NCBI GenBank assembly: GCA_902793335.1
Contig: CADBCZ010000015.1
Location: 1-56,056 of the forward strand
Direction: 5' to 3'
Source of the DNA: an uncultured Lachnospiraceae bacterium
Lineage (GTDB): Bacteria > Bacillota > Clostridia > Lachnospirales > Lachnospiraceae
DNA length: 56,056 bases
Position 1 is the first letter of the stretch. Each line of letters opens with the position of its first letter. The position numbers and the translations under genes are program-made. This document shows positions 1-56,056 of this stretch, piece after piece. The notes under the pieces are model-generated. The model saw nothing but the letters and a program-made list of their open reading frames with translations, was not told the DNA's origin and searched no databases.

Positions 1-117
1 AAACTATACCGAATAAAGGAAGATGTTTCCACTGCTTTTTTAGATAAAGTAAAACTGCGCCACAGCCTTGGCAGGCCATCGCGCAGCGATTTTGTTCAAC
101 CCCAATTTATAAAAATG

Positions 118-123
118 TATAAT
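118..123 (+). promoter_or_regulatory. possible -10 box for the ferritin-like gene
   Basis: TATAAT stands about 50 bases before the first gene. The best -35 candidate, TTGTTC at 92-97, is 20 bases upstream, so the spacing is long. Bases 1-90 hold nothing else that I can name. Confidence 0.35.
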
Positions 124-172
124 TTTTGAAAAATGTGAAACACTAACAAAAAAGGAAAGAAGGTAATCTAAA

Positions 173-604
173 ATGAAAGATCAGACAGTAGATTTATTAG
201 ATCAGGTAAATACCGGCTGCAAAATGGCTATTAACAGTATGAAACAGGTGAAGGAATATATAGTTGATGAGAAGCTAAAAAATCTGATCACAAACTATAC
301 CGATGAACATGAAAGGCTTGAGAAGGAAACAGGCGACCAGCTGGCCAGATATGGTAAGATGGAAGAAAGTCCGGGTCTTATGGCTTCGGCAATGTCATGG
401 ATAAGTACGGAGGCAAAGCTTCTTATCAAAGATGATGCCAGACAGATTGCAAAGATTATAATGGATGGGTGCAATATGGGAATTCAATCAGTTGCAGAAT
501 ATCTCAATAAAAGTGACAATGCTTCACCTGAAAGTGTTCATTTAGCAAAACGATTGATAAAGACCGAAGAAGATCTCATGGGAGAGATGAAACAGTTCAT
601 GTAA
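173..604 (+). CDS. ferritin-like domain protein (DUF2383-like), 143 aa
   Basis: Small soluble, all-helical protein without signal peptide or membrane segment. The helices start with DLLDQVNTGCKMAINSM and continue through an EHERLEKE-type helix, the arrangement expected of a ferritin-like four-helix bundle of the DUF2383/DUF892 type found in many Clostridia. The ExxH-like pair in helix 2 (DEHERLEKE) could bind metal, but I cannot show a full di-iron set. The start has an AAAGGAAAGAAGG ribosome site. It stands alone, because the next gene has its own promoter. Function is unknown; stress or metal storage is only a guess from the fold. Confidence 0.6.
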   Translation: MKDQTVDLLDQVNTGCKMAINSMKQVKEYIVDEKLKNLITNYTDEHERLEKETGDQLARYGKMEESPGLMASAMSWISTEAKLLIKDDARQIAKIIMDGCNMGIQSVAEYLNKSDNASPESVHLAKRLIKTEEDLMGEMKQFM

Positions 605-620
605 TAGGTGCCATTTTGTC

Positions 621-649
621 TTGAAAGTCCTAATCATTTTTCGTATAAT
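621..649 (+). promoter_or_regulatory. sigma-A promoter of the phenylacetate-CoA ligase gene
   Basis: TTGAAA (621-626), a 17-base spacer and a perfect TATAAT (644-649) lie between the ferritin-like gene and the ligase. The transcript would start near 656 and carry a leader of about 85 bases. Confidence 0.7.
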
Positions 650-666
650 TAATTTTAGTGTCAAAA

Positions 667-709
667 GTCAAGCTGCTTTGGGTTTGTGCTGAAAGCAGTT
701 TGGCTTGAC
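667..709 (+). other. leader hairpin upstream of the ligase gene
   Basis: GTCAAGC (667-673) pairs with GCTTGAC (703-709), and TGCTTT (674-679) with AAAGCA (692-697), with a small bulge. No U-run follows, so it is not a simple terminator. It may stabilise the mRNA or take part in control. Confidence 0.4.
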
Positions 710-742
710 GGCATTAAAATAATCTAAAGAATACGAGGAATA

Positions 743-1984
743 ATGATTATGAAGTTGAGCAAACAGCAATTAGATCAGGTAAATGATAGGATTAAAGCAC
801 TCGTTTCTGCAGGAAGCTTCTATGGAAAGAAACTTAAAGAAGCAGGAATTAAAAGTGTTAACAGTCAGGAGGAATTTGAGAAACTTCCGTTTTCAGAGAA
901 AAATGATCTTAGAGAGGCATATCCTCTTGGACTTATGACTGCTCCGGAGGAAGATATTGTAAGGATTCATTCTTCATCGGGAACAACAGGACTTCCGGTT
1001 ATTATTCCATATACAGCCAAGGATGTTGATGACTGGGCTATACAGTTTGCAAGATGCTATGAGATGGCAGGAGTTACTAAGCTTGACCGTATACATATTA
1101 CACCGGGATATGGTCTTTGGACTGCAGGTATCGGCTTCCAGTGGGGAGCAGAGAAGCTTGGTGCAATGGTTATTCCTATGGGTCCCGGTAATACAGATAA
1201 GCAGATTCAGATGATGATCGATATGAAATCAACGGTTCTGTGTGCAACATCTTCATATGCGCTTTTGCTTGCAGAAGAGATTGAGAAAAGAGGAATCAAG
1301 GATCAGATTCATTTAAAGAAGGGTATTATCGGTTCTGAGCGCTGGGGTTCTAATATGCGTGAAAGAATCTCAAGTATACTCGGCATTGAGTTGTATGACA
1401 TTTACGGACTTACAGAGATCTATGGTCCGGGAATCGGAATCAACTGCCCTAATGAGAGCTATATGCATTATTGGGATGACTTTGTATATCTTGAGATTAT
1501 CGACCCTGTAACAGGCGAGAATCTTCCTGACGGTGAGTGGGGAGAGATAGTAATAACCACACTTGTCAAGGAGGGTGCACCTCTTATCCGTTATCGTACA
1601 CATGATCTTTCAAGAATCATTCCGGATAAATGTTCATGCGGAAGTGGATATCCGAGAATTGATGAGATCAGAGGAAGAACAGATGATATGATCAAGATCA
1701 AGGGTGTAAATGTATTCCCTGCTCAGATAGAAGAGATACTTGCACAGTTCCCTGAGGTTTCATCTGAATATCAGATTCATATTTCACACCTTGAAGGTAA
1801 GGATACTATGAGACTTTATGTTGAGACTGATGGTACGGTTGATTTTATCAAGCTTGCAGAGAGGGTGGCTTCTAAGATTAAGAGCAAGATTGGATTTACA
1901 CCACTTGTTAAGGTTGTTGAGATTGGCGTGCTTCCAAGAAGTGAGAAGAAATCCAAGAGAGTAATTGATGAGAGATACCAGTAA
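743..1984 (+). CDS. paaK: phenylacetate--CoA ligase family protein, 413 aa
   Basis: Member of the ANL adenylating superfamily, PaaK branch. It activates an aryl acid with ATP and forms the CoA thioester in the cytoplasm. The phosphate-binding loop HSSSGTTGLP lies near residue 80, IYGLTEIYGPG gives the YGxTE-like motif near residue 220, and the C-terminal lid domain has IKIKGVNVFP. Length is normal for the family (about 430). The ATG at 743 follows GAGGAATA. It is monocistronic with its own promoter. In gut anaerobes this family often serves phenylacetate or indoleacetate metabolism; no other pathway gene is near, so the substrate is not determined. Confidence 0.88.
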   Translation: MIMKLSKQQLDQVNDRIKALVSAGSFYGKKLKEAGIKSVNSQEEFEKLPFSEKNDLREAYPLGLMTAPEEDIVRIHSSSGTTGLPVIIPYTAKDVDDWAIQFARCYEMAGVTKLDRIHITPGYGLWTAGIGFQWGAEKLGAMVIPMGPGNTDKQIQMMIDMKSTVLCATSSYALLLAEEIEKRGIKDQIHLKKGIIGSERWGSNMRERISSILGIELYDIYGLTEIYGPGIGINCPNESYMHYWDDFVYLEIIDPVTGENLPDGEWGEIVITTLVKEGAPLIRYRTHDLSRIIPDKCSCGSGYPRIDEIRGRTDDMIKIKGVNVFPAQIEEILAQFPEVSSEYQIHISHLEGKDTMRLYVETDGTVDFIKLAERVASKIKSKIGFTPLVKVVEIGVLPRSEKKSKRVIDERYQ

Positions 1985-2192
1985 GCAACTGAAAGAAAAT
2001 GAATAAGAAAGATGAGAGCATTTATCAGAAATGCCTAATGATTACAGAGAGGGAAAAGATTCATTTAATATATATGCATATCAATTGGAAGATGAATCCG
2101 GATGGTACATTAATAACAAAAATAATGCTAAATAACAATTTTGGGAATATAGTGTTAAAATTGCAAAAATAAGTTTGCACAAATAAACAATC
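1985..2192 (+). other. intergenic; one doubtful 57-codon ORF
   Basis: An ATG at 1999 opens a 57-codon frame ending at 2172 (begins MNKKDESIYQKCL). It has no good ribosome site and no recognisable motif. It reads somewhat like a decayed protein tail, and I would not annotate it as a gene without homologues. Confidence 0.2.
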
Positions 2193-2229
2193 AAAGCCCA
2201 TGACAGATAATATTTCTGTCGTGGGCTTT
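2193..2229. terminator. bidirectional rho-independent terminator
   Basis: A 15-bp stem of 2193-2207 and 2215-2229 (one G-T pair), with a 7-base loop. T-runs follow on the plus side and A-runs precede, so it can serve both the ligase gene and the convergent lipoprotein gene. Confidence 0.85.
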
Positions 2230-2252
2230 TCGTAACCTGGAAAAACTATTAC

Positions 2253-2816
2253 TTAGTTTAATAGACCGTTATCCAAACATTCCGTACTCTTCTTATCGTT
2301 CTTTTTTGTTCCGGAAGATTTATTATCTGATTTATTACTGTCAGAGGAAGAGTCTGCCTTTAAAGACTCCTCTAATGCTTTATCAGACGCTTCTTTGTCA
2401 TCTGTAACGTATTCTTTAAGGACATACCCGTCTTTCTCGTCAAATTCAACTTTGATATAATCACCGTAAGTTTCGTATGCAATCAATGTACTTCCTACCG
2501 GAACTATACCAAGATCCTCGGATGAGGCTGATGCTTCAGCGTGAAGGGTGATGCTTTCTGTGGTATACATTGTAGTGCCCTCATCGGAAGTAGCTGCATC
2601 ATCTTTGGCTGTCTCGGATGAGTCTGCTTCAGTAGCATCATCTTTATCGTCGGCTGCTGTATCTTCCTTGGCAGAATCGTTTGCGTTTTCTGCCTCTGTC
2701 GCTTCTGTTGTTGCAGTGTCTGCCGCCACATCTTTATTTCCGCCACACGCAGTAAGACTTAACCCAAGTGCTAACGTTGCAGCAGCTATTATACATTTGT
2801 GTCTAAACTTTTTCAT
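2253..2816 (-). CDS. lipoprotein with low-complexity acidic linker and SH3-like domain, 187 aa
   Basis: The start is the ATG at 2814-2816 (MKKFRHKC), preceded by AAAGGAGAAACAAT; a longer frame upstream lacks a ribosome site. A hydrophobic signal peptide ends in a lipobox (LSLTACGG), so the Cys is probably lipidated and the protein anchored outside the membrane. It is followed by about 60 residues of Ala/Asp/Glu/Thr-rich linker, then a bacterial SH3-like segment (YTTESITLHAEASASSEDLG ... DGYVLKEYVT), a fold that often binds cell-wall peptides. A Ser/Lys-rich tail ends the protein. It is transcribed towards the 2193-2229 terminator. Role unknown, likely in the cell envelope. Confidence 0.8.
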   Translation of the reverse strand: MKKFRHKCIIAAATLALGLSLTACGGNKDVAADTATTEATEAENANDSAKEDTAADDKDDATEADSSETAKDDAATSDEGTTMYTTESITLHAEASASSEDLGIVPVGSTLIAYETYGDYIKVEFDEKDGYVLKEYVTDDKEASDKALEESLKADSSSDSNKSDNKSSGTKKNDKKSTECLDNGLLN

Positions 2817-2849
2817 ATTATTGTTTCTCCTTTGTATTTGCTTCCATGT

Positions 2850-3118
2850 TAAGGCAATTGAAAATCTCATATTTGTTACGTTTTGCTCTGTACATATTAT
2901 ACAGCTTCCATAGACATGGTGCTTTGGAGCCGCCGGTACTTAACGAATGCATAGCATGAGTTTAGTACCGCTGCGAGCGACAAGCAGCGAGATCCCCTCT
3001 CTCTTAGCGAATGCGAAGCATGAGGTTAGAGACAGGGCATGCCTTGTGCTGCGTGCCTGCTATGGAACTGTTTAATATGTTCAGAGCATAAGAATATCAA
3101 AAACTTTCAATTGCCTAA
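2850..3118. repeat. MITE-like hairpin element, about 265 bp
   Basis: The two ends form long imperfect inverted repeats. AAGGCAATTGAAAA at 2851-2864 matches in reverse the end TTTCAATTGCCT near 3105-3116, and further in GCTCTG-ACATATTA-ACAG-TTCCATAG occurs on both arms (near 2890-2920 and 3055-3085). The centre holds two related hairpins, CTTAACGAATGCATAGCATG and CTTAGCGAATGCGAAGCATG. No ORF for a transposase is present. The stop codon of the transglutaminase gene lies inside the right end. A related element lies at 4985-5125. Confidence 0.6.
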
Positions 3119-3819
3119 ATTTCCTTTTTCTTCTTGTTAAAATATCTGTAATGCTTCTTGGCGCCATATTTGAATTTCCATCCCGCTTTATGAGTCTTCT
3201 CAAAATTAGGATCAAAAACGTAATTCTTTTTAGACAATTTAATGGTTGTCCATGCGTGTGCCCCGAAATTGGAAGGTTTTCCGTTCTTTAATGCCTGAGG
3301 AACATATCCTCTTACAAATGTGGCATCGTAACCGAGAACCTGTGCCATAAGAGTAAATGTAGCCGCCTGCACATTACAGTCGCCTTTGTTCTTGGTAAAT
3401 CCGTAGGTGCCGTAATACTCTAAAGCCTTGTCATCCTTTTTGATTTTCTTTGAAATATTGGTATATGGCAGTTTTGAGGACCATTTAAATGCTTTTTTAA
3501 GACAGGAAAGCACTTCCTTGTCACTGGAAGCGGCAGCTGGAACAGCTTTTAACTTTACCAGTCTCCTGGCAGCTTTCTCATAAACGCCTTCCCATTTGAC
3601 GGCGATACCGTCTGCATCAATCTTATAATATGATTCCTTGTCATTGGCAGTAATCTTAACAATACATATATCCTTTGCCAATTCGCCATTCTCATTGTAA
3701 TAGTGGAGAACGCCATCTTCCTCAATAAGGCAGGGCTCTGCGGCATGAGTTTTTGTAAATGGCAGTATTACAAGAACAAGAAATGCTATGGATATAAGCC
3801 ATGATAATCTCTTTTTCAT
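3115..3819 (-). CDS. secreted transglutaminase-like protein, 234 aa
   Basis: A Sec signal peptide (residues 1-27, cleavage after THA) is followed by two short glucan-binding-like repeats (GVLHYYNENGEL, SYYKIDADGIAV; about 35-75) and a transglutaminase/protease-like domain with the expected triad: Cys148 in GDCNVQA, His188 in GAHAW, Asp203 in FDPNF. Such domains act on glutamine or cysteine-linked acyl groups and can cross-link or cleave surface proteins. It is last in the minus-strand series 9171-3115, 92 bases behind the preceding gene, probably co-transcribed. A sequence-unrelated copy of the same architecture is at 9391. Substrate unknown. Confidence 0.8.
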   Translation of the reverse strand: MKKRLSWLISIAFLVLVILPFTKTHAAEPCLIEEDGVLHYYNENGELAKDICIVKITANDKESYYKIDADGIAVKWEGVYEKAARRLVKLKAVPAAASSDKEVLSCLKKAFKWSSKLPYTNISKKIKKDDKALEYYGTYGFTKNKGDCNVQAATFTLMAQVLGYDATFVRGYVPQALKNGKPSNFGAHAWTTIKLSKKNYVFDPNFEKTHKAGWKFKYGAKKHYRYFNKKKKEI

Positions 3820-3910
3820 TTTCCATAATCTCCTATAATGTTATATTGATAATGTCGTATCTGTATAGCATAGCTGAATAGATACGTAATCTCTATGTTA
3901 AGGATAAAAT
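3820..3910 (-). other. intergenic hairpin between two secreted-protein genes
   Basis: The stretch contains CGTATCT and AGATACG as a perfect 7-bp stem with a 17-base loop (about 3856-3886). It has no clear T-run, so it may be a processing or mRNA-stability hairpin inside the operon. Confidence 0.3.
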
Positions 3911-4723
3911 TTAATCAAGGTCGATAGGACCTGCACCGTCCATGTAATATACACCTGTGCTTGTATTCTTTGTCATGGATATCACTATGTTTTTATAGTA
4001 GTAATTATAGCCCTTGTATCTCTTCAGCATGCTGTCATTTATAGAATCGTCAGGGCTCATGTCAAAAGGATTGCAGGAGCTGGTGGTTTTAATCTTTACC
4101 GGTTTGCCGAATTTCTTTTTGACTGTTCCTGCAAGCTTGGTAGATTTCTTGCCACGCTTTACAACCTTCTGTAAAGCCTTGGATTTTTTCTTGTCATACA
4201 CTCCGGTCTTCTTGTTGAAGAAAACAAGCTTAGAGTCGGTTGCCCAGAGACCTTTTGCCTGATGACCATTCTCATCAAAACCGTATTGCTTGCCGTCAAC
4301 TTTCTTAAGAACGACCTTGGTGGTTCTAAAACCGCTGATACTGTCAGCTTTATAAGCCTTGGCATCACTTCCGAAATAGTAGGTAAAATCGCCCTTTTTC
4401 TCAGTCGCAGTTCTCCAATCGTTGATAACAGCTTTACCGGCTTCAATATAATACAGTTCAAACGAATCATCGTCTTTTATCTTCTTAAGTCCTGAAAAAT
4501 CGGCCTGCAAAACGCCATCCTCAAAATAGAGGTAATCCTGATCGACCTTTACCACACCGCTTGCCTTAATAAGCTTGCCGTCCTCTTTGACATAGTAGAG
4601 TGAGTCGGCAGGATTGTAGCCTTCCGTAAGCTCGGTTGCATTTACAGGCAGAGGTTTATTTACCATGCTTACAGTAAATGCGGTCATAAGGGCTAACATT
4701 AATAATCTTGGTTTTAATCTCAT
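3911..4723 (-). CDS. secreted protein with cell-wall-binding-like repeats, 270 aa
   Basis: The signal peptide (residues 1-29, ...LPVNATEL) is followed by five or six degenerate glucan/choline-binding-like repeats of the form YYVKEDGKLIKASGVVKVD, YLYFEDGVLQADFSGL and YGFDENGHQAKGLW, which make up most of residues 40-170. The tail is basic and has no known catalytic motif. It starts three bases after the carrier-protein stop (4727), so it is translationally close to that gene and belongs to the same operon. It is probably a wall-associated protein whose job relates to the modified polymer, but no enzyme activity can be read from it. Confidence 0.7.
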   Translation of the reverse strand: MRLKPRLLMLALMTAFTVSMVNKPLPVNATELTEGYNPADSLYYVKEDGKLIKASGVVKVDQDYLYFEDGVLQADFSGLKKIKDDDSFELYYIEAGKAVINDWRTATEKKGDFTYYFGSDAKAYKADSISGFRTTKVVLKKVDGKQYGFDENGHQAKGLWATDSKLVFFNKKTGVYDKKKSKALQKVVKRGKKSTKLAGTVKKKFGKPVKIKTTSSCNPFDMSPDDSINDSMLKRYKGYNYYYKNIVISMTKNTSTGVYYMDGAGPIDLD

Positions 4724-4726
4724 GCG

Positions 4727-4954
4727 TCATCCCTCCTTAAGCTTGCAGATCATATTCCATAGTGCATCCGCACTGTTAAAGTTCTCCGGTATTATCTCAG
4801 CGGGAGTTACGCGAATGCCATAGGTTTCGCTTATCTCGCTTATAATAGATATGATATCAAATGATGACAAAATCTTGTCATCTACAAGTGCCTTCTCGTT
4901 TTCAAAGTCCACATCCGGACAAATGTCCTCCAAAATTTCCATTAATTCTTCCAT
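4727..4954 (-). CDS. acyl/peptidyl carrier protein, DltC-like, 75 aa
   Basis: Small acidic helical protein of normal DltC length (about 75-80). The likely phosphopantetheine serine is Ser31 in KILSSFDII; where DltC proteins usually have Asp-Ser, this one has Ser-Ser. The C-terminal half has TPAEIIPENFNSADALWNMIC, nearly identical to the second carrier protein at 30581. The ATG follows AAGGAG. It would carry an amino acid, loaded as a thioester by the adenylating enzyme at 5136, for transfer across the membrane via the MBOAT protein at 7657. A hairpin element separates it from the upstream ligase gene. Confidence 0.82.
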   Translation of the reverse strand: MEELMEILEDICPDVDFENEKALVDDKILSSFDIISIISEISETYGIRVTPAEIIPENFNSADALWNMICKLKEG

Positions 4955-4984
4955 AAGTAATCTCCTTTATGTGTTTTATTATAT

Positions 4985-5125
4985 TAGGTAATTGCGAAAC
5001 TGTAATTTTCTGTTTTGTCTTGTGTAAATAGAATATTTTTACGACAGCATTAGGAACGTTAGCCGAGTAAAAATATTCTATTTACACAAAGACATTCAAA
5101 AAGTATAGTGTTTCGCAATCGCCTG
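4985..5125. repeat. MITE-like hairpin element, about 140 bp
   Basis: A perfect 23-bp inverted repeat (5020-5042 with 5067-5089) surrounds a 24-base loop. The outer arms GGTAATTGCGAAAC (4987-5000) and GTTTCGCAATCGCC (5110-5123) match at 12 of 14 positions. The ends resemble those of the 2850-3118 element (AGGCAATTG). It sits between the ligase and carrier-protein genes, so its transcript would form a long stem inside the operon mRNA. Confidence 0.65.
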
Positions 5126-5135
5126 AAAGTTCTTA

Positions 5136-6638
5136 TTAAAGTGTCTGTTTTAAAGCCTTTCTATCAAGCTTTCCGTTTGCGGTAATGGGCAGTTCGTCCA
5201 TCTGACGAAAAACATTGGGTATCATGAAGTTCTGGAGATAGTTGCGAGCCTGTCCTACAATCTCTTTCTTGCTAATATCCCCCTGATAGAAGCAGACTAT
5301 CTTATTCTTCTTTTCATCGAAAACACAGCAGCTTCTCTGTATAGCATCTATTTTTTCAAGGGCAGCCTCGATTTCTCCGAGTTCGATTCTGTGTCCCATA
5401 TGTTTTATCTGAAAATCCTTGCGAGAGGTAAAGCATAAATCTTTATTCTCGTCATAGTAGGCAAGATCGCCTGTGCGGTAAATGGTTTCATTCCACCTTC
5501 TGTTTAGCGGGTTGTTGGTAAACACCTTTGCGGTCTGATCCGGATTATTATAATATCCCAGTGAAAGACAGGTTCCGCTTACACATATCTCGCCTTCGAC
5601 ACCGACAGAAGTGATCTCCTTGTCATTCTCGTCTAAAAGGAATACGTTTTCATTAGGAAATGCCTTGCCGATAGGAAGCATATCACCCGGTTCGAAAGCT
5701 TTGTCTATCTCGTAATATGTGCAGTTGCAGGTTATTTCGGTAGGACCGTAGAGATTGACAAACCGTGCTTCCGGGTAGTAGTTTCTCCAGTAATTTAGAT
5801 GTTTTATAGGCATTGCCTCTCCGGAAAACATTATGCGTTTGATAAATGCAGGCTTCTTGTATGACAAACCGTTAAGAATGGATACGATTCCAAGCGCCGA
5901 TACCGCCCAGGTAAGATTGGTCACTTTTCTGTCATCGAGGAAATCGAGCAATTTAACAGGAATTGAAAAGTATTCCTTTGGTATGAGCTCGACTGTTGCA
6001 CCGACAGCTAAGCCGCTGTATATGTCCTTGACGGAAACATCAAAATCCAAAGGTGCCTGATTACCCAGCACATCATTTTCATCTATATCAAATGTATTAG
6101 TGAATTCATCTATAAAGTCTATTACACTGCGGTGACTTACAACAACTCCCTTTGGTATGCCTGTCGAACCTGATGTGAAAAGCACATATAAAGGATTAGT
6201 GTTGACGTGAGCCTTGTTGACCTGTGATAAGAGCAAGGAATCAGGCTCTCCTTTTTTCAGTTCATCCGCAAGGAGTATATCTCCCGAAAAGGAAAGGCTG
6301 GATGCCTGATTAGTGTAGTTTTTATTTGTTATAAGTATTTCGGGTTCTAATGTACTTATTATCTGATTGAGACGAAGAGTCGGCTGGGTCGGATCTAATA
6401 TGACATAAAAACCCCCTGCCTGTACTATGCCCATCATAATCTCGATGGTAGGTACGTTCTTGTCCATCATGATTGGCACAGGCTTTCTTGCGCAATTTCG
6501 TTTTGCAAGATTTGTGCCTATAACTTTTGATATGTCATGCAACTCTTTAAATGTCACGGAAACTTTCTCGTCGGCAAATGCTGTTTTTGACGGATTGTGT
6601 TCTGCCTGCTTTTTTAAGTAATCAAGTACATTATTCAT
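5136..6638 (-). CDS. amino-acid adenylating enzyme, DltA-like, 500 aa
   Basis: Stand-alone adenylation domain that activates an amino acid with ATP and loads it on a carrier protein. Core motifs are in order: A3 FTSGSTGIPKG at 154-164, A4-region PLDFDVSVKDIY at 197-208, A5 NLYGPTE at 295-301, A7 YRTGD at 387-391, and the A10 lysine Lys490 in NGKLDRKAL. Length matches DltA (about 500) and there is no fused carrier. It lies between the SGNH gene (64 bases upstream) and the carrier gene. It is the only enzyme of this type in the window, so it may also charge the carrier at 30581. Specificity cannot be read safely; D-alanine is possible but unproven. Confidence 0.85.
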   Translation of the reverse strand: MNNVLDYLKKQAEHNPSKTAFADEKVSVTFKELHDISKVIGTNLAKRNCARKPVPIMMDKNVPTIEIMMGIVQAGGFYVILDPTQPTLRLNQIISTLEPEILITNKNYTNQASSLSFSGDILLADELKKGEPDSLLLSQVNKAHVNTNPLYVLFTSGSTGIPKGVVVSHRSVIDFIDEFTNTFDIDENDVLGNQAPLDFDVSVKDIYSGLAVGATVELIPKEYFSIPVKLLDFLDDRKVTNLTWAVSALGIVSILNGLSYKKPAFIKRIMFSGEAMPIKHLNYWRNYYPEARFVNLYGPTEITCNCTYYEIDKAFEPGDMLPIGKAFPNENVFLLDENDKEITSVGVEGEICVSGTCLSLGYYNNPDQTAKVFTNNPLNRRWNETIYRTGDLAYYDENKDLCFTSRKDFQIKHMGHRIELGEIEAALEKIDAIQRSCCVFDEKKNKIVCFYQGDISKKEIVGQARNYLQNFMIPNVFRQMDELPITANGKLDRKALKQTL

Positions 6639-6701
6639 CTGCTGTCCTGTGCCTCCTTGTAGTTGTTTATGTTTATATGGGTTTTGTGAACCCCCCCTAA
6701 T

Positions 6702-7670
6702 TCATTTCAGTACCTCAGCGAGTATTTTCGAAAATCTTCTCGCCGCATCTCCGTTCATATGCCCGTCAAGATCTGTATAACATGCAAGATCATGTTCTGT
6801 CATATCATAATATTGTCCGTAGTTAAAATTGATATATTCTACATCTGCCTTGCCAAAATAGTCTGAGTAGTATTCGTTAAGAGCAGCACTTCCCTCACGG
6901 CTTTCCACTAAAGCTCTGTCTGACAAAGGTGTGGTAACTGCAATAAGCTCAATGTTGTTATCTTTGCAGAGCTTGACGATCTCGTCTAAGTCGTCCATAT
7001 TCTTTTCTACGATATCCTCGGGAAACCATTCCTCGGCATAATCATTCTCTAACGTCTCTATGTCGACAGGATATCTCTCTATAAATCCGCTCTCGTGATA
7101 TTTCTGGGTCTCGGTTGCAAAACTATCCGCACTGTAATCACCCGACAGCTTCTTGCTAAGATTATCTTTTGCATGGCTTAACTCGTATGAGAGATCATAT
7201 TCATACCATGGAAAGAGGAGTGTGCGGAAATCGCATTTTATTACAGCATCCCTGAAGTATGAAAGTTTTGACACTGAAAGAGGAAACTCGTGAAAGAACA
7301 ATAAATAATTATTTCCCTCCTCCTTCTCGCGTACAAAGTATCCCGGAGACACCTCGTAGATTATGCGTTTTGGAGTGTGCCCATTTTCTATCATAAGTTT
7401 TATCATATAAAGAACATCTACGGGATATTCACCACCGACGCAGAGGTTGTGACCTGTTCGCCCTGTTATATCCTCCATAGTCTCAGGATCAATATTCATT
7501 TTGCCATGTGAGGTTCCGACAAACACATCATCATAGGTGTTGTTAGAGATAGCGTGTATATCATTCCTCATAAATGTGCATGGGTATAGTAAAGTGTCCG
7601 CCGCAACCAGGATGAACAGCAACACGATGATGATTCCAACGGCTGCTAAGGTTTTCTTAAAATTGTGCAT
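6702..7670 (-). CDS. membrane-anchored SGNH-fold protein, DltD-like role, 322 aa
   Basis: The start is the ATG at 7668-7670 (MHNFKKTL) with AAAGGA before it, overlapping the MBOAT gene by 14 bases; a longer frame to 7712 is less likely. One N-terminal membrane anchor (residues 7-29) is followed by an extracellular domain. SGNH-type signs are Ser54 in FVGTSHGKM and the C-terminal DLDGH block near residue 302. DltD and related proteins next to MBOAT acyltransferases are needed to pass the acyl group to the outer polymer, and the position here implies the same. Sequence is not close enough to call it dltD. Confidence 0.75.
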   Translation of the reverse strand: MHNFKKTLAAVGIIIVLLFILVAADTLLYPCTFMRNDIHAISNNTYDDVFVGTSHGKMNIDPETMEDITGRTGHNLCVGGEYPVDVLYMIKLMIENGHTPKRIIYEVSPGYFVREKEEGNNYLLFFHEFPLSVSKLSYFRDAVIKCDFRTLLFPWYEYDLSYELSHAKDNLSKKLSGDYSADSFATETQKYHESGFIERYPVDIETLENDYAEEWFPEDIVEKNMDDLDEIVKLCKDNNIELIAVTTPLSDRALVESREGSAALNEYYSDYFGKADVEYINFNYGQYYDMTEHDLACYTDLDGHMNGDAARRFSKILAEVLK

Positions 7671-9171
7671 ATATAAATCCTTTCGGTGCAGATGTGCATC
7701 CAAATATTCCAATCAGTAAAAACAATGTAATGTAGACTGCTGCCGCAACCGGTACCGGAAGCGAGCGTACCTTCTCTGAAACATTTACTCCCCTCTCCTT
7801 TAAGATACCGACAGTTACCATAAAGATACACCCTATTGCTATGATAAGCAGTGCCTGTGGAACGTATTCCGTCCCGCCTCTTCCGGCAGCGATAGCAAAA
7901 ACCTGTGACCAGTCAAGGTGAGTAAATGCCTGCTTTACCAGGTGATTGCCTTGTGTGAGTGTATCCGATCGGTCATAGAACCAGCGAAGATTAACGATTA
8001 TATAGGTTCTTATGATCTGGAATGCATTGTACCAGCGCTCTTTTCCGGATATATGTAAGGCTTTTTTCCAGTTCCTATATGTTCCGCCCATCAGTTCACT
8101 AAATGCAATGATACCACCGTTAAGCAGTCCATAGACAACATATTTCCAGCTTGCACCGTGCCAGATTCCAACCAGAAAGAATACGATAAAATCCGCAAGT
8201 GCTATCGGAATTATACGTCCCATTTTCTTCCCGAATTTCTTTCTTGACCAGCTTGAGAACTTGGTCATCCAACCGGATAAAGTAATCGGGTAGAACACAT
8301 AGTTCATCATCCATTCGCCAAGCGATATATGCCAGCGTTTCCAGAAGTCAGCCATAGACTTTGCGAGATAGGGCTGGCGGAAATTCTCTTCCATCTCGAT
8401 GCCGAAGAGATTGCCGATTCCGATTACTACATCGATACCGCCTGAAAAGTCGGCGTATAACTGGATTCCGTAAAATACAAGTCCGAGCAGGACAATGCCG
8501 TTATAAGTGTCGGGATCGTCCCATATAGCATCTGCAAAAATGCCCGCCCAGTCGGCTATTATCATTTTCTTGACATATCCCCATATTATACGCGATAATC
8601 CTTTGGTTATGGATTCCCACGAGAACTTATGCGGAGTGATAAGCTGCGGTGCTAATTTGTTATAGTTACCTATCGGGCCCTGCATGAGCTGTGGAAAGAA
8701 GGATATGAAAAGAGCGAATTTGAAGAAGTTCTTCTCTGCCTTTGCCTTTTTCCAATATACGTCCAACAGATAACCTATCGACATAAAGGTATAGAAGGAA
8801 ATTCCCAGAGGAAAAAGTATAGTTACACCCGGGATATTAAGCCTGCATACCGTGTTCAGAATATCTGTAAAGAAGTCAATATATTTGACTATAAAAAGCA
8901 TAAGAAAGCCGAGGATAACACCTAGGGTTACCACCCGTTTCAAGGTCTTAGCGGGTGCATTCTTTTCCTGTAAATGGTCGATGGCAAGTCCAAACAGCCA
9001 TACGACAATCGTTGAATACAGGATGAATATCAGGTAACGTGCTCCTCCCGCAAGATAATAGGTATAGCTAAAAATCAGAAGGACAATCCATCTGAGTTTT
9101 TGTGGTGCTATGTAGTAGCATAAAACTGCTGCTAAAACAAAAATTATAAATATATTTGAAATTAGTGACAA
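7657..9171 (-). CDS. MBOAT-family O-acyltransferase, DltB/AlgI-like, 504 aa
   Basis: Polytopic membrane protein with about 11 hydrophobic segments. The MBOAT signature GIWHGASWKY holds the likely catalytic His338, and the FWKRWHISLGEWM block is typical of the DltB/AlgI branch. It should take the aminoacyl group from the carrier protein and transfer it across the membrane. I chose TTG at 9169-9171 (MSLISNIF) because GGAGAGGG lies 5-6 bases upstream and because an upstream reading start would fall inside the -35 box. It is the first gene of the minus-strand operon 9171-3115. Confidence 0.85.
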   Translation of the reverse strand: MSLISNIFIIFVLAAVLCYYIAPQKLRWIVLLIFSYTYYLAGGARYLIFILYSTIVVWLFGLAIDHLQEKNAPAKTLKRVVTLGVILGFLMLFIVKYIDFFTDILNTVCRLNIPGVTILFPLGISFYTFMSIGYLLDVYWKKAKAEKNFFKFALFISFFPQLMQGPIGNYNKLAPQLITPHKFSWESITKGLSRIIWGYVKKMIIADWAGIFADAIWDDPDTYNGIVLLGLVFYGIQLYADFSGGIDVVIGIGNLFGIEMEENFRQPYLAKSMADFWKRWHISLGEWMMNYVFYPITLSGWMTKFSSWSRKKFGKKMGRIIPIALADFIVFFLVGIWHGASWKYVVYGLLNGGIIAFSELMGGTYRNWKKALHISGKERWYNAFQIIRTYIIVNLRWFYDRSDTLTQGNHLVKQAFTHLDWSQVFAIAAGRGGTEYVPQALLIIAIGCIFMVTVGILKERGVNVSEKVRSLPVPVAAAVYITLFLLIGIFGCTSAPKGFIYAQF

Positions 9172-9202
9172 TGTTCCCTCTCCGTTAAAAAAATATGAAT
9201 TT

Positions 9203-9231
9203 ATTATACTACTTTTGACAATTATATACAA
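9203..9231 (-). promoter_or_regulatory. promoter of the first Dlt-like operon
   Basis: Read on the minus strand, TTGTAT (9231-9226), a 17-base spacer and TATAAT (9208-9203) stand 32 bases before the TTG start of the MBOAT gene. This supports the downstream start codon. Confidence 0.7.
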
Positions 9232-9390
9232 GATATTTCCCTTGTGAGGAACGCTGTAGAGGAATAAAATAAAAGGTGGTAATCTTTTGGTATTTAATTT
9301 ATAATGGGATACAGAGCCGTAGGGGTTACGAGGTGTTGTGACGTCTCAAATATCATTTAATTAAAAAAACCGGGAAGAAGGACTGAAATT
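9232..9390 (+). other. divergent intergenic region with TATAAT and a structured leader
   Basis: A TATAAT near 9299-9304 on the plus strand probably drives the secreted transglutaminase-like gene; no good -35 box is visible. The leader contains a short CGTA-GGGGT-TACG hairpin. I see no riboswitch consensus. Confidence 0.35.
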
Positions 9391-10185
9391 ATGAAATATA
9401 TAAAATGGTTGTTTATTGGGATTGCATTTATCAATATATGTGTGTTGGGGTTAAATAGTTCATTATGTGTTGCAAAACACAAAGAAGGCTGGACTATGAA
9501 TAAGAAGGGAAGAGTCTTCTACTATGATGAAAATGGGGAGAAAGTAAAGAACGGAAAGGTTCAAATAGGTAAGAAGTTCTATTGCTTTGACGAGAATGGT
9601 ATGCAACGTGTGGGATGGGTGAAATGCAAGAACCGCTATTGCTATTTCAAAATAGGGCCTAAGAAAAAGGGATATCTTGTATGTGGTAAAACGATTAATG
9701 GCATCAAGATAAATGACAAAGGCTATGCGGTTGACAATAAGGATAAGGCGCGACTTCTTGCAGAGGCGAATAAGATTGTATTTGATATTACGAATTTCAA
9801 GATGAGTAAGAATGAGAAATATAAAGCATGTTTCTTATATATGAGAGATAAGATTGAGTGGAGAAATCTGACCGGTTTTAAATCAGATATTGATAAATGG
9901 GATATGTATTATGCGTCATACGCAATATATAAGGGATACGGTGACTGCTATACAGGCGGTTGCGGATTTGCTTATCTGGCTGCGGCAGCGGGAGCCAAGA
10001 AGGTGTACGCAATCTCTTCAGGTGGACATGGCTGGGCAGAAATAGACGGAAAATACTATGATCCAAACTGGTCATGGGTTTCCAAAGATGTAGACAAGTA
10101 TTTTGCGGTTACGAAAGATCAGAGCGGCAGAGGCGGAAGACCTTCCTATGCAAGTCACAGGGAATATGTAAAAAGAGTGGATTGA
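9391..10185 (+). CDS. secreted transglutaminase-like protein with wall-binding repeats, 264 aa
   Basis: The signal peptide (residues 1-28) is followed by glucan-binding-like repeats (GWTMNKKGRVFYYDENGEK, KKFYCFDENGMQRVGW, about 33-115) and a transglutaminase-like domain with Cys186 in GDCYTGGC, His213 in GGHGW and Asp224 in YDPNW. A second Cys (191) lies five residues on. The gene is divergent from the first Dlt-like operon and has the same architecture as the protein at 3115, so the aminoacylation locus is flanked by two such enzymes. It is probably exported and wall-bound; whether it cross-links, cleaves, or is a structural relic is not known. Confidence 0.8.
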   Translation: MKYIKWLFIGIAFINICVLGLNSSLCVAKHKEGWTMNKKGRVFYYDENGEKVKNGKVQIGKKFYCFDENGMQRVGWVKCKNRYCYFKIGPKKKGYLVCGKTINGIKINDKGYAVDNKDKARLLAEANKIVFDITNFKMSKNEKYKACFLYMRDKIEWRNLTGFKSDIDKWDMYYASYAIYKGYGDCYTGGCGFAYLAAAAGAKKVYAISSGGHGWAEIDGKYYDPNWSWVSKDVDKYFAVTKDQSGRGGRPSYASHREYVKRVD

Positions 10186-10252
10186 TTGCAAGGACTATTA
10201 CAGGACATGTTGTAGGACGCAAGAAAACGAAATATACCAATGCTAAAATGTA

Positions 10253-10290
10253 AAAAAATACTCAGCGGATTATTCTGCTGAGTATTTTTT
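10253..10290. terminator. bidirectional terminator between convergent genes
   Basis: A perfect 14-bp stem (10253-10266 with 10277-10290) has A6 and T6 ends. It overlaps the last codons of the minus-strand DtxR-family gene and serves both directions. Confidence 0.88.
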
Positions 10291-10644
10291 CATATGATTC
10301 TTGATTGCTTCAAATGTCGTATCACTTATGTAATGCTCAACACGACAGGCATCCTCTGCAGCTGTCTCTTCGTCTACGCCTAGTAGTGTGAACATTTTTG
10401 TAAGAACGGTGTGGCGTTCGTATATGCGCTTTGCAAGTATATTACCGGCTTCAGAAAGCCTGATAAATCCTTCCTTGTCTTTTTTGATAAGTCCCTCTTC
10501 CTTGAGGAGTCCCAAAGCACGACTTACAGACGGTTTCGAATATCCCATATATTCACCGATATCTATTGCTCGAACTTCGGTTGATTTTTGTGAAAGAACA
10601 TATATAGTTTCGAGATACATTTCTCCGGATTCCTGTAATGCCAT
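10270..10644 (-). CDS. DtxR/MntR-family metal-dependent regulator, 124 aa
   Basis: The start is the ATG at 10642-10644 (MALQESGEMYLETI) with AAGGAG nine bases upstream. An N-terminal winged helix (SGEMYLETIYVL ... VRAIDIGEYMGYSKPSVSRALGLLKEEGLI) is followed by the helical metal-binding and dimerisation domain (ERHTVLTKMFTLLGVDEETAAEDACRVEHYIS). There is no C-terminal SH3 or FeoA domain, so it is an MntR-length protein. Its ligand (Mn or Fe) cannot be told from sequence alone. DtxR proteins bind GTTAG/CTAAC-type half sites, and the window has at least eight GTTAGC-N4-GCTAAC sites on metal-transport promoters, so this is the natural candidate repressor. It is a single gene. Confidence 0.85.
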   Translation of the reverse strand: MALQESGEMYLETIYVLSQKSTEVRAIDIGEYMGYSKPSVSRALGLLKEEGLIKKDKEGFIRLSEAGNILAKRIYERHTVLTKMFTLLGVDEETAAEDACRVEHYISDTTFEAIKNHMKKYSAE

Positions 10645-10778
10645 AGAACTATTCTCCTTTATGTTTATAGTTAGATTATAATTACTATATTTTATCATGA
10701 ATGGAATATAATATCAAATACTTGTAACAATACATTGAAAATGTCAAAAAATAATGTTGATTATATTGTGGAGAGGTT

Positions 10779-10882
10779 GTATAATCTCCCTGAAAAAGGG
10801 GAGCTGAACGTGATTTGGCTGAGAACAGACTGTATTGTCTGGACCCGTAACCTGATTTGGATAATGCCAACGTAGGGATATA
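10779..10882 (+). ncRNA. TPP riboswitch (THI element)
   Basis: The conserved blocks are all present in order: GGGGAGC (10798-10804), GGCTGAGA (10817-10824), ACCCGT (10843-10848), CCTGAT and GGATAATGCC (10851-10868), then CGTAGGGA. P1 can form between GTATA...TCCCT (10779-10791) and AGGGATATAC (10873-10882). It controls the thiM-thiE-HAD-thiD operon in response to thiamin pyrophosphate. Confidence 0.96.
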
Positions 10883-10889
10883 CTGATGC

Positions 10890-10940
10890 ATAACGGCAGA
10901 AGTGTCTTTTTTTGGCATTTTTGCCGTTATTTTACTTTGA
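10890..10940 (+). terminator. probable expression-platform hairpin of the TPP riboswitch
   Basis: TAACGGCA (10891-10898) pairs with TGCCGTTA (10922-10929), followed by TTTTACTTT. It lies directly after the aptamer and about 140 bases before thiM, as expected for transcription attenuation. The loop is U-rich, so an alternative fold is possible. Confidence 0.5.
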
Positions 10941-11072
10941 AAGTCCAAGAAGCGGCGCTTAGCATAGTCGTTTACTTTATAGACTACCTTAGTTATATAT
11001 ACGGAAAAATGCTTTATGCAAATCATGATTACGAAAAGTTTAGCAGCTCCCATACAGGAAGGAGAATAAAAA

Positions 11073-11894
11073 ATGCTAGGAAAGTGTTTGGAAAATGTCA
11101 GAGCAAATGGTCCGCTAGTACATAACATCACAAATTATGTCACAGTAAATGATGTTGCAAATGTACTTCTTGCCTGTGGAGGAAGTCCGATAATGTCGGA
11201 TGAACCTGAGGATGTAGAAGACATAACTGCTATATGCGGAGGTCTTAACATTAATATCGGAACTCTCAATAAGAATTCGATAGAGGGAATGTTTAAGGCC
11301 GGTAAAAAGGCAATAGAACTTGGACATATAGTTTTACTTGATCCTGTTGGAGCAGGCGCATCAAAGCTTCGTACGGATACTGCGGTAAAACTGATGGATG
11401 AGATACATTTTTCGTGTATCAGAGGTAATATTTCTGAGATTAAGACGCTTTCTCTTGGAAGCGGAACTACAAAGGGAGTAGATGCAGATGTCGCAGACAC
11501 GGTTACGGAGGAGTCGCTGGATACAGCTATAAGATTTGTTAAAGATTTTGCAAAAAAAACGGATGCAGTGGTAGCTGTTACCGGAGCCATTGATCTGGTG
11601 AGTGATGGAGAAAGATGTTTTGTAATAAGAAATGGTCGTCCTGAAATGGGTAAGATTACAGGTACAGGGTGCCAGCTTTCAGGTCTTGCCACCGCATTTT
11701 TAGTGGCTAATTCTGATAACAGACTGGAGGCTGTTGCTGCAGCGGTATGTACCATGGGGCTTGCAGGAGAGATTGGATGGTCTAATATGAAAAATGGTGA
11801 CGGTAATTCAACTTATCGCAATCGTATAATAGACGCTATATACAATATGGATGGAGAAACGCTAGATAAGGGAGCTAAGTATGAAATTAGATAA
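11073..11894 (+). CDS. thiM: hydroxyethylthiazole kinase, 273 aa
   Basis: Phosphorylates 4-methyl-5-(2-hydroxyethyl)thiazole with ATP in thiamin salvage. Typical ThiM blocks are PLVHNITNYVTVNDVANVLLA (residues 14-34), GGSPIMSDEPEDVED, LLDPVGAGAS, and the C-terminal TGTGCQLSG with the catalytic Cys. Length is normal (about 265-275). The ATG follows AAGGAGAATAAAAA. It is the first gene after the TPP riboswitch and overlaps thiE by 14 bases. With thiE and thiD but no thiC or thiG in the window, the operon points to salvage rather than full synthesis; other thi genes could lie elsewhere. Confidence 0.95.
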   Translation: MLGKCLENVRANGPLVHNITNYVTVNDVANVLLACGGSPIMSDEPEDVEDITAICGGLNINIGTLNKNSIEGMFKAGKKAIELGHIVLLDPVGAGASKLRTDTAVKLMDEIHFSCIRGNISEIKTLSLGSGTTKGVDADVADTVTEESLDTAIRFVKDFAKKTDAVVAVTGAIDLVSDGERCFVIRNGRPEMGKITGTGCQLSGLATAFLVANSDNRLEAVAAAVCTMGLAGEIGWSNMKNGDGNSTYRNRIIDAIYNMDGETLDKGAKYEIR

Positions 11895-12522
11895 TAAGGA
11901 TTTGCTGTTATATGCAGTTACAGACAGACATTGGTTAGAGGGCAGGACTCTGTATGAGGTAGTTAAAGAAAGTCTGGATGGCGGGGCTACATTTATCCAG
12001 TTAAGAGAAAAAAATCTGGATCATGATGCGTTCCTTGACGAAGCCAGGGAGATAAAAAGGCTGTGTTCTGAATATAAGGTTCCTTTTGTTATAAATGATG
12101 ATGTTGACATAGCTATGGAGATAGATGCCGATGGAGTGCATGTAGGTCAGAGTGATATGGAAGCCGGTGATGTTAGGCAGAAGCTTGGACCGGATAAAAT
12201 AATTGGTGTGTCGGCACAGACTGTTGAGCAGGCAATACTTGCAGAAAAAAGAGGGGCAGATTATCTGGGAGTTGGAGCTGTGTTCCCTACGGGTTCCAAA
12301 GATGATGCAATTGATGTATCCCATGATACTCTTAAAGAAATATGTGATGCGGTTAGTATTCCTGTAATAGCCATAGGAGGAATCACGATAGAGAATATTC
12401 CAAAGCTTGCACAGACAGGGATTGTAGGGATAGCTGTGATAAGTGCAATATATGGTGCAAAGGACATAGTTGAGGCGACGAGGAAACTGAAAAATGTGAC
12501 CGGGGATATGGTTTTACGTTAA
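11881..12522 (+). CDS. thiE: thiamin-phosphate synthase, 213 aa
   Basis: Joins hydroxymethylpyrimidine diphosphate and thiazole phosphate to thiamin monophosphate. It is a TIM-barrel protein with the family blocks YAVTDRHWL (11-19), GGATFIQLREKN (34-45), VPFVINDDVDIAMEIDADGVHVGQSD (64-89), DYLGVGAVFPTGSK (132-145) and PVIAIGGI. Length is standard. The start overlaps the end of thiM, indicating translational coupling. It is controlled by the upstream TPP riboswitch. Confidence 0.95.
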   Translation: MKLDNKDLLLYAVTDRHWLEGRTLYEVVKESLDGGATFIQLREKNLDHDAFLDEAREIKRLCSEYKVPFVINDDVDIAMEIDADGVHVGQSDMEAGDVRQKLGPDKIIGVSAQTVEQAILAEKRGADYLGVGAVFPTGSKDDAIDVSHDTLKEICDAVSIPVIAIGGITIENIPKLAQTGIVGIAVISAIYGAKDIVEATRKLKNVTGDMVLR

Positions 12523-12540
12523 ATAATAAGGATGGAAGAG

Positions 12541-13206
12541 ATGATAAAAGGAGTAATATTTGATATAGACGGTGTCATTCTGGATTCCATGAGTATATGG
12601 AACGATCTCGGGGCTCGATATCTGAAAAGTATTGGAAAAAAGCCCGAAAAAGGGTTGAATAACATACTTTTTTCTATGAGTATGGAACAGGGAGCCGATT
12701 ACTTAAAAGACAGATATGATATAGATAAACCTACTGTTGATATTCTTAATGGAATCAGTTTGATGCTTCAGAATTATTACTTTGATGAGGTGCTCGCCAA
12801 ACCGGGAGTAGTAGAACTGCTTGGTTTTTTGAAAGGCAAGGGTATACAGATAACAGCTGCCACCTCAAGTCCTCGTATCCATGTGGAAACGGCTCTTGAC
12901 AGAAACAATATTCTGAGTTTTTTTGACAGCATTTATACCACAGGTGAAATTGGAATAAGTAAACATGAGCCTGATATATACAATAAAGCAGCGGAGTGTA
13001 TGAAGCTAAATACCGGGGAAGTTATAGTTGTGGAAGATTCGTTATATGCTTTAAAAACCGCGAAGAAAGCGGGATATATATCTGTTGGAGTGTATGACAG
13101 GGATGGAGAAACAGATCAGAGGGGCGTTGAGGAAGTCAGTGATCTGTATGCGATGGAAATAAAAGACATTATCAGTAACTGGGATAATTTAAATGAAGGA
13201 AGGTGA
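12541..13206 (+). CDS. HAD-family phosphatase in the thiamin operon, 221 aa
   Basis: The start is set at the ATG at 12541 (MIKGVIFDIDG), because the ATG at 12532 overlaps the AAGGATGGA ribosome site. HAD motif I is FDIDGVILDS (residues 5-14), motif II lies in TAATSSP, and motif IV is VVEDSLYAL with acidic residues. The cap is of the beta-phosphoglucomutase-like subclass. Its place between thiE and thiD suggests it dephosphorylates a thiamin intermediate (thiamin monophosphate or HMP phosphate), a role held by HAD enzymes in organisms lacking other phosphatases. That is inference from context; the family itself is broad. Confidence 0.8.
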   Translation: MIKGVIFDIDGVILDSMSIWNDLGARYLKSIGKKPEKGLNNILFSMSMEQGADYLKDRYDIDKPTVDILNGISLMLQNYYFDEVLAKPGVVELLGFLKGKGIQITAATSSPRIHVETALDRNNILSFFDSIYTTGEIGISKHEPDIYNKAAECMKLNTGEVIVVEDSLYALKTAKKAGYISVGVYDRDGETDQRGVEEVSDLYAMEIKDIISNWDNLNEGR

Positions 13207-13211
13207 ATTAT

Positions 13212-13994
13212 ATGAATACTGCTTTGACGATAGCCGGAAGTGATTCCAGTGGCGGGGCAGGAATACAGGCGGATATTAAAACCATGACAGCAAATGGGGT
13301 ATATGGAATGAGTGCGATTACGGCACTCACTGCACAGAATACTCTCGGAGTGACAGGGATTATGGAGGTGACTCCGGTATTTCTGGCTCAACAGTTAGAT
13401 GCTGTGTTTAGTGATATTTTTCCGGATGCAGTAAAGACCGGCATGGTTTCATCAAGTGAACTTATACGTGTCATTTCAGAAAAGATAAAAGAATACAAAG
13501 CAATCAACATTGTTGTTGATCCTGTAATGGTTGCGACCAGCGGAGCCAAACTGATAAGCGATGATGCAATTGTAACGTTAAAGGAATATCTTCTTCCTTT
13601 AGCTACGGTTATTACTCCTAATATTCCGGAGGCGGAAGTCCTTTCGGGAATGACGATTGCCTCAGAGGAAGATATGGAAAAGGCGGCGAAACTGATATAT
13701 GAGACGTTTGGATGCGCAGTTCTTTGTAAGGGAGGTCACAAGGTGAATGATGCAAATGATCTTCTGTATTATAAAGAAGGCTCAAAATGGTTTAACGGAA
13801 AGAGGATCAATAATTCAAATACACATGGTACAGGATGTACACTTTCTAGTGCTATCGCGTCAAATCTTGCAAAAGGTGAATCGCTGGAAGAAGCGGTAAA
13901 AGATGCGAAGGACTATATATCAGAGGCTTTGGCTGCTATGCTTAATCTGGGTAAAGGTAGTGGTCCTCTTGCGCACAACTATGTATTTTTATAA
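13212..13994 (+). CDS. thiD: hydroxymethylpyrimidine/phosphomethylpyrimidine kinase, 260 aa
   Basis: Ribokinase-fold enzyme that phosphorylates HMP and HMP phosphate. Blocks: [19 protein letters not shown] (residues 5-23), [25 protein letters not shown], and the C-terminal [16 protein letters not shown] anion hole with the catalytic Cys region. I chose ATG 13212 over the upstream GTG 13203, which lies in the AAGGAAGG ribosome site; the HAD gene ends at 13206. Last intact gene of the TPP-controlled operon, followed by a decayed tenA. Confidence 0.94.
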
Positions 13995-14006
13995 GGAGTT
14001 TTTGAG

Positions 14007-14354
14007 ATGAGTAAACAGAAATTTGATGGATATGCAGATAAATACGACAATGGGGACTCTGGACAAAAGCTTGTTTAAGAATTATATGATACAGAACGTG
14101 AAATTAATACTGTTCATATAGCCAACATGAAAGATATTGGTGTGAGCGACGAGGATATTGAAAACTGTGTAAGAGAACCGGTTATAATTGACTACATTGA
14201 GTCGAATAACACCTGGATTAAAATGGTTGATAAGGCCGCCGGTTGTGTAGGTGAGGAAGAAGCTGTTAAGCTTTGTAAGGTTTTTAAAACTTGTGCGGTA
14301 TATGAAAATTTGTTTTGGGATGCACTGGACAGGAAAAAATGTATTGACTTTTAA
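14007..14354 (+). pseudogene. tenA: remnant of a thiaminase II (tenA) gene, possibly fused to a methyltransferase start
   Basis: One reading frame with an in-frame TAA at 14076. Codons 1-23 (MSKQKFDGYADKYDNGDSGQ) look like the start of a SAM-dependent methyltransferase. After the stop, 14079-14150 (ELYDTEREINTVHIANMKDIGVSDEDIE) resembles the internal TenA helix, and the rest (IIDYIESNNTWIKMVD ... AVYENLFWDAL) the TenA C-terminus, where YExxFWxMA is typical. The middle of TenA, including LxPCxxxY, is missing. It therefore looks like an in-frame deletion plus a stop. The ATG at 14127 could still express 75 residues, but no active site remains. It was probably the fifth gene of the thiamin operon. 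Confidence 0.65.
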
Positions 14355-14380
14355 ATATAAGTGTGATAATTTGAATAATA

Positions 14381-14396
14381 GTTAGATGGTGCTAAC
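14381..14396. promoter_or_regulatory. metal-regulon operator upstream of feoA (variant)
   Basis: GTTAGATGGTGCTAAC is GTTAG-N6-CTAAC. It is preceded by TTTGAATAATA, the same context as the operator at 14741. A promoter with TTGAAT as -35 and TAACCT as -10 would overlap it. Confidence 0.65.
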
Positions 14397-14409
14397 CTAT
14401 GCGCGGATG

Positions 14410-14436
14410 AGGATATTGTAATATCTACAATATCCT
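14410..14436 (+). terminator. hairpin between the thiamin operon and feoA
   Basis: An 11-bp perfect stem AGGATATTGTA/TACAATATCCT has a 5-base loop, followed by TTGATTATT. The U-run is weak, so it is either the terminator of the thiamin operon or a 5'-UTR hairpin of feoA. Confidence 0.5.
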
Positions 14437-14484
14437 TTGATTATTCGTGTTTAATAGTATAAATATAGATTAGAGGTGGGTAAC

Positions 14485-14700
14485 GTGACACTCAACGAGG
14501 CCGAACTTGGAAAAGAATATATCATCAATTCGGTTGATACCGGTGGTGATGATGAGATGGAGAGCTTTCTTTTTTCCCTTGGATGTTACAGCGGTGAGAA
14601 CATAACAGTTGTGGATAAGAAGAGGAATCTTGTGGTTTCCATCAAAGATGCTAGGTATAATATAGATCCTGAGCTTGCATCTGCAATAAATATTGGATGA
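14485..14700 (+). CDS. feoA: FeoA-like protein, 71 aa
   Basis: SH3-like FeoA domain (TLNEAELGKEYIINSVDTGG ... MESFLFSLGCYSGENITVVDKKRNLVVSIKDARYNIDPELA), a cytoplasmic partner of the FeoB ferrous-iron transporter. Start GTG 14485 is preferred to GTG 14476, because GAGGTGGG then sits six bases upstream. Unlike the second feoA it is separated from its feoB by a terminator-like hairpin and a second operator, so the two may be transcribed independently. Confidence 0.78.
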   Translation: MTLNEAELGKEYIINSVDTGGDDEMESFLFSLGCYSGENITVVDKKRNLVVSIKDARYNIDPELASAINIG

Positions 14701-14706
14701 AAATAT

Positions 14707-14732
14707 GTGTCTTAACAGACACTATATTTTTT
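14707..14732 (+). terminator. terminator-like hairpin after feoA
   Basis: GTGTCT (14707-14712) and AGACAC (14717-14722) form a 6-bp stem with a TAAC loop, followed by TATATTTTTT. It separates feoA from the promoter and operator of feoB. Confidence 0.55.
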
Positions 14733-14740
14733 GAATAACG

Positions 14741-14756
14741 GTTAGTTTTAACTAAC
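14741..14756. promoter_or_regulatory. metal-regulon operator upstream of feoB (variant)
   Basis: GTTAGTTTTAACTAAC is a perfect palindrome. It follows TTTTTGAATAAC, nearly the same context as the site at 14381, and is 36 bases before the feoB start. Confidence 0.75.
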
Positions 14757-14791
14757 TGTAGCAATTGATATTATATGAAGGAGGAATCGTT

Positions 14792-16783
14792 ATGAGAATT
14801 GCGTTAACAGGTAATCCTAACAGTGGTAAGACCACCATGTACAACGCATTAACAGGACGAAATGAAAAGATTGGTAACTGGGCAGGTGTTACCGTAGATA
14901 AGAAGGAGAGTCAGATCAAGAAACAATATAATGATACGGGCAAAGAACTTATCGCGGTCGATCTTCCTGGTGCTTATTCCATGTCACCATTTACATCTGA
15001 GGAGAGTATAACAAGTGGTTACGTTAAGAACGAACATCCCGATGCGATCATTAACATTGTGGATGCCACCAATTTAAGCAGAAGTTTATTCTTTACAACA
15101 CAGCTTTTGGAACTTGGAATCCCTGTTGTGGTTGCTCTTAACAAGAGTGATATTAATGACAAAAAAGGAAATACTATTGATGAGAAGAAGCTTTCAGAGA
15201 GACTTGGGTGTCCGGTAGTAAAGACTGTATCCACTCAGGAAAATGGTATCAAAGAAGCAGTAAGGGTTGCTGCGGAACTTGAAGGAAAGGGACAGAAAGC
15301 GCCTTATGTTCAAGGTGATATTGACCTTACCAGTAAAGCGGCAGTGGAGGATGCTGACAGGAAGCGTTTTGAGTATGTGAAAGCAATTGTCAGTGAAGTT
15401 GAGAAACGAAAAGTGCTCACCAAGGATAAAAATTTTGGTGATACAATTGATAAGATTATAACACATCCTATTCTGGGGCTTGCGATATTTGCGGGTGTTA
15501 TGTGGGTTGTGTTCTATGTTTCGCAGACTACAGTCGGCACATGGCTTGCTGATATTTTGGCAGGATGGATAGAAACCTTCCAGGGATGGGTTGGTGACAA
15601 GATGGCAGACGCCAATCCGCTACTCTATGCACTGCTTGTGGACGGTATTATAGGCGGTGTAGGTGCGGTTGTTGGCTTCCTTCCTCTTGTTATGGTGATG
15701 TATTTCCTTATCGCGCTCTTAGAGGATTGCGGATATATGTCAAGGGCGACAGTTGTGCTTGATCCGATTTTTAAGAGAGTAGGACTTTCCGGTAAATCTG
15801 TTATTCCTATGATCATCGGAACGGGTTGCGGTATTCCTGCCATCATGGCGTGCCGTACTATTCGTAATGAGAGAGAGAGACGTTCTACAGCGATGCTTGC
15901 AACGTTTATGCCGTGTGGCGCGAAGCTCCCGGTTATTGCACTTTTTGCAGGAGCGTTTTTCCCGGATTCTAAATGGGTGAGCTTTGTGTGCTACATGACA
16001 GGTATTTTGCTCGTGCTTCTTGGAGCGTTGCTCATCAAGGCTATCACAGGTATGAAGTTTAGAAAATCATTTTTTATCATTGAGTTACCTGAATACAAGG
16101 TACCAAGTCTTGTGTTTGCGATAAAGTCTATGCTTGAAAGAGGTAAGGCATACATTATCAAGGCAGGAACGGTGATTCTTGTTTGTAATACAGTTGTTCA
16201 GATTATGCAGGCGTTTAACTGGCACTTCGAAGTTGTTGAGGAGGGTATGGAAGATACCTCAATCCTCGCAAGCGTAGCAGGTCCATTTTCTTATCTTTTA
16301 ATCCCTATTGTCGGTGTTGCGGCCTGGCAGCTTGCCGCCGCAGCGATTACCGGCTTTATAGCTAAGGAAAATGTTGTGGGTACGATTGCTACAGTATATG
16401 CAATCACTAATCTTGTAGATCCTGATGAACTTGAGCTTATCGGTGAGGGTAATGCTGTTGCTGCTGTTATGGGAATTACCAAGGTTGCAGCTTTGGCATA
16501 TCTCATGTTCAATTTATACACACCGCCTTGCTTTGCGGCTCTTGGAGCTATGAACTCTGAGATGAAATCGGCAAAATGGTTGTGGGGTGCTATAGCGCTT
16601 CAGCTGTCAACAGGATTCATCGTAGGTTTCCTTGTATATCAGATTGGAACACTTATAACTACAGGCGCACTTGGAGCCGGATTTGCCGGAGGATTGATAT
16701 TTGTGATATTATTTGCGGTAGTAGTGACATATCTTATCAAGTCTAATCAGAGACAGATTGCACTTGAGTATAAACTTGATTAA
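14792..16783 (+). CDS. feoB: ferrous iron transport protein B (first copy), 663 aa
   Basis: Inner-membrane Fe2+ importer with a cytoplasmic GTPase. Start ATG 14792 (MRIALTGNPN) follows GAAGGAGG; the frame upstream lacks a site. G-domain motifs: G1 GNPNSGKT at 7-14, G3 DLPGAYS at 57-63, G4 NKSD at 117-120. The membrane part has two Gate segments (e.g. PMIIGTGCGIPAIMACRT and PFSYLLIPIVGVAAWQLAAAAITGFIAKENVVGT). Length is standard for a FeoB without C-terminal extras. It is followed closely by a Cys-rich FeoB-associated protein, and the operator at 14741 suggests metal repression. Confidence 0.95.
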   Translation: MRIALTGNPNSGKTTMYNALTGRNEKIGNWAGVTVDKKESQIKKQYNDTGKELIAVDLPGAYSMSPFTSEESITSGYVKNEHPDAIINIVDATNLSRSLFFTTQLLELGIPVVVALNKSDINDKKGNTIDEKKLSERLGCPVVKTVSTQENGIKEAVRVAAELEGKGQKAPYVQGDIDLTSKAAVEDADRKRFEYVKAIVSEVEKRKVLTKDKNFGDTIDKIITHPILGLAIFAGVMWVVFYVSQTTVGTWLADILAGWIETFQGWVGDKMADANPLLYALLVDGIIGGVGAVVGFLPLVMVMYFLIALLEDCGYMSRATVVLDPIFKRVGLSGKSVIPMIIGTGCGIPAIMACRTIRNERERRSTAMLATFMPCGAKLPVIALFAGAFFPDSKWVSFVCYMTGILLVLLGALLIKAITGMKFRKSFFIIELPEYKVPSLVFAIKSMLERGKAYIIKAGTVILVCNTVVQIMQAFNWHFEVVEEGMEDTSILASVAGPFSYLLIPIVGVAAWQLAAAAITGFIAKENVVGTIATVYAITNLVDPDELELIGEGNAVAAVMGITKVAALAYLMFNLYTPPCFAALGAMNSEMKSAKWLWGAIALQLSTGFIVGFLVYQIGTLITTGALGAGFAGGLIFVILFAVVVTYLIKSNQRQIALEYKLD

Positions 16784-16795
16784 TGGAGGATTAAT

Positions 16796-16960
16796 ATGAC
16801 TGCAATCGTGGCGAATATAATTGTATCGGTTATCCTTTTAGCGGTAGTTGGAGGAGCAATATTTTACATTTACAAAGAGAAGAAAAAAGGTACAAAATGC
16901 ATAGGATGTCCGATGGCGGGTAATTGCTCAAAGCATAAGAATGGCGGATGCCACGATTAG
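16796..16960 (+). CDS. FeoB-associated Cys-rich membrane protein, 54 aa
   Basis: One N-terminal membrane helix (residues 4-25) is followed by a short basic stretch and a Cys-rich tail (KCIGCPMAGNCSKHKNGGCHD) with CxxC. This layout matches the FeoB-associated Cys-rich membrane protein family often found just after feoB, thought to help iron passage. ATG 16796 follows TGGAGG and is 12 bases after the feoB stop. Confidence 0.85.
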   Translation: MTAIVANIIVSVILLAVVGGAIFYIYKEKKKGTKCIGCPMAGNCSKHKNGGCHD

Positions 16961-16982
16961 ATCATAGAATGTAATAAAATAA

Positions 16983-17025
16983 AAGGAGTTTTTTGATTGA
17001 CGTGGTATTGATCAAAAAACTCCTT
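16983..17025. repeat. perfect 15-bp inverted repeat in the feo/ATPase transcript
   Basis: AAGGAGTTTTTTGAT (16983-16997) is exactly complementary to ATCAAAAAACTCCTT (17011-17025). The plus side lacks a T-run, whereas on the minus strand the stem is followed by TTTTATTTTATT, as for a leftward terminator. The left arm also contains AAGGAG, so the structure could hide a ribosome-site-like sequence. Confidence 0.6.
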
Positions 17026-17049
17026 GAAAAATTTATGGGGAGGGATGCT

Positions 17050-17130
17050 ATGAAATGTCATAAGTTTTTTGCATGGGCAACAGTTATATGTTTTGTTATT
17101 ACAATGATAACAGGCTATAAGAAACAATAA
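17050..17130 (+). CDS. small membrane protein, 26 aa
   Basis: The ORF MKCHKFFAWATVICFVITMITG followed by YKKQ has a GGGGAGGGA ribosome site. It would be a single transmembrane peptide with an N-terminal Cys-His pair. Its position between the feo genes and the P-type ATPase, and the clear ribosome site, make translation likely. Function unknown; possibly a metal ATPase accessory peptide. Confidence 0.55.
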   Translation: MKCHKFFAWATVICFVITMITGYKKQ

Positions 17131-17153
17131 TTACAAAAAAGGAGGATTTAGTT

Positions 17154-17456
17154 ATGGATTGGAAGAAAGTAGGTATTTTTGCACTTGGAACATTATTTGG
17201 TTATGAGGGAATAAAAATCCTTTCATCTAAGGATGCCAAGAAAGTCTATACGAACGGAACAGCTGCGGTACTTCGAGCTAAGGATACGGTGCTTGCGCAG
17301 GTGACGACTCTTCAGGAGAACTGTTCAGACATCTATGCTGATGCACAGGCGATCAATGAAGAGAGGGCAGAGAAGTCAGAGTGTGAAGAGTGCGAAGACG
17401 AAAGTGGCGAGAAGAAATCCGGTGCTGATAATAAGAAAAAGGATAGTGAGAAATAA
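17154..17456 (+). CDS. DUF6110-like protein upstream of a metal ATPase, 100 aa
   Basis: The short hydrophobic N-terminus (VGIFALGTLFGYEGIKIL) could be a membrane helix or signal anchor. It is followed by SSKDAKKVYTNGTAAVLRAKDTVL, an amphipathic helix, and a charged tail with two cysteines (KSECEECEDESGEKK) that may bind metal. The family commonly stands before heavy-metal P-type ATPases in Clostridia. ATG 17154 follows AAAAAGGAGG; the ATPase starts 61 bases later. Role unknown. Confidence 0.65.
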   Translation: MDWKKVGIFALGTLFGYEGIKILSSKDAKKVYTNGTAAVLRAKDTVLAQVTTLQENCSDIYADAQAINEERAEKSECEECEDESGEKKSGADNKKKDSEK

Positions 17457-17517
17457 TTATCCGGTGGTAAATTGAAAAGTGGTTTTATAAATAGATACAT
17501 AAATATCAGAGGTATAT

Positions 17518-19596
17518 ATGAAGTTTGTTATAAAACATGAAAACAGAAACAGAATAAGGTTTCATCTTGATATGAATCGATTATCATTTCGCCAGGCTGA
17601 TATTCTGGAATATTATCTTTTGAGCTTTGATGAAATTTCAGAGGTTCGGGTGTACGAGAGAACGGCGGATGCGGTGATCATTTATCAAGGTGACAGAGGT
17701 TGTGCGCTTGATATAATCCGTGATTTTTCATTTGAGAATACCAGAGTTCCTGAACATGAGTTGGAATGTTCGGGAAGGGAGCTTAACGCATATTATCGCG
17801 AAAGAATAATCACTTCAATAATTCTTCATTACGGTAAGCGTCTTATAGTGCCGGAGCCGATCAGACGGATATGGATACTTATAAAGACTGCAAAGTACAT
17901 AATACGCGGTCTTAAGACACTCGGCAAAGGCGGACTTAAGGTTGAGTTGTTAGATTCGATAGCTATAACGGCTGCTGTCAAAACAGAAGATTACAAGACT
18001 GCCTCGAGTGTCATGTTCTTACTAAAGATCGGCGATACCTTAGAAGAGTGGACACACAAGAAGTCGGTTGATGACCTGGCGAGACAAATGTCGCTTAACA
18101 TTGATAAAGTCTGGTTGGTGACTGATTCGGGCGAGGTGCTTACTAATTCCGAAGAGATTTCCTGTGGAGATAAAGTTGTTGTCCGCATGGGCAATATAAT
18201 ACCTTTTGATGGAAAGGTGTGTGACGGCGAGGCCGTTGTCAACCAGGCTTCCATGACGGGCGAGCCTGAGGGTGTGAGAAAAGCAGAGGGTTCTCCGGTA
18301 TTTGCCGGCACGGTATTAGAAGAGGGTGAGCTTACAATTGAGGTTCTAAATGTCAGCGGAAATGGAAGATTTGACAAGATTGTGAAAATGATAGAGGAAT
18401 CTGAGAAGATGAAATCATCCGTTGAAAGCAAGGCAGAGAGATTGGCAGACGGTCTTGTTCCTTATACTTTGGCGGCTTCGGCTCTCACCTATCTTATAAG
18501 CCGCAATGTATCAAAAGCTGTTTCGGTGTTGATGGTGGATTACTCCTGCGCACTTAAGATGGCGATGCCGATATCGGTTCTTTCAGCAATTAAAGAATCG
18601 GCTGACTACGGCATTACCATAAAGGGTGGAAGATTCATGGAAGAGGTGGCTTCTGCTGATACTATTGTCTTTGATAAGACGGGGACTCTTACCATGGCAA
18701 GTCCTATGGTTGCGAGAGTTGTATCCTTTAATGGTGAGGCTGAGGATGAACTGCTTCGCCAGGCGGCTTGCTTAGAGGAACATTTTCCACATTCGGTAGC
18801 GAAAGCAGTGGTTGATGCAGCCGTTCAAAAAGGTCTTACACATGAGGAAATGCACTCAAAGGTCGATTACATAGTGGCTCATGGAATAGCGTCGTCGATA
18901 GAAGGCAAGAAAGCGGTCATAGGTAGTTATCATTTTGTGTTTGAGGATGAGAAGGTCGAGATACCTGAGGATAAAAAGGAGTTATTTGACAGCCTTCCGG
19001 CACAATATTCTCACCTTTATTTTGCAAAGGGAGGAAGTTTGTGTGCGTGCATACTGATTGAAGATCCTATGAGGGAAGAGGCGACGGAAGTTGTCAAAGA
19101 GCTAAAGAACATTGGATTTGAGCACATAGTTATGATGACCGGAGACAGTGAGAGGACTGCTGCAGCTATAGCATCGGCAGCGGGAATTGATGAGTATTAT
19201 TCTGAGGTGCTGCCTGAGGATAAGGCATCATATGTCGAAAAAGCTAAAGAAAGAGGAAGACGAGTGATCATGGTGGGTGATGGAATAAATGATTCACCTG
19301 CGCTGTCGGCGGCCGATGTTGGAATTGCCATAAGCGATGGCGCAGAGATTGCAAGACAGATTGCGGATATTACGATCAGTTCATCAGATCTTAACAGTAT
19401 AATAACACTGCGCAAACTCAGTGTTCTTCTTATGAAGAGGATTGGATTTAATTATAGAACTATTGTTGGATTTAATACGGCTCTTATTGCTCTTGGTATT
19501 GCCGGAATTCTTCCTCCGGCCACCTCTGCGATGCTTCACAACGGATCGACGGTTGCCTTGGGGTTGAAAAGCATGACGAATCTGTTGGCAGAGTAA
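17518..19596 (+). CDS. P1B-type heavy-metal ATPase lacking the CPC motif, 692 aa
   Basis: Membrane pump that moves a metal ion using ATP. The phosphorylation motif DKTGTLT begins at Asp386, the hinge motif is GDGINDSPAL, the actuator motif is SMTGEP, and the nucleotide-domain HP pair is in EEHFPHSVAKA. In the membrane site, where Cu and Zn pumps have CPC or SPC, this one has DYSCALKMAMP (Cys344). The N-terminal 75 residues look like a metal-binding-domain fold without CxxC. This subclass differs from CopA and ZntA; the feo setting suggests Fe2+ or Mn2+ export, which is inference. It follows DUF6110 and ends at a hairpin. Confidence 0.88.
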   Translation: MKFVIKHENRNRIRFHLDMNRLSFRQADILEYYLLSFDEISEVRVYERTADAVIIYQGDRGCALDIIRDFSFENTRVPEHELECSGRELNAYYRERIITSIILHYGKRLIVPEPIRRIWILIKTAKYIIRGLKTLGKGGLKVELLDSIAITAAVKTEDYKTASSVMFLLKIGDTLEEWTHKKSVDDLARQMSLNIDKVWLVTDSGEVLTNSEEISCGDKVVVRMGNIIPFDGKVCDGEAVVNQASMTGEPEGVRKAEGSPVFAGTVLEEGELTIEVLNVSGNGRFDKIVKMIEESEKMKSSVESKAERLADGLVPYTLAASALTYLISRNVSKAVSVLMVDYSCALKMAMPISVLSAIKESADYGITIKGGRFMEEVASADTIVFDKTGTLTMASPMVARVVSFNGEAEDELLRQAACLEEHFPHSVAKAVVDAAVQKGLTHEEMHSKVDYIVAHGIASSIEGKKAVIGSYHFVFEDEKVEIPEDKKELFDSLPAQYSHLYFAKGGSLCACILIEDPMREEATEVVKELKNIGFEHIVMMTGDSERTAAAIASAAGIDEYYSEVLPEDKASYVEKAKERGRRVIMVGDGINDSPALSAADVGIAISDGAEIARQIADITISSSDLNSIITLRKLSVLLMKRIGFNYRTIVGFNTALIALGIAGILPPATSAMLHNGSTVALGLKSMTNLLAE

Positions 19597-19635
19597 GAGA
19601 GTGGTGAAGGTTGTAATAAATTGTATAAAAATCAA

Positions 19636-19672
19636 AAATTACCTATGCATCGTTGTGGTGCATAGGTAGTTT
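19636..19672. terminator. hairpin after the P-type ATPase gene
   Basis: A 10-bp stem TACCTATGCA (19640-19649) / TGCATAGGTA (19659-19668). T-tract quality is poor on the plus strand (AGTTTAAAG) and better on the minus strand. It probably ends the first feo/ATPase transcript. Confidence 0.45.
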
Positions 19673-19683
19673 AAAGAAGGCAA

Positions 19684-19699
19684 GTTAGCATTGGCTAAC
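19684..19699. promoter_or_regulatory. metal-regulon operator upstream of the second feo operon
   Basis: GTTAGCATTGGCTAAC: left half GTTAGC, right half GCTAAC, 4-base spacer, 28 bases before feoA. No clear -35/-10 pair could be assigned around it. Confidence 0.8.
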
Positions 19700-19727
19700 T
19701 ATAAAGGATATATAAAGGAGACAGAAC

Positions 19728-19955
19728 ATGAAGTTAAAGGAACTTAAGGAAAACACGGAAGCTGTTGTTAAAAACCTTTCGGGTGATTCGAGATTTATAG
19801 GAAGGATAACATCTATAGGACTTACTCCCGGATGTCGCATCAGTGTGATAAAAAATGATAAGAATCGTCCGATCCTATTATATTCACGCGATACGATGAT
19901 TAGCATCAATCGCAGAGAATGTGACGGTATAGAGGTTGAGGAGGTGATGGCATGA
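19728..19955 (+). CDS. feoA: FeoA (second copy), 75 aa
   Basis: SH3-like FeoA protein: MKLKELKENTEAVVKNL, then RFIGRITSIGLTPGCRISVIKND, the RxxSMGLxPG-type core of the family, then PILLYSRDTMISINRRECDGIEVEEV. ATG follows ATAAAGGAGACAGAAC. Its stop overlaps the feoB start (ATGA), so the pair is translationally coupled. First gene of the four-gene unit feoA-feoB-feoC-like-HMA. Confidence 0.93.
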   Translation: MKLKELKENTEAVVKNLSGDSRFIGRITSIGLTPGCRISVIKNDKNRPILLYSRDTMISINRRECDGIEVEEVMA

Positions 19956-21967
19956 GCGTGGCAACTATTGCGCTTTTGGGTCAGCCCAATTCCGGTAAAT
20001 CGACAATGTTCAATGCTTTGACAGGATTACATCAGCATGTCGGCAACTGGCCGGGTAAGACCGTGGAAAAGAAAGAGGGTTCATTTGCTTATAAAGGAAC
20101 TACCTATGATGTCGCAGACCTTCCGGGTTCATACAGTATGTCCGCAAACTCTGACGAGGAGGTTATAACACGTGATTTTATCGCGTCCGGAAATGCTGAT
20201 GTTGTCTGTATTCTTGCTGACAGCTCCCAGCTTGAGAGAAGTCTTTTTATGCTGGCGGATTATGCGGGTATAGATGCACCTTGTTTTCTGGTTCTTAACA
20301 TGGAAGATGTTGCAAGAGAACAGGGCAAGACAATAAATGCTGCAGCCCTTGAGAAAAAGTTGAGCATTCCGGTAATGCTGTTTTCTGCAACGGATAAAAA
20401 AGCATATGACAAGTTCTACCAGACCTTGGAAAGAGCGTTAAAAAACAAGAGTCATATAGATGTTTCGGCGCTAGAAGAGGAGTATGAGAAATTAGAGGGT
20501 TATAACGAGATTAAGGAACAATTAAATGATGGTGTGATGGAAGGTTATACACCTATGTGGCTTACAGTCAAATATCTTGAGAATGACAAGGTTGTTTCGG
20601 CAAAGCTTAAAAGCGAGCTGCCGGCTGATAAAGTGGCAGTGTTAGAGTCGCTTAAGGGAGATAATAACGGTGCCATTGCCACGGGAGAATGTAAGTTCAA
20701 ATGGATTGATGAGCTTGTGGATGGTGTAGTTAAGGGAAAGAAGCAAAGTGTTAAGCTTGGCAGACTTGACCGAATCTACACACACAGATTCTGGGGTAAG
20801 CCTGCGGTTGTGCTTACTGTGGTGCTTGGACTTTTGGCATCATTTATTCCGGCACTCCCTATCATGGCGGTTGCCTCAGTGTTTGATATATTAAAAAGTT
20901 ACTTAAACGGTGTTCTTGAAGCGGCCGGATGCAGTCCGTTTCTTATAGGACTAGTTTGTGACGTATTGATACAGTCTATGAGCTATGTTGTTAAAATGCT
21001 CGGATTTGTGTTTGGAGTGACACTTGTATTTGGACTTCTTGAAGAGGTGGGCGTTATGGCACGTATCTCCTATGTGTTTGACAACACAATGGGAAAGCTT
21101 GGTCTTCAGGGAAAATCTGTGATGCCTTTCCTTGTCAGCTTTGGCTGTACAATGGGTGGCGCAGCCGGAGCGAGAGTTATCGATAACTGGGGTCAGAAGG
21201 TTCTTACAATCGCACTTGCGTGGGCAGTTCCTTGTGGCGCTGCATGGGCTACGATACCGATGTTGTCAACGATCTTTTTTGGTGCGGGAGCACCTGTGGT
21301 AATAGTAGTGGTTCTACTTGCGATGATACTACATATGTGGATCACGGCAAAAATATTCGGTGCGAAGCTGGTCAACAAAGAAGACAGATGCGGAATGATA
21401 ATGGAGCTTCCGCCTTATCACAAACCTAAATGGAAAGCCTTATTCAGATATGTGTTTGGAAGAACCAAGGACACATTCTTCCGAGTTGTAAAGGTTGTTC
21501 TTCTCGTATGCCTTATCTTCTGGCTCTTAAGCTATGGCAGTGGAGTAAATGATACAAGTATTTTATATAAAGTCGGAACGGCTATTGAACCTGTGACTAA
21601 GTTCGTTGGACTTCCTTGGCAGCTCTTTATTGCATTTATTGCTGCTTCTGTCGGCAAAGAAGGAGCAATCGGTGTTATAAGTGCGTTATATACAGGTGGA
21701 AGCTATGGCGAGGGATTTGCCCAAGCAATGAGCGGAGCAGCAAGAGCGGCTAATCTGGGTGATATATTGCTGGCAAATGTTTCAAGACCGGAGGCGTTGG
21801 CGTTTATATTTGCGATTACATTTAACATGCCTTGTGTTGTTGCACTCGCGGCTACATATCAGGAGATTCATTCCGTAAAATGGACAGCCAAGATTGCAAT
21901 TTATTATACGGTTGTATCGCTGTTGTTTGCGTGTATTGCGTATCATATAGGTCTTCTTATCTGGTAG
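19952..21967 (+). CDS. feoB: ferrous iron transport protein B (second copy), 671 aa
   Basis: GTPase-coupled Fe2+ importer. G1 GQPNSGKS at 10-17, G3 DLPGSYS, and G4 written as NMED rather than NKxD, a variant also seen in other FeoB proteins. Membrane part with Gate motifs (PFLVSFGCTMGGAAGARV and PWQLFIAFIAASVGKEGAIGV). It differs clearly from the copy at 14792, so this is not a recent duplication. The two systems may differ in affinity or metal (some FeoB paralogues carry Mn2+). Coupled to feoA in front and followed by a FeoC-like gene after 12 bases. Confidence 0.95.
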   Translation: MSVATIALLGQPNSGKSTMFNALTGLHQHVGNWPGKTVEKKEGSFAYKGTTYDVADLPGSYSMSANSDEEVITRDFIASGNADVVCILADSSQLERSLFMLADYAGIDAPCFLVLNMEDVAREQGKTINAAALEKKLSIPVMLFSATDKKAYDKFYQTLERALKNKSHIDVSALEEEYEKLEGYNEIKEQLNDGVMEGYTPMWLTVKYLENDKVVSAKLKSELPADKVAVLESLKGDNNGAIATGECKFKWIDELVDGVVKGKKQSVKLGRLDRIYTHRFWGKPAVVLTVVLGLLASFIPALPIMAVASVFDILKSYLNGVLEAAGCSPFLIGLVCDVLIQSMSYVVKMLGFVFGVTLVFGLLEEVGVMARISYVFDNTMGKLGLQGKSVMPFLVSFGCTMGGAAGARVIDNWGQKVLTIALAWAVPCGAAWATIPMLSTIFFGAGAPVVIVVVLLAMILHMWITAKIFGAKLVNKEDRCGMIMELPPYHKPKWKALFRYVFGRTKDTFFRVVKVVLLVCLIFWLLSYGSGVNDTSILYKVGTAIEPVTKFVGLPWQLFIAFIAASVGKEGAIGVISALYTGGSYGEGFAQAMSGAARAANLGDILLANVSRPEALAFIFAITFNMPCVVALAATYQEIHSVKWTAKIAIYYTVVSLLFACIAYHIGLLIW

Positions 21968-21979
21968 AGGAGGAATCAG

Positions 21980-22252
21980 ATGCAGAAACTTCTGGAATTA
22001 TTAAAGGATGGTAATTCACGCACTCTTGAAATATTGGCAGATGAGCTTGGAACGACTACCGATGATGTAACAAGACAGATGGAATATCTTGAGCGTATAG
22101 GAGTTATAAGACGAGTACTGCAGCCCTTTGAAAATAAGGGCTGTGGTACTTGTTCGTCTTGTAGTGGATGCAGTAAAAATGCAGCGGCCTGCAAGGGGTG
22201 TATTCCGCAAAATGCCGCTCTTAATATGGGCGAGATGTGGGAGGTAGTATGA
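21980..22252 (+). CDS. FeoC-like winged-helix protein with Fe-S cysteines, 90 aa
   Basis: Residues 1-45 form a winged helix (LLELLKDGNSRTLEILADELGTTTDDVTRQMEYLERIGVIRRV). Residues 54-74 hold a Cys cluster (CGTCSSCSGCSKNAAACKGC) that could bind a 4Fe-4S centre, as in FeoC-type proteins proposed to regulate FeoB stability or transport by redox state. ATG follows TAGAGGAGGAATCAG. It overlaps the next gene by four bases (ATGA). Confidence 0.8.
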   Translation: MQKLLELLKDGNSRTLEILADELGTTTDDVTRQMEYLERIGVIRRVLQPFENKGCGTCSSCSGCSKNAAACKGCIPQNAALNMGEMWEVV

Positions 22253-22614
22253 GTACGGAATTATCAAACGTGTTAATAGTTGTTATTATTGTTGTCATTC
22301 TTTTCTTTGCAATTAAAAATTCCATACCGCATTTTAAGGGCGAGGGTGCCTGTTGCGGTGGCGGTGGAAAAGGAACTATCATTAAACCAAAGAAGCTTGA
22401 TAAGGTGATAGAAGTAAGAAAGATTAAGATTGGTGGAATGCATTGCGAGAACTGCTCAAGAAGGGTTCAGAATGCATTAAATTCTATTGAAGGTATCAAT
22501 GCCAAAGTTAAGCTGTCTCGTGAGCTTGCGATAATAAAACTTGGGAAAGAGATAGATGATAAAGTAATTGAGAAGGCGATTACGGATCTTGGATATGAGA
22601 TAAAAAATACTTGA
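22249..22614 (+). CDS. membrane-anchored heavy-metal-associated (HMA) domain protein, 121 aa
   Basis: Start ATG 22249 (MSTELSN) has GGGAGG upstream. An N-terminal membrane helix (residues 5-25) is followed by a Gly/Cys patch (GEGACCGGGGKG, 32-43) and a C-terminal HMA domain with GGMHCENCSRRV (about 65-76), the GMxCxxC metal site. It is a membrane-tethered metallochaperone-like protein closing the second feo operon. What metal it binds is not known; HMA domains usually bind Cu or Zn, so its place in a feo operon is notable. Confidence 0.82.
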   Translation: MSTELSNVLIVVIIVVILFFAIKNSIPHFKGEGACCGGGGKGTIIKPKKLDKVIEVRKIKIGGMHCENCSRRVQNALNSIEGINAKVKLSRELAIIKLGKEIDDKVIEKAITDLGYEIKNT

Positions 22615-22666
22615 CAAAGAAAAGAGAACGTTGTACTCTATCAAAAGAGAACAGTGTTCTCTTTTG
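22611..22666 (+). promoter_or_regulatory. TetR promoter with two operators
   Basis: TTGACA (22611-22616), 17-base spacer, TACTCT (22634-22639). A near-perfect 25-bp palindrome (22642-22666; arms CAAAAGAGAACA) covers the transcription start, and a weaker copy (AGAGAACGTTGTACTCT, 22623-22639) covers the spacer. This fits autorepression of the TetR gene starting 18 bases on. Confidence 0.8.
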
Positions 22667-22684
22667 AGTTATAGGAGATGAAGT

Positions 22685-23299
22685 ATGCCAAGAGATAAAA
22701 CAGAAAGCCATATCAAGATAATAGAAGCTGCCAAGAAAGAATTTCTTGAGTACGGATATAACGAAGCATCACTTAGAAGAATTGCCGCTGGAGCTAATAT
22801 TCAGGTGAGTGGTTTATACAAACATTTTGCTAATAAAGAGGAGATGTTTGAGTCGCTTGTTGAACCTGCAATCACAGGATTTTATGACCTATATCATCAG
22901 ATCGAGAGTGAGTATTTCGGGGCGATGGATGGGATTGATCGTGGCTATGAGTTGGAAAATAATAATGAAACGGTACGTGCGATGAAGTTTATTTATGCAC
23001 ATCTTGAAGAGTTTAAGCTTCTAATACAATGTGCAGGGGGTACACGTTATGAGAATTTTGTCCATGAGATTGCAAAGCTTGAAGAAGATGTGACAATGCG
23101 TTATATGAATGAATTGAAGAAAAAGGGATGTGATATTAAAAGTATCGATTCATTGGAATTTCATCTGCTTGTTACTTCATATGTTGGAGCGGTATTTCAG
23201 CCTGTGACGCATGGACTTAGTAGAAAAAAAGCATTACACTATGCTGAAACGCTGCAGAGCTTTTATATGTCGGCATGGAAAGATTTTTTTGGAATTTGA
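22685..23299 (+). CDS. TetR/AcrR-family regulator, 204 aa
   Basis: N-terminal TetR helix-turn-helix (HIKIIEAAKKEFLEYGYNEASLRRIAAGANIQVSGLYKHFANKEEMFESLV, residues 8-58) followed by an all-helical ligand domain of normal length. The ATG has AGGAGATGAAGT upstream. It is preceded by its own palindromic operator. The next genes encode an esterase and an ABC pair; a separate GTTAGC operator stands between, so those genes may answer to metal as well as to this regulator. Its ligand is unknown. Confidence 0.88.
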   Translation: MPRDKTESHIKIIEAAKKEFLEYGYNEASLRRIAAGANIQVSGLYKHFANKEEMFESLVEPAITGFYDLYHQIESEYFGAMDGIDRGYELENNNETVRAMKFIYAHLEEFKLLIQCAGGTRYENFVHEIAKLEEDVTMRYMNELKKKGCDIKSIDSLEFHLLVTSYVGAVFQPVTHGLSRKKALHYAETLQSFYMSAWKDFFGI

Positions 23300-23353
23300 T
23301 ATGAAAATGAATATAGCTTCACCTTATTGGTGGAGCATATATTTAACATATGA

Positions 23354-23369
23354 GTTAGCAAAAGCTAAC
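23354..23369. promoter_or_regulatory. metal-regulon operator upstream of the esterase/ABC unit
   Basis: GTTAGCAAAAGCTAAC is a full match to GTTAGC-N4-GCTAAC. A weak promoter TTGGTG (23327-23332) with TATGAG 16 bases downstream would place the operator over the transcription start. Confidence 0.8.
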
Positions 23370-23415
23370 TTTGATACCATAAAAACATATAATATTGATA
23401 AGGAAGGTGATGGTG

Positions 23416-24366
23416 TTGTCCTCAGTAAGGGGTGAAATTTTTAAAATGATGATGCGGATGCAAAACATTAATCCGATAGCTCATCCGGAGATGGAAGATA
23501 AAATGAAGCGGATGTCAGAAAAATATTCGCATACGAAGTCCGTAAAGGGCTATACATTGGAGTGTCTTTGCACAAAGAAAGGAACAAAATATCAGCGACT
23601 TAGAAAGGAAGGTGCAGGTTCCGCAGATAAAGTGATTTACTACATTCATGGTGGTTGTTATATCAGTGGGCTGACCTACAATTATCGCGATTTCTGTGCG
23701 CCGTTTTGTGATCTGGCAAACGGAGTTGAAATTATCCTTTTAGATTACAAGTTATCTCCGAAATACCAATATCCTACCCAGTTGAATGAGGCACTTGATC
23801 TGTGGGAAGAGATCACTTCAAGTAAAAAACCTGAAAACATTATCGTGGGTGGTGATTCTTCGGGCGGCAATCTTGCACTTGCTATGCTTTTAAAGCTGCG
23901 TGATAGCGAAATGAAAATGCCCTGCGGATGTTTCTTTCTTTCGCCGTGGACGGATATGACTGCTTCAGGAAAAAGTTATGCAGTAAATTATCAAAAGGAT
24001 GTCGAAATTGGTGATAAAAAGGGTGTATTTGATGAGGCTACACGTCAAAAGCTTCTTGACAGTTATCTTTTCAAATGCATTGGGGAAGAGGATAGGAATA
24101 ATCCTTATGTTTCGCCTGCATTTGCTAATTTCAGTGACTTTCCACCAATGATGTTGTTTGTTGGTGGACATGAAATGCTGCTTGACGATACACTGTCGGT
24201 TTATAACAAAGCGATAAGTGCAGGTGTAGATGTTAAGCTTGAAACACAGCCCGGTATGTTCCACAGCTATATTTTATATCAAAACTATATGCCTGAGAGC
24301 AAAGCGTCTTATAGTAAACTCAAATTATTTATAAAGGAGTTGTTTAAGGAGGAAAACAATGAGTAA
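23416..24366 (+). CDS. alpha/beta hydrolase, hormone-sensitive-lipase-like esterase, about 316 aa
   Basis: The start is uncertain: AAGGAAGG at 23400-23407 best serves TTG 23416 (MSSVRGEIF) or GTG 23413. The oxyanion-hole motif is YIHGGCYISG, the nucleophile motif GGDSSGGNLA (GxSxG), and the His motif FHSYILY near the C-terminus. No signal peptide is seen, so it is cytoplasmic. It is followed by a heterodimeric ABC pair with an 8-base overlap. In metal-uptake loci such esterases release iron by cutting ester bonds of an imported siderophore; this reading comes from context and the GTTAGC operator. A detoxifying role is the alternative. Confidence 0.8.
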   Translation: MSSVRGEIFKMMMRMQNINPIAHPEMEDKMKRMSEKYSHTKSVKGYTLECLCTKKGTKYQRLRKEGAGSADKVIYYIHGGCYISGLTYNYRDFCAPFCDLANGVEIILLDYKLSPKYQYPTQLNEALDLWEEITSSKKPENIIVGGDSSGGNLALAMLLKLRDSEMKMPCGCFFLSPWTDMTASGKSYAVNYQKDVEIGDKKGVFDEATRQKLLDSYLFKCIGEEDRNNPYVSPAFANFSDFPPMMLFVGGHEMLLDDTLSVYNKAISAGVDVKLETQPGMFHSYILYQNYMPESKASYSKLKLFIKELFKEENNE

Positions 24367-26122
24367 AACAGAAAAGTATGACCACATGAAGCTTATCAGG
24401 GAATATGCGGGAGGACATAAGAACCTGATTACACTGGGAAGGTTCTTGGCTGCAGTAAGTGCAGTGATGACTCTTATTCCCTATTATGAACTTTGGAAGA
24501 TAATAAGATGTGCGGTAAATGGAGAAAGTACCGACAAGATTAAGGTTTATGCATGGTCAGCGGTTGGTCTGGTCGTGGGAGCGTTGCTCGTCTATATTGC
24601 GGCTTTATTTTGCACTCACATAGCTGCGTTTCGAGTTCAGGCAAACATGAGAAGTTCGTTGCTGCATAGAATTATCACCTTGCCACTTGGTGTTTTTGAT
24701 GAGGATGGTACAGGTAAGATCAGAAGGGTGATAAATGATTCAACTGCGGCAACGGAAACATTTATTGCGCATAACCTGCCTGATAAGACGGTTGCAACGG
24801 TCACACCGATAGGTTTGCTTGTTTTAGTCCTTGCATTTAACTGGAAAATCGGACTTATCTGTATGATTCCGGCAGTTATTGGTTTTATGTGTATGATGTC
24901 TATGATGGGCGAGGGTATGCAGCAAAAAATGAAGGAATACCAGGATGCACTTGATACTATGAGCAGCGAGGCGACAGAGTATGTCAGGGGAGTTCCTGTG
25001 GTAAAGACTTTCGGTCAGACTGTTCATTCTTTTAAGCGTTTTAAGACATGTATAGATGGTTACGGTAAGTGGACAACGGAATATACATTGATGCTAAGAT
25101 TCCCGATGATGGGATTTATGACTTGTATCAACGCGATATTTGCGTTTATTGTGATAGCGGCCTTTGTTGTTTCAGGTAATGGTGTGGACAATGCGGATAT
25201 ATTAAATATCATGTATTACATTATAGTGACACCGCTTATCACGATTGCTCTTACGAAGATTGCGTATTCAGGTGAGGCGGAGATGACGTTAATTGATGCG
25301 CTAAAGCGAGTGGACAATATCATGGAAATTGAAAGCCTGGAGGATGGAGATAGGATTTTAACTCCGGTTAATAATGGAATTGAGCTTAAACATGTGTCAT
25401 ATCGCTATAAGGATGCAATTAAAGATGCGGTAAGTGATGTGTCGATTTCTATAAAGGCAGGTGAACACGTAGCGCTTGTAGGACCGTCAGGTTCGGGAAA
25501 AACAACCTTAGCTGAGCTTATGGTCAGGTTCTTTGATGTAAGCGCCGGAGAGATACTGTTCGGTGGCGTAAATGTTAAGGATATGGCACAGGACGCATTG
25601 ATGAAACAGGTGTCTTTTGTGTTTCAGGATAGCAGGCTGATCAAGAAATCTATTCTGGAAAATGTAAGAATGGCTAAACCTGATGCGTCGGAGAAGGAAG
25701 TACTTGATGCACTTGAAAAAGCTCAGTGTATGGATATCATCGACAAACTTCCGGAGGGTATACATACGGTAATAGGCGAAAAAGGAACTTACCTTTCGGG
25801 TGGTGAGCAGCAGCGGATAACCATTGCCAGAGCGGTTCTAAAAGACGCGCCGATATTGATTTTGGATGAGGCTACCGCTTTTGCAGATCCCGATAATGAA
25901 ACGAAGGTACAGGCGGCATTTGAAGAACTGGCTAAGAATAAGACACTTGTAATGATTGCACATAGACTTAGTACGGTTGTAAATGCTGACAGGATATTTG
26001 TAATGGATGATGGTTTGTGCAATGAATCGGGAACTCACAATGAACTGATGAAACGAAATGGTCTTTACAAGCGTATGTTTGATGAATATTCAAAATCTAT
26101 TGCATGGAAGGTGGGTAAATAA
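24359..26122 (+). CDS. ABC transporter, fused permease-ATPase, siderophore-type (YbtP/YbtQ-like), 587 aa
   Basis: The N-terminal six-helix membrane domain (residues 20-310) is followed by an ATPase domain with Walker A GPSGSGKTT, signature LSGGEQQR, Walker B ILILDEATAF and the H-loop IAHRLS. Exporter-type fold. Together with the next gene it forms a heterodimer. This pair architecture is used by the YbtPQ family, which imports ferric siderophores despite the exporter fold; the neighbours (esterase, GTTAGC operator) point that way, but a drug exporter cannot be excluded. It overlaps the esterase gene and stops one base before the next start. Confidence 0.85.
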   Translation: MSKTEKYDHMKLIREYAGGHKNLITLGRFLAAVSAVMTLIPYYELWKIIRCAVNGESTDKIKVYAWSAVGLVVGALLVYIAALFCTHIAAFRVQANMRSSLLHRIITLPLGVFDEDGTGKIRRVINDSTAATETFIAHNLPDKTVATVTPIGLLVLVLAFNWKIGLICMIPAVIGFMCMMSMMGEGMQQKMKEYQDALDTMSSEATEYVRGVPVVKTFGQTVHSFKRFKTCIDGYGKWTTEYTLMLRFPMMGFMTCINAIFAFIVIAAFVVSGNGVDNADILNIMYYIIVTPLITIALTKIAYSGEAEMTLIDALKRVDNIMEIESLEDGDRILTPVNNGIELKHVSYRYKDAIKDAVSDVSISIKAGEHVALVGPSGSGKTTLAELMVRFFDVSAGEILFGGVNVKDMAQDALMKQVSFVFQDSRLIKKSILENVRMAKPDASEKEVLDALEKAQCMDIIDKLPEGIHTVIGEKGTYLSGGEQQRITIARAVLKDAPILILDEATAFADPDNETKVQAAFEELAKNKTLVMIAHRLSTVVNADRIFVMDDGLCNESGTHNELMKRNGLYKRMFDEYSKSIAWKVGK

Positions 26123-26123
26123 A

Positions 26124-27860
26124 ATGATAGAAAAACTTCAACACAAATATGCACTTTCAAGACAGGGTGCGATAGACATGTTAAAAGCCTGTGCAAGCGT
26201 TACAATTACCAATATTGCGCTTATGATGCCGGCAGGCATTCTTTATACACTTATCAATGATCTGTTAAATGACAGACTAAATCGGGAAAGAATTCCGTTT
26301 TATGTTGCGGCTTCTATAGTGGTGCTCATATTGGTTGCTGTTACCAACTATATACAGTACAATGCAACATTTCTTACGACATATCGTGAAAGCGGAATCA
26401 GAAGGACGGCAATTGCAGAGAAGTTGAGAAAGTTACCACTATCTTATTTTGGTAAAAAGAATATTGCGGATCTGACCACAAATATCATGGGAGATTGCGC
26501 CATGATCGAAACAGCTTCTAGTCATTGGATTCCGGAGTTGATCGGGGCGGTTGTCTCTGTAATTCTTGTTGGGGTTAGCCTGTTTTTCTTCTTTGACTGG
26601 AGAATGGTACTTGCAAGCTTTTGGGTAATACCAGTTGCGTTTCTCATTGTTATTACCTGTTCGGATGCTGAGAAAAGAGCGGTAAGGAAGAATCAGGAAG
26701 TAAAGCTTTCAATGGCGGATGGGATACAGGAATGTCTTGAATCCATAAGGGATTTAAGGGCGAACAACGCTCAAGACCGTTATATGGAAGAACTTGATCA
26801 GAAGATTAAAAAAGTTGAGAAGTTCGCGCTGTTTACAGAATTGAAAATGGCAGTGTATGTCAATTCTGCAGCTATTATATTGAAAATAGGAATCGGAACA
26901 ACGGCGGTTGTCGGTGGAAGTCTTTTTGCAAAGGGCGAGATTGATTTACTCACATTTTTTATGTTTTTGATGCTGGTATCAAGACTATATGCTCCTATGG
27001 AGATTAGTTTACAGAACTTTGCGGCAATAATTGCAACAGGTATTCAATGTGAACGTCTTGATGAGGTGTTGTCACACGAGATTCAGAACGGATCAGATTC
27101 TCTTGAAAATGACGGATATGACATAATATTTGATCATGTAGGTTTCAAATATTCTGATGATACTGAAGTCTTGAAGGATGTAAGTTTTACAGCAAAACAG
27201 GGACAGGTGACAGCGCTAATAGGACCTTCCGGTGGCGGAAAAACTACCATATCACGACTTGCTGCAAGATTCTGGGATGTTAACAGCGGCAAGATTACTC
27301 TTGGTGGAGAGGATATATCAGATGTTGATCCGGAAACCTTGCTATCAAATTATTCAATTGTCTTTCAGGATGTAACATTGTTTAATAATTCTGTTATGGA
27401 AAATATCCGTATAGGAAAGAGTGGTGCTACAGACGAAGAGGTTATGGAAGCTGCCAGACTAGCCAACTGCGATGAATTTATTAATAATCTTCCGGAAAAG
27501 TACCACACGAATATAGGTGAAAACGGAAGTGAACTGTCGGGTGGAGAAAGACAGAGAATATCTATAGCCAGAGCTTTTCTTAAGGATGCGCCTATAATAC
27601 TATTAGATGAAGCAACAGCCTCTCTTGATGCGGAAAATGAAACTGTTATTCAGGAAGCGTTGACAAGACTGATAAAGAACAAGACTGTAATGATTATTGC
27701 TCACAGGATGAGGACAATTGCGGGAGCGGATCATATAGTCGTGTTGAAAGACGGTGTTGTAGCAGAACAGGGAAGTCCTGAGTTTCTTTCGGGATATGAC
27801 AGCATTTACAGTCGGATGACAAAACAACAGATGGTATCGCAGGATTGGAAGATAAAATAA
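26124..27860 (+). CDS. ABC transporter, fused permease-ATPase, partner half, 578 aa
   Basis: Start ATG 26124 (MIEKLQHKY) follows AAGGTGGG; a longer upstream frame lies inside the previous gene. Six-helix membrane domain, then ATPase with GPSGGGKTT, LSGGERQR, IILLDEATAS and IAHRM. Second half of the heterodimer with 24359. A similar pair sits at 38882-42366, so the window has two such transporters, both behind GTTAGC operators. A strong terminator follows. Confidence 0.85.
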   Translation: MIEKLQHKYALSRQGAIDMLKACASVTITNIALMMPAGILYTLINDLLNDRLNRERIPFYVAASIVVLILVAVTNYIQYNATFLTTYRESGIRRTAIAEKLRKLPLSYFGKKNIADLTTNIMGDCAMIETASSHWIPELIGAVVSVILVGVSLFFFFDWRMVLASFWVIPVAFLIVITCSDAEKRAVRKNQEVKLSMADGIQECLESIRDLRANNAQDRYMEELDQKIKKVEKFALFTELKMAVYVNSAAIILKIGIGTTAVVGGSLFAKGEIDLLTFFMFLMLVSRLYAPMEISLQNFAAIIATGIQCERLDEVLSHEIQNGSDSLENDGYDIIFDHVGFKYSDDTEVLKDVSFTAKQGQVTALIGPSGGGKTTISRLAARFWDVNSGKITLGGEDISDVDPETLLSNYSIVFQDVTLFNNSVMENIRIGKSGATDEEVMEAARLANCDEFINNLPEKYHTNIGENGSELSGGERQRISIARAFLKDAPIILLDEATASLDAENETVIQEALTRLIKNKTVMIIAHRMRTIAGADHIVVLKDGVVAEQGSPEFLSGYDSIYSRMTKQQMVSQDWKIK

Positions 27861-27884
27861 TACACTAAAAACCATTATGACGAG

Positions 27885-27907
27885 AGGACACAGTAGTGTC
27901 CTTTTTG
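27885..27907 (+). terminator. rho-independent terminator of the esterase/ABC unit
   Basis: AGGACAC-AGTA-GTGTCCT stem-loop followed by TTTTTG. Confidence 0.88.
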
Positions 27908-27910
27908 TCT

Positions 27911-28156
27911 TTAAACCTTTTATTCAAAAAGAAAAAATATAGTTGAAAAAAATGATTATTATATAGAACAAATGCAGTCGTATATCAATAAAAATAAAAT
28001 ATCTTCAAGCAATATACATCTTTTGGATGATTGGGTGAAGAATAATAAGCATTAGGAATTTGATGGAGAAGATGGGAGGAGGTGCTGTTTCAATGACTGA
28101 CGGCAGTGATTACAAATTGGTTCTTTCGTTCAAATATTGCATGTGAATGCATGAAT
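27911..28156. other. gene-free stretch with a short coding remnant
   Basis: Between the terminator and the SGNH gene. One plus frame reads NDYYIEQMQSYINKN, then KISSSNIHLLDDWVKNNKH, ending at TAG near 28055, with no start or ribosome site. It may be the tail of a lost gene. A 27-codon ORF near 28060 has nothing to support it. No terminator was seen for the minus-strand SGNH gene. Confidence 0.3.
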
Positions 28157-29062
28157 TTATTCTTTGAGGAGAATATATTTTTTTAAATATTCTCCTATAT
28201 GACGCGTGACTTTTTTTGCACCGGAAAAGTTTAAGTGATCGCCGCCATCTTTTGTATCTTTTTTCCAATTGATTGTAAGTGACTTTTCAAGATTGAGGTC
28301 TATATAGGTGACAGAATTAGCAGCTGCCCATTTATAAATACCATTATGTTTTTTATATGACCAATTTTTGGGTGATGGTGTACTTACTAAAATTAACTTT
28401 ATATTATTATTGTCACAGAGGCTTTTGATTTGATTTAGATACTCAAGATTCTTTTTGGGTATCTTTTTTGTTTTTTTTGTAATTTTCATGTAGGCTCCGC
28501 CTCTATAGGGTATTGTGTTTTTTCGAATCACAAAACCTTTATTATTCTTTTTGTGCTTAAAGCGTTTTTTGGGTAAAGCTTTTTTTGCAAGAATTTTCCA
28601 ATCTGAGTGGTGGGCAAACATAGATAAATGATTGCTCAAAAAGTTCATGGCAATGTCTTTATCTGTGCCGGTGTTTTTGGGCTTACGGAATATACAGTTG
28701 GTTTCAAGGACAATTACTTTAGGGGCTTGTGTCCTGATGTTTTCATTTAGTATCGCATAAGTATCGCAAATATGTTGAGCTGCAGTTGCACATACGAAAG
28801 ATGATATATTAAACTCAGATGATAAGATTTTAGGATAAAATGTGGAATAACATTCACTATCTCCGTAGAATATTACCTGCAAACTGTCGTTTGGCTCATT
28901 TTTTATTTCGTTGATTTTATTATTTACGGCAATAGTATCATATATGTTTTTTTTGTTATCTTTATAGATAAATACCGTTAGTAGTGTTGATATAATGATC
29001 AGTCCGGTGAAAAATAAAACTGCTTTTATAATATTATTATACGTTTCTTTTGTATTATCCAT
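28157..29062 (-). CDS. membrane-anchored SGNH-fold protein of the second Dlt-like locus, 301 aa
   Basis: Start ATG at 29060-29062 (MDNTKETYNN), with GGAG directly upstream; longer frames use the ribosome site as codons. One membrane helix (residues 12-33) then an extracellular domain with the SGNH Ser69 in FYGDSECYS and the C-terminal block GGDHLNFSGAKK near 274-285. The same role as the protein at 6702 (transfer of a carrier-derived group to a surface polymer) is inferred from order, but the two are only distantly alike. The C-terminal region is very basic (KKTKKIPKKN). Last gene of the minus-strand unit 32030-28157. Confidence 0.72.
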   Translation of the reverse strand: MDNTKETYNNIIKAVLFFTGLIIISTLLTVFIYKDNKKNIYDTIAVNNKINEIKNEPNDSLQVIFYGDSECYSTFYPKILSSEFNISSFVCATAAQHICDTYAILNENIRTQAPKVIVLETNCIFRKPKNTGTDKDIAMNFLSNHLSMFAHHSDWKILAKKALPKKRFKHKKNNKGFVIRKNTIPYRGGAYMKITKKTKKIPKKNLEYLNQIKSLCDNNNIKLILVSTPSPKNWSYKKHNGIYKWAAANSVTYIDLNLEKSLTINWKKDTKDGGDHLNFSGAKKVTRHIGEYLKKYILLKE

Positions 29063-29088
29063 AGTTATCTCCATATAGTGTATTATGA

Positions 29089-30579
29089 TTAGTAAGCCGC
29101 ATATATCATGTCTATAACAGTATAGCCTGCACCATAGGCACCGGTTAAAATGATAGAAAATATCAAGGCATACCAAATGGCCCATCGAATGGGCAATTTG
29201 TAATTTGATATCACATCTCTCAGTTTTATATTTTTTTCGTGAATAAAATCAACGATAAATAATAAAATAATAGCAAAAAAACAAATAATCATGTCATATT
29301 TATCTATTCCCCAATTTGCATCCTTAAGTGACGAAAGGTGGAAATCAAATATTATTTTTTTAAACATGTTAAAACCGCTTGTTATTGACTTGGCACGAAA
29401 AAACATTTCACCTATGTTTACGATTACAAATAGTTTTAATGCTCTAAATGATGATATTAACAAGTTGCTTTCATATATAGAATGTTTTTGACAGAATTTT
29501 TCAATATGTGGTTCGCATATTGTTTCAATAAATATAAGTACAAAATAGTACATTCCATAAAATAAATAAGTTAAGCCTGCGCCGTGCCAAATACCATTTG
29601 TCAACCATACAAAAAATAAAGCTATAGTAGGAACAATCATTTTACTAATATTAATTCCGACAATTGTTTTGGCTTTTTTTGATAATTTCTTTAATGGTTT
29701 TGCTAAGGATATTGGATAGAAAATATAATCCTTAAGCCAGGTTCCCAGGGTGATATGCCACCTATGCCAAAAATCGGATGCGTTTTTGGCAAAAAATGGT
29801 TGGCGGAAATTTTCGGGAAGGGTAATGCTTAATGTTTCACTACTACCTATAATAATATCCATACATCCTGAAAACTCTGCGTAAAGCTGGGTTGTAAACA
29901 TAATTGCGCCAATTGCAATTACCGTGCCGTCATAGTTTTCGGGATGGAGGAAAATTTTATAAACAGCAGGTGCCAAATGATCGGCAATGACCATTTTTTT
30001 AAATAAACCCCATAATATTCGTTGGTAGCCGGAAGTAATGTTTGTATAACTAAGATCCTTGCCTGCAAATAACTCATTTTTCATGTTGGAGTATCTGCTT
30101 ATTGGTCCTTCGATTACCTGTGGGAAGTAACTAAGATATAGTGCAAGTTTTCCTATATTTTGTTCGCAACTAATAGTTCTTCTGCAGATATCAGTCATAT
30201 ACGATATAGTCTGAAGAGTATAATAAGATATACCTATAGGAGCTATAAAGCTTATACCAATTAATTTAAAGTACTTAAATACGATCAACATAGATAAGTT
30301 GAGAATAATTCCTATAAACAGAATAATACGTTTGTGTTTTTTTAACATTTTTCCGGTGTATTTATTGCTGCTGCCTAAACGATCAATCATTAATCCTGTG
30401 CAATAAGTAATTACAACAGCAAAAATGAAAAAAACAATCAACGCTTTACTTATCATTAAATAAAAAGCAATATCCACTACAAGAAGAAGGCACCAACGAA
30501 ATTTTGAAGGTGTCAACTTATATAATATCAATATTATAGGAAGAAATAAGAAGCTGTATGTGAGTAAATGGTACTCCAT
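29089..30579 (-). CDS. MBOAT-family acyltransferase, second DltB-like protein, 496 aa
   Basis: Polytopic membrane protein. The signature GIWHGAGLTYLFYG contains the likely catalytic His332, and FWHRWHITLGTWLKDY is the usual DltB/AlgI block. It begins one base after the carrier-protein stop and ends 26 bases before the SGNH gene, so all are one operon. It should take an acyl or aminoacyl group from the carrier at 30581. It is clearly diverged from the MBOAT at 7657 (many replacements, lower GC), so the two loci are probably not a fresh duplication. Confidence 0.85.
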   Translation of the reverse strand: MEYHLLTYSFLFLPIILILYKLTPSKFRWCLLLVVDIAFYLMISKALIVFFIFAVVITYCTGLMIDRLGSSNKYTGKMLKKHKRIILFIGIILNLSMLIVFKYFKLIGISFIAPIGISYYTLQTISYMTDICRRTISCEQNIGKLALYLSYFPQVIEGPISRYSNMKNELFAGKDLSYTNITSGYQRILWGLFKKMVIADHLAPAVYKIFLHPENYDGTVIAIGAIMFTTQLYAEFSGCMDIIIGSSETLSITLPENFRQPFFAKNASDFWHRWHITLGTWLKDYIFYPISLAKPLKKLSKKAKTIVGINISKMIVPTIALFFVWLTNGIWHGAGLTYLFYGMYYFVLIFIETICEPHIEKFCQKHSIYESNLLISSFRALKLFVIVNIGEMFFRAKSITSGFNMFKKIIFDFHLSSLKDANWGIDKYDMIICFFAIILLFIVDFIHEKNIKLRDVISNYKLPIRWAIWYALIFSIILTGAYGAGYTVIDMIYAAY

Positions 30580-30580
30580 T

Positions 30581-30811
30581 TCAGCATTCCTCCCTAAGAC
30601 GACAAATCATGTTCCATAAGGCATTGGCCGAGTTAAAATTTTCCGGAATTAATTCTGCCGGCGAAATATCAACGTCAAATGAATCTTCAATATCTGATAC
30701 AAGCGATAGTATATCAAATGAACTTAAGATATGATCATCAATAAGTGTTGTACAGTTAACTACGTCTTCGCATGGTAATATTTCTTCGAGAATTTCAATT
30801 AATTCATCCAT
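30581..30811 (-). CDS. acyl/peptidyl carrier protein, second DltC-like copy, 76 aa
   Basis: Start ATG at 30809-30811 (MDELIEILEE) with GGAGG upstream. The carrier serine is Ser31 in HILSSFDIL, with the same Ser-Ser replacement as the copy at 4727. The region PAELIPENFNSANALWNMICRL matches that copy at nearly every position, much more than the two MBOAT or SGNH proteins match. This suggests both carriers are recognised by the same loading enzyme. It sits between the decarboxylase and the MBOAT gene. Confidence 0.83.
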   Translation of the reverse strand: MDELIEILEEILPCEDVVNCTTLIDDHILSSFDILSLVSDIEDSFDVDISPAELIPENFNSANALWNMICRLREEC

Positions 30812-30833
30812 TTTGGTATCCTCCAATGTATAA

Positions 30834-32030
30834 TTATTTTTTACTGTTAAGAGTGTTAATTTCAATAACATCTCTTAGTACTTCTATTTCATTATTTTTA
30901 TGGACTAAAAGAACTTGTGGAAGTTCTCTGCTTAGAAATAAAGATATTCCTTCTGTAGGAGAATATGCCCCACAACGTTCAAATAAAATATAGTCATCAA
31001 TATGCGGCGATGATAATTCAGCAGTTTTAACCAGTATATCATTGGAAGTGCATAATGAACCGCATATGATATATTTTTGGATATCTTCCGTATTTTGTGG
31101 AGCGTCTTTGTTACGAATTAGACTGAGATAAGGTGTTTTCATTCCGGTTAATTGTCCATAATAGTTTAATTGATGAATTCCTCCATCCACAATTAAATAA
31201 TTGCTCTTATTAGTACTCTTGATGTCGATTATTTTTGTTATATAATAACCACAATTAGCTGCAATATAACGACCTAATTCGATGGTAATATTGGTAAAAG
31301 CAGTAATACTATGTAATTCATTAGTAAATTCATTTAATGATGTTGAAATATCGACATCGTCATTTGTGAAATATGGAAAACTAAGTCCCGGACCATATTC
31401 CAATTCAAGGTGTGAAGTATCCATATCGGATAATGCTTCTTTTATTTTATTGAGATGCGTTATGTCTTTAACAATTTTCTTTAAGTTTTTCTGTGTGCCG
31501 GAATAGTAATGAATTCCCTGTACTGTCGCAAGGTTATCGATTATTATTTTTTTGTAAACAGCGGTTAGGACAGATGTGTCCATACCAAATTGATTTCCGG
31601 AAGAGAGACGCAAAAGTAGTTTAGGCTTTTCGATGAGTTGAATATCGCTGTCGCTAATGGTTTGACGCAGTAACTCATATTGGTAGGGAGATTCAATAGT
31701 ATAAAAGCCTTCTCCTTTGCTGTATAAAAAGATATTTTTTAGTGATTCGAATGTTTTGTTTATACCCGATACAATGATTTTGTGCGGTGGGATATTGCAA
31801 CGTTTGCAAATTTCATATTCTCCCGGAGAACATACTTCAAATCGGTCTACTAATGTTGATAATACTTCAACAAGAAAAGGGTTGGCTTTCATTGCATAAC
31901 ATAATTTAACATTTTGGGGGAGATGATTTTTTATATTTTGGATGCTTTCGATTAATATATTTTCGTCAAAAATGTAGCTCGGCGTATTATATTCATTTAT
32001 TATAATATTAAGAGTGTTTGAGTTTATCAT
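30834..32030 (-). CDS. fold-III PLP-dependent decarboxylase next to a carrier protein, 398 aa
   Basis: Start ATG at 32028-32030 (MINSNTLN) follows AAGGGG. Alanine-racemase-fold decarboxylase of the DAP/ornithine decarboxylase type: PLP lysine Lys48 in CYAMKAN, His174 in HYYSGTQ, phosphate-binding GPG (213-215), ELGR (251-254), CGSLCTSND with Cys327 and Asp331, and Tyr356. Not lysA-like in context: no lysine genes are near, and the next gene, 22 bases on, is a carrier protein. BtrK of butirosin synthesis, from this family, decarboxylates glutamate while it is bound to a carrier, so an on-carrier reaction is a reasonable hypothesis here. Substrate unknown. Confidence 0.82.
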   Translation of the reverse strand: MINSNTLNIIINEYNTPSYIFDENILIESIQNIKNHLPQNVKLCYAMKANPFLVEVLSTLVDRFEVCSPGEYEICKRCNIPPHKIIVSGINKTFESLKNIFLYSKGEGFYTIESPYQYELLRQTISDSDIQLIEKPKLLLRLSSGNQFGMDTSVLTAVYKKIIIDNLATVQGIHYYSGTQKNLKKIVKDITHLNKIKEALSDMDTSHLELEYGPGLSFPYFTNDDVDISTSLNEFTNELHSITAFTNITIELGRYIAANCGYYITKIIDIKSTNKSNYLIVDGGIHQLNYYGQLTGMKTPYLSLIRNKDAPQNTEDIQKYIICGSLCTSNDILVKTAELSSPHIDDYILFERCGAYSPTEGISLFLSRELPQVLLVHKNNEIEVLRDVIEINTLNSKK

Positions 32031-32113
32031 TATTTGTTGCCCCTTGAAGTTCATTAAAACAATTAATTCAATATATTTATAACACAAATTGATGTTGGAT
32101 AAAACAAAATAAA

Positions 32114-32170
32114 TCTTAAGAATTCTTAAATTAAGATTTTTTAAGAAAAGATTTAGAACAAACTTAAGAT
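32114..32170. promoter_or_regulatory. cluster of TTAAGA repeats between divergent genes
   Basis: TTAAGA occurs at 32116, 32131, 32141 and 32164; the pair at 32131/32141 is 10 bases apart, as for an OmpR-type response-regulator site. TTAAGAATTCTTAA (32116-32129) is also a perfect palindrome. The region lies between the decarboxylase operon (minus) and the GNAT gene (plus). Confidence 0.45.
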
Positions 32171-32218
32171 TTTCATGTTAGATTGTATGCGTAAAATAAT
32201 ATAAGGGGGAATAATGTG

Positions 32219-32620
32219 ATGAACGAGTATGAAAATTCTATTGATACCGGAGAGGCTTACAGAATTATTTGTGATGGTCAAATTGTCGGTGGTGTGGTAA
32301 TAAGAACAGAAGGAAGTAAGGGAGAACTTGATCTTTTGTTTGTTTCCCCAAATGTTCACAGCAAAGGGATTGGCTATGCTGCTTGGTGTGAAGTTGAAAA
32401 GTTACATCCGGAGATTACTGTTTGGGAGACTGTTACACCATATTTTGAACAGAGAAACATACATTTTTATGTGAACAGATGCGGGTTCCATATTGTAGAG
32501 TTTTATAACAGTCATCATCCTGATCCAAATGAACCATACAAAAGCAAACCGATGGACGAACAATTTCCTGACGGAATGTTTAAGTTTGAAAAGAGAATGT
32601 GGAATGATAAAGGGCACTGA
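32219..32620 (+). CDS. GNAT-family N-acetyltransferase, short at the N-terminus, 133 aa
   Basis: ATG 32219 follows GGGGGA. The protein starts near beta-strand 2 of the GNAT fold (YRIICDGQIVGGVVIR) and has the acetyl-CoA loop VHSKGIGYAAWCEVE near residues 42-56 (normally Q/RxxGxG/A). Family members usually have 30-50 more residues in front, and no coding sequence for them is seen upstream, so it is a 5'-truncated gene or a compact variant. The C-terminal part (PYFEQRNIHFYVNRCGFHIVEFYN) is intact. Substrate unknown. Confidence 0.6.
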   Translation: MNEYENSIDTGEAYRIICDGQIVGGVVIRTEGSKGELDLLFVSPNVHSKGIGYAAWCEVEKLHPEITVWETVTPYFEQRNIHFYVNRCGFHIVEFYNSHHPDPNEPYKSKPMDEQFPDGMFKFEKRMWNDKGH

Positions 32621-32702
32621 TTGATGTGCCCTTCATATGGGCGATTCTAATGTCTCGCAAGCTCGACAAGAACTGCTCGAAACCGTTATGTGCTGACACC
32701 TG

Positions 32703-32737
32703 TGTTGACTGGCTATCATAATTATGATAATATTATG
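32703..32737 (+). promoter_or_regulatory. promoter and palindromic operator of the toxin-antitoxin pair
   Basis: TTGACT (32703-32708), 17 bases, TAATAT (32726-32731). The spacer and -10 box are covered by overlapping palindromes (ATCATAATTATGAT at 32713-32726 and its partial repeat to 32737), as expected for autorepression by the antitoxin. Confidence 0.78.
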
Positions 32738-32769
32738 ATACAAATGGATTCGTGATTAGGAGGGATATT

Positions 32770-33027
32770 ATGATTGCAATTAGACCGGTTTCTGATTTAA
32801 GAAATAAATTCACTGATATAGAGAAGGCAGTTAATGGTGGAGAACCTGTTTTTCTAACAAAGAATGGATATGGTTCAATGGTAGTAATGAGTGTAGATGC
32901 GTATTCGAGATTGAATCGTAATGTTGAGCAGGCTCTTGATGAAGCTGATGATTATGCTGAATTAAATCAAGAAAGAATGACACATGAAGATGTTTTTGAA
33001 AGAATTAGGAGATCGGTAAATGGCTAA
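32770..33027 (+). CDS. type II antitoxin, Phd/YefM family, 85 aa
   Basis: ATG 32770 (MIAIRPVSDLRNKF) follows TAGGAGGG. The N-terminal Phd/YefM fold (RPVSDLRNKFTDIEKAVNGGEPVFLTKNGYGSMVVMSVDAYSRL) binds DNA, and the acidic helical tail binds the toxin. It overlaps the toxin gene by eight bases. The palindrome over its promoter is the probable operator. Confidence 0.88.
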   Translation: MIAIRPVSDLRNKFTDIEKAVNGGEPVFLTKNGYGSMVVMSVDAYSRLNRNVEQALDEADDYAELNQERMTHEDVFERIRRSVNG

Positions 33028-33349
33028 TATTTCGTATTCATTAAGATATCTGCCTATTTTTTATAATGATCTTGAAGAACAGGTGTTATATATTTCTGAA
33101 GTATTAAACAATGTTGATGCAGCAAATGATTTAATTGATGCGGTTGAGTCAGCTATTATGAAAAGAGTTCCGAATGCAGAATCATTTGAACCTTATTACT
33201 CCAAAAAAGAACGTAAATATCCGTATTATCGTATTTACGTCAAGAATTATACGATATACTATGTAGTAATACCAAATGGTGAATGTGAAAGAATAATGGA
33301 AGTACGTAGGATACTTCATAATCTTCAAGACAGGAATAATTATATTTAG
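33020..33349 (+). CDS. type II toxin, RelE/ParE superfamily, 109 aa
   Basis: Compact ParE/RelE fold: ISYSLRYLPIFYNDLEEQVLYISEVLNN at the N-terminus and KYPYYRIYVKNYTIYYVVIPNGE ... IMEVRRILHNLQD at the C-terminus, with the usual RY/YR-rich core. ParE members poison gyrase and RelE members cut ribosomal mRNA; sequence alone does not decide which. Paired with the overlapping antitoxin. A second, unrelated toxin-antitoxin locus is at 52 kb. Confidence 0.82.
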   Translation: MANISYSLRYLPIFYNDLEEQVLYISEVLNNVDAANDLIDAVESAIMKRVPNAESFEPYYSKKERKYPYYRIYVKNYTIYYVVIPNGECERIMEVRRILHNLQDRNNYI

Positions 33350-33445
33350 ATTATTCATATAATGATAGAGATAGAGTTATATAGTTTGTTTTCAATTACC
33401 ATTGAATTTCTTAATAATTATGGCAGTTTGAAATTAATATATTTG

Positions 33446-33501
33446 TTGACTTTATTATTGCCTGGTAGTACACTTTTCCTATTGAGTTAGCCAAAACTAA
33501 C
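33446..33501 (+). promoter_or_regulatory. first promoter and operator of the methyltransferase/ABC unit
   Basis: TTGACT (33446-33451), 17 bases, TACACT (33469-33474), then the operator GTTAGCCAAAACTAAC (33486-33501) over or just after the transcription start. Confidence 0.72.
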
Positions 33502-33520
33502 AAAGGATAGGGAGTAAATA

Positions 33521-33562
33521 ATGTCGAACAAATTAGTTTGGGTGATAATTATAAATTATTGA
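33521..33562 (+). CDS. possible 13-codon leader peptide
   Basis: MSNKLVWVIIINY with GGAG six bases upstream. It lies between the first and second promoter, and its TGA overlaps the TTGACA of the second promoter. It may be a control element or chance. No stretch of identical regulatory codons is present. Confidence 0.3.
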   Translation: MSNKLVWVIIINY

Positions 33563-33611
33563 CAATTATATCCGGTTAGCTTATACTGACCGTGAGTTAG
33601 CGGGTGCTAAC
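33559..33611 (+). promoter_or_regulatory. second promoter with two tandem operators
   Basis: TTGACA (33559-33564), 17 bases, TATACT (33582-33587). Operator GTTAGCTTATACTGAC (33575-33590, one mismatch) covers the -10 box, and GTTAGCGGGTGCTAAC (33596-33611) covers the start site. AAAGGAG and ATG 33667 follow. Confidence 0.85.
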
Positions 33612-33666
33612 TAGGCAAAAATAGAAACAAAGCAACTATAATAATTAGAAAAGGAGATTTTATATT

Positions 33667-34473
33667 ATGGAATTACAATTAGGAGACATACAGACAACAG
33701 CACTAATACCGCTTGCTATTAAGGCTAGCGAAACACAGAGAAAGAATCCGCGTATTTCTGACACAAAAGCGGTTGAAATCATAAAAGCACTTAATATAGA
33801 CACCAAACCATATGATAAATTCATGTCACATGAAGGTATAGTGGCACGAACTATAATGCTTGATCGCCAATTGAAAAAAATTATAAAGAAAGAGCCTAAT
33901 ACGGTAGTTGTCAATGTTGGTGCAGGTTTTGACAACAGGTTTTCACGAGTTGATAATGGCAAAATACTGTGGTTCGATCTTGATCTTCCCGATGCTATGG
34001 CTGTAAGAAAAAAGGCTTTTGCAAAACATGACAGAGTTACAATGATTTCGGGAAGTGCTTTGGAAAGTGATTGGTGTTTGGAGGTTAATAAGGCCTTAGA
34101 AGAAAGAAACGTAAAACCTGTATTTATTGCGGAAGGCCTGTTCATGTACTTTACACTTGATCAGATAAGAGATTTCCTTGAAATATTAAAGAATAATTTT
34201 CCTTGCGGAGGCACACTTATTGCTGAGCAAAATTGTAAAATGATGCAAAAGAATGAAAAATATCATGACACTGTGAAAAACACTAATGCTCATTTTGTAT
34301 CAGGCTCAGATTCGGGTCAGGAGATTGCTGATCTGACAAGTGGAATAAGGCTTGTTGAGGAACATAGCTTTAATGAAGAAATGAAGAAGTACAGTTTGAG
34401 AGCGAAGCTTTTTGCATTGATGATGCCTAAGATGAATAACAGATGGGCAACCTTTGAATGGAGTATGGTGTGA
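33667..34473 (+). CDS. SAM-dependent methyltransferase, leucine-carboxyl/TcmP-like family, 268 aa
   Basis: Class I methyltransferase of the LCMT/TcmP family. The N-terminal NPRISDTKAVEIIKAL region is characteristic, the SAM-binding motif is VVNVGAGFDNRF (about 80-92), followed by LWFDLDLPD and later VFIAEGLFMYF. Members methylate carboxyl or hydroxyl groups of small molecules or peptides. It is the first gene behind three metal-regulon operators and is followed by an ABC-FtsX pair, 18 bases later. Context suggests action on a metallophore or transport substrate, but the substrate is unknown. The ATG has AAAGGAG upstream. Confidence 0.78.
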   Translation: MELQLGDIQTTALIPLAIKASETQRKNPRISDTKAVEIIKALNIDTKPYDKFMSHEGIVARTIMLDRQLKKIIKKEPNTVVVNVGAGFDNRFSRVDNGKILWFDLDLPDAMAVRKKAFAKHDRVTMISGSALESDWCLEVNKALEERNVKPVFIAEGLFMYFTLDQIRDFLEILKNNFPCGGTLIAEQNCKMMQKNEKYHDTVKNTNAHFVSGSDSGQEIADLTSGIRLVEEHSFNEEMKKYSLRAKLFALMMPKMNNRWATFEWSMV

Positions 34474-34490
34474 TATGGAGGAAAAGGAAA

Positions 34491-35198
34491 ATGGGAAATC
34501 CAATTGTTGAGTTTAAAGATGTTGTAAAGGAATATGGACAAGGGGAAGGTAAACAGACCGCCGTAAACCATGTGGACTTTTCAATAGAAGAAGGGGAGTT
34601 TGTTGTAATTCTGGGACAGTCGGGGGCAGGCAAATCCACCGTTCTAAACATGCTTGGCGGAATGGACACACCGACCTCGGGAATGGTTATGGTAGATGGT
34701 TTGGAGGTTTCGGCAATGAATGATAAGAAACTATCGGATTATAGAGCTGAAAAGATCGGTTTTATATTTCAATTTTACAATCTGATTCCCAGCCTTACGG
34801 CTTATGAAAATGTAGCACTGACAAAAAGTATAGTGAATGACGCGCTTGATCCAATGGATATGCTAAACCGAGTAGGATTAGGGAATCATGCTAAAAAGTT
34901 CCCATCACAAATGTCTGGCGGAGAACAGCAGAGAGTATCAATTGCGAGGGCGCTTGCTAAGAATCCAAAGATAATTCTCGGAGACGAGCCAACAGGCGCT
35001 CTTGATTCGGAGACAGGTGTTAAGGTGCTGGAACTACTGGTAGATATGTCTCATAATTATGGAAACACTGTAATAGTGGTAACTCATAATGCAGATATAG
35101 CAAAATGTGCAGATAAGGTTATCAGAATGAAAAATGGCAAAATCAGAGAGATTAAGCTAAATGATGCTCCGATACCCGTAGAGGAGGTAGAGTGGTAG
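34491..35198 (+). CDS. ABC transporter ATPase, LolD/MacB-type, 235 aa
   Basis: Start ATG 34491 ([10 protein letters not shown]) after GGAGGAAAAGG. Walker [10 protein letters not shown], signature MSGGEQQR, Walker [12 protein letters not shown] (the DEPTGALDS form typical for ATPases paired with FtsX permeases), H-loop VVTHN. It pairs with the permease starting one base after its stop. Such systems do not move bulk substrates through a channel but act mechanically on lipids, peptides or wall enzymes. Confidence 0.9.
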
Positions 35199-37649
35199 AT
35201 GTTATTAAGAAAAATGTTTAGAGAGATGAGAGGTAATCTGGGACAGTTCATTTCGGTAATGGTTCTTTCATTTCTTGCAACATTTATTTATGCAGGATTT
35301 GAATCAAATGTAGTTGGAAGCAGAAAGGCTGTTGAGAATTTTCATAGAGAGACAAATTGTGCGGATGCATGGATATACAGTGAAGGATTTAAGAAGGAGA
35401 ATCTGGATGAGGTAAGAAAACTTGACTTTGTCAAGGATGCGCAGTTCAGAACCGAGATACGAGGTACTACAGTAGACTATGACGGTGCTCAACTGGATAT
35501 CTATCTTATGGATGAAAGCATAATTCTTAAACCATACCTGTATAAAGGTAAAGAAGGAGCTCTAGACAGGTTAAAGGAATCAAAAAGTGTTGAATTTGAT
35601 AGCGAGGATGAAAACGGAGTATGGCTTAATTGGTCGTTTGCCAATGAGTGGAACATATCTGTAGGGGATAAGATTAAACTGGAATATAGCGGTGTTAAGT
35701 TTGAAAGAATAGTGCGCGGCCTGATCATGGAGCCTGAGTATGAATATACTAAAGCTGAAAAAGACAGCGATATAAACTTTAAAACGTTAGCCTATGTGTA
35801 TATGAGTTACAAAGCATTTCCAATCAGAGAGTATGCCCAAAATCTGGTAAAAAGCGGGAAGATCGATGTTGAGAAACTGAAAGATTCGGATGAACTTATT
35901 CCGTATTCAACGATGCTTGTTACATTTACTGATGATGCGAAGGAGACTGCTGCAGAAAAGATAAAGGCAGAGAAGAGCAGTATCAGTGAAGCGATGTATT
36001 ACGAATCGCAAATATCGGATGCTATAGATAAGAATTATGCCGTAATGATAGATAAGGATAGCGTTATTGGAATTAAGAGAATCACCGATGAACTTAGTCA
36101 GCATGATACTTTCTCGTATGCGTTTGCATTTATCTTCTTAGTGGTCGCGATTCTTGTAATATCAACTACAATGAGCAGGCTTGTTGAAAGACAGCGTACC
36201 CAGATAGGAACCATGAATGCCTTGGGAATGAAGAGGGGGAAAGTGGCTGTTCATTACATGAGCTATAGTTTTCTTGTTTCTTTTGTTGGGTCATTAGCAG
36301 GACTTATCGCAGGACCAAAGGTTATAGGAAAACTGATAATCAGTATGGTTATGGAATGGTATATAATTCCCGATGTCAGTGCAGGTTCAAATGTGCTGTT
36401 TTATGTGGTGGCAGCTGTAGTGGTTGTCGTGTGTGTGTTATCTTCATACGTCAGCTGTAGAAAACTGCTAAATGTTCCACCGGCTGCAGCTCTAAGACCT
36501 GCGGCACCGAAGAAAGCAAAAAGAATTCTTGCTGAAAGACTTCCGTTTTGGGACAAATTAAGTTTTAGCACTCAGTATAATATGAGAGACGTTTCAAGAG
36601 CACCTCTTAGAGCGGTAATGGGTATTGTTGGTACAGCGGTTGGAACTGTTCTTGTAATATATGCGTTTGGATGTTACATACTGGTTGATGATGTTGTAGA
36701 CTGGAACTTTGAAAAATTACAGAATTATGGTTATCAGATGGCACTTTCGGATGACAAAAAAGTTGAATATTTTGATGAGTTATGTGATGAGGTAGATGGT
36801 GAGATGATAATGACTGATCAGATTGAATTGGCAAAAAAACCAAATGCCCCATCAATGGAAAAACGCAAACAGACCATAACGGTAATTGAGGGAAAGGGAC
36901 TTCAAAACATAACTGACGAGAAAACGAATATTACATCAATGGTTCCCGGGAAAGTGGCTATAAGTAGTCGATTGGCCAAGGAAATGGGTGTTGAAGTAGG
37001 AGATAAGATATACTGGCATATCTATTCAAAAAATGACTGGTATATGTCAGAGGTCGGACTGATAAACAGATCACCTGAAACTGCGGGAATCACGATTTTA
37101 CGAAAAGATTTTGAAAAAACGGGTTGTGAATATGTTCCGAGTTTTATTATAACGAAGAAGAACATAATGAAATATGATGACAGGGAAGGTGTATCCGGTG
37201 TTTATGATATGGAAAAGATTAAGAAGGCCTTCGTAGATGGATATGAAGTTATCAAATATCTATTTTATATGATGATGCTCTTTTCTATAATTACTGTGGT
37301 AGTAGTTCTTTATAATTCCGGAAATCTTTCATTCCATGAAAGACTTAAGGAATTTGCCACACTTAAGGTTATGGGACTTTCCACTAAGAAAATACGGCGA
37401 ATACTTAATCAGGAAAATATCTGGTTTGCAGTACTTGGGATTATTGTGGGTTCTCCATTTGGAAAACCGTCGCTTACGGCTATGATGAATAGTAATGGAG
37501 ATAATTTTGACTATTATATTAACGTTCCGATGTATCTGTACATATTATCAGGAGTATTTATTTTGGTTGTTGCGGTTGCTGTAAGTATGCTGTTTTCAAG
37601 GAAGATAAAGAAGCTTGATATGGTAGAAACTTTGAAGGGATTAGAATAA
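35199..37649 (+). CDS. FtsX-like ABC permease, 816 aa
   Basis: N-terminal membrane helix (FISVMVLSFLATFIYAGF), a large extracellular domain (about 45-300), three helices near 305-420 with an FtsX block (RLVERQRTQIGTMNALGMKRGKV), a second helix near 470-490, a second outer domain and three C-terminal helices with another FtsX block (ERLKEFATLKVMGLSTKKIRRIL). This is the two-FtsX-domain layout of MacB-like or BceB-unlike exporters. Partner of the ATPase at 34491. Substrate not known. Confidence 0.88.
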   Translation: MLLRKMFREMRGNLGQFISVMVLSFLATFIYAGFESNVVGSRKAVENFHRETNCADAWIYSEGFKKENLDEVRKLDFVKDAQFRTEIRGTTVDYDGAQLDIYLMDESIILKPYLYKGKEGALDRLKESKSVEFDSEDENGVWLNWSFANEWNISVGDKIKLEYSGVKFERIVRGLIMEPEYEYTKAEKDSDINFKTLAYVYMSYKAFPIREYAQNLVKSGKIDVEKLKDSDELIPYSTMLVTFTDDAKETAAEKIKAEKSSISEAMYYESQISDAIDKNYAVMIDKDSVIGIKRITDELSQHDTFSYAFAFIFLVVAILVISTTMSRLVERQRTQIGTMNALGMKRGKVAVHYMSYSFLVSFVGSLAGLIAGPKVIGKLIISMVMEWYIIPDVSAGSNVLFYVVAAVVVVVCVLSSYVSCRKLLNVPPAAALRPAAPKKAKRILAERLPFWDKLSFSTQYNMRDVSRAPLRAVMGIVGTAVGTVLVIYAFGCYILVDDVVDWNFEKLQNYGYQMALSDDKKVEYFDELCDEVDGEMIMTDQIELAKKPNAPSMEKRKQTITVIEGKGLQNITDEKTNITSMVPGKVAISSRLAKEMGVEVGDKIYWHIYSKNDWYMSEVGLINRSPETAGITILRKDFEKTGCEYVPSFIITKKNIMKYDDREGVSGVYDMEKIKKAFVDGYEVIKYLFYMMMLFSIITVVVVLYNSGNLSFHERLKEFATLKVMGLSTKKIRRILNQENIWFAVLGIIVGSPFGKPSLTAMMNSNGDNFDYYINVPMYLYILSGVFILVVAVAVSMLFSRKIKKLDMVETLKGLE

Positions 37650-37659
37650 GGTGGAGAAA

Positions 37660-38211
37660 ATGAAACTTAAAAACTACATGAAAGAAGGCCAGAAACTGCC
37701 TCTTTTTGGGATTGGACCGTACCTGATCTATGGGATAGGATTGTTTACTGCAATCTGTATCATTTTGTTTGCATACGTTTTTGAGATTGGAACCCTGACA
37801 GGTTTTTGGAGGTGGAGATTTTGGATATTGGGAGTTGCTCTTATCATTTTCGGTATTATCATTTGGTTTGTCGGAGCGTTGAAATCCGGCATGGATGAGA
37901 GTATTACCGAAAACAAACTGAAAACGGACGGCATATATGCGTGGGTCAGAAATCCGATGTATAGTGGTTGGTGGATAGCTCTTACCGGAATAAGTTTCTT
38001 GTGGCATAATGCGTGTATGATTCCGGTTTTCTTTATCAACTGGGGTGTTATGACTATTGTACTTAAGAATACTGAAGAAAAATGGCTTGCGGATTTGTAC
38101 GGTGCAGAATATGAAGAATATAAGAAAAATGTCAATAGATGTATACCATGGAAAAGGATACCCCCAATATACAGCGCTGTATCAGGAAAGAATGAGATTC
38201 ACAGGAGGTAA
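37660..38211 (+). CDS. isoprenylcysteine carboxyl methyltransferase-like membrane protein, 183 aa
   Basis: The start is ATG 37660 (MKLKNYMKE); GTG 37651 falls in the AAGGTGGAG ribosome site. Four hydrophobic segments and the C-terminal signature DGIYAWVRNPMYSGWW ... EEKWLADLYGAEYEEYKKNVNRCIPW, which is the SAM-binding block of the ICMT/PEMT family. Bacterial members methylate small membrane-associated substrates. Third methyl-transfer-type step in this unit together with 33667 and 38215. Substrate unknown. Confidence 0.82.
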   Translation: MKLKNYMKEGQKLPLFGIGPYLIYGIGLFTAICIILFAYVFEIGTLTGFWRWRFWILGVALIIFGIIIWFVGALKSGMDESITENKLKTDGIYAWVRNPMYSGWWIALTGISFLWHNACMIPVFFINWGVMTIVLKNTEEKWLADLYGAEYEEYKKNVNRCIPWKRIPPIYSAVSGKNEIHRR

Positions 38212-38214
38212 TAC

Positions 38215-38853
38215 ATGAAAACAGAGAAAGAATATAAGGATCTGACAGTAAAAGAATTTACCAAAGCTGCAGAAATATACGAGACTGATCATGCCGGAAT
38301 ATATGAGATGTGCAAGGATGATTATCCTTACATTGAAGAGGAACTTGAGAAAATACAGTATCACGATCTGCTTGATTGTGGATGCGGTACCGGTCCGATG
38401 ATCTCACTTCTGTATGAGAAGGACAGGACTAAGCATTATGTCGGTCTTGACCTGACACCTAAGATGATTGAAGTGGCAAAAGCAAAGAACCTGAAAGGCG
38501 TGGATTGGGTTGTGGGAGATTGCGAGAATCTGCCGTTTAATGATGAATCATTCGATGTGATCATTTGTACAAACAGTTTTCATCATTATCCGAATCCGCA
38601 AAACTTTTTTGATAGCGTAAAAAGGGTACTTCGTCCCGGCGGAAGACTGGTTTTGCAGGACTATACTGCACCGAAACCTATATTATGGCTAATGAATCAC
38701 ACTGAGATGCCGTTAGCAAATCTGGCTGGACATGGTGATGTGAAAGCATATTCGCTTGATCAGATGAGAGTATTCTGCAATAGAAGTAGATTGAAAATTG
38801 AGAAGCTTGAGGCTGCAAAGAAATTCAGAATGCATCTTATTGCAAAAAAGTAG
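38215..38853 (+). CDS. class I SAM-dependent methyltransferase, 212 aa
   Basis: Motif I DCGCGTGPMISLLY (about 58-71), acidic motif YVGLDLTPKMIEVAKAK, motif II FDVIICTNSFHHYPNPQNFFDSVKRVLRPGGRLVLQDY, the usual order of UbiE-like methyltransferases. ATG has AGGAGGTAATAC upstream and is three bases from the ICMT-like gene. Part of the unit behind the 33.5-kb operators. Confidence 0.86.
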   Translation: MKTEKEYKDLTVKEFTKAAEIYETDHAGIYEMCKDDYPYIEEELEKIQYHDLLDCGCGTGPMISLLYEKDRTKHYVGLDLTPKMIEVAKAKNLKGVDWVVGDCENLPFNDESFDVIICTNSFHHYPNPQNFFDSVKRVLRPGGRLVLQDYTAPKPILWLMNHTEMPLANLAGHGDVKAYSLDQMRVFCNRSRLKIEKLEAAKKFRMHLIAKK

Positions 38854-38881
38854 AAAGAAGTCATTATGCTAAGGAAAGGTG

Positions 38882-40633
38882 ATGGAAACAATGTTTAACA
38901 AGATTAAGCCCTATATGGGCGGTTATATCAAGTACACTTATGCGGCACTGGCGGCAATGTTTGCCGGACTGATTGCTTCCGCTATTCCGTTTTTTATGGT
39001 GTATCGCATCATAAAACCCCTAATAAGTGGAGAAACAATTTCTTTCGGCTATTATGCAGTGCATATAGCTATTATTTTTGTCTGTGAGTTAGCATACTCT
39101 AACTTATATGTGTTGGGACTAAAATATTCTCACATATCGGCATACAATACCCTTAAAAATATTCGTATTTCTTTACAGAAAAAACTGGAGCGTCAGCCAC
39201 TTGGAACTATTCAGGATATGGGGAATGGTAAGATAAAAAAACTGTTCACAGATGATATTGATCAGGTCGAGCTTCTGCTCGCCCACGCAATTCCGGAGGG
39301 CATCGCAAATCTTTCGATGGCACTGATTGCAATTATCTGTATGTTTCTTGCAGATTGGAAACTGGCGTTGCTGTCGCTTGCGTCTCTGCCACTTGGATTG
39401 TTTGCGATGGGGATGATGTTCAAGGCAGGTATGGCTCGTATGAATGCCTATTATGCTGCATCGGCAAAGATGAATGCCACAATCATCGAGTATGTCAACG
39501 GTATGGAGGTCGTCAAGGTCTTCGGACGTGACGGTGAGTCTTATCAGCGATATGAAAGCGACATCCAAAGTTATCGAGACTTTACCCTTGCGTGGTATAA
39601 GGTCTGCTGGCCATGGATGGCGCTTTACAATGCGATTATTCCATGTGTTGCACTTGTCATGCTGCCTGTGGGGACATTGTTTGTCCTAAACGGTACATCA
39701 ACGATTGCGGATTTGGTGCTGGTGTTCTGTCTGTCCCTCTCTGTTGGGATGCCTCTGCTGAAAGCCCTTGCATTTGCGGGGAAGATACCACAGCTCGGCT
39801 ACAAGATAGACGAGATTGAAAGGGTTATGGACAATGAACCGTTAAAAACAAATGATAACGAATTTACCGGTAAGTCGCATATTGTGGGATTTGAAAATGT
39901 CCGTTTTGCTTATAATGAACAGGAAGTCCTGCATGGAGTATCACTTGAACTTAACGAGGGAACGCTCACAGCACTTGTAGGAGAATCCGGCAGCGGAAAA
40001 TCTACACTCGCAAAGTTGCTTGTCCACTACTACGATATAAACGGCGGTTCAATTACCCTCGGCGGTCAGAACATCACCGATATGAGTATTGAAGCACTGA
40101 ACGATAACATTTCTTATGTCTCACAGGAGCAGTTTTTGTTCAATACCACGCTGTATGACAATATTCTCATCGGCAAGCCGGATGCAAGACGTGAAGAGGT
40201 TTTAGAGGCTGCAAAAAAAGCACAGTGCAGTGAGTTTTTAGAGCGTTTACCTAAGGGCATTGACACATTGGCAGGTGATGGCGGCAAACAGCTTTCGGGC
40301 GGTGAACGTCAGCGAATATCCCTTGCAAGGGCCATCTTAAAAAACGCACCAGTCATAGTGCTTGACGAAGCAACAGCTTTCATCGATCCCGAAAATGAGG
40401 AGAAAATGAATGCGGCGATTGCGGAAATAATCAAGGGAAAGACAGTCCTCGTCATTGCACACCGCTTGCAAACAATCGTCAACGCAGACAAAATATGCGT
40501 CATGAAGGACGGTAATATCATTGCCGCTGATACGCACGAAAAACTCCTGCAAAACTGTGATGAATATCAAAAGCTATGGAATAGCAGCGAAGCAAGAGCT
40601 AACTGGACTATTGGAAATGAGGTGAGAGCATGA
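38882..40633 (+). CDS. ABC transporter, fused permease-ATPase, siderophore-type, 583 aa
   Basis: The start is 38882 or ATG 38891; AAGGAAAGG serves either. Six-helix membrane domain then ATPase: GESGSGKST, LSGGERQR, VIVLDEATAF, IAHRL. It forms a heterodimer with the next gene (ATGA overlap). Gene order and sequence resemble the pair at 24359-27860 and the YbtPQ import-type transporters. By eye, 39.3-42.3 kb is more GC-rich than 33-38 kb, which hints at a different origin. A GTTAGC operator-like sequence lies inside the gene at 39088. Confidence 0.85.
   Translation: METMFNKIKPYMGGYIKYTYAALAAMFAGLIASAIPFFMVYRIIKPLISGETISFGYYAVHIAIIFVCELAYSNLYVLGLKYSHISAYNTLKNIRISLQKKLERQPLGTIQDMGNGKIKKLFTDDIDQVELLLAHAIPEGIANLSMALIAIICMFLADWKLALLSLASLPLGLFAMGMMFKAGMARMNAYYAASAKMNATIIEYVNGMEVVKVFGRDGESYQRYESDIQSYRDFTLAWYKVCWPWMALYNAIIPCVALVMLPVGTLFVLNGTSTIADLVLVFCLSLSVGMPLLKALAFAGKIPQLGYKIDEIERVMDNEPLKTNDNEFTGKSHIVGFENVRFAYNEQEVLHGVSLELNEGTLTALVGESGSGKSTLAKLLVHYYDINGGSITLGGQNITDMSIEALNDNISYVSQEQFLFNTTLYDNILIGKPDARREEVLEAAKKAQCSEFLERLPKGIDTLAGDGGKQLSGGERQRISLARAILKNAPVIVLDEATAFIDPENEEKMNAAIAEIIKGKTVLVIAHRLQTIVNADKICVMKDGNIIAADTHEKLLQNCDEYQKLWNSSEARANWTIGNEVRA
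39088..39103. promoter_or_regulatory. operator-like sequence inside the ABC gene
   Basis: GTTAGCATACTCTAAC matches the GTTAG-N6-CTAAC form but lies in coding sequence (residues near ELAYSNLY), with no promoter next to it. It may be chance. Confidence 0.3.
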
Positions 40634-42366
40634 TTGGAATGATAAGACGAATACTTTATGTTTCGGGGAAATATCGAGGCAGGATATACGGCGCTATGGG
40701 CTTTTCGTTCTTAAAAGGTCTGCTTATGAAGGTCCCGATCATTCTCACTTATTTCATTGTCACCACATTTATTGATGGCACACTGACAAAGAAAATGGCA
40801 TTTTACGGAGCGATAGCGCTTGTGGCAAGCGTTATTGTGCAGGCGGTGTTCCAGTATCTTGCGGACAGACTGCAAAGTGCGGCAGGCTACATGATATTTG
40901 CAGATATGCGAATGAAGCTTGGCGAACATTTGCGACGTTTACCTATGGGATATTTTACAGAGGGTAACATCGGCAAAATCAGTTCAGTACTGTCAACGGA
41001 TATGGTGTTCATCGAAGAAAACTGTATGATGGTGCTTGCGGACATGATGAGTTATCTGTTCTCACAGGCAATCATGATTGTGTTCATGTTTGTATTTGAT
41101 TGGCGGCTCGGTATTGCTTCACTCATGATAACAGGCTGTATGGTTATACTCGGCAGGTACATGATGAAAAACGACCTCGTTCATTCCAATAAAAAGCAGG
41201 AAGCCGCTGAGATACAGACGCAGGCGGTGATTGATTTCACCGAGGGCATCGGTATTATCAAGACATACAATCTGCTCGGTGAGAAGTCGAAGGAGTTGAC
41301 TGACAGTTTTGAAACGAATAGCCGCGTGAACCTCAATTTTGAGTTTTCGCATCACCCGTACAAGAGGGGAGTATTTCTGATATACGGTGTCGGTACGGTC
41401 ATTATGCTTGTTCTTTCCGCATTTCTCTACACAAAGGGATTTATGGATATGAAGTATTTCTTTGGTATGCTGCTTTGTCTGTTTGACCTCTTCGTGCCAA
41501 TCAAATCCTTCTATGATCAGGAAGCAAGACTGACGGTGATGAGTGCCTGTATGGACAGAATAGAAGCGCTTTTTGCCGAAAAGGAACTTGATGACAGTGG
41601 CAAAGAGTCAATAAAAGATGTCGATGCTCCGGAGATAGAATACCGTAATGTCACATTTGCCTACGGAGAAAATGACGTGTTGAAAGACGTATCATTCAAG
41701 TCAGATAAAGGCACGATGACTGCTTTGGTCGGGCCGTCGGGCGGCGGAAAGTCCACAATTGCAAGTCTGATGACACGGTTCTGGGATGTGAAATCCGGTG
41801 AGATACTTTTGCGTGGTACTGACATTAGAAAAATACCTCTTGCGACACTTATGGATAACATCAGTATGGTGTTTCAAAGGGTGTATCTGTTTCAGGATAC
41901 GGTCTATAACAACATTGCCCTTGGCAGACCCGATGCGACTCGTGAGGAGATTATTGAAGCGGCGAAAAAAGCACGCTGTTATGATTTCATTATGGAGCTG
42001 CCCGGCGGCTTTGATACAGTCATCGGCGAGGGTGGTGCGTCGCTTTCCGGCGGCCAGGCGCAACGTCTTTCTATCGCAAGGTGTATCCTGAAGGATTCTC
42101 CAATTGTTATTCTTGACGAAGCCACCGCGAGCGTTGACGCAGATAACGAAAGCTACATTCAGCAGGCAATCACCGAGCTTTGCAGGGGCAAGACGCTGCT
42201 TATCATTGCCCACAGGCTGAATACTATTGCTCATGCGGATAATATCATGGTCATCAAGGACGGTCAGATAGCTGAGTCAGGAAATCATCAGAATCTTATG
42301 GATATTGGGGGTATTTATCATAACATGGTAACAAAACGAGCAGTAAGTAAGGGCTGGAAAAATTAA
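40630..42366 (+). CDS. ABC transporter, fused permease-ATPase, partner half, 578 aa
   Basis: Six-helix membrane domain then ATPase with GPSGGGKST, LSGGQAQR, IVILDEATAS and IAHRLN. Start ATG overlaps the stop of the first half, showing coupled translation. Second half of the heterodimer. It is followed by the ECF transporter unit, which has its own operator-controlled promoter. Confidence 0.86.
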   Translation: MIGMIRRILYVSGKYRGRIYGAMGFSFLKGLLMKVPIILTYFIVTTFIDGTLTKKMAFYGAIALVASVIVQAVFQYLADRLQSAAGYMIFADMRMKLGEHLRRLPMGYFTEGNIGKISSVLSTDMVFIEENCMMVLADMMSYLFSQAIMIVFMFVFDWRLGIASLMITGCMVILGRYMMKNDLVHSNKKQEAAEIQTQAVIDFTEGIGIIKTYNLLGEKSKELTDSFETNSRVNLNFEFSHHPYKRGVFLIYGVGTVIMLVLSAFLYTKGFMDMKYFFGMLLCLFDLFVPIKSFYDQEARLTVMSACMDRIEALFAEKELDDSGKESIKDVDAPEIEYRNVTFAYGENDVLKDVSFKSDKGTMTALVGPSGGGKSTIASLMTRFWDVKSGEILLRGTDIRKIPLATLMDNISMVFQRVYLFQDTVYNNIALGRPDATREEIIEAAKKARCYDFIMELPGGFDTVIGEGGASLSGGQAQRLSIARCILKDSPIVILDEATASVDADNESYIQQAITELCRGKTLLIIAHRLNTIAHADNIMVIKDGQIAESGNHQNLMDIGGIYHNMVTKRAVSKGWKN

Positions 42367-42372
42367 AAAACA

Positions 42373-42423
42373 TTGACACAACAAACAAAAAGTGATTTAA
42401 TAAATGAGTTAGCGATTGCTAAC
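42373..42423 (+). promoter_or_regulatory. promoter and operator of the ECF transporter unit
   Basis: TTGACA (42373-42378), 17 bases, TTTAAT (42396-42401), then GTTAGCGATTGCTAAC (42408-42423) over the expected start. A full consensus operator, 22 bases before the gene start. Confidence 0.88.
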
Positions 42424-42445
42424 TACTGTTTTGAGGAGGTCTATT

Positions 42446-43036
42446 ATGAAAGATAACAAGTTGAATATTAAGGATTTTATTACTATCGGTATTTTTACAG
42501 CGCTGATCTTTGTAGTGGAATTTGCCTGCGGAATGTTGGGCTTTATTCACCCATATATTGTCGCATCTTATGTGGTGCTGATTCCACTGGTCGGCTCAAT
42601 TCCGATGATGCTGTTTTATACAAAGGTGGAAAAGTTTGGTATGCTCACAATAATGTCGGTTCTGATTGCTATTATAATGTTTGTAACCGGCATGGGCTGG
42701 CTCGGTGCACCGTTGATTATTGCAGCAGGTTTGATTGCTGATCTGATAGCTAAGAAGGGCGATTATAAGAGCTTTAAGATGACAGTTCCTAGTCATGGCG
42801 TATTCTGCTTGTGGATCTGTGCAAATTATTTCCCTGTTATTGTGACTGCAAAGGATTATCGTAAAAGTCTCCTTGATGGAGGTTATTCAGCTGAATACTG
42901 CGATGCATTATTTCGCGCAATCAATGGTAAAACCATCGCTATTTTGTTGGCACTTTGTTTTATTTTCGGCATGATTGGCGCATTTGTAGGTAAGGCGGTT
43001 GTAAGAAAGCACTTTGAAAAAGCAGGTATCGCATGA
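42446..43036 (+). CDS. ECF transporter S component, MptD-like, 196 aa
   Basis: Start ATG 42446 (MKDNKLNIKDF) with GAGGAGG upstream. Five or six membrane helices; the N-terminal KDFITIGIFTALIFVVEFACGMLG fits the substrate-binding S subunit of the MptD family. It gives the ECF importer its specificity. ECF importers usually carry vitamins or metal ions; some iron-regulated ones carry haem (e.g. Lha of Staphylococcus lugdunensis). The GTTAGC operator suggests an iron-linked cargo; this is inference. Confidence 0.82.
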   Translation: MKDNKLNIKDFITIGIFTALIFVVEFACGMLGFIHPYIVASYVVLIPLVGSIPMMLFYTKVEKFGMLTIMSVLIAIIMFVTGMGWLGAPLIIAAGLIADLIAKKGDYKSFKMTVPSHGVFCLWICANYFPVIVTAKDYRKSLLDGGYSAEYCDALFRAINGKTIAILLALCFIFGMIGAFVGKAVVRKHFEKAGIA

Positions 43037-43737
43037 TAAAAATTCATCTAGATCCACGGACAAAACTCGTTATGATTTTTGCAGTTTCATTTATTGTAAT
43101 GGTGAATGCGGTATCAACGATTGAGTGGATAGTCAGGATTATCGTTACTCTCATACCTGTGTTTCTACTGGCAAATGAGGGTAAACATGTGTCCGCTATT
43201 CGTTTTTTGCTATGCTATGCAGCTGCGATTTTATTGCTGAAATACTACATTTCTGCAGAATCAACAGGTATTCTTTCTGCTTTGTTGCTTGGTTACTGCG
43301 GTATTGTGGCACAATTTATGCCAGCGATGATCATGGCGTGGTATGTAATTCATACAACAAAGATTGGTGAATTTATGTCAGCAATGCAAAAGATGCACAT
43401 TCCAGACGGCATATCGGTATCGCTTGCAGTTGTAATGCGATTTTTTCCAACAATCAAGGAGGAATGTCTCAGTATTAACGATGCAATGAAAATGCGAGAC
43501 ATTTCATTTGGCGGTGGAAGAATCACAAAAATGATAGAATATCGTCTTGTTCCTCTGATGTTTTCGTGCCTGAATATAGGGGATGAATTATCGGCAGCAG
43601 CGGTTACAAGAGGTTTGGGAGCACAGGTCAGACGAACCAGTCCCGTACAACTGAAAATCAAGGCAGTAGACTGGTTGATGATCGTTATTTTCTTATTAAG
43701 TATGATCATATTCGTAATCTCAAAATATTTTAGGTAA
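43033..43737 (+). CDS. ECF transporter T component (EcfT/CbiQ-like), 234 aa
   Basis: Membrane coupling protein. Hydrophobic N-terminal part (five or six helices) and a cytoplasmic coupling region with two Ala-Arg-Gly-like helices (here AMKMRDISFGGGR and AAAVTRGLGAQ), which touch the ATPases. ATG overlaps the S-component stop (ATGA). It is followed after six bases by the ATPase gene. Confidence 0.87.
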   Translation: MIKIHLDPRTKLVMIFAVSFIVMVNAVSTIEWIVRIIVTLIPVFLLANEGKHVSAIRFLLCYAAAILLLKYYISAESTGILSALLLGYCGIVAQFMPAMIMAWYVIHTTKIGEFMSAMQKMHIPDGISVSLAVVMRFFPTIKEECLSINDAMKMRDISFGGGRITKMIEYRLVPLMFSCLNIGDELSAAAVTRGLGAQVRRTSPVQLKIKAVDWLMIVIFLLSMIIFVISKYFR

Positions 43738-43743
43738 GATTTT

Positions 43744-45177
43744 ATGATTGAATTCAAAAATGTAAATTTTAGATATAGAGGCACTGATGAGAGTGGACTG
43801 CATGATTTGTCTCTGACGATCAATGATGGTGAGATGGTGTTGTTATGCGGTGCCTCCGGTTGTGGAAAAACAACAGTTGGAAGACTGATCAATGGACTGA
43901 TTCCGCATTATTACAAGGGGGAACTGACTGGAAATGTCCTTGTGAACGGTATGGACATTGAGAAAACAGAGCTTTATGAACTTGCAGGTGTTGTGGGAAC
44001 GGTGTTTCAAAATCCGAGAAGTCAGTTCTTTGCGATTGATACGGATGGAGAAATCACATTTGGGGCAGAAAACATTGGTATGCCTCCGGACTCGATTATA
44101 TCCAGAAAAGACGATGTTTCAAGTGAAATGCACATAGAAAAGTTGCTGGGACGCAGTATATTTGAACTTTCGGGCGGTGAAAAACAGATCATTGCCTGTG
44201 CAAGTGTCAGTGTGCTTTCGCCGGATATCATCGTGCTTGATGAACCCTCGTCAAATCTTGACCTCGAGGCAATAGAAAAGCTAAAAGAGATACTAAAACG
44301 GTGGAAGTTGCAGGGTAAAACCATAGTTATTGCGGAACATCGATTGTATTTTCTGCGTGAACTTGCAGACAGAATGTTGATACTTGAAAACGGAAGAATC
44401 ACAAAAGAAATGACTGCCGAAGAAATTAAAAAACTCACCATTACTGATACAGAAAAAATGGGGATACGTCCGATGATACTCCCTGAAATACAATATAAGA
44501 ATAGTGTAGTTGAATCAGAGGATATATTGTTGCTGGAGGATTTTTGTTTTACTTATAAGGACGGCAAGCATGGTATCAATATTCCCAGACTTGAATTGCC
44601 GGCCTATCGTATCATTGCGATAATTGGTCACAATGGCGCGGGAAAAAGCACCCTTGCAAGAAATATCTGTGGACTCGAACGTAAGTGTAAGGGCACTCTC
44701 ACTATGAACGGTAAAAAAATGAAAGCAAAAGAACGTCTGCATAACTGCTATATGATAATGCAGGACGTAAACCACCAGCTTTTCACAGAGAGCGTCCGCG
44801 ATGAAGTAATGCTGAGTATGACGGATAAGGCACTGACTGATGAACAGAAGGCAAGTCTGGCAGACGAGATACTCGAACAGCTTGACCTTGCGGAATATGC
44901 TGACACGCACCCTATGGCACTTTCGGGAGGACAGAAGCAGCGTACAGCGATTGCATCGGGTATCGCATCAAGCAAGTCGATAATTATATTTGATGAGCCG
45001 ACCAGTGGACTTGACCTTGCGCATATGAAGCAGGTGGCAGACCAGTTGAAAAAGCTGAAGGATATGGGTAAAACAGTTATTGTGGTTACTCATGATAATG
45101 AATTTATTCTTTCCTGCTGTGATCATGTTGTCAGACTTGAGAATGGTTGCATTGCTGAGGACAACCATAAAAGGTAG
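43744..45177 (+). CDS. ECF transporter double ATPase (EcfA-EcfA' fusion), 477 aa
   Basis: Two ABC ATPase domains in one chain. Domain 1 has GASGCGKTT, LSGGEKQ and DEPSSNLD; domain 2 has GHNGAGKST, LSGGQKQR and DEPTSGLD. Together with the S and T subunits this is a complete dedicated (group I) ECF importer. A strong terminator follows, closing the unit that begins at 33.4 kb. Confidence 0.9.
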   Translation: MIEFKNVNFRYRGTDESGLHDLSLTINDGEMVLLCGASGCGKTTVGRLINGLIPHYYKGELTGNVLVNGMDIEKTELYELAGVVGTVFQNPRSQFFAIDTDGEITFGAENIGMPPDSIISRKDDVSSEMHIEKLLGRSIFELSGGEKQIIACASVSVLSPDIIVLDEPSSNLDLEAIEKLKEILKRWKLQGKTIVIAEHRLYFLRELADRMLILENGRITKEMTAEEIKKLTITDTEKMGIRPMILPEIQYKNSVVESEDILLLEDFCFTYKDGKHGINIPRLELPAYRIIAIIGHNGAGKSTLARNICGLERKCKGTLTMNGKKMKAKERLHNCYMIMQDVNHQLFTESVRDEVMLSMTDKALTDEQKASLADEILEQLDLAEYADTHPMALSGGQKQRTAIASGIASSKSIIIFDEPTSGLDLAHMKQVADQLKKLKDMGKTVIVVTHDNEFILSCCDHVVRLENGCIAEDNHKR

Positions 45178-45182
45178 TCTTT

Positions 45183-45220
45183 CAGGGAGTCCTTGTAAGA
45201 ACAAGTTCCTGCGTTTTTTT
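45183..45220 (+). terminator. rho-independent terminator after the ECF unit
   Basis: CAGGGA pairs with TTCCTG and CTTGT with ACAAG around an AAGA loop, then CG and T7. Confidence 0.82.
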
Positions 45221-45231
45221 AATATCTGGAC

Positions 45232-45286
45232 TTGACAAGATAACACTGTTATGTATATAATGCAGATAATTACATAACAGTGTTAT
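45232..45286 (+). promoter_or_regulatory. TetR promoter with two operators
   Basis: TTGACA (45232-45237), 18 bases, TATAAT (45256-45261). ATAACACTGTTAT (45240-45252) is in the spacer and ATAACAGTGTTAT (45274-45286) after the start; both are odd palindromes with the same arms. A related site is at 45992-46010. Confidence 0.85.
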
Positions 45287-45311
45287 TTTTTGTTAATTTA
45301 CGAGGTTTATT

Positions 45312-45947
45312 ATGGGAAATGATAATAGCAAGGAAACGATTGAAAACCTTCTTAAGAGTGCAAAGAAGGAATTTGCCGAAAAAGGATATATGAAAGCATC
45401 TCTTAGAAACATCTGTAGAGAAGCGGGTGTGACAACCGGAGCATTATACTTTTTCTTTAAAGATAAGGACGATCTCTTTAGAGGAGTAGTGGGTGGTCCG
45501 TTGATGGAACTTAGAACTTGTTTAGAGAGACACATGTCGGAAGAATTGAAAGAATTAGATAATTATACTCCGGGGATGGACGTTAACCTTGAAGATGATA
45601 TGGCTGCAGCCGCGGAGGCGGTTAAGATTCTTTTTAAACACAAAGAAGTTTTTGAGATTCTTATAACTAAGGCGCAGGGTTCAAGTTTGGAAAATGTAGT
45701 TGATGATATAGCCGATCTAATGAACAAACATTATACGGATATGTTCTGGAATATGAAGGGATACAGCTCTAAGAAACAGATGACAAAAGAGGATAAGTTC
45801 ATAGTTCACTGGATGGCACATAACCAGGTTGATATATTTGTTCATTTACTTACTCATTGTAAGAATGAGAAGGAAGGGTTGAAGCAGCTTAAAGGAATGT
45901 TTGCTTATATAATCGGTGGATGGTTTGGAGTAATTAATAATGCATGA
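45312..45947 (+). CDS. TetR/AcrR-family regulator of the next ABC exporter, 211 aa
   Basis: N-terminal TetR helix-turn-helix (ENLLKSAKKEFAEKGYMKASLRNICREAGVTTGALYFFFKDKDDLFRGVVG), then an all-helical ligand-binding domain. Operators of the ATAACA-N-TGTTAT type in front of this gene and of the next ATPase gene suggest it represses both. The inducing compound is probably the substrate of the ABC-FtsX system. This TetR and the one at 22685 share the KKEF-EGY-ASLR pattern. Confidence 0.88.
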   Translation: MGNDNSKETIENLLKSAKKEFAEKGYMKASLRNICREAGVTTGALYFFFKDKDDLFRGVVGGPLMELRTCLERHMSEELKELDNYTPGMDVNLEDDMAAAAEAVKILFKHKEVFEILITKAQGSSLENVVDDIADLMNKHYTDMFWNMKGYSSKKQMTKEDKFIVHWMAHNQVDIFVHLLTHCKNEKEGLKQLKGMFAYIIGGWFGVINNA

Positions 45948-45956
45948 GATATAAAA

Positions 45957-46010
45957 GGTGAGGTTTTGAGCCTCACCAAAAAAATAACATTAACATAACG
46001 GTGTTATGTT
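45957..46010 (+). promoter_or_regulatory. hairpin and third TetR operator before the ABC gene
   Basis: GGTGAGG (45957-45963) / CCTCACC (45971-45977) forms a hairpin without U-run on the plus strand. AACATAACGGTGTTATGTT (45992-46010) is a perfect palindrome of 8-bp arms around GGT. A weak promoter TTGAGC (45966-45971) with ATTAAC may serve the ABC genes. Confidence 0.7.
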
Positions 46011-46047
46011 AAAGGAATATAAAATTTCGGAAAGCGAGGAGACAGAT

Positions 46048-46749
46048 ATGTATGTAGAAGTAAATGATTTAAAGAAAAGTTATGGTGAAGGCGGTAGCTT
46101 TGTTCAGGTGCTAAAAGGTGTAACGGTGGGCGTTGAACGTGGAGAGATGTGTGTTATCCAGGGTACATCAGGTTCCGGAAAATCTACTCTCCTTAACTGC
46201 ATAGGCGGACTTGATGATATCGATTCGGGTTCGTGTAAGGTGGGTGGACTTGAGATAGCAGGGCTTAAGAAGGATGCACTGTCTGACTACCGTAGAGACA
46301 CTTTAGGATTCATTTTCCAGTTTTACAATCTGGTTCCAAATCTTACAGTCCGAGAGAACATTGAGGTGTGCAGATACCTTACCAAAGAGCCGTTAGATAT
46401 GGATGAACTTCTTGAAATATTAGGGCTTAAGGAACATGCGGATAAATTTCCCTCTCAACTATCCGGAGGACAACAACAGCGTACTGCAATAGCCAGAGCT
46501 CTTATCAAGAATCCAAAACTTCTTCTCTGTGATGAACCGACGGGTGCGCTCGATTCAAAAACTTCTAAGGATATTTTGATTCTTCTTGAGAAGATAAACA
46601 AAAAATACGGAACCACTATGTTGATTGTTACTCATAATAATGCCATTAAGGATATGGTTCACAGAGTAATATATATAAAGGACGGGGAAATCGGTAAACA
46701 CTATACAAATGAGAAGAGAATACCGGCAGAAGAATTGGAGGATTTGTAA
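46048..46749 (+). CDS. ABC transporter ATPase, LolD/MacB-type, 233 aa
   Basis: ATG 46048 (MYVEVNDLKK) has GAGGAGACAG upstream; a longer frame from 46006 starts inside the operator. [28 protein letters not shown] and IVTHN are standard for ATPases of FtsX-type exporters. Pairs with the permease beginning one base after its stop. Confidence 0.92.
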   Translation: MYVEVNDLKKSYGEGGSFVQVLKGVTVGVERGEMCVIQGTSGSGKSTLLNCIGGLDDIDSGSCKVGGLEIAGLKKDALSDYRRDTLGFIFQFYNLVPNLTVRENIEVCRYLTKEPLDMDELLEILGLKEHADKFPSQLSGGQQQRTAIARALIKNPKLLLCDEPTGALDSKTSKDILILLEKINKKYGTTMLIVTHNNAIKDMVHRVIYIKDGEIGKHYTNEKRIPAEELEDL

Positions 46750-46750
46750 T

Positions 46751-49483
46751 ATGCAGAGAGTACTAAGAAAGCGGGTTTTCAGAAATCTTAAAAAACATTT
46801 TTTAAGATATTTTATGCTGGGCATTATGATCGCTATGGGCATCTTTCTTGTGGTTACTATTGTAGGTTCGGGCGAAACTCTATCAAGAGGAACTGTTGAT
46901 CTGGCAGAAGATACTAACCTTGAGGATGGAGAGTTTGAAGTTTTTGTCCCGTTAAATGATAGCGAGAAAGAGCATATTGAAGATATGGGGATAAATGTTG
47001 AAGAGCAGTTTTATTACGACTATCAGATGGAAGATGAAGATATGGGAATCCTCAGAATATTTAAGATTCGTGACAAGATTAATAAGATACACTGTGTCTT
47101 GGGTAAGATGCCTTCTGATAAGAATGAAATTGTAATTGAGAAGCGATATGCGGCCGAGCATGGTATTGAGGTTGGTGATGAATTTGAAATAGCCGGAGTT
47201 AATTATACAATTTCAGGAATAGGGGTTGTATCTGATTATGACGGACCATATAAGGATATATCCGATACATCTTGTAATTCTAAGACGTTCGGCCTTATAT
47301 TTTATACCGAAGAAGCATACGAGGAATTCAAAGCTTCGGGAAATGCTCAGAAGTCAGAAAACTACACATATGCTTATAAGTTGGGTGGCGGCAAAGAGGA
47401 TTCCGATCTGAAAAAATACCTGAGGGATTTAAAGATTGATGCATCTTTAGTTGATGACGAGTATTTTCAGGACTATTGGGAAAGGACAGGAGGGTTGGCT
47501 GATGAACTTAAGGATTCTGTTAAGAAGCTTCGAGATGCTACAGAGGATGTTTGTGATGGTCTGAAAGAACTTTCAAATAATAATGACGACATTAACAGGT
47601 CGACAGCAAAGCTTCTTGACTCCTATCTTGAACAGACAACGGAAGCCCTTAATAGTTATGGAATCAAAGTAAAATTGACTGAGGACAATTTTGATAAAGA
47701 ACTGGAAAAGATAATTGACGAAAGCGACAATGCCATCATGAGGATGTCCCTTGGTGACACAAAATATCAATTGGATAACCTTAAGGAATATAAGGACGGA
47801 ATTAGGAGTTATACAGATGGAGTAGATAAACTGTATGATGGTACGGATGATATGGCATATGGTGTACAAAGATTAGATGTGTCTGTGGATGATGCGCTTG
47901 ATGAGTTAGATTTTGGTTTATCCAATCTTACTTCTTTTATGAAGCGGGCAGATAATCCGAGGATATTCGCAACGAAGAATGACAAAATTGTTGATATCGA
48001 AGTGGGTATGATAGCAGGTGTGATCATATTTGTTCTTCTGGCATACGTCATTTCGGTATTTGTGGTTCACTCAATCGAAAGCGAGAGCAGTATCATTGGA
48101 ACCCTTTATTCTATGGGAGTTACCAAAAATGATCTGTTGCTGCACTACATATCACTTCCTGTTGTCGTAACATTTATTGCAGGCCTACTAGGACTTGTCA
48201 TGGCATCTACCGGAATTATGGCACCGATGATAGCGGAGAGTTCGTATCAATATTTTTCTATACCGGAGTTTTCATTTAGTGTCCCTAAGTATCTGTGGGT
48301 GTATTCTCTGGTGTGCCCTCCGCTTATGGCTGTGATTGTAAACGTTCTCGTTATCAGATCAAAGCTTAACAGAACAGCACTTTCCCTTATAAGGAATGAG
48401 GTAAAGCAGGGAAAAAACAGGAAGATTAAGCTTGGAAAAATGGAGTTTGTGAAAGCCTTCAGAATAAGGCAGATGGTTAGGGAAATGCGCTCTACCGTTG
48501 CGGTTGTATTGGGAATGTTTCTTGCACTTCTTGTGTTTATGATCGCGGTTGACTGCTATACACTGTGTACCAATATAGTCAAAGATTATGCCAATGATAC
48601 TAAGTTTGAATATATGTATACCTTGAAGTATCCCGGGAAGGAGGTCCCGGATGACGCGGAGGCAGCATATGCCCATACCTGTAAGAAGAATACTATGGGA
48701 TTTAATTTTGACATAACCATACTTGGGATTGATGATGAAAATAAGTTCTTCGATGTTGATCCGGGAGATAGCAGAACGGATGTGGTGATATCAAATGCAT
48801 TTGCGGAAAAGTTCGGACTTAAAACAGGTGATGAGTTCGTTGTTACCGATGATGAAAAGGAAATGAAATATGCGTTTTCTGTTAAAGATATAACACAGTA
48901 TTCGGCAGGCTTTTACATTTTCATGGACATAGATGAGATGAGAGATATGATGGGAAAGTCGGGTGATTACTATAATGTACTTTTCTCAGACAAGAAATTG
49001 GATGTTGATCCGGGCAGGCTTTATTCGACAACGAGCAGAGCTGATGTTATAAAGGGAACATCGGTATTTACAGACCTGATGATGCCGATGATATACACGC
49101 TGTCTATCGCTTCGTCTGTTATATTCTGTGTGGTCATGTACCTTATGATGAAGGTTATGATTGACAGAAGTGCACAGAATATCTCGCTGATCAAAGTGTT
49201 TGGATATAGACGTAAAGAGATAAAGAAACTTTATCTGGATGGAAATTTCTACGTTATCGCAATAGGTGCATTGATTGTATTACCGCTATCAAAGATAATA
49301 ATGAATTCCATGTTCCCGTTTATGATCTCAAATGTTACATGCGGTCTCAATTTAAATGTTTCAAAGCAGTTCTTCATTATTATTTACGCAGTAATAATAT
49401 TGTTGTATTTATTAATTAATAAGATTCTTGTAAAGAGACTGGATAAATATACACCTGCAGAGATTTTGAAAAACAGGGAGTAG
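46751..49483 (+). CDS. FtsX-like ABC permease with coiled-coil outer domain, 910 aa
   Basis: ATG 46751 (MQRVLRKRVF) with GGAGGATTTGT upstream. N-terminal membrane helix (YFMLGIMIAMGIFLVVTIVG), a large outer domain of about 370 residues containing a helical, probably coiled-coil part (DELKDSVKKLRDATEDVCDGLKE to LDELDFGLSNLTSF), then FtsX helices with VVHSIESESSIIGTLYSMGVTKNDL, a second outer domain and three C-terminal helices ending in YTPAEILKNRE. Two FtsX domains. TetR-controlled exporter or envelope-active system; substrate unknown. Confidence 0.9.
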   Translation: MQRVLRKRVFRNLKKHFLRYFMLGIMIAMGIFLVVTIVGSGETLSRGTVDLAEDTNLEDGEFEVFVPLNDSEKEHIEDMGINVEEQFYYDYQMEDEDMGILRIFKIRDKINKIHCVLGKMPSDKNEIVIEKRYAAEHGIEVGDEFEIAGVNYTISGIGVVSDYDGPYKDISDTSCNSKTFGLIFYTEEAYEEFKASGNAQKSENYTYAYKLGGGKEDSDLKKYLRDLKIDASLVDDEYFQDYWERTGGLADELKDSVKKLRDATEDVCDGLKELSNNNDDINRSTAKLLDSYLEQTTEALNSYGIKVKLTEDNFDKELEKIIDESDNAIMRMSLGDTKYQLDNLKEYKDGIRSYTDGVDKLYDGTDDMAYGVQRLDVSVDDALDELDFGLSNLTSFMKRADNPRIFATKNDKIVDIEVGMIAGVIIFVLLAYVISVFVVHSIESESSIIGTLYSMGVTKNDLLLHYISLPVVVTFIAGLLGLVMASTGIMAPMIAESSYQYFSIPEFSFSVPKYLWVYSLVCPPLMAVIVNVLVIRSKLNRTALSLIRNEVKQGKNRKIKLGKMEFVKAFRIRQMVREMRSTVAVVLGMFLALLVFMIAVDCYTLCTNIVKDYANDTKFEYMYTLKYPGKEVPDDAEAAYAHTCKKNTMGFNFDITILGIDDENKFFDVDPGDSRTDVVISNAFAEKFGLKTGDEFVVTDDEKEMKYAFSVKDITQYSAGFYIFMDIDEMRDMMGKSGDYYNVLFSDKKLDVDPGRLYSTTSRADVIKGTSVFTDLMMPMIYTLSIASSVIFCVVMYLMMKVMIDRSAQNISLIKVFGYRRKEIKKLYLDGNFYVIAIGALIVLPLSKIIMNSMFPFMISNVTCGLNLNVSKQFFIIIYAVIILLYLLINKILVKRLDKYTPAEILKNRE

Positions 49484-49717
49484 TCTTTTGTGTTGATTAT
49501 GTGCCTTTGATATTAGCTGTTGTATTGGCTTTTATTTATTTTGGTTTGGGAAGAATCATTAAGAAAAAAGTTTCGCCAATAAAATGATTTTTAATGGTAT
49601 GTTTTTTCTTACCAGGTATATATATACTGCGTACTTGATATATTTTTTATACCACATATAATGGGAATGTCAGTTGGGACACCATCTGATAAATGATAAA
49701 GAAAGGCGCATATATAA
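49484..49717 (+). promoter_or_regulatory. intergenic with promoter for the redox module
   Basis: The promoter is TTGATA (49635-49640), 16 bases, TATAAT (49657-49662). A GTG at 49501 opens a 27-codon hydrophobic ORF (PLILAVVLAFIYFGLGRII) without a ribosome site, perhaps the remnant of a membrane protein. TGGTA/TACCA repeats lie upstream of the promoter (about 49597-49615). Confidence 0.6.
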
Positions 49718-49933
49718 GTGAAGAAAAAACAAATGAAGAAGGCAATAAATGATAAAAACAGATGTGTTGCATGTGGATTGTGCAGTACACAGTGTTCGCG
49801 TCAGGCGATAGACATTTATAGGGGTTGCTATGCTGTTGTAGATTCTAAAAAATGTGTTGGATGTGGTTTGTGTGAAAAAGCGTGTCCTGCCGGATCAATA
49901 AAGATTTGTGAAGGGGAGGATACCGGAATATGA
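49718..49933 (+). CDS. two-[4Fe-4S] ferredoxin-like protein, 71 aa
   Basis: Bacterial ferredoxin with two clusters: CVACGLCSTQCSRQA and CVGCGLCEKACPAGS, each CxxCxxCxxxC. GTG 49718 (or ATG 49733) with GAAAGGCG upstream. It overlaps the next gene by four bases, so the protein is probably an electron carrier for that membrane protein. Confidence 0.9.
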   Translation: MKKKQMKKAINDKNRCVACGLCSTQCSRQAIDIYRGCYAVVDSKKCVGCGLCEKACPAGSIKICEGEDTGI

Positions 49934-50532
49934 AGGTTGCAATAAGAAAAAACCATTGGTATGATTATCTTTGGATATGGTCAATAGTATATTTTACATT
50001 AGGTTTTTTCAACATACTTTTTGCATGGTTAGGATTAATTGACTTTATCCTTCCGCTGATATTTGCAATTGTTGGAGGAAACAAGTGGTTTTGTAATCAT
50101 ATGTGTGGACGAGGACAGTTGTTTTGGATGCTTGGAAGAAACTTAAAGTGCTCAAGGCAAAAACAGGCTCCGAAATGGATATCCTCTAAGTGGTTCAGAT
50201 ACGGTTTTCTTGCATTTTTTATGACAATGTTCGGAACAATGATATTCCAGACATATCTGGTTTTTTCCGGAGCAGGGTCTTTGAGAAAAGTAGTGAAGCT
50301 TTTCTGGACATTTAAGGTTCCATGGAAATGGGCATACAATGGAAGTGTATTCCCTGATTGGGTGGCACAGTTTGGATTCGGATTTTACAGTCTGATGCTC
50401 ACCTCGACGCTCATAGGTCTGATTGTGATGGTACTGTACAAAGAACGCACCTGGTGTGCATTCTGTCCTATGGGAACTATGACACAGGGTATATGCAAGC
50501 TTAAAGCAAATGATAAATTGGAGGATAAGTGA
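49930..50532 (+). CDS. membrane iron-sulfur protein, NapH/CcoG/NosR-like, 200 aa
   Basis: Four hydrophobic segments. It has two Cys motifs near the membrane, CNHMCGRGQLF (about 56-66) and CAFCPMGTMTQ (about 178-188), like the CxxxCP blocks of the NapH/NosR/YccM family of quinol- or electron-transfer proteins. Overlaps the ferredoxin gene and is followed at once by a C_GCAxxG_C_C protein. The three genes look like a small redox module. Acceptor unknown. Confidence 0.78.
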   Translation: MKVAIRKNHWYDYLWIWSIVYFTLGFFNILFAWLGLIDFILPLIFAIVGGNKWFCNHMCGRGQLFWMLGRNLKCSRQKQAPKWISSKWFRYGFLAFFMTMFGTMIFQTYLVFSGAGSLRKVVKLFWTFKVPWKWAYNGSVFPDWVAQFGFGFYSLMLTSTLIGLIVMVLYKERTWCAFCPMGTMTQGICKLKANDKLEDK

Positions 50533-50533
50533 T

Positions 50534-50923
50534 ATGACGTTAACTGAAAGAGCCGAAAAGGCGGTAGAAATGAAAAATTCCGGTAGATACAATTGCGCGC
50601 AGGCTGTGACGGCAGCGCTTGCCGATCAAACCGGTTTGTCAGAAGAACAGCTAAAACAGATATCTGCGGGATTCTGTGCAGGTATGGGGAATTTAGAAGC
50701 AACCTGTGGAGCGCTTATAGGTGCAGCTATGATCATGGGTTTAAAGTCAGAAGGCAAAGGTACTCTTGGCATAACAAAACAGCTTCAGGAAGAGTTTGGA
50801 AGGAGAAGCGGTTCGATTAAGTGTAAGGAGCTTAAGACTGTAACGGAAGGGAAACCATTATGCTCGTGTGAAGATTGTGTAAGAAATGCAGTTCATATAT
50901 ACGGAGAGGTTATGGGATTGTAA
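50534..50923 (+). CDS. C_GCAxxG_C_C family redox protein, 129 aa
   Basis: ATG 50534 (MTLTERAEKAVE) has TTGGAGG upstream. The name-giving Cys pattern: CAQAV near residue 21, CAGMGNLEATCGALIGA near 47-63, then KCKEL and CSCEDCVRNAV near 95-115. Members are thought to bind a metal or Fe-S centre and occur with redox proteins and transporters. Last gene of the module; no terminator is evident. Confidence 0.85.
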   Translation: MTLTERAEKAVEMKNSGRYNCAQAVTAALADQTGLSEEQLKQISAGFCAGMGNLEATCGALIGAAMIMGLKSEGKGTLGITKQLQEEFGRRSGSIKCKELKTVTEGKPLCSCEDCVRNAVHIYGEVMGL

Positions 50924-51192
50924 ATAAACGTGACTTGAAACAGAAGCGGTGATTGCAATCCTGACATTCTTGTAAAGAGAGCGTTGATGAATTGACAGAG
51001 AAGATAAATTTATTTGTGTTCTTCTCAAACCTAAAGAGTAAGTAATTAAGAATTTGATAAGAATTTAATAGTTATTTGATAAAGAAGTTTTTGTAAAAAC
51101 CATTTATACTACGACCATAAGATGCAAAAGATAAGGATTGCATCAAGGAAGTAATATAAATGGTTTCTTTTAATGTAAGAGGAGAAACAAAG
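50924..51192 (+). promoter_or_regulatory. possible two-component regulatory region before the chimeric ORF
   Basis: AAGAATTT occurs twice 11 bases apart (51048-51055, 51059-51066), as in OmpR-type response-regulator sites. GTTTTTGTAAAAAC (51087-51100) is a near-palindrome and TATACT lies at about 51105-51110. GATGCAA/TTGCATC (51121-51127, 51138-51144) can form a hairpin. This looks like the promoter region of a complete ABC/two-component operon. Confidence 0.4.
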
Positions 51193-51897
51193 ATGAGTAT
51201 ATTAAGAACAGAAAAACTTTGCAAATCATTTTCAAACGGAGGAGTACAGCAGCACGTTATCAAAAACTTAGACCTTGAGATAACAGATGGTGACTTCACA
51301 GTAATCATGGGATCCATCGGTGTGCTTGAAGCATTAGGTTACAGGTCAAGAGAGATATCGGGTGCATATATTTATGAGTATCTGCTGCTCTCGTTGTTGG
51401 GGATTTTGATTGGTGGATTGTTAATGCTGCTTATGCTTACTTTTGTAACAGCCCTTGGAAAGGCAGGAAAGATTAAGAAGTATCCGCCGGTAGTAGCATT
51501 TAGAAAAGGTATAAAGACACATCATTTCGGAAGAAATGTTTTTCCTATAGAAAAAACAAAGTCGGATATAAACAGAATGAACCAGGTGATAGGAAATATC
51601 ATTACCAATTCATATAAATATGCAGATACAAAAATAGAAGTGGATTATTCGGTAATAGATGATTATCTGGAAATGAAGATAAGAGATTTTGGCCCGGGTA
51701 TTTCTGAGGAGGAACTTCCTGCTGTTACTAATAAGTTTTATAGGGGAAAGAATGCAGAGGAGAAGCAGAAAGAAGGAAGCGGACTGGGATTATACATATC
51801 AAAGTCTCTTATGGAGAAGATGGATGGTGAATTAATCTGCGAGCGAGCCGATGAGAGTGGAGGATTTTCGGTAAAACTCTTGATTCAACTAAGTTAG
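51193..51897 (+). pseudogene. in-frame chimera of ABC ATPase, FtsX permease and histidine kinase, 234 aa
   Basis: Residues 1-40 (MSILRTEKLCKSFSNGGVQQ to FTVIMG) are the start of a LolD-type ATPase, cut just before the Walker A loop. Residues 42-122 (GVLEALGYRSREISGAYIYE, then two helices and VVAFRKGIKTHHFGRNVFPIEKT) are the middle of an FtsX permease. Residues 125-234 are the ATPase end of a histidine kinase: N box GNIITNSYKYA, G1 DFGPGIS, G2 GSGLGLYISK. No stop or frameshift interrupts it, although two internal deletions must have joined three genes. The start has AGAGGAGAAACAAAG. It probably lacks ATPase and kinase activity. Confidence 0.82.
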
Positions 51898-52012
51898 TAA
51901 TATGAGGAGTGGATAAATTCTATTATGTCCTAATTGTGGTTGTCAATTAACAAACATATTATACTGATTATGATTGTTATGCTGATAATACATTATGTGT
52001 CATAAATTGATA
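51898..52012 (+). other. AT-rich gene-free stretch
   Basis: Contains no ORF with a ribosome site and no clear terminator after the chimeric gene. It leads into the type I toxin promoter. Confidence 0.4.
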
Positions 52013-52041
52013 GTGACAAAAATAAATGATTATGATATAAT
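52013..52041 (+). promoter_or_regulatory. promoter of the type I toxin mRNA
   Basis: GTGACA (52013-52018), 17 bases, perfect TATAAT (52036-52041). Start near 52048, giving a leader of about 35 bases. Confidence 0.72.
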
Positions 52042-52083
52042 TTTTTCGTTGTCAACCCCAATCTGGCAACAGGAAGGGGGTGT

Positions 52084-52179
52084 ATGTCATTGGTTGTGAA
52101 CTTTATTATCTCTGTATTGGCAAGTATAGCCGCCTACTATATTTGCAAATGGCTAGACAGAGATAATGACAACAACTAG
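52084..52179 (+). CDS. Fst-like type I toxin, 31 aa
   Basis: Small hydrophobic peptide: MSLVVNFIISVLASIAAYYI then CKWLDRDNDNN, one membrane helix (about residues 3-20) with a polar charged tail. This is the form of Fst-type toxins of type I systems, which damage the membrane when overproduced. ATG 52084 follows AGGAAGGGGG. The toxin frame begins over the first copy of a 15-bp direct repeat, and the mRNA ends at a bidirectional terminator, the layout of the par/Fst locus of plasmid pAD1. The match to known toxins is by architecture and has not been checked by search. Confidence 0.78.
   Translation: MSLVVNFIISVLASIAAYYICKWLDRDNDNN
52092..52106. repeat. direct repeat copy 1 (toxin side)
   Basis: GGTTGTGAACTTTAT, identical to 52261-52275. 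It lies at the start of the toxin coding region. Confidence 0.9.
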
Positions 52180-52208
52180 CCTCGGTTTTCTCGACCGTAA
52201 AACGAGAA

Positions 52209-52240
52209 GAAACCCCTAGAGCCGCTACTCTAGGGGTTTC
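52209..52240. terminator. shared bidirectional terminator of toxin and antitoxin RNAs
   Basis: A perfect 13-bp stem GAAACCCCTAGAG / CTCTAGGGGTTTC with a 6-base loop, with T-containing flanks on both strands (GTTTTG on plus, TTCTCGTTTT on minus). Confidence 0.88.
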
Positions 52241-52260
52241 GTTTTGTGCATATCATGTTC

Positions 52261-52275
52261 GGTTGTGAACTTTAT
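52261..52275. repeat. direct repeat copy 2 (antitoxin side)
   Basis: GGTTGTGAACTTTAT, the same 15 bases as at 52092, beyond the terminator. Confidence 0.9.
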
Positions 52276-52285
52276 GCCTAGGCAT

Positions 52286-52314
52286 ATTATAGCATATGTA
52301 TTTATAACATTCAA
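52286..52314 (-). promoter_or_regulatory. promoter of the antitoxin RNA
   Basis: On the minus strand: TTGAAT (52314-52309), 17 bases, perfect TATAAT (52291-52286). It points at the shared terminator. Stronger than the toxin promoter by consensus, as expected for an unstable but abundant antitoxin. Confidence 0.82.
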
Positions 52315-52401
52315 TATTCATTTTTCTTGAGTTTCCGCAGTTTTATCCACAACTACCGAATTTTTTTGAAGATAGTATGTTTTCCCGGGAAAGGGATAAA
52401 T

Positions 52402-52456
52402 GTGACTAAAATGTCACTTTTAAATTCATTACAAAGTCATATTCGTATAGTATATT
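52402..52456 (+). promoter_or_regulatory. promoter and inverted repeat before the last ABC gene
   Basis: TTACAA (52429-52434), 16 bases, TATATT (52451-52456). GTGACTAAAATGTCAC (52402-52417), an inverted repeat of 5-bp arms, sits just upstream and may bind a regulator. The leader to 52560 is about 100 bases. Confidence 0.55.
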
Positions 52457-52559
52457 TTTATTAACATAAAGATTGGCAGAGTTACTCATAGTTATGTGAC
52501 CGGGATTATTATATGTAGGTTTGATTGAGTAATCTGTCGTAAAAAGCTGGAGGTATAAA

Positions 52560-53264
52560 ATGGAGATATTAAAATGTGAAGGTTTATCAAAAATATATGG
52601 AGAGGGAGATAATCAAACAGTAGCACTTAATGATGTTTCATTTAGTGTAAACAAGGGCGAGTTCGTGTCGATAGTTGGTGCTTCCGGAAGTGGTAAATCC
52701 ACTCTGCTTCATATAATAGGAGGAGTAGATAAGCCTACAAATGGAAAAGTTACTATTGGGGATATTGATATACACAGTCAGTCGGAGGATAAACTTGCGA
52801 TATTCAGAAGAAGGCATATCGGTCTTGTATATCAGTTTTACAATCTGATTCCTGTGCTTAATGTAGATGAGAATATTGTGCTTCCTCATATGCTTGACGG
52901 TCGTAAGCCTGACAGGGAGAGACTTGATGAGATTGTCAATTATCTGGGACTTTCAGATAGAAGACTACATCTGCCCAGAGAACTGTCAGGAGGACAGCAA
53001 CAGAGAGTTTCAATAGGAAGAGCATTATTTTCTCATCCGGAAATTTTGCTCTGTGATGAGCCTACAGGTAACCTTGATAGAAAGAACAGTGAGGAGATAG
53101 TAGAACTATTAAAGGAATCAAATCGCAAATTCGGACAGACGCTCATACTCATAACACATGATGAGAATATTGCGCTTCAGGCAGACAGAATCATTTATAT
53201 GGAAGATGGAAAAATTATCAATGATGAGACTATTCGCAATATTAACATGAAGATAGCAGAATAA
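52560..53264 (+). CDS. ABC transporter ATPase, LolD/MacB-type, 234 aa
   Basis: Walker A GASGSGKST, signature LSGGQQQR, Walker B LLCDEPTGNLD, H-loop LITHDE. ATG follows CTGGAGGTATAAA. It pairs with the FtsX permease 64 bases downstream. It is the third complete ABC-FtsX pair in the window after 34491/35199 and 46048/46751, and the broken one at 51193 belongs to a similar family. Confidence 0.92.
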   Translation: MEILKCEGLSKIYGEGDNQTVALNDVSFSVNKGEFVSIVGASGSGKSTLLHIIGGVDKPTNGKVTIGDIDIHSQSEDKLAIFRRRHIGLVYQFYNLIPVLNVDENIVLPHMLDGRKPDRERLDEIVNYLGLSDRRLHLPRELSGGQQQRVSIGRALFSHPEILLCDEPTGNLDRKNSEEIVELLKESNRKFGQTLILITHDENIALQADRIIYMEDGKIINDETIRNINMKIAE

Positions 53265-53328
53265 ATAGTGTCAAAAATTTAGGATGGCTCTGTGATCAGA
53301 TATTAATAGATTATAAAGGATGAAAGAT

Positions 53329-56056
53329 ATGAATAATAAAAAAATAGTTCACCAGGTTACAAAACAATATATGATAATGAACAAGAAAAGGACGATACTT
53401 GCAATTATCGGTATAGCTCTTATGGTTACTTTGATGACCTGCGTACTAATCGGAAAGGATACTGCTTACAAGTATTTTATTGATATAGCGGTTAAAATGA
53501 ACGGCAACTGGCATATATCGGTATATAATCTGGACGATCAGAAGGTTCAAAAGCTCCAAAATGTAGCTGCAATAGAGGAAGTGGCGCTGACTGAAGATCT
53601 TAAATATACGGATTTTGAGGCATCGGGTAATGATGAAAAACCATTCTTAAATATCAGAAGATACTCGCCGGATGCTTTAAAATTAATGAATATCAAGCCT
53701 GCTAAGGGTAGACTACCCCAAAATGAAAATGAAATAGTAATCAGTATGAACGCGATCAAAGATGGTGCTGATATAAAGATAGGAGATAAGATATCTGTTA
53801 AGACATATGAAAGGTATATACGTAACAATCAGACAAGCGGAGAACTTGTAATAAATCAGCCGCGTATAGTAATTCCTGCAGGTGAAACCGTAGAACTTCC
53901 ATATGATATGTATTATTTTGTGCCGGGAACAGAGTTTGGCGATGATTTCTACAAAAAAGCAGAAGAAACACATAAAGAAACGGGTTTTGCAGACGAATAT
54001 ACCATAACAGGATTTATTGATCCTCCTGATTTTGAAGAGTCATATTATGCATGGTATACAGCTATATCACTGATAGGTGATAAACCTGCAATGGAATCAG
54101 GTTACAATGCATTAGTAATGACGGACACAAAAAAAATTACAGAAGAAACGTGGACAGATGTCCGTAATATAGTGGGAGCTGATAACTACGAAAGCAATGA
54201 TGAGGTACTTGCTTTTGCCGGTGGAACAAGTTACAACACTATCAATAAGCTGGTGCTTATGGCACAGTGTTTCTTTGTGGGTCTTATTATGATTATATCC
54301 ATAATTCTGATATACAATGTCTTCAATCTGTCATTTGATGAAAGAACCAGATATCTGGGGATGCTTTCGTCAGTGGGAGCAACCGGAAGACAGAAGAGAA
54401 GCTCAGTATATTATGAAGCAGGACTTATGATTCTCATGGCACTTCCGGTAGGATTGTTGATGGGAATGTTGATAGTGAAAGTCGGTGTAGGAGTAGTACG
54501 CCCAATAGCAGAGATATTCTTTAGTGTAAAGGGCGGTGATTATGTTAATATTCCTGCGAAGCTTAACTTAAAACCATTGGGGATTCTTTTGACGATACTT
54601 ATAAGTGTCGGTACAGTCTATATATCTGCACTTCTTCCTGCACTTAAGATAAGTACTATAGGACCGATAGAAAGTATAAGAGGAAATATATATAAGAAGA
54701 GGAGAAGAAGAACCCAAAAGTCTATAATCTCAGGAAACTCTGAAATGCTTCTGTCCAAACGCTTTTTCGTAAATGACCGCATTAAGTCAAGAAGTATAAC
54801 AAGGGCTATTGCAGTATTTCTGATAGCATCTATAGTAGTTTGTTATGGCGCTAATGTATTTCTTCAAATGATGGATTACAAGCTTGAGGACTATGATCTG
54901 TCTGATGTTGCCTATAAAGATTCGGATTACTGGGTTACAGTACGTGACAGTGGTGAAACCTATGACGAAAACGGGAATATTATATATGAGGAAAAGCCTG
55001 ACAGAGAAAAAATCTTAAGTGATATAGAAGGATTGGGTGTAAAGAATCTTCATGTTAACTATTCGGACTTTCTTGCCGGAAGGGTAAGTTATGAGGCATA
55101 CAGTGATGAGTTCTTAGAAAAAATGTATGAAGTATATAGTCTATACTTTCCGGAAGGTGAATTGACATATGATGATTTTCTTGAAAGTGTGTTTTCAAAT
55201 GAGAGAAACAGCGGTATTGCGGATGAATGTATTCGTGTATTAAGTTATGATGAGGAGACTTTTAAAAAACTTGCAGAGAAGGTTTCGGCAACGAATTATG
55301 AGAATATAGATTTTCCATGTGTCATAGTTGATTATGCTAACATTTCGACAGATTATGTAAGACCTGAGGAAGGCAATCCAAGAGATTATAAATATTTTGA
55401 GATAGATGGTGCTATAAGATATAATGTGGGCGATACGCTTAATGTTTATCCGATGAATCTTATGAGGAGTGAGTGGGAGAAATTATATCCGGATAAGGAT
55501 TATATCGAATATGCCAAGGAGCCTCTTGACGGACCATTGCCATTTACGATTATTGCAAAACCGAATGCCGAAGAGCTAAAGGATTTTGTAAAAGGTTGTA
55601 ATACCGGAATAACCATAATAATTCCTAACAGTGCTGCAGATGTTGTATCAAAGTCGAATAGTCAGATGCTTGATATGAATATTTATTTTGATGTCAAAGG
55701 AGCTGATAAGGCTTCGGTTTCTAAGTATATTGAGAGCATTGATAATCAATACGAGGATCTGGATGCAATAAACTTAGGTAGCAGCTTGACACAAATTGTT
55801 AATTTTAAAGTGATAATTAACAGAATGGTAAAAATAGTCATGATTGTATTTTTGATATTCAGTTCGATTATCTGTCTCCTTAATGTATATAGCTCAGTAT
55901 CCGGGCTTATGGTTAGCAGAAGACGTAGCTTTGCGGTTATGAGATCTGTTGGAATGACCGAAAAACAGATATTTAGGATGAGCACCATTGAGGGAATGAT
56001 GATGCTGTTTAGAGGTATTATCGTAGCTACGCCGATTGTAGGTATCATGTGCTATG
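53329..56056 (+). CDS. FtsX-like ABC permease, cut by the window end, at least 909 aa
   Basis: ATG 53329 (MNNKKIVHQV) follows AAAGGA; the frame stays open to the last base, so the C-terminus is missing. N-terminal helix (TILAIIGIALMVTLMTCVLIG), outer domain (about 45-300), FtsX block with NVFNLSFDERTRYLGMLSSVGATGRQKR, helices, then a basic linker (KKRRRRTQKS) and a second domain with its own helix and an outer part, followed by VSRRRSFAVMRSVGMTEKQIFRM. Two FtsX domains, as in exporters of antimicrobial peptides or envelope-active systems. Confidence 0.88.
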   Translation, partial: MNNKKIVHQVTKQYMIMNKKRTILAIIGIALMVTLMTCVLIGKDTAYKYFIDIAVKMNGNWHISVYNLDDQKVQKLQNVAAIEEVALTEDLKYTDFEASGNDEKPFLNIRRYSPDALKLMNIKPAKGRLPQNENEIVISMNAIKDGADIKIGDKISVKTYERYIRNNQTSGELVINQPRIVIPAGETVELPYDMYYFVPGTEFGDDFYKKAEETHKETGFADEYTITGFIDPPDFEESYYAWYTAISLIGDKPAMESGYNALVMTDTKKITEETWTDVRNIVGADNYESNDEVLAFAGGTSYNTINKLVLMAQCFFVGLIMIISIILIYNVFNLSFDERTRYLGMLSSVGATGRQKRSSVYYEAGLMILMALPVGLLMGMLIVKVGVGVVRPIAEIFFSVKGGDYVNIPAKLNLKPLGILLTILISVGTVYISALLPALKISTIGPIESIRGNIYKKRRRRTQKSIISGNSEMLLSKRFFVNDRIKSRSITRAIAVFLIASIVVCYGANVFLQMMDYKLEDYDLSDVAYKDSDYWVTVRDSGETYDENGNIIYEEKPDREKILSDIEGLGVKNLHVNYSDFLAGRVSYEAYSDEFLEKMYEVYSLYFPEGELTYDDFLESVFSNERNSGIADECIRVLSYDEETFKKLAEKVSATNYENIDFPCVIVDYANISTDYVRPEEGNPRDYKYFEIDGAIRYNVGDTLNVYPMNLMRSEWEKLYPDKDYIEYAKEPLDGPLPFTIIAKPNAEELKDFVKGCNTGITIIIPNSAADVVSKSNSQMLDMNIYFDVKGADKASVSKYIESIDNQYEDLDAINLGSSLTQIVNFKVIINRMVKIVMIVFLIFSSIICLLNVYSSVSGLMVSRRRSFAVMRSVGMTEKQIFRMSTIEGMMMLFRGIIVATPIVGIMCY

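Follow-up and report, generated by a model that had tools for sequence, protein, structure and literature searches.

The Dlt system (DltA, DltB, DltC, DltD and DltX), which D-alanylates teichoic acids, combines a stand-alone adenylase, a small carrier protein, an MBOAT acyltransferase and an SGNH protein. Its acyl group crosses the membrane from the carrier thioester, and FXYXXF is given as the C-terminal shuttle motif of PatA and DltX, the donor for PatA being acetyl-CoA (PMC12148441). Decarboxylation on a carrier is described from antibiotic pathways. VinN, VinL and VinO are an adenylase, a stand-alone carrier and a PLP decarboxylase that requires the thioester first (PMC11284099), and FlvN and FlvO serve a route to macrolactam starter units in which the substrate is loaded, decarboxylated on the carrier and passed on (PMC10662134). 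VinN is a beta-amino-acid adenylase whose beta13-beta14 binding loop is one residue shorter (PMC11253843). IdnL3, another PLP decarboxylase from this group of pathways, is able to use free substrate before loading (PMC11284099).

We analysed a stretch of 56,056 nucleotides from an uncultured Lachnospiraceae bacterium (the window), in which a decarboxylase (DEC) is encoded with a carrier and an MBOAT–SGNH pair. We consider it fairly probable that this operon supports carrier-linked decarboxylation followed by MBOAT–SGNH surface acylation, as an adenylase-less copy of a five-gene system.

Two MBOAT–SGNH operons in the window

The first-pass annotation had described a tight four-gene operon, and this is borne out by the order, the common strand, the four uninterrupted frames and the small gaps (22 nt between DEC and carrier, 1 nt between carrier and MBOAT, 26 nt between MBOAT and SGNH):

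30834..32030, minus strand: DEC, fold-III PLP decarboxylase (398 aa; Lys48, Cys327-Thr328, Asp331; from Pfam, alignment and model)
30581..30811, minus strand: ACP2, carrier protein (76 aa; PP-binding match)
29089..30579, minus strand: MBOAT2, MBOAT acyltransferase (496 aa; PF03062)
29092..29109, minus strand: MIYAAY, acyl-shuttle-like C-terminal motif of MBOAT2 (pattern xxYxx[F/Y])
28157..29062, minus strand: SGNH-fold protein with N-terminal helix (301 aa; GDSE, D-x3-H; from alignment, model and Foldseek)

Some 21 kb away lies a sister operon in the order MBOAT, SGNH, adenylase and carrier, without a decarboxylase:

7657..9231, minus strand: MBOAT (Pfam 54.2 bits; C-terminus FIYAQF; start uncertain, as relatives of about 504 aa would place it near 9171)
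6702..7670, minus strand: SGNH protein (start uncertain)
5136..6638, minus strand: ADN, adenylating enzyme (500 aa; the only one in the genome above the TIGR01733 cut-off)
4727..4954, minus strand: ACP1, carrier (75 aa; weak DltC match, 25.8 bits against a cut-off of 68)

DEC matches PF02784 (56.8 bits, cut-off 23.4) and PF00278 (52.2 bits, cut-off 23), and by sequence and model fold it is a fold-III PLP decarboxylase with the catalytic Lys and Cys. The residues named for it in the first-pass annotation, Lys48, His174 and Cys327, all stand at those positions, but His174 is not kept family-wide: Lys48, Cys327 and Asp331 are invariant in all 98 DEC sequences (the window's included, with some duplicates), whereas position 174 varies between His (51 sequences) and Gln (47) in the same set and is thus no defining residue. 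The motif CTxxD has Thr in 91 and Ser in 7 of the 98 sequences and is also found in BtrK and SbnH; the genome's own LysA-like protein has CExxD. BtrK is among the structures closest to the DEC model (identity 22-23% by VIA-align), and the Z score does not separate it from the DAP decarboxylases as matches to that model. The best NCBIfam match of DEC is TIGR03099, the exosortase-A decarboxylase family, from which it was rejected (168.4 bits against a cut-off of 478.45). Nor is DEC the housekeeping lysA. It scores 140.3 bits with TIGR01048 (LysA; cut-off 297.9), and the genome's other PF02784 gene, on contig C3, has lysA as its best family at 278.8 bits, just below that cut-off.

The remaining products are assigned with varying ease. 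ACP2 just passes the PP-binding cut-off in Pfam (21.3 bits against 20.8) and is 58% identical to ACP1 over 62 aa; ACP1 itself has no Pfam match at E 0.01. MBOAT2 matches PF03062 with 61.6 bits (cut-off 27), and each of the 92 complete MBOATs encoded at the loci, a set that counts both of the window's and some duplicates, ends in xxYxx[F/Y]. The SGNH protein at 28157-29062 has no NCBIfam or Pfam match at E 0.01, and its AlphaFold2 model (pLDDT 83.7) resembles SGNH hydrolases, PatB and DltD in Foldseek. MBOAT2, with its C-terminal shuttle-like Tyr motif, adjoins an SGNH-fold protein as in other MBOAT–SGNH pairs.

Gene neighbourhood in relatives

Of 397 genomes sampled from the family to which the window belongs, 88, with that of the window among them, hold DEC at E 1e-60; 88 DEC loci besides the window's, from 87 genomes across the family, were compared. 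An adenylating enzyme lies within 2.5 kb of DEC in 85 of these loci and a carrier within the same distance in 81, the genetic linkage expected of a VinO- or BtrK-type enzyme; in many cassettes the carrier gene directly follows DEC. All five gene families stand on one strand in 66 of the 88, and chance adjacency was rejected on that count. A search for the four-gene order, suggested in the first-pass annotation, recovers it with an adenylase added. Typically the cassette comprises an adenylase, the decarboxylase, a carrier, an MBOAT and an SGNH protein, and the window operon is a derived, adenylase-less form, so the earlier description, in which a decarboxylase replaces the adenylating enzyme, holds only locally. 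DEC without a carrier, named earlier as grounds for abandoning the idea, is rare: among the seven loci lacking one within 2.5 kb, only L283 and L307 have neither a contig end, nor a carrier slightly farther away, nor one missed by the profile.

Further loci are titled Streptococcus suis, Slackia, Enorma, Treponema, Faecalicoccus and Acetobacterium. Among Actinomycetota, 63 of 346 genomes match at E 1e-35, seven of them strongly (E no higher than 1e-104; the query's own genome is one of the seven); the weaker matches are probably other decarboxylases. A DNA search of plasmids gave no match, and a scan of genome contigs with the single protein alone found no relative. No polymer genes were conspicuous, by eye, among the 30 commonest neighbour clusters. 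In 7 of 80 loci a kinase, likewise named by eye, is encoded no more than 300 bp from the cassette, which is too small a share to support a link. A BtrH-like acyltransferase suspected by eye beside the divergent locus L309 was dropped, having no Pfam match.

Another explanation for the missing adenylase is that the window operon is a remnant, left by decay or mis-assembly, that has lost it and no longer works. The GC content of the cassette is 0.317, below both the 0.397 of the remaining counted part of the window and the 0.388-0.436 measured for the cassettes of seven relatives, and in two other genomes (G273 and G465) DEC and carrier are present and no adenylase of the DEC-linked type was found. 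However, the four frames are intact and retain Lys48, Cys327, Asp331, the shuttle Tyr and GDSE, MBOAT2 is 70% identical to its counterpart in G013, and G013 and G006 share a similar arrangement without an adenylase and carry the sister operon too. We regard decay as very improbable.

The sister-operon adenylase and the proposed reactions

The suggestion that the adenylase at 5136-6638 serves the DEC operon has gained weight from this comparison. ADN groups among the DEC-linked adenylases and retains their pocket residues, which, with its being the genome's sole adenylase above the cut-off, makes it the probable loader of both ACP1 and ACP2. Val236 and Ser301 occur in 84 of 85 DEC-linked adenylases and in ADN, which thus has the bulkier residues of a VinN-type enzyme at both positions (GrsA numbering, assigned by motif).

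From gene content, order, conservation, co-occurrence and folds we infer the following reactions. ADN would load onto the carrier an amino acid whose alpha-amino-carboxylate stays free, the likeliest substrate being aspartate through its beta-carboxyl and the next glutamate through its gamma-carboxyl. DEC would then remove the carboxylate on the carrier to give beta-alanyl- (or 4-aminobutyryl-) carrier. MBOAT would hand the acyl group to the tyrosine of the motif at its own C-terminus, on the outer side of the membrane, and the SGNH protein would transfer it to a surface polymer, adding positive charge. Decarboxylation on the carrier appears the best reading of a DEC that in most loci neighbours both an adenylase and a carrier, has BtrK among its closest structures and has VinO and FlvO as precedents. 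If, in the lineage of the window, a single adenylase serves both operons, one amino acid may yield two surface groups, with and without the carboxyl. That these steps amount to a widespread second 'Dlt', with aspartate or glutamate exported as beta-alanyl or 4-aminobutyryl groups and two surface groups in the window's lineage, is put forward only tentatively.

Several observations run against the best explanation. The loop is equally long in DEC-linked and DEC-free adenylases (VinN entered this comparison by its published description), so a VinN-like shortening is absent. Of the 14 DEC-free adenylases, 5 also have Lys239, a residue that could hold a substrate carboxylate. In G273 and G465, which have the DEC–carrier pair, no matching adenylase was found. 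In four genomes (G001, G004, G007 and G027) the sister operon is present with its pocket unchanged and DEC is missing; either these bacteria can apparently use the amino acid without decarboxylation, or the pocket is uninformative on substrate. The activity of IdnL3 on free substrate, the lack of conspicuous polymer genes among the neighbours and the failure of the Z score to set BtrK apart from DAP decarboxylases also count against it.

One alternative is that decarboxylation comes first: DEC would act on an unbound amino acid, and the adenylase would load the product, as in incednine, where IdnL3 acts before IdnL1. The group reaching the surface would not change; only the order would differ. 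The DEC-less genomes speak against this order, since a pocket kept there makes the adenylase substrate seemingly independent of DEC, as does the carrier gene that so often directly follows DEC; we consider it rather unlikely. It is also conceivable, if improbable, that the substrate of the adenylase is a diamino diacid, meso-diaminopimelate for example, loaded by one end, and that DEC acts on the other amino-acid centre, leaving a lysyl-type group on the carrier. DEC does share the DAP decarboxylase fold family, Asp235 is conserved in the pocket, and the loop is as long as in DEC-free adenylases and in those gramicidin synthase domains that align ungapped there. However, DEC has the CTxxD of BtrK and SbnH and not the CExxD of the LysA-like protein, and no decarboxylase would be needed to load lysine itself.

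Comparison with described systems

Carrier-linked decarboxylation remains our preferred reading. VinN/VinL/VinO and FlvN/FlvO deliver to a polyketide synthase; here the partner is an MBOAT–SGNH pair, and the loop shortened in VinN is not shortened in ADN. BtrK, the L-glutamyl-BtrI decarboxylase of butirosin synthesis, belongs to an antibiotic pathway with a loader of a different kind from the present adenylase, and the identity to DEC given above is low. TIGR03098 (ligase_PEP_1) also matches ADN, with 195.1 bits against a cut-off of 592.35; TIGR03098 and TIGR03099 are presumably associated with exosortase A, as their names suggest, whereas the partner here is again MBOAT–SGNH. To our knowledge, such chemistry has so far been described from antibiotic starter units, and in searches of open-licence literature we recognised no description of a decarboxylase–carrier step coupled to MBOAT–SGNH surface acylation. 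If the proposal is true, many gut-type bacteria bear an amine-bearing surface group other than D-alanine, a charge-changing modification of their surface becomes directly testable, and MBOAT–SGNH export is a modular outlet for carrier-bound chemistry.

PatA/PatB and other MBOAT–SGNH pairs have a similar FXYXXF-like motif at the MBOAT C-terminus, but in place of the acetyl-CoA donor of PatA a carrier protein is encoded here. As compared with Dlt, the scores fall far below the family cut-offs for ADN (288.4 bits against 559.85 for DltA, TIGR01734), MBOAT2 (141.6 against 375 for DltB, TIGR04091) and both carriers (DltC, NF003464). The pocket pattern of the adenylase is not that of the DEC-free adenylases (14, sister-operon group excluded), and it does not decide for or against D-alanine. 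The shuttle tyrosine is on the MBOAT itself and not on a DltX, and the four parts that Dlt encodes together are likewise together in relatives, with DEC added, whereas the window spreads them over two operons. Loading, decarboxylation on a carrier and transfer are already known from macrolactam antibiotics; with their coupling to an MBOAT–SGNH pair, the present system would be a variant of Dlt with an additional PLP decarboxylase.

The decarboxylase operon and its counterparts in relatives

The operon proposed in the first-pass annotation is present as four intact minus-strand genes within 28157-32030, separated by gaps of 22, 1 and 26 nt:

30834..32030, minus strand: DEC, PLP decarboxylase, 398 aa (PF02784/PF00278)
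30581..30811, minus strand: carrier (ACP2), 76 aa, PP-binding, barely above cut-off
29089..30579, minus strand: MBOAT2, 496 aa (PF03062)
28157..29062, minus strand: SGNH-fold protein, 301 aa (AlphaFold2 model)

The SGNH protein had no match at E 0.01 in NCBIfam or Pfam; its AlphaFold2 model (pLDDT 83.7) resembles SGNH hydrolases, PatB and DltD among them. Of the DEC residues singled out earlier, Lys48 and Cys327 are invariant in 98 sequences (the window's included, with some duplicates), and position 174, whose histidine stacks on PLP in this decarboxylase family, has His in 51 of them and Gln in the other 47. The GC content of the operon is 0.317, against 0.397 in the rest of the window counted and 0.388-0.436 in seven relatives' cassettes, which suggests late arrival or drift. 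Directly past the operon start, 32752-33349 encodes a type II toxin-antitoxin pair (Phd/YefM-ParE).

DEC was found in 17 of 98 genomes searched (the window's own among them), and in 9 of 17 neighbourhoods retrieved the order is exactly ADN-DEC-ACP-MBOAT-SGNH, where ADN is an amino-acid adenylating enzyme. Of 397 genomes sampled from the family, 88 (the window's among them) matched a DEC profile at E 1e-60, with 89 matches overall. All but the window's own locus were scored (88 loci), with profiles built from the window's and relatives' loci, 9 of the 88 having contributed to them. ADN lies within 2.5 kb of DEC in 85/88 and the carrier in 81/88, and in 66/88 the five families share a strand and a span of no more than 6.5 kb. 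ADN is missing from three loci: L313, and L038 and L299, which reach a contig end or stop no more than about 2 kb short of one. ADN is also present in 75 of 80 named loci (not in L133, L138, L162, L198 or L202), a similarity-biased set kept from 461 relatives that shares at least 9 contigs, and more besides, with the first. The idea of a decarboxylase in place of the adenylating enzyme is therefore not supported for the system as such: DEC normally comes on top of the adenylase rather than replacing it.

Occurrence of DEC without the carrier in relatives, which had been named as evidence against the proposal, is largely not seen. Among the seven loci with no carrier within 2.5 kb, L274 and L310 are cut off by a contig edge, the cluster in L282 and in L040 includes one slightly further away, and in L309 the profile missed a 105-aa PP-binding protein; only near DEC in L283 and L307 was no carrier visible. 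L309 (5428-8647) is a divergent DEC-carrier-adenylase trio with this larger carrier, adjoined by a 306-aa protein without a Pfam match. A second DEC copy in G016 (L036, 1-6303) has SGNH and MBOAT genes on both flanks and neither adenylase nor carrier adjoining.

The probable carrier-loading enzyme

The window is a complete contig (C15, 56,056 bases) of a 3.6-Mb draft genome. The two main arrangements among the loci are ADN-DEC-ACP-MBOAT-SGNH and MBOAT-SGNH-ADN-DEC-ACP; the DEC operon is the former minus ADN, and the sister operon, MBOAT1-SGNH1-ADN-ACP1, the latter minus DEC. The sister operon's ADN (5136-6638) is the only amino-acid adenylase in the genome above the TIGR01733 cut-off (333.6 bits vs 317.4), the runners-up scoring 160.7 and 69.7. 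Downstream of this operon, 2253-4723 encodes a transglutaminase-like protein, an SH3_3 protein and one that matches choline-binding repeats below threshold, and similar-sized ORFs follow it in L075, L077, L078 and L079.

Across 18 pocket and core columns (sets include duplicates; presumed GrsA numbering, given by motif), Asp235, Val236, Lys239, Ser301, Cys330 and Asn331 are common to 84 of 85 DEC-linked adenylases, the exception being L042, and the window's ADN has all six. Among 21 ADNs without a nearby DEC, seven share them: six are orthologues from sister operons, and the seventh, L081, comes from G026, a genome with a DEC at the end of a different contig. The remaining 14 do not share them. 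A quick tree of 101 adenylases unites the DEC-linked sequences (minus L042), L081 and the sister-operon clade in an 86-row group (SH-aLRT 95), within which the seven-row sister-operon clade (support 100) is nested with moderate supports of 83 and 84. Given this nesting, the ancestor of the sister operon was probably a DEC-containing cassette. Identity between ACP1 and ACP2 is 58% (62 residues), and between MBOAT1 and MBOAT2 30%. Judged by pocket residues, tree and carrier identity, a single ADN is likely shared by both operons, and the earlier suggestion that 5136-6638 encodes the DEC operon's loader is favoured on these sequence comparisons.

Adenylases were also searched for in the whole of seven genomes having a DEC locus without an adjoining ADN. 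Five have a DEC-type adenylase elsewhere: G000 (the window's own), G006, G013, G016 (for its second copy) and G134, the last of L042 type by eye. The clear exceptions are two drafts, G273, with an adenylase of another type only, and G465, with adenylation domains in one 2988-aa frame only. In a quick 35-row DEC tree the window pairs with G013 (support 91, not starred). G006 is placed apart from this pair inside one larger group that holds all three, so that ADN may have been lost once or twice.

The sister operon also occurs in G001, G004 (interrupted by a contig end within ADN), G007 and G027, genomes 80 to 94% complete in which no DEC was found at E 1e-20. Each has one strong LysA-like PF02784 gene; an additional weak match in G001 is a YggS-family protein. 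The window's genome has two PF02784 genes, DEC (58.4 bits) and one on contig C3 (97.3 bits), the latter best matching lysA (278.8 bits, slightly below the 297.9 cut-off) and encoding a CExxD motif. Either the four DEC-free genomes export the undecarboxylated amino acid, or the substrate has been altered while the pocket stayed unchanged. Retention of ADN there suggests that it is independent of the DEC product, which favours carrier loading before decarboxylation.

Putative export genes

Both MBOAT genes of the genome are inside the window. A C-terminal xxYxx[F/Y] motif is present in 92/92 complete MBOATs of the loci (the window's two included, with some duplicates). The trio ADN-DEC-ACP stands alone on DEC's strand in 11/88 loci; in one, L311, MBOAT and SGNH genes adjoin on the opposite strand, and L267 lies within a polysaccharide-type cluster (DegT aminotransferase, EpsG). 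An MBOAT, of cassette type or otherwise, was found somewhere in all 17 genomes searched, a set in which 12 have loci that are trio-only or unusual. Six trio loci (L039, L243, L249, L250, L269, L278) adjoin a purA-like gene, a housekeeping setting; its identity as adenylosuccinate synthase was confirmed for L039 and judged by eye for the others. The commonest neighbours of the 80 named loci, named by eye, are response regulators (23), ABC proteins (21) and kinases (20), and no polymer-synthesis family was conspicuous among the 30 commonest clusters.

Comparison with known systems

The DltA, DltB, DltC, LysA and TIGR03099 cut-offs were all missed, so the gene set falls in none of these families. 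Searches of an open-licence library gave no recognised description of it, subscription papers being mostly outside coverage. An acyl-shuttle tyrosine has been demonstrated for PatA and DltX (PMC12148441), and the MBOAT C-terminal Tyr matches the position described there; in these loci a carrier and a shuttle-like motif fused to the MBOAT are found together. By analogy, the gene set may work like a Dlt system supplied by a step of the type carried out by VinO, the macrolactam starter-pathway decarboxylase that acts on a carrier thioester.
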